From assembly GCA_950295325.1 (NCBI GenBank), contig OX485807.1, forward strand, positions 15,589,001-15,653,000: a stretch of DNA of 64,000 bases, in the 5' to 3' direction. Below the pieces are notes generated by a model that had not been told where the DNA came from, made no database searches, and saw only the letters and a program-made list of their open reading frames with translations. Source of the stretch: Polytrichum commune (lineage: Eukaryota; Streptophyta; Polytrichopsida; Polytrichales; Polytrichaceae). Numbering within the stretch: the first letter of the stretch is position 1; each line of letters starts with the position of its first letter. Positions 1-64,000 of the stretch are shown here, in pieces. The position numbers and the translations under genes were made by a program.

Positions 1-1
1 T

Positions 2-243
2 TTCAACAGACTGCGTGACCTCCATTGTCTCCGTGGGGAATTTCGGGAGCCAATTTTCACAAGGGAGCTTCTCTCCGGAGAAATTGAAGTTGAATTTGAG
101 GTTGAATTTAAAAAGCTGAATGTGGCGCTTGCTGTTCTCGTCGATGCCAACATCTTCCGAGGATTGCTGGGAAGCCATCCCGAGGGAGCTACCAATTGCA
201 ACTCCATATCTCGTTCGATCAATCCCTCCCTTACTCCTTAAAC
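2..243 (+). CDS. Possible 3' terminal exon of a gene running off the left edge
   Basis: Frame 2 is open from the first bases to a TAA near 243, about 80 residues. It is glutamate-rich around the repeated EVEFEVEF segment and is followed by DANIFRGLLGSHPEGA. I do not recognise the family. A weaker second copy of the central part (EVEFE...NIFQGLLGNP) lies at 400-490 in a frame that is also open. Similarity that survives at the amino-acid level over two copies suggests that this was once coding. It could equally be a transposon or pseudogene fragment, because no splice acceptor can be seen at the window edge. Confidence 0.25.
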
Positions 244-490
244 CTTACACCATAAACCTTAAACCCTCTCGACTACTGATGGAAAATACGACATGCATAT
301 GATAATTAGTAGAGACATGTGAATCGGATGACAATATCTGCAAGTGTCCGGGAAATATGCATAAAATTGAGGCGATTGAGTCCATCTAATTTGAAGTTAC
401 GTTGGAGGTTGAATTTGAAAAAACATTCGTGCATGCTGCTCTCGATGTGAACATCTTCCAAGGACTGCTGGGAAACCCTTCCTTAAATGT
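80..490 (+). repeat. Diverged direct duplication, ~100 bp, offset ~310 bp
   Basis: Positions about 80-180 and 390-480 share the order 'gaggttgaattt', 'gctgttctcg/gctgctctcg', 'aacatcttcc', 'ggattgctggga/ggactgctggga'. The copies are separated by a short unrelated spacer. Confidence 0.55.
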
Positions 491-699
491 TGTATTCTGC
501 AAATCAAGATGGTATTTCTTACCCATTTCTCCTCTAAAAATAGCTCATCTCCCACATTTTAGAATCCTACGAATAAATCTCAATTTAACCCCAAAACTAC
601 ACTAAATATACCAATTAGCAAGGGTGGTACTAATCAAGTCACGCACACAATCTAGTTCAATCTTGAAATATCGAGGGCTGAAGTTGTTACCAAGTGACA

Positions 700-930
700 C
701 TAAATTCATGACTACAGTAAATTCTATGCTCATTTACCATAGATTTCAAAAAAAATTAATGCATACTTGTGATTAATGCACGCCACATGCTTGTCTGTGA
801 TTAGTGCATGCCACATGCTTGTCTATGATTAGTGCCAAGTGTCGGTACATTTAGTGGTAAGTGCCAAGCGTTGATACTTTCATGCCAAGTGCCGATACTT
901 TCAAGCCAAGTGCTGATACCGTAGCACCAT
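700..930 (+). repeat. Short degenerate tandem repeats
   Basis: At 740-830 a ~36-bp unit ('gattagtgcatgccacatgcttgtct') occurs about two and a half times. It is followed at 830-920 by several ~25-bp copies of 'gccaagtgccgatacttt'. No coding potential is seen. Confidence 0.6.
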
Positions 931-1054
931 AGCTGGTTCGTGCACCTTGAAGCAAATATTCTTATTTTCTGAAAAATAAGGTTTGTTGGCTAAAAATAAA
1001 AAAATTGAAATTTCGTCTGCCATCTCTTAGCAGAATATGAGACCTAGGTTGTAG

Positions 1055-1675
1055 TCGCATGCTTCTTGTTTAAGACGCAACATAATCTTGTTCTCAGGGG
1101 AAAAACTTTCACCGATTGACATAGGAACTCAAGGTAACGATGGTTGTTACGTTTTTGATGCATATTCGAGGATTATCCCAGGGCCAAGAACACGAATAAG
1201 AATGAAGCAAAGTAGGTTGTAAGATCCACCCTTGATGATCATCCAATTTCCAACATACGTATAACCATGTCCAGTTCAACAAATCTCAGACACTACTTAC
1301 AACACACAATGCATGGAGCAGTGAGCTTTGACAATTATCCGCTCGTCAGGGACTATACAGGCCTTCCAATTCTCCATGATTGTCTGCCCACACATTAGTA
1401 GTATGTACCACCTCTTAGCTTCTTGTAACACGCAACTTAATCCTGCTCTCAGGAAAGACACATTCACTGACACAGGAACTCAGGGCAACGATGGCTGTTA
1501 CGTTTTTGGTTCACGTATGAGGATTACCGCCTGCCTAAAGAGCATGAATACGAATGAAGCGAAGTAGCAGGTTATAAGATCTGGTACTCTTGAAGATGCA
1601 GCTTCCAGCATGTGCAAGTATAACCACGTCTTCAACAAATCTCACACACATACTTACAACACATGATGTACGAAT
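1055..1675 (+). repeat. Tandem duplication of a ~260-bp segment, offset ~370 bp
   Basis: The segment 1060-1315 and the segment 1430-1670 align along their whole length. Shared anchors are 'gcttcttgt', 'ggaactca(a/g)gg(t/c)aacgatgg', 'gttacgttttt', 'gaatgaagc(a/g)aagtag' and 'cttacaacacac/atg'. Both copies have small indels. No reading frame is preserved between them, so this is a repeat rather than a gene pair. Confidence 0.75.
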
Positions 1676-3104
1676 GAGTTGATGAACTATGCTGAAAGAT
1701 GTGACAAAAGTGTGATCTGAATACATACCTAGCCGAACTTGGGAAGCAAGTGAGGAGACCAAGATCAGCAGCAAGAAGATGGCGAAGGTTGCAGGTGTTG
1801 AGTAAGGAGTGAGGGATGAGAGGAGCCTCTCTGTAAGTAAGGATTGAGGTCAAGGCTGGGATGTAGGGGAGCTGGGATCTGGACCAACTTAGAACAGCAG
1901 ATCAGGAGCAAGTTGGAATCTTTTGTGTGAAATATTACTGTGATCTGTCCTCCATGTTCAGCGTTCCTCGTGAGTTTCACACTGAGGGACACTTACCAGT
2001 AAGGTCCCACAATCTTCGTTTTTTTTCTAATATTATTTTTGACTGGGCTCATAATTTCCGGTTTTTTACGATTTTTTTGGGGGGGGACTTATTTTTGCAC
2101 GAACCAGCTATGGTGCTATGATACTTTAAGTGAATAATGCCAAGAGCCAAGATGAACAACGCTTCCTAGTCTTAGATCTAAGATCTTTTGGTGGCACTAA
2201 TTCACAGCGTAAAGGAATTTAGTATCACCTTCACTAATTTCCCACCCTCACTAATTGGTATGTTTAGTGCAATGCATCACAACCAGCATTGAGTGAAATG
2301 CACTCGATCAACCCTTTCAACTCAGTAATGAGGAGTTTGCTCCCTGTTTTGGCTAAAAATGGAGAAATGACAGCTAGAAACGAAGAAACTATTGCAAAAA
2401 TACTCCCACAGAAGACTCCATGTACTAAAGCCGAGACTTGGGCTAGAACATCCAAGATTTCAGTGTAAATCCACTGTGATCGATCCCCTTACCAAGGCCA
2501 TTTGAAATTGTCATCATCATATCTCCTGGTCTAAATGTAGAGAGTTTCTGGCATGTGCCTGCACCAAGTCTAATAAGGTGTCCTCCTGAGCAGTAGTAAG
2601 AGCTTCACAAACTGCTCTTTTGTAATTATTTCCTAAGCCTAGTATGTGGATAGAGCAGACTGCCTTGTAGCCTATTTGCCTCCAACCCCCTGCACATCAC
2701 AAGAAAGTGAGAATCTTCCTGTAACAAAGAGTGTATGTGAACCTTGAAAAGCAATCCAACAAAAACAATCTTGCAGATGCAGAGAAGGCTATGAGTTGAC
2801 TCTTGGTTGAACTCTTGCATGACAATAGAGTTATCCTTTAACTCAATGGGACTTTTCAACGTAAATTGGCCCCCTTTGATATTTCAGTGGTTATTTTGCG
2901 TACAATATTAATAATTTCTTTCCATTTGTGGTCCATGTTTGGAGGTAGGGTCCATGGTCATTAGGGGCCAAACTCATTTTAGCACCTCAAGCAATGAATG
3001 AACCGAAATGAAACGATCTTCCTTCAAACCTCCAAGCATGTACCAAAAACCTACCAAAATGGAAGGTGTTGTATGCAAAACAACCAACGAAAAGTCATGT
3101 TGAG

Positions 3105-6100
3105 TTAGAGGAAAACTCTAATAGTTCTAGGGATGCAGATTATAATCTCTGGTGTCACGCACTTCAATGAACAGCCTTGAAACCAACTCTCTAGCAAAGA
3201 CTGGACCATCAAAATGAAAAGAAACTTGCCATCAATTTGTTGCTCGATGTCTACACTTCTCTCATGAAAATGTTTTTGCCTCCACCATAATTTCCTATCA
3301 CCCCACATATTCTCTCTCCAATCAGTGAAGTAACCATTCTGTGAACTACTCTGCCGCTCTACAATTTCCTTGCCCTCCTCCATAATGCCTGACGTTTGTC
3401 CCACAGTTGTGGGTTTGCCTTTTGCCAACTCTTTGTCCCATTGCTGATCCAGGTACAGTAAACAAGCTGCCAATTTTTGCCACACCTCTAACAGTCCTGC
3501 TTCGACATCCAAATGTGTTGCAATACATTCCACTAGAGCCTCCGTCTTATATTCACCTGTGCAAAAAGTAGGCTCAGATAACCTTTTCTATGGTTTTAGA
3601 CAGATTTGAGCTCAGAAATACTTACTTGCAGCTAAGAACAACTAAACTTTCCATTCTCCACGTTAGGCATGTGGTTGTGACAAACTTCAACTCATCACTT
3701 CTGATTTGAGGAAAAATAATGGGTTGAATAAATGGGTGAACATGTAAACGAACACATAAGGTATGAAATAGGCACCTGAAGTATGTAAGTCAATAAGCAC
3801 TTTGAGGGAATGTGAAGAGGATGGGTTGATGTGGAGGATGGAGGCATAACACTCTGCAAGAGGTCCTGTGTCTTTTGAACCAATTGATTCTAACAGTAGA
3901 GCCTTAATGCTGTTCAGAAATCACCAACAATAAAATGTCAATTTCTCCCTATGTGACTCCACAGGCTGTAAAGAGGTAAACCAACTGGAAACTTTGCCTA
4001 AAGATCACCTGTAAGTGCGTTACAGCACACAGACAGATGGCTATCTACCGTTCAAATCCACTTTTTGAGAGGAGACTGAGAATTAAGAAAGAGAAAAAGT
4101 TTACTGATAATTCAAAATTGCAAAAATAGTGGTCGCCATGTTAAGTAGAGCACCTGAGAGGTAGAAGATGAGGAGCATCACAGCACTTGTCAATCTCTTT
4201 AATTGCCCCCTTCACGTCCCCTGCAGCAAGCAACAACTATTCCCACAAAATGGAAACTTCAGGCTATGAAAAATAGAATTGTGGATAGCGGTTGTGGCCT
4301 GAAAATTCTTCCCAACATCAAAGAGGAAGGAAACCCCTACTTTCATCTTAACTTAAGGCCAAGTTACTGATTCAAAATATCTTGAAGACTCCAGGTAAAT
4401 CAGCACATTATTTCAAATGATACCCTCACACAGTTTGACCTATTCATGAAGGGGGAACCTACATCATAACAACTAAATTTTTAGGGAACTGTTAAAAGTG
4501 TGGACTAAGTGGACAATGTAAAAGTACCTGGACTAAGGGAAGCAGAGCAGGGGTCATGTTGGTGGCTAACGACATTGCTCGCCTAAAACACTTGATTGCA
4601 TTAACATGGGCGTCACGGGTTCGTCCATTGTCCATGGGCACTCTATACAAAGAATTTGTTCTTGTTTGTGGTAGTCGCACTGGGAACAGCCTTCGATCCA
4701 AATCTGCGAACATGATATATGATCATGAATACATATTGCATGCATTTAGTCAATATAGTCTAAACTTCAAGATCACGGTAAAGTCCTCTTCTCTCTGACA
4801 TTGGGACTACTCACCCTAAGCTTCTTGTCTTCAGTGTTTAATTTTTGCACAGATTTCAATATCATCACTTCATTGTGGTCCATACATGACTTAAATTAGC
4901 AGTGCTAGCAAGTTCCCTTTCACCATCTAAATAAATGTAGTTTTCTACTAAAGATTGAAATCTACAAAGTGTTTTGCTTGAAGGCAGAAAAAGAAGTAAA
5001 ATTCAACTTCTCAAGAAGGTCCACTTTTGCAGACACACACACACCAGGAGTCCACCGCACAACTGCTATCGTCCAAAAATCATCAAGTTCGTATTCTTCT
5101 TCATCATCTTCATAAAGCCCACGTTGAATGCCCTGGCTGCCCAAATGCCTCCCTCCTACATCCAAAGCTTCCATATCTTCACTTAACCCAAATTCAAGAT
5201 CATCCGGTTGTCCACTCACCATAGAACCCAACCAATTTTCGTCGAAGTCTTGTAGATCCATAATAGTATCATTCTCCCCACCGCCCTCTTCATAATCTTC
5301 CCGATCTGCTCCATGTTGGGGTCTTGCACCAAGGTCCTGTACAAAGTGCTTCTCGACTTCTTGGACTGCCCGATCGTACCATAGTCTGTGCAGTGTATAC
5401 CCGTGACATAGATTTATAGTTGGATCGTCACGAAATGGTGGTATATCAATAATGCTGTCACAATCTTCCCACATTTCATCAGTACTATGTTTCCAAAAGA
5501 ATGTGTATCATGTGAAAGTAACTTATGCACAAATACATCTCAGGGTGCTTTTGCACACAACCACTGTTTTAGTGGTTGGTGGTTGTAGTTTACTTTCTTT
5601 GCCCCTATATTTGAGGGATAAGGAAGGACTGAGTGCATTGATAACAACCACAACCACAAACACAACTACTCTACCATGCTCAACTATGATACAAATATAG
5701 TTAGTAGTTGCAATGATGGTTGTAGTTTACTTTCTTTGATTCTATTTTGTTAATAATTGCTATGTGACACCGCGAAAGAACTTCAAGGCCAAAGCATGGG
5801 AGAGGATTTGTAGGAGGCAACTACTCTAACACAAACTTTCCACCACAATACATAAATTGTTTGTCTCCACTTCACGGATTGCACCAGTAGGAAGGAGGGA
5901 CGATCATTGGGGTCAAATCCGCTCTTCCACTACAAGTAGTAGTCATGTGTAAATGGAAAAAAACCGTAGTCGTGGTTGAAGGTGGGGATAACCCTAACTC
6001 AACCACAGCGGTGGTTGTGTTTAAACACACCTTCAGTCTGCATTGCATAACTATGCCTTCACAAAGTCAGGCTCAAAAGATTTATATTGCTGTAGATAGT

Positions 6101-7667
6101 GAAACTTTGAATTTACTTGACATCGGGCTCTGGAACACTGATTGTGGTGTGCAAAACATAAGCTAGCAAGACACGTAAATTGACTAACTATAGCACTTCA
6201 ACTTCATACACAAAAAAGAGAGTCATGAAAGGACATACGGTCGAAGTTCATTGTATGCATCATCATATGAAGCAGAGTCACCCAAGGTCATGAAATAAAG
6301 TGCCAACTCCATTTGAACCTGCCCTCGTAGTTTCTGGTTTAAATAGGAGAATTCATCCAGCAAAATTAGTCACACAAACAAGATGCAGGTCCCTGAAGGT
6401 GACAATTCAAAAGAACGAGGTGTTTTCAGTTAAGGTGAGGATGGACTTGAAGCAAATCACAATCTACAGGCTTTCCTCAAGCTCATATTCCACAACTACT
6501 GAATTCATAGCCCTGAACCAAAGAAAACTTAAAACTTCCACAAGAGGTGTATGAATCTTGCAACGAACAAGATCTGAACAATTCCCAAACTTCTGCCTAG
6601 GCAGCTCAGAGAAAGAGCCTCCAAATGTACACACAAAACCTTTTGTTGGACAAGTGCTCATAATTAAACCCCAGGATGTGCAACATTTTGAACAAAATCA
6701 GTAAACCAACTGTTCTCCACCATGGTGTTAGCTAGCATTAAAAGACATAAGTAACTATGGACGATGACAACAGAAGGACCGGATTTGGAAAAAAGAAGTA
6801 TTAAACATACTTCACATCAGTACTGAGTGTTGTGGATAACGAAAAACCTACCGGATTGACTTGCTTTCGCTGCAGGATTCGATATAAACGCTTAAACCTC
6901 AAAATATTTGAGTTCCCTGTATCCACCTGCCTCAGAACCTCCATTGCTGCCTGAATCAATTTCACACCACATCCAAAATAAATGACTTGTATCTCAGAGA
7001 TATAGGAAACAAAAGACCAACACATGCTTCCATAACCTTACAATCCCGTTTTGTGAGTCAATAATCTCAGGGTTCCTTATGTCAGCAACTTCTATCCTCC
7101 CAAAGAAACATCGAAGCACAAATCCTGAAGTTGAAGCACAAAGTTACCCAATTCTCAAAATCCCTCAACCTTACCAAGGGAAAAATACCAACAAATGCTT
7201 CGGAAAGCTTACAATACTATTTCGTAAGTTACAAAATGATTCCCGGTGCTCTTTTGTCAGCAATTCCTGTCCTTCCAAAGAAATCATCAAAGCACAAATC
7301 CTACAGTGAAACACTAAATTACCCAATCCTCAAAAACTCTTAAATTTACCCAATAGTAAGCCGTATCACGATGTAACTCGTGATCAGCTATGGTGCCCGC
7401 TTGAAGCAACACAGACACAACGCCAGCAGCATCGGGGTACAAATGCTGCTGGAACAATGCGGACAGCACCGCTCGCAATTTGGCTCGATGGTAAGGATCC
7501 AAATCGGTTGTGCCTGCATCCTTCGCGTGTATTTTCCGCCATTGCACACCGTCACGCTTCGGTTTCAATGCTTTCGGGAGCACAAGGTTCTTCGCCCTCT
7601 TCAATCTCAATCTTCTGTCCGCTATCCTTGCGTCCAATATCTCCTGCTCCTGCTCACCCTCTTCCAT
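3105..7667 (-). CDS. TAF1A: TATA-box-binding-protein-associated factor, RNA polymerase I subunit A (TAF1A-like)
   Basis: The product is a subunit of the selectivity factor SL1/TIF-IB, which recruits RNA polymerase I to the rDNA promoter in the nucleolus. A seven-exon model joins in phase: 7350-7667, 6852-6950, 6239-6333, 5045-5454, 4528-4703, 4154-4236 and 3105-3582, about 552 residues. Family features that I recognise are a basic N-terminus, then LDPYHRAKLRAVLSAL and a helical repeat region (AAMEVLRQV...RLYRIL). A PTINLCHGYTLHRLWY segment and LLLAAGDVKGAIKEIDK follow. The C-terminal signature MWGDRKLWWRQKHFHE corresponds to the conserved 'W..RK.WWp.fHFs' of animal TAF1A. The exon 4 donor (5045) and the last acceptor (3582, weak pyrimidine tract) are the least certain joins. 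A GTGAGT inside exon 4 near 5215 may give an alternative isoform, and one more 3' exon is possible. Confidence 0.62.
5543..6031. mobile_element. Candidate MITE inside TAF1A intron 3
   Basis: Terminal inverted repeats of ~25 bp are visible. The left end is GGGTGCTTTTGCACACAACC (from 5543). The right end is 6006-6031, whose complement starts GGTGTGTTTAAACACAACCA. The arms agree at most positions with two small gaps. Internally, 'ggttgtagtttactttcttt' occurs twice (5579, 5720). The size (~490 bp), the lack of coding and the terminal repeats suit a non-autonomous DNA transposon, perhaps PIF/Harbinger-like. A target-site duplication is not clear. Confidence 0.45.
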
Positions 7668-7834
7668 GTCGATCGATGCCCTCGAAATGCTTGCGGGTCT
7701 CGAGAATCTTTGGAGTCCAGGTATTTGTTGCGAATCACGAAGATCGGGCTCTTGTCAGAGAAACCTACCGCAGAATGAAAGGTAAATTATGTTCGGGATT
7801 GAATTTCTCAGGGTTTAGAGTTTAAGGGTTCGGG

Positions 7835-7980
7835 CCATGAATGCAACTCGACCATTCATTGTTCTCGCAATTTCTACGTGCGAAAATTCGGTGCCTTGGA
7901 ATTCGATTGTACAGTGACAATCCATGCACAATTTTTTTCAGAAGCTCCAATTTCTGTGCACTCTGATTAGGGTTTAGGCT
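7835..7980 (-). promoter_or_regulatory. Upstream region of TAF1A with telo-box
   Basis: ATTAGGGTTTAG at 7966-7977 reads on the minus strand as CTAAACCCTAAT, a telo-box (AAACCCTA). Related 'agggtttag' and 'taagggtt' motifs lie at 7809-7832. Plant genes for translation and ribosome biogenesis often carry this element close to the transcription start. The spacing of ~300 bp from the ATG fits. Confidence 0.5.
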
Positions 7981-8832
7981 TTTAAGAGCGTATGCTCTTC
8001 ACGGTATTCGTATACGTAGAGTGCGTACGCAAATAAATAATATAGAGAATGCATATATAATACGTATATTTGAGGCGTACATTTTGTTCTGTATAAATAC
8101 CATGTATTTTACTCCTTTGCTTTTCGAATACTTTTTTGGTATTCGATATCTACACGGATGTATATTCACACAATCTTGGCCACGAAGATCCTTAATTAAT
8201 TTAGGCATTCTACTAATCACCCTTCCAGTCGTCCTAATTAATATGTCTTGTACGAGAGTTGGGCTCGAAACATAAACACATACAAATAGGCAAGTGTTAG
8301 TTTTGTAGATGGATAATGTTTGGTCATCATTGCCACTTATTATCATATTATCATATTTCTTAATTTCTGCAATATGGTGTGCTTAACACGGAATCAAGTT
8401 CACATGCTCATTTAGGTTTTATTCTACTATTAATACATCGTTGTTTACAAATTTTACATTCAAATGCAATTCGGTTTCCTTTGTGTCACACGACAAACTG
8501 TATGGATGTTATCTTCAAGAAGTAGGAAAAATGAATCTTGACTAAACTAGGTTAGTCACTGCAACATATGGACACTTGAGAACTAAACAGGTGGTTGACA
8601 TCAACAAGGCACACATTTTGTACACATATGACTATTCTTGTGATTTTCTCCAAACTCAGCTTACGCCCAAGAGTTTTGTATCGATTTGGTGCATGTGTGG
8701 TTCACGAACCTAACCTCCAAGTAGCAATGCACACAACCTAAGTCAACCTAAGTTTTAGGCGTCAAATGGACAAACCGTGACAAATAATCCACACAATCCA
8801 AAACTTGTAATTTACATAAGAAGAAGATTATG

Positions 8833-8849
8833 CCCCCCCCCCCCCCCTT
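8833..8849. repeat. Poly-C tract
   Basis: A run of about 17 C interrupts AT-rich sequence. Its length is prone to sequencing and assembly error. Confidence 0.9.
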
Positions 8850-9094
8850 ATGCCCTCCACTTGAAGTTTCTTAGGGTGACCGATACATTCAAGCACATTC
8901 CAACTCACTTCAAAAAAGCCACATGTGCTAGCAATTTGTTTACAAAGTTCTAAACAATGTGCATTATTTCTACATGCCAATTATAAAAATGAGCCGCTAG
9001 GGGCCAAAGGCCCACCGCTGGTGGGAGAAGAAGTCCACAAGGAAGTTGGCAAAGCAGGAAGTTGATGAATTTCAACCTTCGTACCAAATGGAAA

Positions 9095-9165
9095 ATCATG
9101 GGGGACCAACTCTTGAAAAAAGTCCCATTAAATTAAAGGATAACTCTAATATGCGAAACTCAATA
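9095..9165 (+). repeat. Dispersed repeat shared with 2810-2870 (inverted)
   Basis: The segment containing 'aagtcccattaaattaaagg' followed by 'ataactcta' matches the reverse complement of 2810-2865 ('aagtcccattgagttaaagg', 'ataactcta'). Both read as KSPI(K/E)LKDNS when translated, so the ancestral element may have been coding. The family is not recognised. Confidence 0.55.
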
Positions 9166-10499
9166 TACATGCAGGTAATTAAATTATATTGTAGCCTTCT
9201 AATCACACTTCTATTAATTCAACAAATTGAGCTCATGCACCTTGAGTAAACCGATCTGGAAGTAATTCCATCCATAAGCATAGAAAACTGCATGAAGCAT
9301 TGATGGATTACTACTATGCTATAAAACATGCTCCCAACATCGCCACAGCCGGGCACAACATGTCACTTTACTTGGCTCCTGCAAATCATGTGAAAAGTTT
9401 TTAAATGTTAATCTTCTTACCTCAAGTGTTAAGAACCTTGTAGGTTTGGACTTACATGATTTTATTTCAGAACTTGTTTCAAAAATTATTACGAGTTACA
9501 TATCCTACAAAAAGTAGGCGCAAAGCTAAAAGTGTCCATTTAAGGCCCATTTACCTTAGGGCTGATATTGTTTCAATTTGTAAGGTATAAAAAAAAACAT
9601 TTAAAAATTATGCATCACCCACAAGATTGATACTATAACCCTAAATCCTAAAAATCTCAAAAGGATACACTTGCCTCTCCCTGCTTATCAACTTCAGCCT
9701 TGCACTCTTAAAGAAGAGGTTGTTGTGCATCCACCTTTGCCTTTTTTCTTACATTTGATCAACTTCTAAAGCCTCTGTGACAGCTGAAAATTGGTCAAGA
9801 AAATCGAATGGTATTTTTGAAACTGGGGTTGACATGATCACAAAATGCATATAATAACAACATTAAGTGAGAATTATGCTGTCAAATTCACTTACATGTC
9901 ATTTTTTACAATCAGAATGTCAGATAACCACCAAAGAATCCAAACAAGAAAACAAGTGTAGAGTTCACAATACTTTGCTTGTTCTAATTGACATTATTTC
10001 TTCATGGGATTGAGAATGAGAATTTCCCGAAGTTCACATTATTGAATGAAGACATTTTTGTTCTTGTTCTTGTGATTGTTCCAGAAATTTAAGTTGATGT
10101 GGAATTTGTAATATATTAAACCCTGAGCTAATGCCCTCAAATCTATCAACCTATTCAATTTTAATTACCCATAAATTAAAGGAGGAGAATGCAACAACAC
10201 GAATAGCTGACCAACAATTGTAAATAAGTTACTATGAGTTGTGGATTCGAGTGCCGAGTGGATGGTACAAGCTACCGTGTTAATTTCGTTGAGTTAACGT
10301 AGAAGAACATTTCATCATAACATGAGCAACTTTATTAGCGTACGGGAATAAATCGCAACTTCCATTCATATATATAACATGCACAATCTGCACTTTCGTT
10401 AGCACACAAACGTATCTAACAACATATATAATCTACATGTACAAAAAAAAGACCACAACATAATAAAAAGAAGACGGTATTTTTATTATCTATTTGTGA

Positions 10500-11215
10500 A
10501 TTTCTTCTTGAGCATCCAATACAAAGGGTCGGCCGATGGGCGGTCTGTCATAATATTGTAGCTTCGGAAAGGCTCAGATTGGTACATGCATATTAGTCAT
10601 TTTTCCTTCCTATCAGCCATATACTTTCGTGTAGTGGTATAGACAATGTCCATATGAAAAATGTTGTGCAAATGGAATGTATAGTCTAGCGTCGCCCCTC
10701 ATCTTGAGATGTAGGGACCGGGCGTGTTGACGTAGTCACTTGTGTGATGATATCGTTTGGCCTATATACACTCATCTATTGTCCATGACATGAATTATGC
10801 AATGTAGTGAGTATTAAGAGTTATATCCAATGTAACGATGAAGCACAAATGCGAAATTATAGACGTGATAAATAAGATGTACCTACAGGTTATAGTGTAG
10901 ACGTTCAAAGATCGCGCTTCCCGTTTTTTGGACGGTAAGTTTTTGCATGAGCTGGAACCGGCGCATCATCGAACCCTGGAGTAAAATTAGATTTGCAGTT
11001 GGAGGAATAAGGACCAGTGGATCGATTTGCGTCTGGATGTTTTATTCCTTCATTGCACGCAATATAGATTATGCACGATCTTAGGACAGATCGGACCATG
11101 TTGTGGTGTCGGTGAATCCAAATTCATGGTAAAAACGAAACATTTGATGTGGTGCCAAATCTCCAAAGACGACGGTCTTAAGCAATGTTTTGGCTCTCCA
11201 AGCGAAGTGTGACTT
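10500..11215 (-). pseudogene. Possible decayed coding relic, unidentified
   Basis: Minus-strand translations in different frames look protein-like: FGDLAPHQMFRFYHEFGF (~11120-11180), then CNEGIKHPDANRSTGPYSS (~10980-11055), then a MTDRPSADPLYWMLKKKF-like stretch (~10500-10560). The frame shifts between them and stops intervene. I cannot name a family. This may be a broken gene copy or chance. Confidence 0.25.
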
Positions 11216-12233
11216 CAATGTTTGCATATTGGACATGTAACACGTCTAGAAGCACCTTCAAGTAACATGAGAATGATGTGCATTTAGAAAATTACAGTGG
11301 TAATGATATGTATATGGATGGAAACAAAATTATTTGGTAATTTAAAAAAATAGTATTACATGATGCAATGAGTGTTCGAAACAATGAGTATAGGTGCATA
11401 AGGTAGAAGGTGTTTAAACCAACACTTTAAGCCATTGCGGGTACATATGGCCATATTACGGGGGGGGAATAGTGGATCATATTATTATTTCAACCCAAAA
11501 TAGCCTCAAATAAATAAAAAATATTTTCAGTGGAAGTATAATATTTTATGAATTGTCAAAGTCAAAACTAGTAGTTTCTTAATTCCACTAGCTAGGCCAG
11601 GCGAGTAAAGTGAGTGAGGAACCCAAGGACCAACTCATTTATTATATAATCTCAACCTTTACTAAATACATATTAGGCCTACCGGGCTTATAGTCTCATT
11701 AAGCCCCACCATGCAAAGCGTTAAACCAATTTGAATCTAATCATGAGCCAAACCTAGTGGATGTGTGTCAAGATCCCAACCTACTGAGTCTACCAACCAG
11801 GCCCTACACTTTAACCACTACACCTACATGACATATTCTAACCTCCTTCGTATCATGAACCAATCCCCTTGGCTTTGTGGGCCTAATTCCTTGGCAACAA
11901 CCTTGACTTTAGGTACCAACCTGCATTTTCACCATTGGTTATCATTAGTGTAAAATATTGTTAAGTTATTAAAAATGGTAATCGCAAATATTCATTTAGA
12001 TTTAGAATGGGTTTAGACTTTCATTAAGGTAGATGGGTCTTTAATGGTTATTTCTAATAACTATTTTTTATTCTAATTGTCTAAAATAAAATTATAAAAC
12101 ACATATAAACTAATCTAGCATACCTTCTCTTGTAGTTCAATTTGGAAATGATGACCCCGTTGTTAGCCACTCTCTACGAGGGGCTTCGGGATAATGCACC
12201 CAAACTGGCTCTTGCAATGGACATAAATTTTTA

Positions 12234-12234
12234 C

Positions 12235-12272
<38 letters not shown>

Positions 12273-14425
12273 CATAGTCCTTCTCCATATGCAAACTTTT
12301 TTATTCAACTTAAACAGTGGATGCATTGTACCACAACATGGGGCCCGGTATGCCCCCCTAGCAAGAGGTTTATTAGCTCTTATTTCCTTGTGCAATTTTA
12401 CCCCAATTTCAATGCATCGTTTAGTTGGCCACATTACTCCATGTTCTTCTGCACGTTCTTCGGCCCTTACTTTCTTCTCCTCTGTCTTTTGTTTTTCTTG
12501 TTTTGCCTTTCAATTTTTATTAATTTCAATGTCAGCATTTTTCTTCTATTTTTCTCTTGGTACCTCCTCACGTGTCTCTTGCTTTTGTTCTAAAACGGAA
12601 ATGTATTTATCACTAGTCATAATTATAGATTTTGAATAATCTATAAATGATGTGTCACGATTCCGTCGAGGAATCGACACGGTTTGTGGAAGGGCTAGAA
12701 TTGATGTCAACCTTAACGATGCATTTGGGTCAACTTCATCCAACTCTTGTAAAATCCTACATACCCCGTCAGTATCTTGCTCCCCCATTTCCACCCCCTC
12801 GTGCACACCCTGCATTGTATTCCCCTCATCATCTCTTAATGCCACCATATATTGAATTCCACCTATTTAAGTTTGTGGTACCCTTTCTCCAATAACGTTC
12901 TCCACATGCTCATCACCTACCTCTTCTTCATTAACCACATCCAAAGCATTAACAAACATTTCGTTGGGTCCCATTTTGTCATTCATGGTTGTCCGATTTA
13001 AAGGCCAAATACCCGTCGCGATAAACCTTTTTTTAATGTTTGTTGGGGTCATGGTTTTCTTCAAGGCTAACGAAACCCATTGGGCTAGGTCTTCCTTCGC
13101 GGCACCCTTATCCTTATTTCTAAAGGTCCAAAAATCCCGATATTTTCTTAAGGCCGTTTTGAACGGTTTGAAAACACTAATGTCCAAAGGCTGGATGGCA
13201 TGAAATGTGTGGCTGGGAATGGTAAGGAGATCTAGATCTATTTTCGGGCCATGTGCGCAACATCTAGGGTAACATGGGAGTTGTGTCCATCCATTATCAG
13301 TAAGTGCCGATTCTCATTAGAAATGCCATACATTTGACCAACGTGATGTAAGAAGTGATTAATCCACTCGTTGAACAATGTTTCCGTCATCCATTTTTTT
13401 TTACATAGCCATACAAGCTCCCTCCTTACACCTAATTATGAAGTTCTGCCTAAATGACCTACCCTTAAATATATAAAAATTAGGAATGCTAGAACCGGAG
13501 GCGTTGATGCACGACAATACAGACAACCATTCTCTCTCATCCGGAGTAACAATATGTACATTTCGTATCCCTCTTTTGGCCAAAACACATTCCCCGCCAT
13601 TCTTCCATGCTTGGGCCCCGGACTCATCATAGTTCCAAATGTGAGTGACCGGATATTTGTGTCTTGTGTACATATCCAATAAATTATCATATAAAAATGC
13701 AACATTCTCATGGCATAAACCCTTCGTCCTACACTGCTCCAATCCTTGCGCCACTCTAAGTGTCAAGGTTGGATTCCTTATTTTAAACCATTTTATCCAC
13801 CTGGACCGGAAATGCCCTTTGTAAAAGGTGTGTCCCGGTCTTGGGTGATCTCAACCACCTTCAATCGGCATTGACTCAAACTAATTGGATGACCTAATAT
13901 TTGCATTTTAAGAATCCACTTTACAAGTTCATTCTCCTCTTCAAATGATAGCACCCCTGATTTGCCACGTTTTCTACCTGTAGTTTTCTCAATAACATAG
14001 TCACATAAAGATGTTGTGGGAATTCCATAAAGCCTAGCCACTGTTTTTATAGGAGCCCCATCATCAACTGCAAGCATGGCTGCATTTAGATCTTCATCCA
14101 TCCAATTTCCATTTTTCCTAAGTTTTGTACATGTGCGTTCAGAACATGTACCATTCATAGTGCTTACATCAACACCTTCATGAATATCCCCTTGTTCCCA
14201 AGGATTGTTGTGAAGTGGGGTAACATAAAAAACATGCCCTCCTAATGCAAGAGTGTGAGCCGCTCGAGCCCTAGATGCATTGGAACCAGGGGGTAATCCA
14301 TCAGTATTATGAATTTGGATACCGCTTGAACTTCCTACTACACGGGCCCTTAGACCACCAAGACGGCGACCTCGAGCAACCAACATCTCGGGAGACGCCA
14401 TAGCACCCTCCCTGATTCCACCCAT
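12234..14425 (-). pseudogene. Pogo/Tigger-type DDE transposase (Tc1-mariner superfamily), inactivated
   Basis: The element once encoded a cut-and-paste transposase. N-terminal helix-turn-helix (psq/CENP-B-like) sequence is visible at about 14160-13980, including DDGAPIKTVARLYGIPTTSL. The DDE core follows: HIWNYDESGAQAW (first Asp, ~13640), then LSCINASGSSIPNFYIFKG. LIMDGHNSHVTLDVAHMA (second Asp) lies at ~13260-13300 and QPLDISVFKPFK near 13170. The C-terminal Lys/Glu-rich tail runs to about 12234. Lesions are a frameshift at about 13795 (within GPGG/WIKWF), a stop plus length change at the A-run 13392-13405, a frameshift at ~13240 and in-frame stops near 12545 and 12514. Because the reading frame is broken at least five times, the copy is dead. 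An alternative upstream exon (14448-14754) is acidic and uncertain. Confidence 0.88.
12237..12272. repeat. (TA)n followed by poly-T
   Basis: About twelve TA dinucleotides are followed by about 17 T. The tract lies at the 3' limit of the transposase relic. Confidence 0.9.
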
Positions 14426-15334
14426 ATCATGATTGATGTTTTTCTTATTAAGGAGTTAAATTGAGGGATTGGCTCGGGAAGTTGTGCAAAATCAGTAAAA
14501 CAATCTCCACTACGTGGATCAAAATCAGACTCCTCTCCACTTTCTTCCTCTTCCAAATCAATAAATGGTTCAATTGCCCCTTGGGCTCCTTGAATGTGAT
14601 CAAATAATTGATCGTTTTCTTCATCCAAACTTGTAACATAATCTTCTGCATGTGATCGAGCCCCCCTCATGGTTGCATATAATGAACTCAAGACATTATT
14701 GAAAATTAATAAACATGTGCACATACAAATAATGAGAGCACTTTTTAGTGTCAAATCTATTTAATATATATTTCCTCAAGGCCCAAACAATGCATGAGAT
14801 TCTTAAAATGTACAATTTATTATGTATGTAAGTTAAAATCTTAGTGACATAGATCTATACATATAAGATGTTTGTTTTATAAACATAAATCTAACATATA
14901 TGAAGTTTACGTGCCCTTCTTACTTGACTTTAGCTAAGCCAATGAGTTAGTTTTCAAAATAAAGCCTTTACACCATCGATACTATCTAGTCCCGAATCTA
15001 GTTGGCAAACGATGTGTCATGATTTAAAAGTGGAGGTTTGAAGTCTCGAGCACTCACCCTGCCATCAGTACCTAGACATGAGGCAAGAATGTAAGACCTT
15101 TAAAAATATCGTCTCCGGCCCTTGTAATTAGTTGCTTTTAGTCTTAGCTATGAGGGCACAAAGAGCTCCATTAACAAAAACCGATGGTATGAAAAATAAG
15201 TAGTAAGACATTAAGGGATGAGAAAAAAACTAACCAACATGTCATTGCGTGGTAGATAAAACAATGAACATGTGTGAAAACTACTTAACTAAAGTATATT
15301 CAAAAATCTCCGGAGCAAGTTCTTATAGGTTCAT

Positions 15335-15660
15335 TGGGATAGCTGGATGCATTCCCTATAACCGAGGGAGCTTTACCTAGGTTTTAGGGAAAACTTTGGT
15401 TATTTGATAAAGTTAGGTGGGGAGGGGGCACAAGTAACCAAAATTCATGTATGCTAAGGACTAGGCTCCATGTGCTAAAGGATAGGGCCCTCATATTAAA
15501 TCTTAGGTGTCCCATACTTAGCGATAGAAGCCTTATGCTTTACTATATAACCTCAATCAACTTCAATATGGATGCCTCCACTATAACCGAGAGAATTTAA
15601 TTTGGTTTTAAGGAAATATTGTGGTTATTTGGTAAAGTCGGGTGGGAATGAAACATTAAT
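15335..15660 (+). repeat. Two diverged copies of an ~85-bp segment
   Basis: 15345-15425 and 15575-15655 share 'tataaccgag(g/a)ga', 'ggttttaggg/aagg' and 'tggttattt(g)', followed by 'taaagt(t/c)(a/g)gg'. No frame is conserved. Confidence 0.6.
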
Positions 15661-15935
15661 GATATATCAAGTGATTAAAAACCTAGATTCTATATTTATA
15701 TGGGATTAAGATATAATAAATAATTATGTATGCAAATCTAGTATTTATGTAGTTTAGTTATACAATAAGTGATTAAGGGCTTAAATCTTATATTTATGTA
15801 GCCTAGTCATATAATAAATGATTAAGAACTTCAATATAACATCTATATAGCCTAATCATGCAATAAATAATCAATTAAATAGATCTCAAATTTATAGTGA
15901 TATAATAATTGATCAAAATACTAGATCTTAACATA
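15660..15935 (+). repeat. Degenerate ~55-bp AT-rich tandem array
   Basis: About five copies of a unit of the type 'aataa(a/g)tgattaa...ttatgtagcctagtcat' run through this region, each strongly diverged. Confidence 0.55.
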
Positions 15936-16199
15936 TTTATATGAGTACAAGATGCAACATACACTTAGAATGAAAACCATACATGCTAAACCATAGATCT
16001 ACTTAGGAATGAATTGAAGATGGCTAAAAAAATAACATTACCTGAATGAGAAAAGTGATGAAAATTACGATGAAAAAAAATGAATATCAATATAAATAAT
16101 AGCCAATACAAATAAATGATAATATTGGGTCGCTTAATATTGGAAAAATGATTTTTGTGACCTTGATCGCTTCGCCTTAAGCACATAAACTAGTAAATG

Positions 16200-16550
16200 A
16201 TATGTATATCTTCAATCACTTCAACTTTAATCACCTTTTCATGTAAATCCACCTCTCAATCACCCCTAATCAATACCTTAATATCTCCTCAAAGTATATT
16301 ACCCTTGCATGCTAATATATGTCTTAATCACCCTTGTACATTGATCTACCTCTTAATCACCTCTACTAAACACCTTAATGAGCCTTCAAAGTACCTACAT
16401 TAATCGCCCTTGCACGCTGATCCACCTCTTAATCATTTTTTAATCAACACCTTAATGAACCCTCAAAGTACATCACTCTTGCACGTTAATCTACCTATTG
16501 ATCATTTTCTAATCAATGTCTTAATCCCTCCTCAAAGGACATGCCTTAAT
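16200..16550 (+). repeat. Degenerate 70-97-bp tandem array
   Basis: About four units contain 'aatcaacaccttaat', then 'cctcaaagta' and 'acccttgcacg/tg', then 'atctacctcttaatca'. Anchors lie near 16269, 16366, 16443 and 16511. The plus strand stays open by chance of composition. I do not regard those frames as genes. Confidence 0.7.
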
Positions 16551-16934
16551 CAAGGTAAAAGCAACCTCTGCCAAGCTAAACACAAAAATCACGAGATTTA
16601 CATTGAATTTCGAGACCCTTAAATACTTGTACTATCCTAGCCTAAATCTTAAACCGCCACCTCATAACTGACAATAGTAGTGGAATGAATAGTGTCGGCA
16701 CCATACCCATTTTTAAAATCCGAGATTAGCAACTTCACCTAATGCAAAGGTCGTTAATAACAATGTCCAATCTAACATCTATTGTATGGGATGGCGTGCC
16801 AGCTAATTGCCAAAACCATCACTTTGCAGGCCCAACCACAAGATAGACTGAGAGATGGTTTATGATAGGGAGAGGTTGGTAATTAGGAGGCATGTATAGA
16901 TATTGGTTTAGGATGGGGTAACGAGATTAGCTGT

Positions 16935-17130
16935 CTTTACCTTACCTGGATATGACAAGCCACCATGGATCTTCTTAAAATTCTTCTGATATTCTGCATG
17001 CTCTGTGACGAACTGATTAACTTCTCGCACAGTGTCGAAATCATGTGAGTTCAATTTTTTTTTGTAGTCGTAGACATCCAGGAGTCGTCGTTGCGCTTCG
17101 GTGTGATAGAATTTTTTTTTGCATTGCGTG
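16935..17130 (-). CDS. Possible exon of unknown gene
   Basis: The minus-strand frame ...RRLLDVYDYKKKLNSHDFD...EVNQFVTEHAEYQKNFKKIHGGLSYP runs into a consensus donor, CCAG|GTAAGG (boundary about 16944). Composition is protein-like and the donor is good. The upstream limit, partner exons and family are unknown. An A-rich run near 17060 may hide a frameshift, so a pseudo-exon is possible. Confidence 0.35.
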
Positions 17131-17894
17131 GTTATTTTGGAATTGTTTCTGACAACTCCGCCTTGAGTTTGTGAGCAGGCCGAAATAGTTGATTGCATGA
17201 CGATCACTATTGGCAATGGTGGCTACCATTGTGAGCACTATATAGTAAACGTATGTTTCAGGACATTTGGAGCACCAAACTATAAAAGGTACAATAATCG
17301 CTATGGATCTATAATGACGAAATCATATGACGTTTTGTGATATTAAACGATCTCAGTTCGTTGATTCAACACAATGACATGTAGCCTTATTATTTCGATG
17401 ACCCTAAACCATCATTTCACTATCGACAACCAATACTAATTGACATATTGGTTCCTCTCAAAACATATGCATTACATAACTTACATGGGCGATTAGTTAT
17501 GTGCAAATTTCATAAATACAAAAAAATCACAACTATGTTAGAAGCTTGGATCTACATCATTTTTTACAAATAGAAAACATTGCCACAAAAGACGAAAACA
17601 TACAAAAGTTCTTACCAAAGAAATCTACAAACGTAGATATATTATTTTGACTCTGCGAGAATACGGGGAAGGCTGTTGCTGTGTGCGAAGTCTGAGAAGC
17701 TTTAAACTTATATAAAAAATTGTATAGTCAGTCACTACAGTATATGTTGAGCCATTCTTGAACTTTCACTTCGTGAACAAAATTGAGTAATGGACATGCA
17801 ACTTAAATAAAACATTTTTTGAACTTATAATCTATGGGTTGAATGTATATGTTGTATTTTTTTCGTCTGAGAAGCTTTGAAGGTACATTGTACA

Positions 17895-17980
17895 TTGCAG
17901 GAGATAACTTCTCTATGGATCCACAAACGTAATCATTAGTGAAGAATCTATCACAAATTGAAGTCATAGTAATCTCAGCG
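17895..17980 (-). repeat. Dispersed repeat, copy 1 (copy 2 at 20620-20700)
   Basis: Both copies carry 'caggagata(a/t)cttctctat', 'cacaaacgtaa' and 'gaatctatcaca(a/g)attg', followed by 'aagtcat'. On the minus strand both translate to MTSICDRF-type sequence. The two copies bracket the aspartyl-tRNA synthetase fragments, in the same orientation. Confidence 0.7.
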
Positions 17981-18568
17981 CATGGTGGAACACTAAAGCT
18001 ATTCTTGCACTTTCGGCTTGTGAGCAAAGTTAGAGTGATAGACATGCAACTCAAGCAAACAACTAGTTCAGATTATAAAAAAGTTTTTTTCGAAATTCAA
18101 TCGACCATTACCGGTATTTTAATGAAATCTAATAAACTAAGTTCCAATGAGCCAAGTTCCAATGTGGGATAGAAGGCTTCGGATGATGGACTAGAATAGG
18201 TAGATAAAGACTTTTGAAAGGTATTTTGTTATGAATATGAGGCACTTTCTTCCCATAAAGACCTTACTAACTATAGCATGAGAATTCATGACACCTACAA
18301 TTCTCTCAGAATTTCAGAAGTTTCTAAGAACACTGGTGCTCTAAAATTATACGTTCGTTTAATGGTCAATTACGTGTTTCCAAATCACATTGCAGGAGGG
18401 AGAAATTACCTAGAAACAACTGGCCATAATAGATTAAATACAAACATACATAATGAAGTGTGTTAGAACTTTGTGTCACAAAATTCCAGCCTGTCTAAGC
18501 ATGACACAAGGCATTCTCTTTAGGCTTCTGAATAGTAGACCATGCTTTTAAAGTTTTAGTAAATAAAA

Positions 18569-19021
18569 TTACAGCTGAAGAAAGTAGTCATTCTCAACAA
18601 AGTCATGTGCATTTTCCAAATGTTTTCGAATGAGCTTTAAAATAGAGTGCCGCACTCGCAAATTGGTGTTCATCTGCAAAGTGTCGATACCTGCATGCAA
18701 ACCAACCACCTGCCATCCATTGATGTGTCTGTATCCTCCTCAAAGATTCCAATTAAAGACGTTCAGCAAATGAACATTTAGCCTAAGTGAGAACATTTCA
18801 TTACCACAAGTCCTAAGAGCAGATGCAATCATTTAGTTTGATGTGACTTGCATTTAAGTTACTTTAGTCTTGTGCATCCAATGCAAGATTTAAAACTTGA
18901 GGTGAACTTTTTCAGAAGGCAGTTCTTTTTTATCGTCAGCAAGTGTCATTAAGAACGGCAGTGCCAACCCCACTTTGTTCAGGACTTGAACACTTTCTGC
19001 AACAATCTGCATAGATTCCAC
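18569..19021 (-). pseudogene. aspS: Aspartyl-tRNA synthetase, bacterial/organellar type: N-terminal fragment
   Basis: The exon at 18897-19021 encodes VESMQIVAESVQVLNKVGLALPF and ...ADDKKELPSEKVHLK, matching the region after the anticodon-binding domain. A donor (AA|GTTTTA) joins in phase to an acceptor at 18690. That next piece starts YRHF and then shifts frame by an apparent 14-base loss. It continues as MNTNLRVRHSILKLIRKHLENAHDFVE, the conserved start of the catalytic domain. It stops at 18569 without the expected ETP...STPEGARDF segment. AspRS charges tRNA-Asp; the bacterial-type form in plants serves plastids and mitochondria. This copy is broken. Confidence 0.75.
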
Positions 19022-19215
19022 CTGATTTTCTTCAGAGCCAAAAACATAAGAAAAATTGTCAATATATTATAATGCCATAGTTCTGAGCAAGTCCATCATC
19101 ATTGAGACCAAGTATCAAAATGCAAATGCAGAAATAAATGCCATAGCCAAAGGTTAAGTTGGTCATTTTGTGTGAATGTTAATGAAAGAATATAAAGATG
19201 AGAATCAAACTGTAC

Positions 19216-20152
19216 CACGACGAGCTCCAAACCATAACGAAGGTGGGTTTGTCACTCCCAAAAGGGGACATTGCTTTAGCATATGTGAGTCTTGGAAAAG
19301 GATTTGGAAGGTCGATTCCTTTTCTTTCCCTAAAAACCTGCAACATGCGAATGTTGCATGAACTGGAATCATGACCAGAGCAAAGGCATCTATGTAACAA
19401 ACATTAATAGAGAGGCAGATTAAGTAGCAGAGAATGCTATTGCAAAGGAATTCTAGGCAGAGGTAAGTATGAAGGCATACATGTCTCATAATCCCCTCAT
19501 TAACCTGCAACATATCCTCCAGTGGTGTGAAAGCCATATCCATATCCAGCTGTGTGAATTTTGGTTGCCTATCTACTCTCTAATCTTCATCGCGAAAACA
19601 CCTGTGGCATCGCAAAAACAAATTCAAAAAGTGAGGTTCTTGTCACCTCTGCAAATCAGTCTAATTCTATTTCATGGGTGTGCTAAGCGAACACAAAAAC
19701 TGAGAATCTTATGTCTTAGCATGAAATAGACTCGGGACGAGTAGTTGGGATGAGGGCTCATGAGTGACGGAAGCAAATTCACAAAACCTCCATGTAGTTC
19801 ACATCACAACATGTTGACAAAGAGAACCATTACTGTGACCTCATAACAGGGAAACAAGGCACCCTGGAGCGGCAGTGACTATTCCTAGACCTTTGAGAAT
19901 ACCTGCCAGTGTGTGTAAATAAGATTTGATTGAAATTTGAACATAGGTATGATGTTGGAGTTAGACTCAATTGACTCATGGATGCTGACTTAGGCTTTGA
20001 GAATTGCATACCAAATGTTTTTCTCAAAATTTGGATTGACAGATTACTAACCTTGCTAATTGATAGAATCTGTTGAACCCTGAATCCATGAGCATCTGCT
20101 TGAACAACTGTGGACTCTGAGGTAGGGCATAGAAATCTCCAGGTTGCCAAAC
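19216..20152 (-). pseudogene. aspS: Aspartyl-tRNA synthetase, bacterial/organellar type: catalytic-domain fragment with stop and frameshift
   Basis: Exons are still readable. 20052 to ~20152 gives [20 protein letters not shown] and [10 protein letters not shown]. 19481-19601 gives CFRDED*RVDRQPKFTQLDM, then AFTPLEDML. 19216-19337 gives [20 protein letters not shown], then [11 protein letters not shown]. These include class II motif 2 (the RDED region). Splice phases still match. A TAG at 19580-19582 replaces the leucine normally found in CFRDEDL. One base is missing after GSDKP; the exon is 122 nt where 123 would keep frame. The sequence before PGDFY is degraded. This piece is later in the protein than the fragment at 18.6-19.0 kb but lies upstream of it in transcription order, so the locus is rearranged. 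Confidence 0.8.
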
Positions 20153-20351
20153 CAAGTCCAATTCTTCTCGAAAATCTCTCAGCTGGATCACTGAATCATC
20201 TATGAATAATGCATCAATACGTTATACGCATCTTAAATTGACCACACGTCTAAAAAATTCAGTTTTAGTTTTCCAGCAGTATCATTAAAGGTTGTGCAAG
20301 TGTTGATCATGACTCTCGTTGCATACTTAATCACCAATAAATGTGCTCACA

Positions 20352-20460
20352 CATCCACACAACCATCACGTGCCTCTGCATAGTCTTCTTCAGAGGCATC
20401 TTCATGGCCCATTGCATTTTTCAGGTACCTTACCTCTTCTTCTATCAGCCGTGCAGCCTG
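20352..20460 (-). CDS. Possible exon of unknown gene
   Basis: After an acceptor (GGGTGCAG) the minus strand encodes AARLIEEEVRYLKNAMGHED, then ASEEDYAEARDG. This is an acidic, helical-looking sequence. A GTAAGG donor lies after EEE and could shorten it. I do not recognise the family. It lies just upstream of the AspRS fragment and may be part of the same duplicated debris. Confidence 0.3.
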
Positions 20461-21099
20461 CACCCACAAACCAAGATAAGTATCAAAACGAAATGTGAAA
20501 ATATATTCCAAATACTCATATTAAAAGAAAGCATAGCAAGTCTGCTTTGCACATGAATCCTTTTGAGTATACAAATACTGACATTATAACAATGTCTAAA
20601 GATCAGTGGTGGCACAACAGGAGATATCTTCTCTATAGATTCACAAACGTAACTGTGAGTGCAGAATCTATCACAGATTGAAGTCATGATAATTTCAAAG
20701 AAGAGATTAAAGAAGAGGGATTCAAAGAGATGTTTCCAAGGTAGAAAAGAACGACGTGGCCTCACGAGAGGCCAGAAGCTCATTTCACCTCCCATAGACT
20801 TCTTCTCGATTACATAAGGTAGGTAAAGGACATTATTGGGTGGAACCAACTCAAAGACTCCTACCACACTATTGGATCCACCCAATTGCCATAATTCTCT
20901 AGTACGTAATCCTCACTTAGTCACATTACATGCACTTCCCAAATATGTCAGTGGCAAGCTCAAATTCACAACAATTTGAGCCAATAAGCAATAAGATAGA
21001 CATCCCTCATTTGGTTACCTTTCTTCTTAGGACACCTACATTTGAGTGGTAAGTGGTTTGGTGTGGCAACAAGAGCATACACCAAAAAGACATGTGTTT

Positions 21100-21320
21100 T
21101 AAAAAGGATTGGATTGCATGCTCAAAATATAATAATAAGCTCAATAATCAACATAATTGGGGGGACTTATATGACCACTTGATGAGCACGAGAATCTTCA
21201 ACATGATAATGAATGGGATATTCATATGAGCTCTGAAAATTATGAGGAAAGTGGCTATGGCCTCCATGTGGATATGCTAATGATCTTGCACTAATCGCAT
21301 GTTTCGTATCCTAAGAGAGA
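21100..21320 (+). repeat. Dispersed repeat shared with 48010-48215
   Basis: Both copies contain 'gattggatt', then 'tgctcaaaatat', 'ttcatatgagctttgaaaa' (ctctg in this copy) and 'aagtggctatggcc', and end with 'cctaggagacatt'-like sequence. Upstream sequence at 21020-21090 matches the reverse complement of 41510-41580, so several overlapping repeat families are present. Confidence 0.7.
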
Positions 21321-22406
21321 TTGGTTCACAGGATTTGAGGTATTTCCTCACAGGCAACAACAAATTTGTACGTCTTTCAGGGAGTCGATCATTTTCCGTT
21401 TCAAGAATCGAAAGAGATCCTTAATCTTGTGCAACAGAACACTTGGTGGTGTTCCACATTGAGAAGTGGATGTCAATATCAGGGGCTGGTGTGCAAGAGA
21501 AAGGTTGGTGTCCACTTTACCAGCCCTCTTAGTATTCCTCTCGTCCCGCCCTTTGCATCTTTATACATTGCATTTCAATCACACAATCTCCTCTCGTGTT
21601 GGACCCGTCAAAACCTGGCTCAATTGTGTTCGCATACTTGATCTATGTGTTATTAGGCAATTAAAGATTACCAAACCAATTCCATCTTACAAATTTTCCT
21701 AGTGAGTGGAATTTCAAAGGTGAAGGGGTCTAGTTAAAGTGTGTTTCTTGACCTAATGTTGGAGCATATTGTTCGTATGCAGTCCCAATTTGGCTCAAAA
21801 CCGTGACAGAGAAGATACCGAAGCAGACAAAGTTTGAATCCGGCAATCCAATCAATCATGTCCTTGTGAATGAGCACCTACCTGCCTGAGCAAGGGATCC
21901 CGATGGGTCCCATCTCGATACATGCTTCACTTGACAAAAAAATTACAAATCTACTTGACGAACAAACAAGTTTCTCAGGCCCACCACATAGACATGGGCC
22001 AGTTCGATCTATCATGCGAGGGTGGCAATTATCTCACTCGATTCTCCAACTCTGTTGCACTTCTCTCCTCATGGCCGGTCCAATCAAAACTCGGACATGT
22101 TGATCCACGTACTGCACTCCGAGAAGATTGATATATATCGATTTAAAGCGCTCAAGTACGAATCAGCTCTCTGCAGACAATAGGGGAGAGATTTAGGTCA
22201 CCAACCTAAACCTACGTGCTCTGTAGTACTGACTCCTGGACGTTTACTCCTGACAGAGAATAGCAGTTTCATTTGACACTCAAAAATGAGAAACTCAAAA
22301 TTCAAAATTCATGTACGAAGACATGGTAGTCTTGGCAGTTTATAAGAAGATGAGAAATCAAAGCAAGAGCCCTAAACCAGGTGCCAGTCACTTACTGTGT
22401 TAATTG

Positions 22407-23588
22407 TCATACAGCTAGTATCCCAGGGTGGTATTCTGCAGTATGAACGGCCTTTGAATAGCTTGTTAATTTTTTCGTGGCTGCCACGGATGCATTACTT
22501 TTCCTCTCGCGTTTCTTGGTCCTACACCCTGTGGTAGTTGCTGCTGCGATATGTCTACCATCAATATTGTATTCTGTATCACTATGGCCAGTCATCGAAT
22601 ACCATCTTAACATCTGGCCATTACCCGACTGATTGGAAGATCCCGCCGGTGCTCGACGTCTTCTGATATTGGATCTTTTCTGCCTCCGAATTTTTAAAGA
22701 AGTAAGGTCAACAGTACTGCTGAAGATGTCGATCTGGTCTAATTCTTTAACCGTCCGCGTCTTGCTGATGGTTTTCCTTAGCCCACGTTGCTTGTCATTT
22801 GAGAGTTCTAGAACATCTTGAGATTCTTCGGAGTTGGAACTTCTGGAGCTAAATCTACTTGTCTCATCATCAATCACATCACTACGTGGTGATGGCTTAT
22901 GTGTTACATAATCTTGCAGTAATGCGTAGCTGTTTATGGAGTCCTCATCATCACTTCCATTATGACTCTCGATATCCAAAGATTCAGCCTCCACCGTGAA
23001 GTCAGTAAGCTGGTCTAGTAATTGCAGGCTCCAATTGTTGTCCTGGACCGAATGTTCTGCTGTAATCGAAATACTATCAAACTCGAGTTGATCCTTTTCA
23101 ATCTCGTCGATGTCACAGCCACGTGGAGGATAGGCTCGCACAATATGTCGAAGATTTTCGATTTTGCATCGCGGAGTGGATGTGAAGGAATCATCAACGT
23201 CCTCGAGGACCCGGTGAGTTTTATTTTTGCTGTGACCGATATCATCACTTCGCACACTTATACTATTGTCAGTGCGGCCTCCATTCCCAGCGTGGCTTTC
23301 GTTGAAGCTTGATTTTGCCGCTCCGTGCTGAGACTTCAAATCTGACGTAGATTCCCAAACTCGATACGTTGAGAAGGTACGGTTTGAGAACCTTTCAATA
23401 AGGGTGGGGGAGTCGGTCTCTGATTCAAAAAGTTCAGGCAATAGATCTGGAAGGTTCTGAAATGCTAGATGATTAGATTCCTCCTGACTCTGCTCATCAT
23501 CATCTGAAGCCTCTTGGCTCAACATGGGAGAACCTTGAAATCTGAGCGTTAGCTCTTTTGACAATCTGATCTTGCGAGTACTGCTCAT
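22407..23588 (-). CDS. Hypothetical protein, 393 residues, disordered
   Basis: A single uninterrupted frame of 394 codons starts at the ATG (MSSTRKIRLSKELTLRFQG). This length without stops is unusual in DNA of this composition, which argues for a real gene. The protein is rich in Ser, Asp and Glu in the first two thirds (for example DDDEQSQEES, SNSEESQDV). The last third is basic, with IRRQKRSNIRRRRAP and CRTKKRERKSN, both plausible nuclear localisation signals. No folded domain, signal peptide or membrane segment is seen. I do not recognise it; a nuclear regulatory or chromosome-associated protein is only a guess. It may be the first or only exon. Confidence 0.6.
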   Translation of the reverse strand: MSSTRKIRLSKELTLRFQGSPMLSQEASDDDEQSQEESNHLAFQNLPDLLPELFESETDSPTLIERFSNRTFSTYRVWESTSDLKSQHGAAKSSFNESHAGNGGRTDNSISVRSDDIGHSKNKTHRVLEDVDDSFTSTPRCKIENLRHIVRAYPPRGCDIDEIEKDQLEFDSISITAEHSVQDNNWSLQLLDQLTDFTVEAESLDIESHNGSDDEDSINSYALLQDYVTHKPSPRSDVIDDETSRFSSRSSNSEESQDVLELSNDKQRGLRKTISKTRTVKELDQIDIFSSTVDLTSLKIRRQKRSNIRRRRAPAGSSNQSGNGQMLRWYSMTGHSDTEYNIDGRHIAAATTTGCRTKKRERKSNASVAATKKLTSYSKAVHTAEYHPGILAV

Positions 23589-23899
23589 GTCAATGCCGTA
23601 GTAGGCTCAAAGCCAGTCTCCAACTAACGATTACTTGCTCCTATCTTCGCAACGAGTCGGTTTTCTTGTAAATGTAAACAGCACTAGCTCCATGTAAACA
23701 GCAGGTACAGAAACGTGCAAGTTGGCCACGGTTTCTGCTAGCAGTCCTTCCAAAATATTACTAATTCGTTCTGTAAAATTTCGTATTCCCCGTCCATCCA
23801 CAGACGCAATGCACCATTGTGAGTTTGACAGTATGCCGATTTAAAAAAATAAAATTATGTAGGCCCGGACAGGACTCGTTTGTCACTCACCGCTTGCTG

Positions 23900-25465
23900 A
23901 CAGAGTTAGTCTAACGGCCTTTGCAGAAGCTTCAAAGACATATTTGCAATTCTGTTTTGTAATTAAGGATTTGGTGTAGAGATAATAACCTCTGCAAAGA
24001 AGCTTAAGAGTACGCGATGCCAAAGAAGGCTAACATTGTCTCGAGATATTATGTTCGCCTGTCAAATTTCTACATGAGCAGGTGTTAGTGCGCCACCAGA
24101 GGCAGTTCTTTGTGTAGTACATATTGCGAATGACATCCTTCATGATCTCAGCGTCAGAGGAATATCAACTAATACCTCTGCTTCCTATGCTTCCGAGCCA
24201 AAAAATAACAGGAACTTTAAGAAAGCAGTTAGAGGAAAAATCTTAGTAAGCTAAGCTGAGTCATTAAGGAGATTCCTAAGCAATCTATGAACGAGTTTCT
24301 TTGATTAAGGTCACCTGCTTAATGTTTGATTAAGGTCAAACATCCTGACGTTGACATCTAGACTGCGTCAATCTGAGCAGAAAGAACCTACCAATTGATA
24401 GTAATTTCTTAACATGATGTGTTGTACATTTTATCGCTCAAAAATGTGTGTACATTTTACTGGATATCGAAGGCATGGACCTGAGCTCACGCAATGGGCT
24501 CCTTCTTCACTCTGTCAGCTCAGGTCCATACCTTCGATGTCCAAGTATTGGTGTTTCTACATGAGCAGGTTGGAGTGTACCAGGAGCGGCAGTTATTTCT
24601 TTCGTACATATTCCGAGTGAAATCCGTTATGGTCTGAGAGTCTTAGCAGTATCAACTAATACCTCTGATTCCTATAAATCCGAGCAAGAAAGCAACCGGA
24701 GTTCGTCTAAAAGCAGTTTATAAACGGGTTTCTCGGGTTTCTCCGACTCAGGTCACCAGATTCTACACAAAGACACATCCCGGCATTGAAATCTAAGCGT
24801 CAATTTGACCAGCGATAATCTACCAATGCGCAGCTAAGTTTAATACTTTGACCGATGTCAAATTACGTCTCAGTAGAGTGAAAGCGATCAGCGATCAAAT
24901 GTACAAGAAATCAAAATGCACAAAATGTATTAGAAAGTTCCTACTTAAGAAACCTACCAGAACGCTTCTCCATTTGACCGTGACTACTTCCAACTGTCAA
25001 ATTATACATCCCGTAGACATGTAAATGTTAGTCAATTTGAGCAGAGACAAATTACCAATGTGCAGACATTTATTGTCGACTATGGCAGGATGATCGCGTT
25101 GTCCCACGCACTGGCTCTTCCTACAATATGTGAGCTGAGGTTCATACCTTCGATTTCCAGCAAGTATCAGTGATAAATAAAAATCACAACACATTAAGGA
25201 AGTAACGAATTAAGCAACATACCAGCAAAAAGCTTCTCCAATTGATCGTGATCACTTGCAACTTACTTGTAGAAACGTGTATACATCCCGGTGACATATA
25301 TGAGCGTCATACCTGAGCAGAGTTTCAATGTCCAAAACGACGTTTCTGGCCTTCTATGGCATCGTGCAAAAGGCTCTTCTCTCCACCAAATCCTTAATTT
25401 CAAATGTGTCGAACTGCACTGTCTTTGAAGCTTTTGCGAGCTTGGAGTTTTGCACTTGAGCAACT
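23900..25465 (+). repeat. Degenerate ~480-bp tandem array (about three units)
   Basis: Matching blocks include 'tctacatgagcaggt' (24071, 24557) and 'atcaactaatacctctg' (24164, 24650). Also shared are 'gagcagaaagaacctaccaattgata' (~24377) with related text at ~25045 and ~25225, and 'ccataccttcgat' (24527, 25142). Units differ by many substitutions and indels. No frame is conserved, so the short ORFs inside are not genes. Confidence 0.7.
24462..24542. ncRNA. Long hairpin, possible small-RNA precursor
   Basis: Arms 24462-24487 and 24517-24542 are inverted repeats of 26 nt with 24 matches, separated by a 29-nt loop. Pairing extends a few more bases at the base (TACT with AGTA, one bulge). The size and near-perfect pairing resemble a plant miRNA precursor or a foldback transposon remnant. 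Related but poorly paired versions occur in the other units of the array. Expression is unknown. Confidence 0.35.
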
Positions 25466-26394
25466 GGCGCGCCTCTGGAGCCTAGATGAACGTATGAATA
25501 GTATGGACGACATTCGTTGGATGATAAGGTGATCTTTGTGTTCTAAATGGCTTAGGATTCGATTAATGGTTCATCCATCCCAAATTAATCTTGCCACACT
25601 AACTTGGAGTCTCGTGCTAAGTTGGGGGCAAATATGTGAAGGAATATTCCAAGGGGTGGACTCTTCAAACTGGCACATATGAACTAACGAGTGTAAGAAG
25701 TAGGCATTCACATACATGATATAGTACATAAAGGAGAGGTATTGTTTTTCTCATTAAACTTTTTACGCAAGTCCAATCAACCGACTCAAGTATGAGGATT
25801 GATTGTCATGCTATCTTCACCATTTTCACATGACATTGCCTACCTTTTCAAACTAGTGATGATATTCTACAAAAAATTCAAATAAACAAGGGAATGTGGC
25901 TTTGCCGCGAGAGGCTCTGTCCTAAAATGATCTTTTGAATATCTAGAAAATATTTATTGTTAATGACTAGCTCTTTTCATATTAATTTTAAAAAATTTAT
26001 TGAGCTTCCACTCAGCTTTTACTGAGCTCCACCAAACCTTATCCATTAATATATGATGTGCATTACCCAGGCCCTATTACCAATTCAATAATCTCCACAA
26101 TGCCTCTATCCCATGATATGGGACACAAACCTTATCCATTAAAATGTGACATGGCCCTATTACCACTCAAACACAGTCTCCACAACATCCATTACTTGAA
26201 AGCAATATTTCTACAACAACAAAAAAGGGTCACCAATAATTTGTTGGTTGCACCCTCAATATTGACAATGTTCAATTCTAAGAGAATTTACAAAATTTCT
26301 TAGGGTTTAGAGTCTTGTAAATACGAAAGGAGCTCCAAAATTGTGCTCTAAAATAATGTTTTAGGAGTTTTAAACTTGGTTATGTAAGGTGCTA

Positions 26395-26670
26395 CATATA
26401 CTACACTAAATATTGTATTTAGTGTCATATGGTATTCTATGTCACTATGGTATATTTTCTAGTGATAACTCTTATGACTAAATTTACAAGTATTGTCATG
26501 CCAACAAGTTACTTTTGGTTCATCCCTTTTTATTTTGGTGTATTACACATTCTAACAATTCTGTAATAAAAGATTGTCATGGATGATTCAAATTTGGATG
26601 AAAAATCACTTAGTAAGTGATAGTAATTGCAACATAATATGGTAAATCTATAATGCGGCATGCCCCTAAA
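26395..26670 (-). mobile_element. Repeat family A, uninterrupted copy
   Basis: Read on the minus strand, this segment aligns with two blocks at 41930-42109 and 42677-42860. Shared features are 'cactaaatattgtat', 'cttatga(c/a)taa(a/g)tttacaag' and 'cacttactaagtgatttttc', followed by 'atc(c/t)aaatttgaat'. A third partial copy lies at 32630-32710. Non-coding, dispersed and orientation-independent, it behaves like a non-autonomous transposon. The 42-kb copy is split by a second element. Confidence 0.65.
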
Positions 26671-26740
26671 TGTTCGAGGAGGAGGCCTAGAGCCTCCTCC
26701 CGAAATGCTGGCCTCTCCTGCGGCCACGTCACCTATTCGT

Positions 26741-26762
26741 TTTAGGGTTAGGGTTAGTTTGC
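26741..26762 (+). repeat. Short telomere-like repeats
   Basis: TTTTAGGGTTAGGGTTAG occurs here and GTTAGGGTTAGGGTT at 27224-27238. They are too short to be interstitial telomere blocks. They may be telo-box elements of an unidentified plus-strand transcript or coincidence. Confidence 0.5.
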
Positions 26763-28186
26763 GAGTTCGAGTTTGACTTGTAGGCTCTTCGGTTCAAGTT
26801 CGAGTTTTGTGCGATGTCAGTGGCGATGGGCACGAAACATTGCGATGCTGCTGCACCCGAGCACAATCTAACGATTACGTCATTCCAGATAGCTTGCAAA
26901 GGAATTTCACAAAGAAACGGAATTTTCAGACGAAAGGGGACTTTGAATTTGCTCTTTCGAGCGACAGATCGGGTTTCATTGCACGCCTTCTGGTGACAGG
27001 TGATTCCTCCGCTTACAGGAAGATAGTGTTTCTTTTCCCGTTGTGTGTGAACTGGATGTCTTCGAATTCGAGGACTCTTGAATTCGGGATCAGGGGTTGG
27101 AATGGAAAGATGCTGATCGTGGCGTTTTTCAACGATTTTTTAAGCGTATCGAATGAAATGGAATGAAAGATTCGAGAGTCGGCGTAAAGAGAGATTTATC
27201 GTTGCCTCTTGAATCGTGCACCTGTTAGGGTTAGGGTTCGTTGGCGACTTTTGTGCCCCGAGAGCAGGAGGAAGAAGAGGGCGGGCGTCGCCCCTGTTTG
27301 TTCGTGCGTTTTTGCACAACGATTTTTTTGGTTTGGTGATTGGGTGCATTTTAGGAACCGACAGGCTGTGGTGGTGGTGATGATGATGGTGTGCTTATGG
27401 TTTTGCAACCTGTAATCCTCGAAGAAACCTAACCTATGAAACGATTTTTAAGTTTTCGTCCGCCATCCATACGAGGTCGGCAGACAATGCACCGAAGTGG
27501 GGTTAGTTGTTGCGAACAATTCGACAAACGAAGCAAACAAAACTAGGCACGGTTGTCTCACTCCTATCCTCGCATCGTCACATCCGCGACTCAAAAATCT
27601 TCGGAAAGAGTGTCGTCACTGTGGCGGTGTTTTCGTACTTATGGTTTATGGGATACTACAGATGGGGTTGTAGGAGAGGATAATTCATTCCACTCTTTCC
27701 TTGCTCAAGGTTTAGGGTGAGCATCTCGGATCATGTTGGAATCGAGCTCTGAACAATTTTCACATGTGGCCGAGCTATAAGTTTCGTGTGTACTAGTTAA
27801 TTAAGCCTGTGGGTGGGAGTAAGTGTTTGGAATAGGGCATCGTCCTGCGTTACTTCCACTCACACTTTCGATCGGGGTTGTAGAGAGTGAGAGAGTACAG
27901 AGAATTTTGCAACTCTATGTCGTTTTAGTGTAATCAAGCTTGGACAGCGCTAGGTGCGGAGGGGCTGTGGATTGTGAAGAGTTGTGATGGAGACTGGGAG
28001 GTAACAGACTTTTTACCGCAGTAGATGAAGGGTATGGTAGTGTACTATGGTCTCTGGGATGATGATGTTAACCCTAACTCCACGTGCTTCATCGAGGCTT
28101 TCTCTCGTTGGGGGAGCATTCGAGGTTAGGGAACATCGAGCTTCTCGTTTTTTGTTTGGTGTTTGTGTGCTGGTTGGAGCTTGTTC

Positions 28187-28935
28187 GGTTTGGGTTAACC
28201 TAAACGGTGACCTCGACTTCCTGGAGTTGCAAACTATCTGTTATTCGTGTCTTAGCAGTGAGGGAAGGGAAGGAGCAAGAGGTAATTCCGAAGGTTGAGG
28301 AGTGGACGTTGTAGAAAATGTTAAGAGAATTTAGAGCCCTGTATGTCCTAGTGTTGTTTGGATTAGGGGTTGTGATGAAGAATTTGAAGAGGATGAAGCT
28401 TCTCCTCTCTGCATTATTTTAAATCTCGTGAGAAGAAGTGGCCACATGTCTCTGGTTATCTCTCTCCGCAGATCATCTTCAGCTTATTCCATGCCAGAGT
28501 TTAACCTCTGCAAAATTCTGAACTTGGTCCCGAAAACTGTCCTGCGCAGTGCATCTTCGGTGCACGCGGTCATTGAGGTGTATGAGATGTTTGGTTCAAC
28601 CTAATGGTGACCTCAACTTCCTGGACTTGCAAAACATCGGTCTCTCGTGTCTTAGCAGTGACGGAAGGGAAGGAGCCACAGGAAAGTCTGAAGGTTGCTG
28701 CCCATTCTGGAAAATGACGAGTGGACGTTGCAGAGAACGTTAAGAGATTTCAGAACTCTGTCCTGGTGTTGTTCGATTAAAGGTTGTGGTGAAGAATCTG
28801 AAGAGAATGAAGCTCCCCCTCTGCATTTTTAATTTCATGATAAGAAATGGGCACATGTCTCTGGTTGTCTCCCGAGATCATCCTCAGCCATGGCAGAGTT
28901 TCACCTCTGCACAAATTTGATCTTAGTCGGAGCTC
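28187..28935 (+). repeat. Tandem duplication of a ~345-bp segment, offset ~405 bp
   Basis: 28187-28530 and 28590-28930 share 'acctaa(ac/t)ggtgacctc', 'tcgtgtcttagcagtga', 'ggaagggaaggagc', 'gagtggacgtt', 'cacatgtctctggtt' and 'gcagagttt(a/c)acctctgca'. Indels break any common frame. The surroundings suggest transposon-related DNA. Confidence 0.8.
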
Positions 28936-29189
28936 TTATTTAACCCCAAAATTTCTCCTGTATTAACGCTCTTCCTGTACTATTTTGTGGACTGCAACAA
29001 CAACCTCTCTTGTCGCATAATTTCCGGATTTCTCCTGCTCATCCATTCGTACCCAAGTTCAGAAATCCAAGAATCGTCCCTAATGTTTCTAATTGAAGAA
29101 AGTATTGAGTTTTGCGACTAAACAACATTGCAGGGTCTGATTTGGTGACCAGTCCACCACGGTTTGAACAAATAGTGCTGCCACAAAAT

Positions 29190-29463
29190 CTCCATAAAAC
29201 GACACAATTTCCAACACAATTACACATATGAACAATATTATTACAAAGCGTCATTCCCAATTGTTCTAGCATACACAATGACCGGCCATAAATCACTAGG
29301 TGCAACAATATCAACCAAAGTTATTGTTGATATTCGGAACGCATTCGCACCCGGATTAATTTATATCATGCTCTCTAGAACAACAAATAGACAAAACCTA
29401 AAGATCGTAAGAAAACTGCTACCTTCAGATTTCATTCCATGCCCACTTCTTGACACAACATGA
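29190..29463 (+). pseudogene. PIF1/Helitron-like helicase, C-terminal relic
   Basis: The plus frame gives EQYYYKASFPIVLAYTMTGH, then KSLGATISTKVIVDIR, NAFAPGLIYIMLSRTTNR and QNLKIVRKLLPSDFIPCP. These are superfamily 1 motifs V (GHKSQGATI) and VI (FAPGLTYVMLSR) of PIF1-type helicases found in Helitrons. The expected glutamine of KSQG is leucine and the LSR motif lacks the usual following valine. The frame breaks upstream of about 29190. Only the last ~90 residues are recognisable, so this is a fossil of a rolling-circle transposon or of a host PIF1 copy. Confidence 0.72.
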
Positions 29464-29862
29464 TCCTCACCATTACGAACCACTCAAATCAAGTTGAAAA
29501 CATTGTCGCAATTGGGAATCCTCTGTGATGCAGTCATAACTCTTTGTTCTCCTAGAGGGACTGGTGAGTTTCCACAACATCCAATACCTATTCTTCCTCT
29601 TGCGAAAAATATTCTTTATTTTGTCAATAAGTTGAGCTCGAAGTGTTTAAGCCCCTCATTTGGATTTTGTGATTGGAGTTATGGATAAAATTTAAATAGT
29701 TGACAATGTTCTCATATTCAGAAATTAATCATCTGCCCTTTTCATCATCTCTGAATTGCAAAAATATTGCAGGCCCTCATAATTTTCTTAATTTTCTGCA
29801 GTTCCAGAAGAACTAGGTCAGATTGCAAGAATGCAAAAGTCCTCTTTTGATACCGGGTTTGG

Positions 29863-30483
29863 GTGACAACAACCATTCTGGATATGCCCACTCCAACATA
29901 TAATTACCTCCCACTTCAGCAGTCTGCTAAAAATACTACATATACATTGCAGAATGCCGGTGATGAATGCGGACATGGCCATTATGGAAATGTTGTTCCT
30001 TTGGTGAAGAAAGAGACGTCTTACAGGCCAAGCATTTATGGGGCATCAACAAATTCCTTATATCGTAATGTGGAGAACACAAGTAACAGGCACGAAAATG
30101 GGAGGCTCGGAATGCTGGACAAGAACCCGTCCTACTGGGTGCCAACACATAGGGATCCCTTTGGGAAGGTTGAGATAGCAAACATAGAGAAGTTAGCTTT
30201 CACCTACTGTCAGCTGGAGAGGAATGCGTATGATGAAACAATTCCCTCTACTCCTCACATGCTCCTAGAGACAAAGCCAAGTGTTATGGCAGAATTTGAG
30301 TTTAGCCAACTCGAGCAAAGAGCTTGTACAACAGTTTGCATTCTGACATGTATAGAATGTGAACAACAATTTTCAATTATTAAAGACTTGTCATTCAATT
30401 CATTAGAGCTGAAATATTGGTCCAATTTTTACTATTTGCATACATTTTCACCTTGGCACCTTGACTTCAATTTAATGCACTAA
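29863..30483 (+). CDS. Hypothetical ORF, possible exon
   Basis: The open frame runs from a stop at 29848 to a TAA at 30481; the first ATG is at 29884. The first ~150 residues look protein-like (for example NVVPLVKKETSYRPSIYGAS, KNPSYWVPTHRDPFGKVEIA). The tail after ~30310 is hydrophobic and low in information, so the true exon may end near there. I see no recognised domain. Its closeness to a helicase relic raises the possibility that it is transposon-carried. Confidence 0.3.
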   Translation: MTTTILDMPTPTYNYLPLQQSAKNTTYTLQNAGDECGHGHYGNVVPLVKKETSYRPSIYGASTNSLYRNVENTSNRHENGRLGMLDKNPSYWVPTHRDPFGKVEIANIEKLAFTYCQLERNAYDETIPSTPHMLLETKPSVMAEFEFSQLEQRACTTVCILTCIECEQQFSIIKDLSFNSLELKYWSNFYYLHTFSPWHLDFNLMH

Positions 30484-32529
30484 AGATTAATCTTGAGGTA
30501 ATTTCAATTTTATTTATAATTCACTTTTTTGTTTGAATAGAGAAAAATATTCCCAACAACTCTTCTTTGGAGATAAACACCATTTGAGGATCAAAGTCAA
30601 TAGTTTTAGTAGATATAGTAATTCCATTGGGAAAACCATTCACCAGGTGGGAGATTGGCATGGTGAACCCAAATCCACTCTTCATAACATCTTTATGAAG
30701 AAAGCCAAAAAATATCCTCTTCTCACCCAGGACCTCCAACCGGTGCTAAGGGGGTGGTACTCGAATAACATTAAGGGTTAATGGGAGGTAGCTTACTAGG
30801 AAGTCCTCAAGAGGGCAAACAAGCTTTATTGCTTCATTTGAGCAATATATGAGATTAATATGAACACAAAATCCAAACTGCAAAATTAGGTGAGGAGAAG
30901 CTGATAAGATAAAGCTCAAGGAGCTATACAAAACATCTCATCATTTCATTGGAGTAAGATCAAGCACAATATAAAGTCCAGAAGATGGCTTTGGGCTACT
31001 GAGGACCTAGAGATGTGCATGTCTTCATGCTACAAGTGAGATTTGCACAATGGAAGTAACCACATATAACTTCCGTACGCTCACCAAGGCCTATCAACCC
31101 ATAAGAAAACAATGTTCAATCTTGTCATGTCTTTTAAGGAATTCAAACGAGCCCCTGGATACATGGGTACCAGATAATGCCTTGCAATTACTATGGAAAT
31201 AGACCACATCTGTTACAAGTCTTGTTCCATATGTTCAATGACATCCGGCCAGTCCAATGTATTCGCTACAAATCCACCAACATCCTATCAAGAGCCTTCA
31301 AATACAAGATGCACGTAATTTGCTTAATCACCAACTGACCAACACAATGCCTTCCTTGCAACAAAATATCAAGAGCATGCCACTTGATGTTTGTTAATAT
31401 GCAGAAAAATAAATTTGTCAAAAGAGTTGAGGTGGCACGTCCCTCCAGCCACAAGGAAATTCCCAATATTGGTTTAGTCACCACATTACCAATTCCCTGT
31501 TTGTAGAGCATGAAGTCACACAAGAGGTCACTCCAAAAAGATGCAAACATGTGTTCATAACTTCTTATATACGAGTGCCTATTTTAAACAGTGTCAGTTG
31601 ACAATTGCTTAAGTGATTGTAAAAGAGCATCCACACTCTAAAGCTCTGCTAAGTCATGCAATTGACTTGCTGATGTCCAACCACAACCCCAATGGACATG
31701 GTCACATTAAGCTCATCTTCGTACAACAATTCTAGCTAAAGGATTCACCTAATGGACTTTTTTAGTACTCCTCTGTATATAACTTTGTAGCTATGTTGTT
31801 GTGGCTTCGTACGTGGTATTTCATAATATGGATGAGCCTTGTATTCTGATGTTTGTGCTAAATCATGTATATTTAGGAGTTATGTTGCTAACAAGGTTGA
31901 AAGGTCACACACACGAAAATCCAAGTGATGCTTGAGCAACTTGAAATGTTGATTTCTTGAATGTATTTTCCTTTGGGTATGCAGAGTCCATGGTGGTTGA
32001 CCATGTAGTGTGCATGGAACCGCGGTGTGGGGAGGTATTTGTTGATGTTTCTCGGCTACAAGCACACCACGAATTGTCACATTGTCATGTCAGTTGTGAT
32101 GTATGCGGCTCATCCATGTTGAATAGATAGCTGCAGATGCACACTTTACTGCACACTGGAGGATCTCCTAGGATCCAGTTTTTAGAATTCCAATTTGGAC
32201 ACACACATCAGAGCAATTCATATGGAGTTCAAGCCTTGCAAGTGCTCACCATGCACTATGCGAACTCTATACAATGTTGTGCGTGACAAGCATGAAGCAT
32301 AAAGGAGTTAGACTAACCTAATCATAAGTTAGCATGAAATGAAAGCATGTTGTGAACAATCTACGTTGCGTTTTTTGGATGAGGAAATGTGAAGATCACA
32401 AAGCCAACATGTAATTATACCTCAAAGATATCAATTTAAGTTTTTTTTTTTGGTTATTTTTTCCCCCCGTTATTGAGCATATCATGATTGAGTTTGGTCT
32501 TAACTTCACACCCGCATACCCTCGTTGCG

Positions 32530-32610
32530 TTTCAAATGAACCGCCTCTCCTACGAGGGGCCTCCTCCTCCCACCAACGGAGGGGCCTCGGCCCCGAGTGG
32601 CTCGTTACAA
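32530..32610 (-). repeat. GC-rich dispersed patch (also at 8990-9035)
   Basis: On the minus strand GAGCCACTCGGGGCCGAGG followed by CCCCTCCGTTGGTGGGAG matches 'gagccgctaggggccaaagg', 'cccaccgctggtgggag' at 8992-9030. The patch stands out from AT-rich flanks and can fold. It neighbours a partial family A copy at 32630-32710. Confidence 0.6.
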
Positions 32611-32999
32611 GACATGAAAAAGAGTATCAGGTTTACAATTAGTATTGAGCAAGACAAATAGAATCGGTGACACTAAATGCAACACTAAATTTAGTATACT
32701 ACTATGGTGAGAGCGCCTGTTATGAACAACTACAATGTTATGTGCAATCAGGTTGCCAAGTTCGTGAATAGGTTGCCTCTTTTACCCATGCAAATTATTT
32801 TGGGTCAAATTCATATTATTAAAACTAAGTATAACTTTCTTTTTTCATCCGTGTAGCAATCATAGTAAAAAAAATCTTACTATGGTAATAAATCTTGAAA
32901 ATAGTGTGGAATGTCAATAAATTAGTGTGGGGCTGAACCTAATTGCACATGCATACCAATGCACATGACTTATAACAAATTCCAACATATACATACATT

Positions 33000-35900
33000 A
33001 TTAAGTCTAAAATGTACATATTCAAAAGAATTCAACTTTCATAGATTATCTATCAAAATTTCTAAAGATAACTTGACTCCACAAAAAAAGTAATATCAAC
33101 TCTCATATTTGTCATTTGTTGTGGTCATGTATTTTGTAATTAAACATCATATGTTAAATCAATCCAATAAATATGTAAATTATTTTCATTAATCGTTTGC
33201 AAATGTAGATACTCGAATGCACCTCTTCATGCACATGTATGACTGTAAGTATGTTTACTTCAAAAGTTGGAAACCAAAAAAAATTCAAAAATCAAAAATT
33301 CAAAAATCATATTAGTAATAATAAACTATATGAGCAGTTCATATCGGTGTTTCTTTACAACAACATGAATGGGAGACTATTCATTCATACTATGATCATG
33401 TTTTACCAAGCATCATGGTAGGGGTATTGCCATCCTTTTTGATGATGGCCTTCATTGGGTAAGTGTGTTTGTATGTTTGGAGGGGTGTGTGTGTTATGGT
33501 GGGTATATGGGGGCTTGTTTGTTGTCTAACTTTCTTTTATTTAGTACTAGGTATGTGAGGTATTTGATGGTTGTTTGATGTATATGTTTCATGAGTTTTT
33601 GGTTTCAATTGGTGGTATTTTAACTCGCTTGAGTGTATTTATTGATTGTTCTTGTATGACTCCTCTTACGCCAACAGTAATGGTAATGACCTGATCTTAG
33701 TACTTAGGTGTGGTTTACTTCTTTGACTTAGAATATTTGGAATAACTAGAAGATGATCTTTGCAAGGAAGTTTGCAATTGGGATGAAACCAACCACATGA
33801 CTAGATTGGCTTAATAAAGCCGATGCGTCAATAGCATCTCAAGGCCAAGAAGCATCTCAGAACACCTCTTCTTTGAATTTGTGTCGTCAGGTATGTGGCC
33901 CTATTTTGCGCACTTCCAACTCTCCATACATTTCTAGCCATCAGATCGGTTCAAGAATTGTCTCATCAAGTTTCATGTTGAAAATAGAATTGCAAAAGCT
34001 ATAGGACTTCAAAGTGAAGATGTTGATCATGTGATTCCTTAAACAACATAGGCCCTCCTTATTGTGTTCACTTTGAACCTCGAATGATTATGATATAGTT
34101 TGCACATATTTTAATCTCAACGCAACACTTGTCTGTTTGGTGTTTGTTCCGAACTAAACAAACCTTGCGGAGCTCCAACCATAGGCATTCGAATAACAAG
34201 AACGATCCATATACCTTGCAAATTCAATCAAGACTAAATTGAACATCTTGCTCTTTAGGTTGTGCCCCCACCAATCTTACCAAGATAAATGAGGGGGGTC
34301 TAGTAAAAGCTTACTCCTCCCCCAGTTATACTATTTCAGGATTTATGCTAATTTTGGAATTAAAAAAAGCTTCAAATTTGTGATAATATAGTTGACTATA
34401 TTATAACACATTTCAAGTAAGATTGGCAAGGGGCCAAATTACAGAGCAAATAATCAAAGCCTTGCCCATACACATGCACCATGTCATTTGGGGCTATGAA
34501 TGACACCTATCGTGTTATGGGCATTGTTTTGTAACATAACAAAAACCCATCAGATTCAGATCCATTTTGGAAAGTGGATAGCATCTTGTTTTTAAAAGTA
34601 TATGAACAGTGATTGTGGAGAAATATTACTAACACAAATCTGTAGATCACGTCCACATTGTTGAATAGTTCTCATTTGATCTCGTGATCTCTATGCAAGA
34701 ATATTAGAATGCGATATGAACCTTATTCTCAATGAGTGAGTCACCAACAAGATTGTCTTAGCAGTATCGTCATTCGAAGCATCTCACTCTTCATCAAACA
34801 GGCAGCCTGGGAACAAAGTCTTCGGGCATTGTGAGCATTGAAGAGTTAAAATTGTTTTCCACTTTTTACAAGACATGCTATTATTCTCAAGAAGAGAACT
34901 TTACCTTTCATGTTCTATGTGCATCTATGTAAGATTGGATCTGCTGTTGAGCTGAAATACGACATTTAAGTGCATTATAAAGGAGACAGACAAGAAACCA
35001 CATACAATCAGTACTAAGATCTGCAGCCCTATTGTGGACACTTCCAACTCTACACACAATTTTGGCTGTTGAATCAGATTGAATATTGTCTTATTTAATT
35101 AATGGTTATGAGTCAAGAAGATTGCCATTTCAAGTTTCAGATACGAGGTTGAGATTAGAAATTTGTACAAGGTCAAAGTATAGATACTCTTGCTCTTTAA
35201 GTGATCACATCGGCCCTCCCAATTCTGTTAAGTGTTGAAGTTACAAGGGTACATATATTTTGCACACATACCTTGTACAATGTCAATGTAGCACGAAGTC
35301 TTTACAGTATCCATTCTTGACAACAAGCTTCAGCACATACCTCTCAAATGTAAGTGTCTGATTAAGAAATGTGACCACATACATACCTTAGTTGACAGCC
35401 ATGATTGCCAAGTAATGCAGATTACCTTGTGCAAGTTAGCTGACAATCGTGTGCTGATTTCTCCTGATTTTTCTGAACATATAGCACATTTGGAAACTTT
35501 GATATCACCAGGACCCAATAAATTTCCACAAGGTATGCCAAAGTTGAGAGTGCTGACGTAAGACATCATGGTGATCTATATTCATACACAGTTTCATTCT
35601 ATAAAGTGACAGATGAGCACCAGGGGTGCACATCCTTTGATACCTATTTGGAGTCTACCCTTATATTGCACAAATTTGACAGTATTTGAGTTCTAAAGTA
35701 AAGAGCCCCAAGGTAGAAAAGACAAAAAAATTTAGACCTCAACCTCAAACAAGAGCGAACAAAATTCCCCAGCAGAGCCTATTCGGTGTTCCAAAGTCCT
35801 ACTTTAAAGTTCTCTGCTTCCAAAATGTGGAACTCACTTGTACCGTGTAAAACATAACCTGGCCTTGTGGAGACTTGAACAAACTAGAACCTGTACAACC
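33000..35900. other. Gene-free stretch
   Basis: Apart from the duplication just described, no coding exon, RNA gene or transposase motif is seen. The downstream end is the 3' flank of the eEF1B-gamma gene. Confidence 0.5.
33895..35285 (+). repeat. Diverged duplication of a ~240-bp segment, offset ~1.13 kb
   Basis: 33895-34125 and 35020-35285 share 'gccctattttgcgcacttcc' (gtgga in the second), 'ccaactct', 'gttgaatcagatt/atcagatcggtt', 'ggccctccttattgtgtt/ggccctcccaattctgtt' and 'ttgcacat'. Both are non-coding. Confidence 0.55.
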
Positions 35901-35932
35901 CTAGATTAATAAGAGTAATGAAAACCTGTCGA

Positions 35933-38880
35933 TCACTTGAAACATTTTGCCTCCAATAATTTATCACCATTGATTTCATCAGGTTCCTCAAAATAAGCGT
36001 TGACCAGAGCCTTTTGTGCTGGATCGGTTATATCCACCTTTGTCCACTCATAGAGCTCAGCATCGTAGCACTCCTCAATCACCATCTGTGGAACATCGGG
36101 TCCTCTGAAAAGAAAAGATGGAAGTTAATCGCAGCATAAAGATGACACTACGTAAATGCCAGTCATCATTTAACAACATAATTTATGCAAAGGAAAATCT
36201 AGTCTTCCACAGGCCAGGAGAATGATAGAGCTATGTCACAGCCATACACAAAAATACCATGCACGGGAAGAAACAAGACTAGAGACGCAGAAAACACAAC
36301 TCAAGAAGAATCATCAAGTTCAAGCTTTGGATGCATAATCACATAAAACCATATTTCGAAGTGGGTGTCATGTATCATACCTGAAGAGCCACACGCCCTT
36401 GATCTTGTAAGGGGGTGAATCACCAAGGATGCACATTTTGCTGAAAGAATACTTGCGTGCCAAATCCATTCTTTGAAAGAATCCCCCAACCTTGTTCATT
36501 GTTACAAATGTGACTTGGTTCTCCTCATTATGCTTGTAGTCACAGAACCACAATGAATAGCCTTCTGGATCAAACATCTCCCAGAAACCTGCCAAAACAA
36601 TTTGGACAACGAAAGATGTATATGTTGATCAATTTGCACCATAGAGGCAGGGCGATATACAGTTAAAGGCAAGCACCAGAAAATTTGTGGATAATACAAT
36701 GAACCACCAGATATGTAAATTTCAGATTGTCTCAAATCTCTAAGTAACATCAAAAGAATGGTGAGATGAAGAATATTGTACAGTATCAACACGAACAAGG
36801 ATGAGAATAGCTAGTCTACTAAAGAATGCATCCCTTGTCTGGCAAGGGCAAAGCACGCACCATTGATAGCCAAATGGAAGTCCCTGGCTTTCGTATTAGA
36901 GTACAATCGCTTCCAATTATCTAAGATCATGGGGCTTGGAGGTAGCAAATCCAATGCATTTTTAGATTTCTTCACTGGCGCCTCCTCCTCTTCAACATCC
37001 GGTTCCTCTGGCTGGGGAGCAGGTTTGGGAGGTGGCACTTCCACCTTCGCCTTGGGGGTTGCTTCTGCCTTCTTTCCACCTTCCTTCTTGCCTTTTCTAT
37101 GGCCTTCAGGCCTGGAAGTGCTACCCTTGTCATTCTTATTCTTATTCTCATTCTTATTTTCATTCTTATTCTCAATCTTATTCTCAATCTTATTCTCAAT
37201 CTTAGCAGGAGGAGGTCCTAGAGGCTTAGTAGCTTGAACAAAACCATCTCCCATAATTTTCTTAAATTGTGGCTGGTTGATAACTGTCCAGAAATACCTC
37301 ATTAAATGAGGATATTCAGCAGTAAACTCCTTTGTCAAAGCCAAGTGAAGTGGCAAGGTCAGGTTGCAAACAAGAACGATATCAGCCAAGGTCACAGCAT
37401 GGCCAACCAAATACGTTCGGGACGAAAGATAACCATTAAGAGCAGTCATTGCCCTCTTCAAGTTGTACAATACGAGAGCATCCACCTTTCACACCAGACA
37501 GTCCACAAACAAAATTTAGCTCATCTTCAAGTACTGCATTTACAAGTCCAACACCGTTCTCAAAAGTCCATAAATTTTTTTAATACATACAAACAAAATT
37601 ACCTCTTTATCAAAAGCCCCCATCCCTAGTCGAGGACCTATCCATCTCATCGCATTGTTGTCGATCTCAAAGGATGCAAAATCAATCCATTGCTCCACCA
37701 AACCCTGTAAAGATATTCTACGTCATCAAAGAAAGAACACCATTTTTCTCTTCAATCCTATCAATGACAGATTTCGTCCAGCAATAATGTTCCTAAATGT
37801 TCTTAGACCAAAGATGGATGACTTAGGCTCCCACACTTGTAGGAACAATAACAATGAAGTGAGCTCCAATCCCTCGAATGTTACACTTATTATGTCTTGA
37901 CTTCTAGACAAAAACAGATCGCTTACACCACAAAAAGATCTGTGACAAGAAACTGCAAACAAAATTCATAAATACCTCCTCATAAGCTGACCCCCCAAAG
38001 AGTCCAACATCCTTAAGCCGAGCCACTGCACACAGTCCAACAATTTTGTTATATTGTGCCAGCCAAAATTTGCGCTTGACTTCCAAGTGACCCACCTGAT
38101 ACTTGTACCACCTTCATCATAAAGTTCCTACTCATCTAAGGGTCGTGGATCCAACCTGGCCAGTAAAAAGACAAATGTCGGCAAAAGAGACAGGTACAGG
38201 AATCAAACCGTAGCGGGCAATTGCATTGCTCTCAAAGATCGGACCTTCCGGAGTCTCCATTACAGGTACCTGCATAGGAACAGAAGTGTTCAAAAATTTG
38301 ATTAGCATAATTCTTTACTTCCAGAGAGGAAGCATGTATGACCAAGTTCTTTTAGGTGAATCCTCAATGAAGAAATGGAGGCCCCTTTTTCTCTGCGACT
38401 TTCAAAATGCAGGGCATTCATTGGACAGCCATTTAGATTAATGCAAAGAGATGTAGGGAACCCTATGCTTGCGAACATGACTATGAGGATCTAGAGTAAA
38501 AGTATGTTACAATCTCTAAAATGAGGACCACATGTCACTAAATACTGAAATAAACATCCCATTTCTTGCATAAATTTGAGAAGGATAAATCAAATTTTGC
38601 TAATGCTTTAGTGCAATTACACTACTCTCGCCATTTTGCATGGCTACACACCTGGATTCGCCCATGAATGGGACAGTCGTACAATCGTCCCACATCAAAA
38701 ATTTGAGAAATACATTGAGAAAAGAAGTACCTTTCCAATTGGGGTCAGCTGCATGAATTCAGGAGTTTTGTTGCTGACTCCCATCTTGAAGTCAGGGACG
38801 GTCTGCACAATAACTCCAACATATTCGGCTGCAATAAGCGCCTTGAAGGCATTTTTGTTGTTGTGCTGAGCATGAATCAT
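35933..38880 (-). CDS. EEF1G: Elongation factor 1B subunit gamma (eEF1B-gamma)
   Basis: The product is the structural subunit of the eEF1B complex that recycles eEF1A-GDP during translation elongation. Seven coding exons join in phase: 38731-38880, 38209-38269, 37976-38025, 37603-37704, 36861-37485, 36381-36588 and 35933-36104, giving 455 residues. Residues 1-~215 form the GST-like fold (start HNNKNAFKALIAAEY; TYLVGHAVTLADIVLVCNL in the C-terminal helical half). A charged linker includes a KIENKIENKNENKN repeat and a KKEGGKKAEA stretch. The conserved EF1G domain follows (GFWEMFDPEGYSLWFCDYK, FFQRMDLARKYSFSKM) and ends EAKCFK. The linker repeat makes it longer than the ~410-420 residues usual in plants. 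The start is taken as the ATG directly after a CAG acceptor; an upstream in-phase alternative in the leader exon (ATG near 40372) is possible. Confidence 0.95.
37130..37205 (-). repeat. In-frame trinucleotide-rich repeat in eEF1B-gamma linker
   Basis: An 'aagattgagaat/aagaatgagaat' unit of 12 nt is repeated about seven times. It encodes KIEN and KNEN motifs in the disordered linker. Its length is likely to vary between individuals. Confidence 0.85.
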
Positions 38881-38904
38881 CTGGATTAACCAACACTTCA
38901 CCTT

Positions 38905-40165
38905 ATCAGATTCTGCACAGCTGGATAGAAATTGATCACTCGAGGCTGCTGGTCGAGTTCCCAGACTCGAGCACGACCAGTGCAGCACACATCAAGACCT
39001 GGGAATCCTTAAACAGATTCACAAAAATCCAAACCATCCCAATGAACTCTACGTGCGAACTTTTCCAGGATCAACCTATAAGCAAATCCAAATTTGAGGG
39101 AGACAGGTTCTCAACAAAGAAAACAACATACAAAGGTTTAGCTATCATTTTACACCATCAAGAATCATCCACAGCTTGATAGAAGCTTAAGACTGCTGCC
39201 GAGTCCAAACAGACTCGAGCACAACCAGTACAACAGACGTCAAGCCCTACAAACTCTCCACCTAAACTCACAGAAATTCCAGTTAGAAAGTTCCCGAATT
39301 TCGACCCATCCCGACCAACCGTGCGATAAGACTTCTTCAGCATCGTCCCATTGGCGAAGCCAAGATTTAAGGAGATAGGAACAAAAATGAACTTTTACTG
39401 CCGAATTGATAGAATCCCGATATAAAGCACGATTATCCCTCTCCAGCATCGTCCAATTGGCGAAGCCAAATTGAAGGCAGATAGGAAATCATTCAAGAAA
39501 AATCCCTGGGAAGCTTCAACACTTGACATCCTCCGAATTTTCCACAGCTGGATAGAAACGGATCGCTCAAGACTGCTGACCGAGTCGACACACTCAAGGC
39601 ATAATAACCAGCACAGTAAGCGTCAACACGCGCAGCAAAACCCTCCAAATTGATCCACAGACATGGACTGCCCGAATTGCGAACCATCCCGACCAGCCGT
39701 ACGTTTACACCTTTCCAGGATCGTCCAATTGGAAAAGCTTTAAGGAGTTTATCATGAAAGAAAACCCCATATAAAGCTTTTAACACTTCACATCCTCCGA
39801 ATTTTCCACAGCTGGATAGAAATAAGGACCGCCCAAGACTGACTGACTGCGGGCCAAATTGACAAGCGTCAACATGCGTACCAAACTCTTCAAACAGATT
39901 CACAGAATTGCGAACCGTCCCGACCAGCCGTACGAGTCCAGCACCGTCCAATTGGCGAAGCCAAATTCAAAAGAGTCAACTAAACCAATATACAGCTTCT
40001 CCCGAATCGTCCAATTGGCAAAGCCAAATTCAATTGATATAGGAATTAACCATTTAAAAAACATCCATAGAGCCTTTACCACTTCAAACATCCTCAGAAC
40101 TCTCCACAGCTGGATTAAATTTTTACAAAAGGATCACTGCTCAAGACTGCGAAGCCAAATTAAGA
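38905..40165 (-). repeat. Degenerate 250-370-bp tandem array in the eEF1B-gamma 5' leader intron
   Basis: 'ccacagctggatagaa'-type anchors recur near 38914, 39168, 39542, 39807 and 40105. Each is followed by 'tcaagactgct', 'agcgtcaacacg', 'gaaccatcccgaccagccgtacg' and a 'cgtccaattggcgaagccaaat' block. The last block contains the palindrome TTGGCGAAGCCAA (39353, 39460, 39951; variant near 40015). The array fills most of the intron between the leader exon and the first coding exon. Confidence 0.8.
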
Positions 40166-40339
40166 CAGACAGACAGACAGCAGATCAACTAAACATAATC
40201 ATCACCAACCATCGATCCATTAAACCAGCATGGAACATCATCATCATCATCATCATTACTTCATCACCCTCGTGCACTGACATCCCAGCAGCCATGCATG
40301 GCATACAGTCATGGCACAATTAGGATCGGAACGGCGAGA

Positions 40340-40520
40340 CGTACCAAGCTGCCGGCGCGGCCATCGCCTACCATGGCTGGGAAGCACCAGGAGCGCAGAG
40401 CTGAGGACGACGACGAAGACGACAACAACAAGGGCGGGCGATGGTCGGAAACCCTAGCGACGAACTTCACAGAAACAGGAAGAAGAAAATGAAATGTGGA
40501 GAGCTCGCGGAGCGGAGTCG
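40340..40520 (-). promoter_or_regulatory. eEF1B-gamma leader exon and promoter region
   Basis: On the minus strand CAGCTTG|GTACGTCT (boundary about 40344) is a good donor that would start a ~1.45-kb leader intron ending at CAG|ATG (38880). GAAACCCTAG at 40448-40456 is a telo-box-like motif in the plus orientation. A long CT-rich tract on the plus strand at 40545-40592 lies just upstream. The transcription start is inferred, not seen. Confidence 0.5.
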
Positions 40521-42109
40521 GCACACTTGCGTCCCCTGTCTCCGCGCCTCTTTCTCTGTGTCTCTCTCTCTTTCTTCTGTCTCTCTTCTTGTGCTTCGGA
40601 GTGGGCCCTTGGGCATTCGGAGGCGGACCCAGTCTTCGGCCTCCTCGGTTTGCTTGCCCACCAAGCTTAGTAGACACACTAACCCAAACTCCTAAATTAG
40701 TGTGGTTACCAACTTAGGTTGACATGGATAGGTGTGTGGGTGTTCTTCCACCGTTTAGATTTACACGACGAAACTTGTGTTGCGTTACCAATCCTATGAT
40801 GAAGCGTTAGCAAAAATCGGGTTGAGAATCGGACCTCCCTTGATTTGGTTGAGGTTAGCGGAAGTGTAGGTTTGTTGATATTTCAAATTGAATGCATGTA
40901 AGGTTCTCCTGATTGTGTGTATTATTGGGTGTGGAGTAGTTGATGTAACTTGAAGACCGTAGTTCAATATCTTTAAGAAAAAGGCTTGCAGCCCAATCAA
41001 GAGATGTTGCTCTCACACGAAGCCACATCGCTCATCTAGTCTTGTGGTTTAGATTTACGAGACGAAAACTTGTGTTGCATTAGCGATTCTATGATGAAGC
41101 ATCTGAGTCAACAAATATTGGATTGAAAATTGGATTGAAAATTGAATAATTTAGTTGTGGTTAGGGCAACTGCAAGTTTGTTGGCTCCGTCCCATATCAT
41201 GGGATAGAGGCATGGAGGAAACTGCCTTTGAGGGGCAATAGTGCTTGGTTTTGTGTTAAACAAACACTTTTATTTCTACACCCGCTTCTTGTAGGATACA
41301 GAACATGCAACTTGTGAGAGAGGATTGACAAATCCAATTTACGGTTGTGGTCATTTTCCTCATACTTTTCAGAGCTCATATGATCCTCTTATTTGTTGTC
41401 AAATTGAAGATTCTCGTGCCCATTAAATGGTCGTATATGTCCCCTTGGTTATGTGAACTAGTAAGCTTAGATTTACTAACAAATTTTGACCTCATAGTCC
41501 ACACTCTTTTCAACACATGTCTTTTTGGTGTTTGTTCTTTCATCTACACTTAACCACATACCACTCAAATGTAGGCATCTTACTGTATTTAGTAACCGAA
41601 TGGGCCTGATTGCCTTATGTTTTGCCCAGACACTATGGTGTTCATGAGTTCACATGTATTGCATTTTATAATTGCACTTGCAAAATGTAATTTGGTTCAT
41701 TGGGATTGGGGTTGTGGACCTTGTTCCATTTGGGATCATTTGGGAAGCTCCAAAAATCTTTAGGAGTTGAATGGCAAGAACCAATGAGAGCAAGGGGTAG
41801 TGAGGGTATGAAAGCTAGGGATGATGTTGGGGTTATTGGGTTTGGGGACCTAATCCTTATCATGTGCACAATCCTTGGATAATCATGATCATTGAAACTA
41901 AATTGATGGATGCATATGACAATCAAGTAGTGTTTATTGTGTACACTACACTAATATTGTATGTAGTGCCACCAATTCTAATTTTCTTGCTCGATATTAA
42001 TTGTAAACCACCCATGTAGTGTCACCAACACTAAATGTAAACCTAAGATTATTTGACATTCCTTATAAATAATATTTGGGATTATAGATATTCAATTTTA
42101 TAATTACTG

Positions 42110-42676
42110 CAGACCTTGAACAACTGCCAAAATAACTATAGTTAACTAGATTTTTTCCAATACATTTTAGGTAACAACTATAGTTAACTAGAAAAAATTC
42201 AAACTGATTTGAAGAACAACTATAGTTAATTAGAAAAATTCCAAGTATTATTATGTATTCAAAGAAGTTCGCCTCTCATAACATTATTTAGATCCATAAC
42301 AATGTTATGTGGGATTGACAATATTCCACAAAATATTTGAATTTTGTTAGTCCCACATAACATTGTTATGGATCTAAATAATGTTATGCTTGATTTGCTT
42401 CAATTGAGGATCTTTAATACGCTTGGGCCATTGAGGATCATCAAGAAACGCCTTCACACCATCACTCACAATGTTGGGCTTTGAAACAACCTCCATGCAT
42501 ACCACGAACACAAATAACACACTAGTGACACTACATAAGTTGTGCTCAACTTTAGTTAACTAGATGTAACTAGAGTTAACTAGATTTTTTGGCAAGTCAA
42601 ATCGTAAACAACTATAGTTACGAAAGGCAATTAGTTAACTAATAATTGAATTAGTTGGTCAGTTGTCCAAGGTCTG
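42110..42676. mobile_element. hAT-like non-autonomous MITE with internal perfect hairpin
   Basis: The ends are CAGACCTTGAACAACTG (42110-42126) and the complement of CAGACCTTGGACAACTG (42660-42676), a 17-bp terminal inverted repeat with one mismatch. Flanking octamers are aattactg and aactactg (one mismatch), an 8-bp duplication typical of hAT elements. The subterminal motif 'aactatagttaacta' recurs at about 42137, 42178 and 42214, with related 'agttaactag' copies at about 42552 and 42574 and 'actatagtta' near 42611. No transposase is encoded, so it would need a helper elsewhere. The family A copy at 26.6 kb has the sequence GCAATTACTATCACTT at the matching point without insertion. Confidence 0.8.
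42277..42388. repeat. Perfect 38-bp inverted repeat, 36-bp spacer
   Basis: Arms 42277-42314 and 42351-42388 are exact reverse complements. The structure lies inside the hAT-like MITE. Perfect pairing implies recent origin or gene conversion between the arms. Confidence 0.9.
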
Positions 42677-44059
42677 AACTACTGTCACTTACTAAGTGAT
42701 TTTTCATCTAAATTTCAATCACCATTATGAGAATATTTTACCACAAAAATATTGGGATGCATAATATACCATTCTTGTAAACTTATTCATAAGAAGTGTC
42801 ATTTGAAAAGTTACCACAATGACATACAATATTTAGTGTACATAGTAGATGCATGTCTTTAATTTCTGAGCTTAATTGAACATGATGTATATGAGACCCA
42901 AGAGAAAACCCAAAAAATGTCGAGTGTAGAAATGAAGGGAGAGAGAACAAAAGAAGGGTGCAGTGGGTGAGAGGGCTGGGGGAGGGGTCTATGTAGTCAT
43001 ATTTTGCACCTCTATATGATTTTCTTCCTACAAAAATGTATAGTATATTATTAAGAGCAGTCCACTATTGAAAGCAAAGGTGAAATTAAGTAGAGGTGTT
43101 TGACTAAAAAAACCTTTCATAACCAGCAGGTGGTATTGCACTAGGCATATTATAGGATAGAGCATAATGTCTCTTTACTTTGTCAAATGATTTGGGGTTT
43201 GCACGCAATGAATAGCCGCTTGAGTAAGTTCATTGATCAACTGGGTCCTGCCAAGCTTCACAGATTGTCTACTGGGTTGACTTGAGTTGCAACTTAGATG
43301 GACGCACAGGAAAATCACTGATGGATGGACACCCATGTACCTTGGATTTCTGAGCATGCATATATTTGATAACTTAGGGCCTGGTACACAATCCAAAACA
43401 AACAGAAGGCAACGGTGGAATTATGAATGCTTACAGTTTGATCAGAAACTAATCATATTCTCGTGGAATGAAGACCCCAAATGTCAAGATTCAGTGTCCC
43501 TAATGTAGTCACACCTAGTTCGTACATTTTCAAAAATTTGGGTACTTAAGAGTGCTCAGATCAATGCGTTGATAATATCCTTAGCGGAATTATCTCTGAA
43601 AGCAGATTTGGAGGCCATGTAATTCTAAGTATTTGGATCACATGTCTATTGCTTACAAAAATTCTAAGCCATAATGTTCCAACATATTCTCATTAGTCAG
43701 AGTTAAAGTACTGAGAAGAGACCTCTGACATTTAAGATATGTGAGCCTAACAAATGTGTCAAAGCTTCACTTATCTGATAATGCTGAGATTTGATAGTGT
43801 GTAAAACTTTCGTCAAGTGTTGCAGAAATTGCTATCAAAATTGCTTAAAATTTCTACTGTAATCATGTACACGTGTCCCCAACAGATGTGGAACCATTGT
43901 AGAGACTATAATAAAACGACACTGCACTTCAAAATGGCACAGAATCTAATTCCTGGACTCCTAAAAGCATGTCCACTAGAGCATTGACTCAGTAACACAA
44001 ATTCTTCAATTTGACGACCACCTCCCCTTCCTCTCTTGGTTAGGGACAGGAAATACATA

Positions 44060-47000
44060 TTATGATGCAGCTGAACTATCAACATGGTCTGCACCGTTCT
44101 CTGCTCCTGACTTCCGTTTCCGACTGCGTCGCCTGACCTTTTGCTTCTTAGGTTGCGATTCAGTACCAGCTTCTACTACCAGTGCTTTCTGCTTCAACAA
44201 AACACCAAGAGTTCAATAAGGACCAATTTACACAATGACCAAGGGTCGTCACCATGACCTTGTGAGGGCCCTTGAAACTCAACCATAGACAATTGAGTTT
44301 GAATTTTTGTGTGGTCATGGGCCTTCAAGTGTAACGTTAAGACATATGCAACCGGGCTCTAAACCAAATGCCATTTCATTTACCATCCTATTCATGTGGT
44401 CCCTTCCACACAATAAGTTATCAAAAATTGAGGGTTGTGAGATTCTGAAGTGCCACGGTAAACGAGTTTTGTCTTAGATACACCTCTTTGAGGTCAGCTT
44501 AACACAAAAGCAGGTAGACCATGAAACATTATAAATGGCATGCCAAGAAGGACTCCATGTAGGTCTTCCATTCATGCAAACACCTTGGTCCTTTGGGCCC
44601 TCAAGCTCTAGTGTAAAGTAAAATAGGGCAGTATCTGCCTTTTCGACCAAAGAGAGGTTTTAGATTTCAATCGTCATGGTCCCTCAAGCTCTAGTGTAAA
44701 GTGCCCCTAAGATTAATCTCTAATTCCTGGGTCCCCAACGCAATTGCCTCAACATCAGCACAAAGGAGAATCACTGTGACGATGATATGTAAGAATGAGA
44801 CAATCACCATACAGGGATACATTCATGTACGAATGAATAGTCACGTATCATCAAGCCAACAAGCAGAACATGTAGGTTGAAAGTAAAGAGACTGACCTGA
44901 CCACTGCTTGTCTTTGCCACTACTTTGTTTTGTTTCTTCTTGACAGATAATGGGTTAGGTCCCTGTCAAAGCCGGAGAAGTTCATTCAGCAATTTCTAAT
45001 TTACATGTTCACTATCAATGCATTTGCACACAACTAAAAGAGATCAAAAGCTGAAAAGAGATGCAACCCCAGGCATGACAAAATAGCAGAAGATACTCAT
45101 ACAGTAGAACTTGACACTTGAAACTTACAGGCTGGAAGGAGGATTACCTTTACATGTTTCCTTTTAAATGAAGGTCGATCTGCAACTCCAAGACCCTTGT
45201 TAGGCTTTTTTACGACCATTGATTGATTGGCAGGAGATGTAGCAGCATCTTCAGCTTTCAGCATACCATCGGCTGTTAGATCATCTTTTGGCTTCTCTTC
45301 ACCATTCTCTTTCATACTGTGCTTCAGTTGCCGAATTTCCAACAAATGTCGTTCTCTTTCAGTCAGACGATTCCGCTCAGCCTCACCCATTTTGGCATAT
45401 TCTTGCTGCTTTTCTGAAGGTGGTTCCAGAACCAGGGAAGTATTATGTGCATAGATCAAAGCCCCCCCATGAACCTGCACCAAAATACAACTTCATCTTA
45501 ACTTTTATATGACACCACAAAATATATGGTACCAAGAGTTTACTATCCCTAACCACAGAAGAAAAGCTTTTCAACCAAACCAGACATGCATTGCATTTTC
45601 CTAAGTAATCTTAAGTACCACAACCGTGTATACTGAGCAACCGAAATCATCTCAAGAATAATGATATTACAACCTAAATCAAGCATACCAGTAATTACAC
45701 ACAACCACTATAGCAGCCCTCATCAGGTTTCGTAAGCACATCATCATAAGATAGTCAAATGTGCTACTTCATGCACCTGCAAATTACACAAATTTGCAAG
45801 AAAATTTCTTGTTACATTTGCAGGCCCAACTGGAAATGCAGCCATGGTGTCATTCAGCAGAAAAAGGCTATTTCAATCCAACTATGTGATAATTCACTGA
45901 TTATCCAAATTAGTGCGTGTTACTATTTGGAGTTAAGCAGTGCTATAACTATTTAATGCGAGTGTGATGTTTTACCAAGCAAAGTCAAATTTGTTCTATA
46001 ATGTCCAAACAACCTATTGAAGTTTTGTCAGTAGCAAAAGAACTCCTGAGTAAGACGTTATTGCACTGTGTAACTCCCAATAGTAGCACACACTAATTGG
46101 GATAATCAATGTAGTTAGGATTGAAACATCAACCCTAATTCGAGTATTGACTTCAATCAACACAATAGTCTCTTCCAACAAGAAACAAACATGTGTTCTG
46201 TGATCTTGGAGTCATTACTTACTCACCACATATTGTTCAGGTAACGACCCATCAACTGCAACTACACCTTCTAGGATAGGAAACCGCCAAATGTAACCTT
46301 GACTTCAGGCTTAACTGCCAGTGTAACGAAGCCAGCTTGCTTGCGTCCTAAACAATCTATACTTCAATTGTACAATTAAGCAACAAAAATTGCAGATTAC
46401 ATAACATAGAGGATGCCAAACAACCACAAAGAGGGGATAGGCCAATTTAAACAAGCACCTTTCGCAGTCGCTTGCGAAGCTCCAAATCCTGAGTGCCCAC
46501 AAAGAAGTGCTCCACATTGTGGCTACCCACCATTGTAGCCACACACTCTCCTGCTGGAAGAGACGGCTCATGTTCACACCTGATCCCATGCATTCCAATG
46601 AATTTGTTACATGCTCCAAGTAGACCCATTTCCAAATGCAAGCAAACCTATAATGACAACTACTAATACATTCCTTGAAAACTTATCCGATCCGATAAAG
46701 CCCCTAAAAGCACCTTCCCCACTCTGGTCTGATCTCCTTCCTCACACGTTTTCAAAGACATAAACTCAAACATGTGTAGAGAGCATCCATAATAACAACA
46801 CAATGCAGAATGATGAATTATAAAAATTGCTTAAGTTGATCACGTCACTCAATCACTACTACGCCCGAGAAAATGTTCAGAGAGAAATTATGAATACAGG
46901 AGTAGCGATTGTGCAATTCTCTTCAGCACATTGATGGAAGATAATATGGTCCTGAATTATGCACGGAGTTGCCACATCTTAGGAACTCTGATTTCTCTTC

Positions 47001-47638
47001 TCTGATGACTTTGTGAGGACATTTTCTCATTGAACAAGCTGTGAGAGGAATTCATTATATAGATAAGGAGAATGAAGTGACCATCGATTTCAATTACCAA
47101 GCCAATGTACAATGCCCTACTCTTTCTCCGCTTACTATATACTTAGAATTCCAGCCAAGCAACCTCGTAAATTGGAACCCCGGCTATTCGTGAAAAACTT
47201 TCAAATGTGACCTAAGGGATTGTGGAAAATACTTGGCCAAATTCAGACGTCTCGCTGCAAGTGCGGTTCCCGAGTAAGTCTCTCCAAGCTTTTTCAGCTC
47301 TGCTATCACACACCTAGTATGGAGCCACCAGAGAATGTCAATTTCAATAACAAATGGACCCCCAATTCTCTACAAAAACGTCAAGGGATTCAAATCATGG
47401 TTAAAGGATACGGAGAAAAAGAAGGAAGGTGCAGGCAATGTAAATACCTAGTGACCATAGGTTTAGCAGGAGCTCCGAGAATAGTCGAAAGTGAGTCTTG
47501 CAGAGAGCCGAGTTTTTGCGTCAGGCAGTAGTGAACGAATGTTCCATCGCAGAGAACTTTAAAAGGATCGCGGAAGCCGAAGCAGGTCTTGTAAAATCGC
47601 ACATGCCGTCGCAGCTGCTTCTGCTTCTTAACCCTCAT
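44060..47638 (-). CDS. UTP23: rRNA-processing protein UTP23 (PIN-domain, small-subunit processome)
   Basis: UTP23 acts in the nucleolus in early 18S rRNA maturation with the snR30/U17 snoRNP. Six exons join in phase: 47448-47638, 47233-47313, 46459-46579, 45148-45474, 44897-44962 and 44060-44188, giving 304 residues. The N-terminus MRVKKQKQLRRHVRFYKTCF and FRDPFKVLCDGTFVHYCL are family hallmarks. CVIAELKKLGETYSG, a Cys/His set (KCEHEPSLPAGEC) and HNVEHFFVGTQDLELRKRL follow. Next come LVLEPPSEKQ and the near-invariant KRKHVKGPNPLSVKKK. The C-terminus is a basic tail (KKQKVRRRSRKRKSG). Only one of the usual PIN acidic residues (the D of LCDGTF) is obvious, as in other UTP23 proteins thought to be non-catalytic. 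All splice sites are GT-AG. Confidence 0.96.
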
Positions 47639-47699
47639 TTTCTTCCCGAGAACTAGCGGTCAGAAATGCGAAATGAGTGGCCAAAGAGCGAAGAAGAAG

Positions 47700-47900
47700 A
47701 GAATTGATTTCAAACAAGCAAGCAGAAAAGTCAAAGAACTCCTTCGGTGAGCTCCCATAACCTCGCTCTCGGGATCGTCATCGTCATCGCCATCGCCATG
47801 GTCCACAAGAGCACGGTGAAGGGAATGGACAGCCAGGGTTTAGGGTTTAAGGGAAGAATGAAGCACGTACTTCATCCATACAAACTTCACAAGCTTCATC
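47700..47900 (-). promoter_or_regulatory. UTP23 upstream region with double telo-box
   Basis: AGGGTTTAGGGTTT at 47835-47848 reads AAACCCTAAACCCT on the coding strand, ~200 bp upstream of the ATG. This is a strong telo-box. Confidence 0.6.
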
Positions 47901-48080
47901 CATGGCGCGCCTGATCAGCAAGAATGATGACATCACTAAGGGAAACCTACCTCGCTGTAATATGATACGGTACAGCCCTTATTCGGTTACTTTTCTAAAA
48001 GAAATTTGTATAAAAGAGATTGGATTGTGTGCTCAAAATATGGTAACCATTCTACATTCCATACTTGACATAATGGAGAG

Positions 48081-48098
48081 GTGGGGGGGGGGGGGGTA
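48081..48098. repeat. Poly-G tract
   Basis: A run of about 17 G (one T near its start) is inserted in the 48-kb copy of the repeat shared with 21.1 kb, which lacks it. Confidence 0.85.
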
Positions 48099-48219
48099 AA
48101 GATGTTCATATGAGCTTTGAAAAGTAAGAGAAAAGTGGCTATGGCCTTAATTTGGATTTGCTATCCATCTTGTCCTATCTAATTGTGTAATTCATGTCCT
48201 AGGAGACATTTGCTAGCAT

Positions 48220-50880
48220 AACATTATTCAGCTACATGATTGGGTTTCATTCTATATTTAGAATTTGACATCGACCTCCACTATCTTATCTTCATGGAAA
48301 GAAACCTATAATATAAGAAGAAAATGACAACAATATGAATAATGAATAGTGCCAGTTTGAATATTGTGAATAGTGTCGGTATATTCAATGATAATGATGT
48401 TATCAATAGTAATTTTAGGGAATAATAATAGGATGAATAGTGTTTCATGCAAATATTCACGGGATGAACAATAATTCATGTGCATAGTGCCAGGAGTATA
48501 ACTCCCTTGGGGAGTTCACTACGATAATATTAGAAAACAACGTGCGGGAAAATATAGGGTAATTTATATTCACAAAAGGAAAAACTTAGAATTTTCTTAG
48601 AAGTAATATAGGTGAGTATGTATGATAAAATTTGTATTATAAATAATATAGGCTTGATACAAATAACGCATATTTTTAAAATATTTGTAAAAATATACTG
48701 TAGGATTTAAGGATCCTAGGTTTTTTTGAAATAGGGTGTCCTTTGTGTTCAGAGGCAGGAAGATTTTGGATGAAAAACTAGGAGTTTTGGTTGGTATTGT
48801 GTCTGTGTGCTTCAAGCATGATGTTGTAGTATTAACTCTATATCCTTCTACATTATTGCATGGACCCTATTTTTGCTTGCTTTGTTGTTGGTGTTTTAAT
48901 TGTTTTTTTTTACACTCAGTACCATTGTGTTTAATTGTGCGTGTAACTTGATTGAGGAACATGGGCTGATTTTATTGTTTGAAACTATTTTTGAACACTC
49001 TTAATGTAAAACCTTGTTGTGCCTTGGATTTTGGTGACTTAGTACTTTGAATGCTCTTAAGCCCTTTGGAGCAAAATCAAATAATTATAATGAACATACC
49101 TAGCTTAAAATTAGAGCTTCATCAAATTTAAAAGTAATTATAGGGTCATTTAAAAAACAAAAAATTAGCAAATTATATAATAATATGGTACAAAAATTTA
49201 AGGACGGATAATTAAATACCCCTTGAATAAATACCCTTGTCACGCACGTGTATACATATATACATGTCTAGTGAACTCCCCGAGAGAACTCCACCCAAAT
49301 TTCCAAGTTCAACCTGAATGTATGGATAGTATATGGAGATTCCCACTTTGTTTGAGGACCCACAAAATATAATTAATGTATTCCAAGGTCATGGAACCGA
49401 CACACATGATAAAATAATGTTATGATCTAGAATATATATATATATATATATATAACCATTTAATTCCATCTACCTTTCTCTCCAAGTCCATGGCTCCTAT
49501 TAAAACTAGGCAATGCTAGGATTGTCTTGGGAATGCAAGGTTGCTTGAGTAGGGAGGGTTTATAGGATGCATAGAAAAATTGGTAATCATTGGGTGGAGT
49601 ATAGGGATGTAATTGACTTGACAAACCATCCATCAAACATGGAGATTGGTTTATGTTGGTAAAAAAAAAACAGAACCAACACTCAATAACGAAAATAATT
49701 TGGAGGACCTATATATTCAGTTAAGAAACCAACAAATTATGCACATCCAATTAACTAAATCAAGGGATGACTGAATTTCAATCCGATTTTTGTTGATGCT
49801 TCATCATAGACTTGCGAATACAAGACAAGTTCCGTTGTGTGGATCTAATTGGTAGAAGAGGAGAGCATAAAAAATGAATTGAATAACACCCACACACCTT
49901 CGATTCTCACCAAGAGTCATGGTGTTGTAGGCACCTTATAGTGAGAGGATGATGAACTTCTAGACGTTGTAACTCTTTCAAGCATTTATGTTTGGCTATG
50001 TTTTGAAAGGTTGGAAGGCGGAACATGATAATTTGGATGTCGTACATTTGTTGGCTCATGTTATAATTCCATATAGAACTTGTCTTTTAGGAATTAACTT
50101 GGTAGGTATTGTGATATGATGAGTGTCATAACTTTGAAAATATTGCATTAAGAAGATCATGAAATAATTTTTTGTTCATGCCTAGTAGGATAATATTGCA
50201 CTTTGGATTCAACTTCCAATCCATGCATTGTTAGCCTTTTGTTGGCTCTTAAATGTATAACGAGCTTGGATTCAAGTCCAGGCATGTTGAAGCCTCTAGG
50301 GGTGGACTCTCCACACTATGTATGAACTAACATGAGTGTTATAAGGGGTATTATTTGAGGCCATAGTGTACATAGTATGCATAAGGGAGAGGTAATATAT
50401 GTCTTTAGTGTGTGCATTTAAAAAGGCTATTAAGAATCTAGAAGTAAAGGTCGATTTACAAAAGGGGGCTTTAAGGTTAGAGAATTGTTTTGACAAGAGA
50501 TGTGCTAGTTTCATGTAGTTCACATTTTCATCCATTATTGTCATACAATAATAGTCCTCAATAACTACCCTATCCATTCTTGCTAGGGTTTGCAATTAGG
50601 TTCCAGGCTTTTACAAATCTAGGTTCTTGAAGCATTCATGGCTCCCTTGTGTTTTGCTCTCTAGATTGTGGCTAAGTTATTATGCTCTTGTTAATGGTAC
50701 CAAAGAACCTTCTTGATATGAGAATTGTAGAAGTGGTCGCATGTTGATATATGATGGGTATGTCACGGCGAGAGAATATCTATATTCATGAGTAACTTGT
50801 TATTTGGGTCAATGTATATCATTCTAAACCATGTTAATATTGGGGGGCAATTTTGCCTAGGTATGATGGTTCTTGCATGG
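48220..50880. other. Gene-free AT-rich stretch
   Basis: No exon with plausible splice sites and no RNA gene was recognised. The only discrete feature is the TA microsatellite. Confidence 0.5.
49431..49455. repeat. (TA)n microsatellite
   Basis: About twelve TA dinucleotides in AT-rich, gene-free DNA. Confidence 0.9.
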
Positions 50881-50892
50881 TATATAGACCCG

Positions 50893-51440
50893 AATGGTAT
50901 TGAAAACAAATTTACAATCAAATACTTACTCATATCATATTGGTGGCAAAAAAATTGTGAAGTCCTTGTTGTATATGTTGGAATGGTATCAAAAATGACA
51001 ATACCAAACCAACATTGGTACAGACCTAAGTTGCCATCATAAAACATGTGAAATGTGGAGTTTGAATGAGCCCACTTACAACATAAACAATTCTAATTCC
51101 GTTGCTTTTCTTAATCCCAAAGCACGTGATCAAATGAGCTAGAATGAACAATTTTCGTTAACAAATGGTATTGAAAACAAAACTACCATCAAATACTCTT
51201 ATTTTTATTGGTGGCAAAAAAAAGAACTGAAGTCCTCACTATAGATATCGGAATGGTATTAAAATTGATGATACCAAGCCAACATTGGTATACACCCAAG
51301 CTGCCACTAGATTGCATTTGAACCTTGGAATTTGAATGAGCCTAGTTATAACTCAAATGGATACGATTTCACTGCATTTCTTAATCCCAAAGCATGTGAT
51401 CAAATGTTCTAGAACGAGCAATTTTTGTTAAAAGGTTCAA
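50893..51440 (+). repeat. Tandem duplication, unit ~271 bp
   Basis: 50893-51163 and 51164-51440 align end to end: 'aatggtattgaaaacaaa', 'ttggtggcaaaaaaa', 'gaagtcct', 'ggaatggtat', 'ccaacattggta', 'gaatgagcc', 'cttaatcccaaagca' and 'gtgatcaaatg'. Divergence is moderate and the copies are non-coding. Confidence 0.85.
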
Positions 51441-52499
51441 AAAATTTCTTTGTTGTAAAGCAAACAAAATAGCTAGATTATTGATATTGAGTATTTTCCA
51501 TCCTCTATTATTGTATGCAACTCATGATTTTAGCCGCTCATAACAAATCACAATCATTCATTTATTTCTAATTCATTGTTGATATATATTTTTTGGTTCT
51601 AAATTCGTGTTGTGACTATCAAGGACATTGTTGCTAATTCTAATGTTGATAGAGTCTCACAACATTTGCATACAAAGCCCACCCGAGCGTTCTTGCTTTG
51701 GGGCAACATCTTCGTGACCACAAGATACCTCAAGGGAATGTTTCTACCTTCAATTCCAATCGTCATTGAGGCCTCAATGTATTTTAGTCTTGCCATCACT
51801 ACAAAAGCTATGGTGTGAGCCTAATATTGGGCCCGCATGTCAGCTTAATCATAAAAAACATTAAGACCTTAGAATTTGTGTTTGCTTGAGTAGTCAAAAA
51901 GATAAAAGGAGTGATGTGTTAAAGTCTAGGTGGAATTGAGTTAAGTGGTGAGTTAGGAGTTATGTAGGGCAAGAGGCCGAGAAAAATTAATTATGGATCA
52001 AGTTAGTTAGGTGGGAGCCTAGGGATGGTCTCACATGGGGTTAAACATAAAATAAATATGGGAGGGCGAGAAAGAGCGAGCGATAAAGTCAACCCCGCCT
52101 TAAAGGTGAGAAAGAAAAAGAAAAAGAGGTGAGAACAACTAAGAGAGTGGGGAGGTGGAGTTTTGAAGAGGAAAGCCAAGGGAGGAGGCCAAATCCCATT
52201 TTTCTTTTCGGGCAGCCCGAAAGATGCCGGGCAACGCGAGAAAAAAAGGAGTGGCTTGGAGGGGTCCCGAGAGGCAAGGAGGAGAAGGCTCATTATGCAT
52301 GGATGAGGCAAGAGGAGAGGGAAAGGGGCGAAGCGCTGCCTCGGCTTTGAGTTCTGGTTGCGGAGGGTGCACACACATGTTGATGCAAATAAAATGTGGA
52401 TCCGGTAGTGGCAGTGGGGTGATGATTAGGAAAGGAGGTTGCAATGAAGGGGGAAAGCGGGGAAAGTTACAGCATGAGCGTAGAGCGGTGAGCGTCATG

Positions 52500-54480
52500 T
52501 TTTCGTGAATTTCTCCGCTCGCTTTTCAAAATTTTATTGAAACATAAGGATCCTATTACCACTGAATTTGGTCCGGAGAAAACTATAAATGTATATTTTT
52601 AGGGAAAAGAGTACCCCAAATCCGTGGAAGGGGGTCCTACTGCAAATTTTTGTTATTATATATATAGTGAAATTAGGGCTGACGTCATCATTTATATGAA
52701 AGGGTGATTTAAATGAGGACCGTTCAAGGTTGAAATGAAATTGTGTTTTAATTAATTAACAAATTTATTTCAGTGTTTAAGGCTAAGGGCGTAATTAGGG
52801 CTGGCATCCTCGAAACAATAATTTAAATGGCAAAGTTTATACAATCCAACAAGTGAATATTCTTGTGCTTGTTAATCGGTCATGTAGGTAGGTCCCCTCA
52901 ATCTAGAATCTCAGTGGAGAGGGTAGTGCCGACAATTTTAGTAAAGAATATTGTTTGAGAGTATTAAACATTGTGTGGTTTATTGAGGAACATTATGCCT
53001 TTCTTCCAAATCTATCAAACACGTGTCTTCTTGGTGTCCATTCTTGGATACACACTTAACCAAAGACCATTTAAACATAATTATTTTCAATCAAGATAAG
53101 TAACCAAATTAGGTTTACTTACCTCATTCTTCAACTAAGTCATTGTCAAATTCTAGACGTTGATTTCCAAATAAGTTTTCCTTATTCTGATTTATGGATA
53201 ACTTATAAAGTAATATTGCTCTATCTTCTTATAGGTGGAATCTAGAGATGACCAGTCATGATCTTAAATTTTAAAAATGCCTAGCCAATGTTAAAATTCA
53301 ACTACGAGGCTTATGGTATTTACTACGCTATTTTGCCTAATTAGTGGGGGTTATTGTTTGCAGTTACGCATTGCTATAATATTTTACAGAGAGTATAATT
53401 TTTTACCCAAATGACACAAGTATTTAGTACGCACACTGAAGAATATGATGTAATCTAGTTAGTTAAAATATAATAATGTCGGTAAAAAGTTCTAGCAATA
53501 CGTAACCCCAAATGGTAACCCACACTAATAGGACAATTTGGTGGACCACCATCTTCCTTGGGCCGGGGAATAAAGAAAGAAAAGAAAAATAAATTCGGCA
53601 CTTTAAGTTGATGTGAACGAGGGCGGTTCACTAAGGGTTGGTTCAAAAGGGGTCCCAAGTCTTAGTTCACTTAAGGTCAATATGTGCAAACTTAGTTGTT
53701 GAAAGGATAAAAATTGGGATTTATTACTTCACGTGGGGTCCTAAGTCCTATGTCCCAACTTTGATGTGGATGCTTACATCACTACATGTTATTGGAGGTT
53801 AGGTTTGGAGGTTGCGTCGAGAGTTGGGTCGAGCAACCCATAAATCTAGGTCAATTTGCTAAGCCAATCATTTATACCGTTGATCTAAATCGGCTAAGCC
53901 CTCTCGAGTGTTGGTTTATACACCCTCTAAGGTAGAGACACCTATTCATGACAATTCAAGGGAATTGGTAACCTAGGAGTGCAAAGAGCATGGAGTGAAA
54001 ATATCAATGTGTTAGCAAATCCGAAAGGAAGGATTGGGCGTTGGAATATAAATTATTGGAGGCTTGAGCAATTTAACATAAATATTTGAAGCAAGGGTGT
54101 TGTAGACACCTATTCTAAGCCATAGACTTATTCAAAACAAACAAAGGAGCAATTGTGAAGCAACAAATATGATGGCGAGAAAAATTCATGTATGTATTAA
54201 AAATTGGGAGTTCCATCTAGTGACATCTCCCAAATGTCACTAGATATGACAAAGTTTTGTTAGATAGAATCAATTCAGTGTTCAAGTTAGAAGCGTGCAC
54301 ATGCATTTCAGTGCAAATGGCATAACTCAAACTTTCAAACTTCAACTTCTTTGAACTTCTTTGACAAGTCTACAATAGCTATGACACAAAGAAACTTGTA
54401 GATGTTTTATTTTAAAAAGAAATGGCCATTTCAAATGGCTACATTATGCACGTAACAAACCAGAAACAAACATATGGATA
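52500..54480. other. Gene-free stretch
   Basis: A purine-rich patch lies just before it (52030-52470). Within it I see only a fragment resembling the 41.5-kb repeat ('cacgtgtcttcttggtgt', 'cacacttaacca' at 53019-53065). The right end is the 3' flank of the ParB-methyltransferase gene. Confidence 0.5.
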
Positions 54481-54487
54481 GTCTTGA

Positions 54488-55968
54488 TCAAGGTGAACCA
54501 ACATCGAAACTCTCGTCACATTGATCAGCCTCAACATCCATGAATCTAAGCACTGTAGGGTTGAAAAATTGACGTGGAAAATCTGAAAGGATTGGAGATG
54601 GGGCGCGTATGAATTCTTGTGCTATACGTTCGGCATATGAAGGTAAGGCGAATGAAGTAGGAGGACTCATGTAGACATCACCGTGGCGGATCAAACGTCT
54701 TGCGAGACCTGCGTCACTAAATAATAAAACAAAGTCAGCATGACAAATTATATGAATACATTAAATATTTGAGAGACTTAAGACATGCAGTTAAGACGCA
54801 CCGCAATATTTGCGACCCTTCTTCTTCTTTGGCGCAATGTCTTCGTCGGAATCAGAGTCTGTGGTTGAATCCGCGCGCTCTTTTGGTTGCGGGATCGCAT
54901 CCATGTAAGGCTTGAGAAGCGCCTCAAAGATTTCTGAATCCGGCTCCAATGCGATGAGGTGTCGGTTCGAACGTTGGCAAGCAATGACAGAAGCACCTGC
55001 AGTTTGGAAAACGGAATTTAGAAAGTGGAATTCAGTTTCAGTTGTTGTAAACAATGAAGGGAGATATTGAAAACCTGTACTAGGGCTCCAGTCGCAGACG
55101 ATATCATGCTCGTCTGTAAGACACTCGATGAAGCACTGAACAAAGGATGGGTCCTTCTCACGCGAGCCACGCCAAGGAAGTCCAGTAGGGCGTAGAAGCT
55201 GGGACTCGGTTGTCGTGAAGTTCGTCAAGTCATCGCGCTCTTCGGGAAGGATCTCCATTTGTACGAACTGCGGTCGCAATCGGCGAGTACGGAACTTGGA
55301 ACTAAGGCGTGCAAAGACCTTAATGTTAAAGTTATGGGTCTGTAAGAAAACCTCAAGGATTAGAATATATTGAAACTGATTGTCGGATTGAGAAATTCAA
55401 ATTATGAACATAAAAGATAATACCTCTTTCTGGTGTGGAAGGGAGGAGGCCATGGGAATGGGATTATAGCCCCACCAATCCCGGACAATCGTAAAATCAT
55501 AGATTTTGATTTTACTATCTAACTTCTTCTCGATTCGACGGTCCTTGGGATGGAAGAGGAGAATAACTCCGTCATCGGTCAAGTGACAATCTGCAAAGGC
55601 GAAGAGTTGGTCAAAGTAGTCTGTCTCTCGCTTGTTCCACGACGGTACGGACATGGGAGAGATGACAGGCACGACCAAGTCTTCTGGAGCGTCAACAATC
55701 ACGAGATCAATTCCAGGATGCCTAGGCCGCATTTGCATCGATTTACAAGGATAAGTACGGCCGACCCCGATCTGTATGAATAAGAAAAAATGGAAAGCAT
55801 GAGTTACCGATAAAAAAAAACCTCGCTAGTCCAAGACAATTTTGAAATTGATAGAGTTAGTGAGAGTTGAGAGTTGAGAGTTGCGAGTTGCGAGTTGCGA
55901 GTTGAGTTGAGAGTTGAGAGTTGAGAGTTAAGAATTAAGAGTTGAGAGTTGAGTTGAGAGTTGAGAGG

Positions 55969-56014
<46 letters not shown>

Positions 56015-56029
56015 TTGAGAGTTGAGAGG

Positions 56030-56068
<39 letters not shown>

Positions 56069-56084
56069 TTGAGAGTTGAGAGTT

Positions 56085-56119
<35 letters not shown>

Positions 56120-56191
56120 ATTGAGAGTTGAGAGTTGAATTGAGAGTTGAGGGTTGAGAGTTGAGTTGAGAGTTGAGAGGTGAGAGTTGAA

Positions 56192-56225
<34 letters not shown>

Positions 56226-59200
56226 ATTGAGAGTTGAGAGTTGAGAGTTGAGTTGAGAGTTGAGAGGTGAGAGTTAAGAGTTGAGAGTTGAGTTGGGATT
56301 GTGTGACCTTGATAATGTGGTCTACAATACGGACAAGTTGCCGATCCATGAATTTCTGGTGTTCAGACTGGTTAAGCAAGGCACAGAAGTTTCTATGCTC
56401 AAGAAACATCGGCAGGGTCGTCTTAAATGGCGAAGACGAAATGACACCTACACCTTTCGGGGGTGGTACACCACGGCCAGAGAGTGTGACACGAAGATTT
56501 TGGCTAGATTGAACATCCAAGTTGGAACGTGGGGGTGATGGCGGATTAGAAACCGTGCGTTGCGAAGTCTGAGTCGAAGCCAAAGGAGCTCCTGCAGGAA
56601 TTTGAACACCTGCAGGTGAGGCTGCCACAACGGAACCGTCGCGAGAATGAACCTTCCCTCGACGTTGAACTTTTGGCTTCGGAACATGTTCAGGCTGAGT
56701 TGCCTCGTCGTCGTCGTCGTCGTTCAAGTCAGTGACCATAGGAGCCGCTCCTCCTGCAGATGGTTCCGGGACAGGGACGAGGTGTTTCTCCTCCTCAGGA
56801 ACGAAGTTCTGTGGGCACTCGAGGAACCAACCACCTGTGAGCAACACCTCATAGGGAAATCGATTGCGTTGGTCTTCGGTCCAAAGTCCATCAATAGGCG
56901 TTTGGGTAGACGGTTTGAGCTCGACATGAGCCGGAACTTCCCAAGCCGCAAGAGCACGTTTGGCGATGAGCTCTTGCTTCATGTACCTGCATATATGCGT
57001 TACATTTAGGAAGGGTGATAGAGACAAAGAGAACACTGAATCAAACAAGAAGCCAAATCATACAAACCTGTAAAACAAGCGGCCCGCCAAAATTCCACCT
57101 TCAATCTTAAGGAGCTCTAAACCTTTGAGAAACCTTGGGCTTGCATTTTCCGAGAGGTAGAAGGGGAAGGCCTTCTTCCACAATAGCGATCTCCATTTCT
57201 CCACGTATTCCGCCGGCTTGAGAACAACGGAGCTCCACTCAATGTTGATCTTAAGTTTAGCGACATAGTTGTCCATGTGGTCTTTAAGGAAAGTAGACAA
57301 CTGACATACATTATGAAACGATGGGTGTTAGAAGTAACGACAATTTCAACGGATTAAAAATGAAGAGCCTAGAGGAAGTAAGTATCGTCATACCTGAGCC
57401 CAAAGAGAAGCCCTTGGCAACCAGACGTCGAGGAATTTGTCCTTCATTGGACGATCTAGTGGAAATCGGTAGGCTGCCCGTTCCTCGTCCGTTCCGTTCC
57501 ACAATTGCAACCATTTCCCTTTGAAGTCAGGATGGACCTTGGTGGTTGCAATTTTATGAAGTCGCTCAACGGTCAAGTCCAATGATTTCCCGCTAGTATA
57601 GTGTTTATTGAGCTGCGTGGAAAATGGAGAGTTGAGGGTTGAGAGTTGAGTTGAGAGTTGAGTTGAAAGTTGAAAGTTGAGTTGAGAGTTGAGAATTGAG
57701 AATTGAGAATTGAGAATTGAATTGAGAGTTGAGAATTGAGAATTGAGAATTGAGAATTGAATTGAGAGTTCAGAGTTCAGAGTTCAGAATTGAGAATTGA
57801 GAATTGAGAATTGAGAATTGAGAATTGAGAATTGAGAATTGAGAATTGAATTGAGAGTTCAGAGTTCAGAGTTCAGAGTTCAGAATTGAGAGTTGAGAGT
57901 TGAGAATTGAGAATTGAGAGTTGAGAGTTGAGAATTGAGAATTGAGAGTTGAGAATTGAGAATTGAGAGTTGAGAACTGAGAATTGAGAGTTGAGAATTG
58001 AGAATTGAGAATTGAGAATTGAGAATTGAGAACTGAGAGTTGAGTTGATAGTTGATAGTTGAGAGGTGAGAGTTGAATTGAGAGTTGAGAGTTGAGAATT
58101 GAGAATTGAATTGAGAGTTGAGAATACCTCTTGTTCAAATAACTCTCCATTGGCTGGGTTGGCGATTGCAACCATCTTGTCGAACCTTTGGCTGCGCCAA
58201 TGCTTGACACACTTCGTGATGGCCTTGTCCATCGCACTCCAGACTCCAGGCCCAGTCCTCTCATTCTCGGGCACAGTCTCATAATAGTTCGAGCAAACAG
58301 CGTCGGATGCAACAACGCATTGTCTCTGTATGACAATAATTAAGATGTAAGAAACGCATGATGCACTTCATAATATGAAAACGATAAGCACATAACTTTA
58401 GAAAACTTACCGCGTGGAGGAATTTAACAAAAATGTCCATTGTGAGTGGATACCATGACGGTAGACGGGGTTTATAAGCCTCGCAAATAGCCATGTCCTC
58501 TTTGCTAATAAGACCTTTGAAATCAGAAAGTTTGAAGGAGCCGAAGGTTCGAATTCTTTGCAACTTGGCAATAGTACTGTCTTGAACATGATCATGTTCC
58601 GTCGACCTGTGAATGAAGATATGAGTATTAAAAAAAAGCTTCCATGGGTAAATGGAATATGAAATTAATGGAAATGGATTTGCAAGTATACTACCAGTTT
58701 ATGTCGTTCATGGCGTTGAGAAGCATTGAGCATTGCCCACGTGCGTCGAGAACAATACAGTCAACCGAAATGTACCAGTCATGATTATTGGAATGGTACT
58801 TGTGGCTGTAATCCATCCAAGCCGTCACGCGGTGATTACCTTCGTAGACATAAAAGTATTTGTTCCGAAACTGATGGAGATCAGGATCAGACGACAAGTA
58901 CTCTTCGAACTCATTATTAGCAGACTTCCATAGTGGGTTAGACCAGATGGCGTCATCCTCTCGAACCACTAGGTCCTTGTCCGTGATGTCGAAAGGAGAC
59001 ACATACAAAACTCGATCTCCTTCTCGATACCCTTTGACGAACTCGTTCGCCAACATCTCGACGTCGAAATCGACAATTGGACGCACCTTCGGGTAGGTCT
59101 TGAGACAGCAAAAAGAAATAAGGAATCGAGACTTCTTAATGGGTTTGGTGCGAAGATTGGAGATGACAGTATTGTAGTCACTCTTCTGCAGCAATCTCAT

Positions 59201-62200
59201 CTCATTTGTGCTCCACATGGGGTCCTTGTCCTGCAGATGAGGGGGCATGTGAACAATGCCAAGTTCAACACCACCAGGAGGACGTAAGGGATTTGACGAG
59301 CGTTTGTCGCTTGAATCGGGCGCTTCTTGGGTGGCCTCTTGTGTGGTATCGGCAGCATGTTGATCGGAGGATGGGACATCCTCCTCCAAGTCGGCAACAT
59401 CTAGGATTGAAGAATGTTGAGGGGGAATGCCACAATCCTCCTCCAAGGAATCTATCGAGGGAGGTGGGACTTGCTCGGGTACGGGAACATCGGATAATGT
59501 CATCTGGAAGGTAGGTAAATGAAACACAATACACTTAGGAAAAAAATATGAAGTACTATAAACGACGACTAGCTAAGTTATAGCAAGTAAACCTATGACT
59601 AAACGACGACTAGCTAAGACAATGTTGAAACCACTAAGCATCTCGGACAAGTAACTGTTGTACTCGGCTCCATGTACTCTCTGTGAAGAAACCTACAAAA
59701 AAAATGAATATGGATTAGAATAAATAGGCCATCATCACATGACAAAAAATACTCATATAACCTATAGCAGAAAGGACCCCTGGGGTCACCCAATTTCCTA
59801 AAGCAAACGGCAAAAAATCAAACTATATACCCTATCCTGCCTCTGAACCACAAGCTCATCATCGGCGCACAAATTCATCAAGGCAGAAAGGACCCCTGCG
59901 CCAACGCAGGGGTCACCCAATTTTCTAAAGCAAACTGCCGAAAATCAAATTATATACCCTATCTTGCCTCAGAGCCAGAAGCTCATCATCGGCGCACAAA
60001 TTCATCAAGGCAGAAAGGACCCCTGCGCCAACGCAGGGGTCACCCAATTTTCTAAAGCAAACTACCGAAAATCAAATTATATACCCTATCTTGCCTCAGA
60101 GCCAGAAGCTCATCATCGGCGCACAAATTCATCAAGGCAGAAATGACCCCTGCGCCAACGCAGGGGTCACCCATTTTCCTAAAGCAAACTGCCGAAAATC
60201 AAACTATATACCCTATCCTGCCTCTGAACCACAAGCTCATCATCGGCACACAAATTCATCAAGGCAAAAAGGACCCCTGCGCCAACGCAGGGGTCACCCA
60301 TTTTTCTAAAGCAAACTGCCGAAAATCAAATTATATACCCTATCTTGCCTCAGAGCCAGAAGCTCATCATCGGCGCACAAATTCATCAAGGCAGAAATGA
60401 CCCCTGCGCCAACGCAGGGGTCACCCATTTTCCTAAAGCAAACTGCCGAAAATCAAACTATATACCCTATCTTGCCTCTGAACCACAAGCTCATCATCGG
60501 CGCACAAATTCATCAAGGCAGAAAAGACCCCTGCGTCAACGCAGGGGTCACCCAATTTCCTAAAGCAAACTGCCAAAAATCAAATTATATACCCTATCCT
60601 GCCTCAGAGCCAGAAGCTCATCATCGGCGCACATATTCATCAAGGCAGAAAGGACCCCTGCGCCAACGCAGGGGTCACCCATTTTCCTAAAGCAAACTGC
60701 CGAAAAACAAACTATATACCCTAACCTGCCTCTGAACCACGAGCTTATCATCGGCGCACAAATTCATCAAGGCAGAAAAGACCCCTGCGCCAACGCAGGG
60801 GTCACCCAATTTCCTAAAGCAAACTGCCGAAAATCAAATTATATACCCTATCCTGCCTCAGAGCCAGAAGCTCATCATCGGCCCACAAATTCATAAAGGC
60901 AACAATGACCCCTGCGCCAACGCAGGGGTCACCCATTTTCCTAAAGCAAACTGCCAAAAATCAAACTATATACCCTATCCTGCCTCAGAGCCAGAAGCTC
61001 ATCATCGGCGCACAAATTCATCAAGGCAGAAAGGACCCCTGCGCCAACGCAGGGGTCACCCAATTTCCTAAAGCAAACTGCCGAAAATCAAATTATATAC
61101 CCTATCCTGCCTCAGAGCCAGAAGCTCATCATCGGCGCACAAATTCATCAAGGCAGAAAGGACCCCTGCGCCAACGCAGGGGTCACCCATTTTCCTAAAG
61201 CAAACTGCCGAAAATCAAACTATATACCCTATTCTGCCTCAGAGCCAGAAGCTCATCATCGGCGCACAAATTCATCAAGGCAGAGGGTATAGCAGAAAAA
61301 TGTACCGCAAAAACAAACCCTACTAGCCTCTGAGCCGCGAATGGTCTTCATCGGCACTTGACAACCACCAGGCAGATGGGTCTCACAAATTCAATCACAA
61401 CTTGGTTCAGAAGCATCGTGACAATCCGCCATCTCATTGCAACTATCAACAGATAATATTTTAGGGTTTTAAAATCACACTTACCTCACAATGCTCCCTT
61501 CACAATGGACCCATTGAAATAACTCGATGAAGATGAAGGACTTACGTTCTCCAAATCTTCGTCGACGTTTTCGGGGGTGCCCTCCAACCTTGTAACTGCA
61601 CATCCTCCTTCAGCTGCCATTTCCTAGTAACATATATTGCAAATTCAATTCAATCAAAGGCGGTCATTTGCAATAAGATCTGTTATGGAGACCTTCCCAA
61701 ACAATCCATCGCTACCCGACCTGCTCGGAGGGTCCCGCTCTGTCGGATCAGTCTACCAGGTGGGTTGGAGGTGTCTGCCCGAACTGCCGAGTGTTCCCAG
61801 TTATCCAGCCATTTTGACTCCCACGTTCATTAATTTTTTCGTTTATAATTGAATATCTGACTGCCAATATTGAGGGTCATGTAGATTGATTTTTTATTAA
61901 TGTGTCGTTTCATCGTCAAGTGCCACTTACTTATACTAAGACGTTATCAACACGTACATACAACAGGCAACAATCAGGTGACAAACAAATTTTAGAAACT
62001 AATTCCTAGATATTAAGTTCCTAGAACAAATTCCTAGAACAAACGTCTATGACATAAGTTTGTATGATATTATAGGCATCATAAGCCATAATTTATCTTT
62101 GTAACATCTACCCTTTGCCTCTGTTAGGTTCACCCCACGGGATCGCACGATAAGCAAGTAAGACTATGACTGAAGTTTACTACTCATTTTCAAGGTTTTA

Positions 62201-62606
62201 GGGTCTTGGAACTTACAACTTTATCGATCCCTTCTTCGTCACTGTCGTTTTCGAATCCCAAAGAATCACTCCTCGATGATGAGGGCCTTCTACATTCTTG
62301 CTCTTCAATTGCATTGTCCTTTTCCCCTCCATCGTCTTCTTTTTCACCATCAACATTTTCTACAACTGCATCCAAGTTCAACGGCCGCATCGTGATAGTC
62401 TTTCTGAACATTCCTGGCTCGTCCTCATCGTTCTTATCTTCTTCATCTACTATTCGATCGTCTTCGCAAGAACCCGGGGCATCCCTCTTCCGCAACACGT
62501 TCCGTCGCAAAGCCTTGGCCCCACTGAATTTTATACCACCTCTCTTCTTCTTCCTCCCCCGCCCTACCTCATTCACTTTGTCTGTTTTACTACTCGTAGC
62601 CTCCAT
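54488..62606 (-). CDS. ParB/sulfiredoxin-like domain fused to degenerate beta-class DNA methyltransferase-like domain; uncharacterised
   Basis: Twelve exons join in phase at every GT-AG junction: 62217-62606, 61546-61623, 58695-59503, 58411-58606, 58128-58325, 57394-57612, 57068-57300, 56308-56986, 55424-55771, 55075-55339, 54802-54996 and 54488-54708. The product has 1276 residues. Residues 1-130 are basic then acidic (GRGRKKKRGGIKFSG; probable nuclear signal). Residues ~270-425 contain PKVRPIVDFDVEMLANEFVK and YVYEGNHRVTAWM (~377), like the ParB/Srx active-site loop. Residues ~430-930 are unrecognised, with a Pro/Asp-rich linker. From ~950, GIDLVIVDAPEDL takes the place of motif IV (DPPY). 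GVILLFHPKD follows, and near the C-terminus VCDWSPSTGASVIACQRSNR then HLIALEPDSEIF resembles the motif I region (DPFxGSG...GIExd). This permuted order is that of beta-class N4/N6 methyltransferases. DAPE lacks the second proline and aromatic residue, so activity is doubtful. Exons 1-2 might belong to a separate transcript. Confidence 0.8.
55857..56297 (-). repeat. Heptanucleotide minisatellite filling intron 8 of the ParB-methyltransferase gene
   Basis: The unit is CTCTCAA on the coding strand (TTGAGAG on plus), about 60 copies with occasional dropped bases. The coding strand contains no stop for ~150 codons. If the intron were retained, it would encode a heptad of Asn, Ser, Gln, Leu, Ser, Thr, Leu type. 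The frame ends at 55804, before the acceptor at 55772. Confidence 0.93.
57632..58122 (-). repeat. Related heptanucleotide minisatellite filling intron 5
   Basis: A mixture of CTCTCAA and CTCAATT heptamers on the coding strand starts almost at the donor (58127) and ends just before the acceptor (57613). Local sub-arrays include a run of pure CAATTCT units at 57790-57850. It is clearly the same family as the array in intron 8 but with its own sequence variants. Confidence 0.93.
59763..61286 (+). repeat. ~127-bp satellite array (about 12 units) in intron 2
   Basis: Units start near 59774, 59889, 60017, 60144, 60271, 60398, 60525, 60652, 60779, 60906, 61033 and 61160. Eleven carry GACCCCTGCGCCAACGCAGG GGTC (shown split), a 10-bp perfect stem with a 4-nt loop. 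One of these has loop variant GTCAA (near 60535). The first unit has lost the centre. Two subtypes differ at linked sites (attatat with cagagccaga versus actatat with ctgaaccaca) and often alternate, giving a ~254-bp higher-order period. Plus-strand frames through the array are open by chance and are not genes. Confidence 0.95.
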
Positions 62607-63221
62607 GGTTGGATACTTCGATCAATGAACACAAATTTGTAAAACAACAATAACACCCTAACCCAACTACAACACAACTTGTATTTGAATGACCTAGTCC
62701 TCCGAATCCCTTTCCTTTATATTTAATTTCTAGCAAGCTATGTCATCGAGTTATAATCCCGCGTTTAATAAAAACGCGGAATCCGAGATTAGATATCTTA
62801 CAACACTGACATCAATTACTAATCTCTTTCGAATTTGTCAATATATTTACGCATCTCCCCTGACAATGTCGGCCTCCAGAAATTTTTGAATTGTCATGTT
62901 TTTCCATTTAAGGTACAGACACCTTTAGGGTTTAACTTCAGCATTTCGGCATAGCATATATTGGGTTATTTTTGGGTGCGTATAAAAATTAATCTATACC
63001 GACATGTATCATATTTGGTGGTCAGGAAGTAATGACTATTACTGGAGTTCATTCTAATCCTACATGAAACATGTTGTCCAGAATTTACATGAATAAATAT
63101 TGACTATTAATTGATCTAATAAGTTGTCAATTATTCGGGTATTGTTGTCTACCCAAATTGTATATAATACCCGATTATTGCTACATTTTTCCTTCATGTC
63201 ATCTCATCAATATCTTCTCCA
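62607..63221. promoter_or_regulatory. Divergent intergenic promoter region
   Basis: On the minus strand TATAAA (plus 62716-62721) lies ~110 bp upstream of the ParB-methyltransferase ATG. On the plus strand TATATAA (63161-63167) lies ~57 bp upstream of the next ATG. The 615-bp space between divergent starts may be a shared control region. Confidence 0.45.
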
Positions 63222-63659
63222 ATGGGTACTGACTCACGTCTCCTAAGCCTTGCTCCATTAGGTGCTTCTAGTTCATCTCAAATTCACACAACGTTGTCCA
63301 TCGATGGTTCTGCAGACGTCAAGAACATGAAGAATGCCAACCCACCTGACTGCTCAGTTACTCCTGCGGTCGTGGTTCCCACTCCTCAACCACAGACTCC
63401 ATCTTTGCAGGCAGTTGATGCATCACTGATACAGAACAAGTCTACTTTCAAGATTCATCCCTATTCTAGAGCAGGGGTTATTAAACCTGGCATTTACTCT
63501 AGATCCATATTGAGGAGTGCCAAAGGTCAGAAACTCGATTGCGCAGGATGCACTGCAGTTCGTAGTTTAGGGATTGATCATTGTCATAAACATGACAATG
63601 ACAAATATGGCAAAGGGCCCCATATGGCAAAGGCCCCATTTTTGTCTCCCACTCCATGA
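63222..63659 (+). CDS. Hypothetical protein, 145 residues
   Basis: An open frame runs from MGTDSRLLSLAPLG to a TGA, preceded at suitable distance by a TATA box. The first half is Ser/Pro-rich and disordered (PTPQPQTPSLQ). The second half has a compact Cys/His cluster (LDCAGCTAVRSLGIDHCHKH) that could bind a metal. I do not recognise the family. It is divergent from the ParB-methyltransferase gene, which hints at, but does not prove, a linked function. Confidence 0.5.
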   Translation: MGTDSRLLSLAPLGASSSSQIHTTLSIDGSADVKNMKNANPPDCSVTPAVVVPTPQPQTPSLQAVDASLIQNKSTFKIHPYSRAGVIKPGIYSRSILRSAKGQKLDCAGCTAVRSLGIDHCHKHDNDKYGKGPHMAKAPFLSPTP

Positions 63660-63852
63660 TGTATTGTTCACACTACTGTTTATACAGATTATTAATATTT
63701 CTCATGATTAACCAAACATTTTCTGACTACATTCTGTACATGTTTTGGATGTCCAACGTCTTCATCAACCTCTCATGTATATATCCCATTGTTTCTTTTC
63801 GATCCCCCTTTTGCAAATTCCTTCTCACATAGCATTGTCAAATTGTTTCTCA

Positions 63853-64000
63853 ATGTCTTCCGCTGCTGTCCAAGCTCCACTCGTCGATGTTATCGAACTT
63901 GTTTCTCTTGGATCTCTTATCCCTACATGCATACCTCCTGGCCCTGATGGAACCGCTGATCTCACTCCCCAGTGGCTATCCATTCGTTTTGGTTTCGATG
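63853..64000 (+). CDS. Hypothetical protein, 5' part, cut by window end
   Basis: ATG at 63853 (MSSAAVQAPLVDVIELVSLG...) remains open to the window end, 49 residues. A TATATA motif near 63778 lies ~75 bp upstream, the same layout as the previous gene, which suggests a small cluster of similar transcription units. Family unknown. Confidence 0.45.
   Translation, partial: MSSAAVQAPLVDVIELVSLGSLIPTCIPPGPDGTADLTPQWLSIRFGFD

Follow-up and report, generated by a model that had tools for sequence, protein, structure and literature searches.

A predicted accessory gene with a methyltransferase-derived domain in a Mutator-like transposon of Polytrichum commune

The window, that is, the whole 64,000-nucleotide stretch of Polytrichum commune DNA analysed here, contains an intron-rich gene and the 5' part of a divergent, transposase-like gene, both lying in one element that runs beyond the window end (Table 1). 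Joined in phase, twelve exons on the minus strand (62606-54488) give a coding sequence of 3831 nt, or 1276 codons plus stop, and in the window copy (c1) the exon borders carry GT donors and AG acceptors with matching phases. At homologous sites in ten related copies (c2-c11), AG is found at 83 of 85 testable acceptors and GT at all 81 testable donors. Measured against the seven sister-group copies (c4-c10), dN/dS is 0.33-0.38 overall, and for the methyltransferase exons (c4, c6-c10) it is 0.19-0.28; against the nearest copies (c2, c3, c11), from which divergence is small, it is 0.49-0.87. The protein, methyltransferase domain included, is under purifying selection. Since the splice sites are kept in the related copies and the overall dN/dS against c4-c10 is low, the exon structure is not a product of chance, and comparison of the copies confirms the prediction of one spliced gene, with the twelve in-phase exons and 1276 codons that the initial annotation had proposed. 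The peptides it had singled out were also located: EGNHRVTAW near residue 377, IVDAPEDL in exon 9, VCDWSPSTG across exons 10 and 11, and ALEPDSEIF in exon 11.

Table 1. Coordinates of the features at the locus (window numbering).
Feature	Position	Strand	Remarks
Transposon	52459..66384, window part 52459..64000	.	homology to related copies stops at common termini
Target-site duplication, 10 bp	52449..52458	.	at gene-3' end of element; identical 10 bp beyond window at other end
Transposase-like divergent gene, 5' part	63222..64000	+	broken in window copy
Exon 1	62217..62606	-	start codon at 62606; acidic/basic low-complexity N-terminus
Exon 2	61546..61623	-	matched only in c2 and c11 among 10 copies searched
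Intron 2	59504..61545	-	contains 127-bp x 11.8 tandem array, 59782-61284
Exon 3	58695..59503	-	putative ParB/Srx-like domain with EGNHRVTAW
Exon 4	58411..58606	-	
Exon 5	58128..58325	-	
Intron 5	57613..58127	-	7-bp minisatellite at 57627-58123
Exon 6	57394..57612	-	
Exon 7	57068..57300	-	
Exon 8	56308..56986	-	unrecognised region, low-complexity in part
Intron 8	55772..56307	-	7-bp minisatellite at 55861-56292
Exon 9	55424..55771	-	methyltransferase-like domain, degenerate motif IV (IVDAPEDL)
Exon 10	55075..55339	-	PWRGSREK...DIVCDWSPST (motif I)
Exon 11	54802..54996	-	motif I end, ALEPDSEIF (motif II-like), basic tail
Exon 12	54488..54708	-	includes stop codon

The whole element is 13.9 kb long, with its second terminus outside the window, and its termini are sharp and common to the related copies. 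A short imperfect inverted core, GCATGAGCGTAGAG, lies at both ends, and the 10-bp target-site duplication is perfect in seven of the nine copies with both ends, the window copy among them. Across the genome, exon 3 gave 138 scored matches out of 1183 first-look candidates, exon 9 gave 150 out of 1026 and the transposase core 150 out of 1679, the remaining candidates being unconfirmed in each case; ten of the 15 close exon-3 copies were read whole. For linkage we used 134 of the 138 exon-3 matches, leaving out four partial rows. At 73 of these places a transposase-core match is found no more than 15 kb upstream, on the opposite strand, and the three other gene arrangements together account for only 2 pairs. 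Among three distant relatives read, the gene pair is kept in two (L030 and L031, with transposase identity of 58% and 35%), and the stretch read of the third, L032, holds no transposase match.

The gene is almost certainly the accessory, or second, gene of a high-copy DNA transposon, divergent from the transposase gene. It had been annotated initially as a nuclear gene, perhaps a regulator not yet described, a reading that fails in view of the many copies, the common termini, the target-site duplication and the linkage to a transposase-like gene; nor does 'not yet described' hold, because algal accessory proteins with ParB and N4/N6-methyltransferase domains, encoded opposite a transposase, have been published (PMC12477816, in excerpt). 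The number of copies and the ends of the element rule out a single-copy host gene. That the window copy has an unbroken open frame would suit a domesticated single-copy host regulator, but the many copies, the termini and duplication at the window copy itself and the little divergence from c2, c3 and c11, at the higher dN/dS given above, reduce the probability of this reading to almost nothing. Intact intron-rich genes of such transposons are easily mistaken for host genes. Mutator-like elements also pick up fragments of host genes and additional ORFs (PMC6446971, in excerpt), and the gene might by analogy be a Pack-MULE-like passenger with no role for the element; the keeping of the pair in two of the three distant relatives and a dN/dS of about 0.35, however, make this very improbable.

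The transposase-like gene of the window copy has an in-frame stop just beyond the window end, followed by a frame break, and about 1.7 kb is absent compared with c4. In c4 and c8 we recognised by eye the motifs D ... D ... C-x2-H plus a SWIM-like CxC...CxH, and on these motifs the divergent gene resembles that of a Mutator-like transposase. The 10-bp duplication falls in the range of 8-11 bp given for MULEs, some of which are without TIRs (PMC6446971, in the part available). Since no Pfam match, the MULE transposase domain PF10551 included, was obtained with the transposase frames from c4 and L030, 'Mutator-like' is used here as a label without formal MULE membership; the PF10551 profile matches 150 places in the genome at E <= 0.01.

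That the C-terminus resembles a permuted beta-class DNA methyltransferase, as initially annotated, is borne out by several profile comparisons. Pfam N6_N4_Mtase (PF01555) matched in five of nine family members (best E 3.9e-9; window member E 0.11), the PHROG DNA methyltransferase gave a best E of 9.1e-13 (window member E 1.8e-4), DpnA (E 2e-6) and CcrM (E 0.0042) were matched in the PDB, and hhalign returned E 5.6e-8 for the methyltransferase part. The catalytic motif IV of beta-class N4/N6 DNA methyltransferases is [DNS]PP[YFW]. All nine aligned rows read D[AVI]P[ED] here, with neither the first P nor the aromatic residue, and both are also missing in L032, L033, L036, L040, L042, L044, L054 and L055, L053 being the exception among the other members read. 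Alignment A1 excluded L032 and L033 because of stops, L040 as a near copy with doubtful splicing, L044 for doubtful splicing as well, and L036 and L042, in which exon 10 was not found by search. Alignment A2 excluded L030 and L049, which have stops or are near copies, and L031, itself a near copy of L032; in this alignment the rows of L045 and L048 start after a stop in the match.

With D-x-P-[ED] in place of the catalytic consensus the domain is probably inactive, and we consider it highly likely that the methyltransferase domain is mostly non-catalytic. In one intronless relative motif IV reads DIPY, so the loss of activity may not extend to the whole family. Motif I is partial, and motif II keeps its acidic residue in seven of the eight rows reaching it; these features, the DIPY of the one relative and the clear homology to N4/N6 enzymes would suit an active methyltransferase that binds the element encoding it and marks this DNA with N6-methyladenine or N4-methylcytosine, as the authors of PMC12477816 propose for the algal proteins in the excerpted text, but the loss at motif IV in every aligned row and in the other members read except L053 makes such an enzyme improbable here.

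The relation to phage enzymes appears distant. When the methyltransferase part of L034 was compared with phages by tblastn, 795 records were returned at E <= 1 (best 4e-6), and among the matches listed, the best 25 of 795, none covered at least 80% of the query; such low scores and partial cover speak for distant family resemblance. Fusions of ParB with N6_N4 methyltransferases are described as more frequent in phages (PMC12704722, in excerpt). Phage and bacterial fusions such as L056, L057 and L058 have the same order of a ParB-like domain and then a permuted methyltransferase, of which the methyltransferase homology alone is confirmed, and they differ at motif IV, with DPPY in L056 and L057 and DFPY in L058. 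Recent acquisition from a viral or bacterial source was considered and rejected, short-pattern scans of viral and genome contigs, which detect recognisable relatives only, having found no relative of either domain.

The proposed ParB/Srx-like domain fared less evenly. GNHR is present in all nine aligned rows and fits the GxxR P-motif (Box II) of ParB/Srx, a short motif that is weak alone; the domain was not confirmed by PDB, Pfam, PHROG, NCBIfam or hhalign profiles. For the putative ParB-like region Pfam returned DUF6551 at E 0.014, with unrelated families alongside at 0.019-0.057, and phrog_1033 at E 0.13 was no better than unrelated matches; there were 0 PDB matches, one unrelated NCBIfam match only (E 0.017), and a negative hhalign comparison with five phage/bacterial ParB domains (probability 0.15). 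In the genome, ParB_N (PF02195) is found on small contigs only, and a search with PF20188 gave no support for ParB, its controls being equally silent. The structure prediction suggested with the initial annotation gave an unusable model (AlphaFold on a single sequence, pLDDT 32) and confirmed no ParB/Srx fold. It is plausible that exon 3 encodes a conserved GNHR domain of ParB/Srx type. The middle region of the protein had chance matches only in the PDB.

The tandem arrays between exons 1 and 3 are of two kinds: c1, c2, c3 and c11 have a 127-bp unit and c4, c6, c7 and c9 a different unit of 167-169 bp, with no cross-match between the two. The arrays of c2, c4 and c11 contain 2-3 units only, and c8 has no array above the reporting threshold. 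Between the groups, dS of exon 3, beside the array, is 0.20-0.24 and up to 0.39 in c10, compared with 0.07-0.15 in exon 1 and 0.02-0.13 in exons 8-11; it is raised in exon 12 too (0.13-0.18). It looks as if the array and the putative recognition domain of exon 3 had changed together, and plain recombination between subfamilies could produce the dS pattern.

Let us consider what such a protein might do. Its C-terminal domain would descend from a phage/bacterial-type DNA methyltransferase that lost the catalytic tetrapeptide; the long middle region connects it to the GNHR domain, whose type is probably ParB/Srx. The product might then act as a DNA-binding, non-catalytic factor recognising its own element, most likely at the intronic tandem arrays, and might counter host silencing of the element or regulate its transposition. 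That the methyltransferase domain has been kept under selection after loss of the catalytic motif points to a binding role, and it is this combination, in a many-copy family, that gives the case its interest. METTL14, from a different methyltransferase family, offers a likeness: it too has a methyltransferase fold whose catalytic tetrapeptide is degenerate, and it has been retained in a non-catalytic capacity. It has been proposed that the DNA methyltransferases carried by transposons mark their own DNA. As a whole, the best explanation, to which we give a probability of about 60%, is a Mutator-like accessory gene with a dead methyltransferase serving self-recognition and anti-silencing or regulation of transposition, a self-recognition or anti-silencing factor being perhaps the likeliest role. 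The transposase linkage at 73 of 134 places and the purifying selection would suit any function for the element, including that of a mudrB-like partner required to integrate or excise the element or to assemble the transposase, as opposed to a factor for epigenetic escape; nothing specific speaks against such a partner, but it leaves the arrays and the methyltransferase ancestry unexplained, and we regard it as rather unlikely.

For self-recognition, the VANDAL elements of Arabidopsis offer a parallel, their accessory genes having fast-evolving tandem repeats in introns (PMC5735166, in excerpt). Common to both are, as far as that excerpt goes, the Mutator-like element, the accessory gene and the intronic tandem arrays. 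VANC carries DUF1985/DUF287, without methyltransferase or ParB domains, and array binding and hypomethylation are putative here; DUF1985 did not appear among the Pfam matches when the full protein was searched at E <= 10. By this analogy we entertain a VANC-like role tentatively. One might go further and suppose that in a plant transposon family a phage-type ParB-DNA methyltransferase became a dead, sequence-specific anti-silencing protein targeting its own intronic arrays, with array and recognition domain co-changing between subfamilies in an arms race independent of VANC/VANDAL, though we hold this full scenario to be doubtful.

The algal DNA transposons mentioned above are closest in protein architecture insofar as their description in the available part of PMC12477816 goes: a large DNA transposon encodes, opposite its transposase, a large accessory protein with N4/N6-methyltransferase and ParB-like domains, the latter putative in our case. 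The accessory protein of Ectocarpus Sola1-1_Ec32 has 1104 aa, and similar proteins are cited there for green and red algae; its backbone is Sola, in contrast to the Mutator-like transposase and 10-bp duplications found here. The features of the present gene, likened to the algal proteins by published description only, include the lost motif IV, the 12 exons, the intronic arrays and the plant-type host. What is new compared with the algal systems is the plant-type host, the Mutator-like backbone, the probably dead enzyme and the fast-changing intronic arrays, and ParB-methyltransferase-type accessory proteins are thereby extended to a plant-type genome.

The gene is real, and it is an accessory gene of an abundant transposon. 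Rebuilt from the minus strand, it comprises twelve exons; their borders are GT/AG and the phase carries through, giving 1276 codons with the stop at 54488, so the exon coordinates and codon count of the initial annotation are correct. The gene model is supported by conservation of splice sites at matching places of ten related copies, in which 83 of 85 testable acceptors and all 81 testable donors are kept. The initial annotation had taken it for a captured module that became a nuclear gene, a reading that has to be given up in favor of a transposon gene considering the many matches, shared termini and duplications that follow. In the same assembly (408 Mb in 64 contigs, of which seven hold ~406 Mb), a search with the 293-aa open frame of exon 3 turned up 1183 first-look candidates, 138 of them scored as matches, and one with exon 9 turned up 1026, at least 150 of them scored. 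Of the 15 close copies (identity ≥80%, the window's own excluded), ten were read with ~10 kb of flank on each side and are here called c2-c11. Homology among the copies is bounded by shared termini, GGGCGTTGCTAGGGCATGAGC... at one end and ...CATGCTGTAACTTTCCCC at the other, both present in nine copies including that of the window (c1), with one or both missing in c5 and c10. A 10-bp duplication borders seven of these nine full-ended copies without mismatch; that of c2 is imperfect (7 of 10 positions) and c7 has none.

Features of the window copy
Feature	Position	Description
Transposon	52459 to 66384	13,926 bp; flanking duplication GCTTTCCCCC
Tandem array	intron 2	11.8 units of 127 bp
7-bp minisatellites	introns 5 and 8	

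A second gene lies upstream of the studied one and diverges from it; its open frame measures 756 aa in c4 and others. Visual inspection showed the Mutator-like transposase pattern D...D...C-x2-H and, on an additional exon of c4 and c8, a SWIM-like CxC...CxH; a Pfam search of its frames returned chance matches only. In the window copy this gene is broken by an in-frame stop, a frame break and the absence of ~1.7 kb relative to c4. Its core, used as query, gave at least 150 scored matches of 1679 candidates, all 150 listed being at ≥75% identity. A core match stands upstream, on the opposite strand and within 15 kb at no fewer than 73 of 134 exon-3 places (median 8.3 kb), the other three arrangements together accounting for 2 pairs among the core matches listed; because these are the best 150 of 1679 candidates, the linkage is a lower bound. 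The gene pair recurs in two of three distant relatives, L030 and L031 (transposase identity 58% and 35%), and no transposase match was found within the stretch read at the third, L032. MULE transposases of PF10551 occur at 150 or more places in the genome (best E 8.7e-23); by eye, those listed do not pair with exon-3 places, and one, C6:24752392, has a transposase-core match ~3.5 kb away in the same orientation.

The C-terminal domain is of methyltransferase ancestry, bearing out the methyltransferase-like assignment made initially. The nine-row alignment of the METHYLTRANSFERASE domain (exons 9-11; rows 37-42% identical to that of the window) matched DpnA (E 2e-6) and CcrM (E 0.0042) in PDB, and hhalign against three bacterial or phage enzymes gave E 5.6e-8. 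Pfam N6_N4_Mtase was found in five of the nine members (best E 3.9e-9; window member 0.11) and PHROG methyltransferase families in up to eight (best E 9.1e-13; window member 1.8e-4). Canonical motif IV is [DNS]PP[YFW]; here it reads D[AVI]P[ED] in all nine rows, and at other loci DVPE (L032, L036), DIPE (L033, L040, L055), DLPE (L042, L054) or DISE (L044), with motif I, D....[TV]G, partly kept. The dN/dS of the methyltransferase exons against c4 and c6-c10 is 0.19-0.28, and that of the whole gene 0.33-0.38 against c4-c10 and 0.49-0.87 against the nearest copies c2, c3 and c11, where differences are few. Judged from these sequences, the simplest reading would be an enzyme that is dead or altered, yet held by selection. 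Two intronless relatives of this part with 577-aa open frames, L053 (G000:C1:9661900-9662950, motif IV DIPYGM) and G000:C4:44111719-44112387, alone exceed the Pfam N6_N4_Mtase cut-off on the seven long contigs. The small contigs C10, C12 and C23, perhaps assembly contamination, carry typical bacterial or phage-like ParB or methyltransferase frames, among them L056 (C12:28950-30400), a ParB plus DPPY methyltransferase.

The exon-3 GNHR domain may be ParB-like, which we treat as a lead. GNHR is invariant in its nine-row alignment (eight rows 46-51% identical to the window row) and fits the GxxR P-motif (Box II) that PMC12704722 describes for the ParB-CTPase fold. The same paper ties DUF6551 to such folds; DUF6551 matched one of nine members at E 0.014, next to unrelated Pfam families at 0.019-0.057 and an unrelated NCBIfam family at 0.017, and phrog_1033 matched one member at 0.13. 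A PDB search with the domain found no match, hhalign against ParB domains gave a probability of 0.15, and the AlphaFold model has a pLDDT of 32. Genome-wide, PF20188 gave no match, its controls being likewise silent, and PF02195 appeared on contigs C10, C12 and C23 only. What strengthens the lead is solely a published architecture: such accessory proteins are already in print, PMC12477816 describing algal transposons in which a protein with ParB and N4/N6 methyltransferase domains lies opposite the transposase.

The stretch from exon 1 to exon 3 carries the 127-bp unit in c1, c2, c3 and c11, and a different unit of 167-169 bp occupies this place in c4, c6, c7 and c9; c8 has no array there above the printed threshold. 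Unit number is low, 2-3 each, in c2, c4 and c11. L030 and L031 carry different arrays, some upstream of exon 3 and some elsewhere, and L032 has its arrays between exons 4 and 5 and beyond the gene. When the two array groups are compared, exon 3 has a dS of 0.20-0.24 (up to 0.39 in c10), against 0.07-0.15 for exon 1, 0.06-0.18 for exons 4-7, 0.02-0.13 for exons 8-11 and 0.13-0.18 for exon 12. Thus, the array and the adjoining GNHR exon are the most divergent between groups, through exchange or faster change. Silent-site divergence of window 54488-62606 from c4 and c6-c10 varies along the gene with its peak at exon 3, as would be expected from recombination between subfamilies.

VANC, the accessory protein of VANDAL elements, binds short motifs in tandem repeats, including those in VANC/VANB introns (PMC5735166). 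Here too arrays lie in accessory-gene introns; the parallel is suggestive only, and the mechanism of the accessory protein is one that we infer. A main-text word search of the MULE survey PMC6446971 found neither methyltransferase nor ParB, and, according to PMC3627910, Mariner elements carried by viruses contain methyltransferases of other kinds. In the open-access literature searched, mostly at listing level, we recognized no plant or Mutator-like case. As far as we have seen, the plant-type host, the Mutator-like backbone, the degenerate catalytic motif under selection and the arrays are new.

Lastly, the host is likely a moss. Chlorophyll a/b-binding proteins match the genome 22 times at E ≤1e-30, with 14 equal-scoring gene matches inside 95 kb at G000:C5:1751760-1846160. 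Two of the matches were read: among single-domain chains, one agreed best with 8htu and 7xqp and the other with chain 9 of 7xqp/8htu. Both entries are Physcomitrium patens complexes, and chain 9 is Lhcb9; the multi-domain chain 9vfj gave a higher summed score for both.
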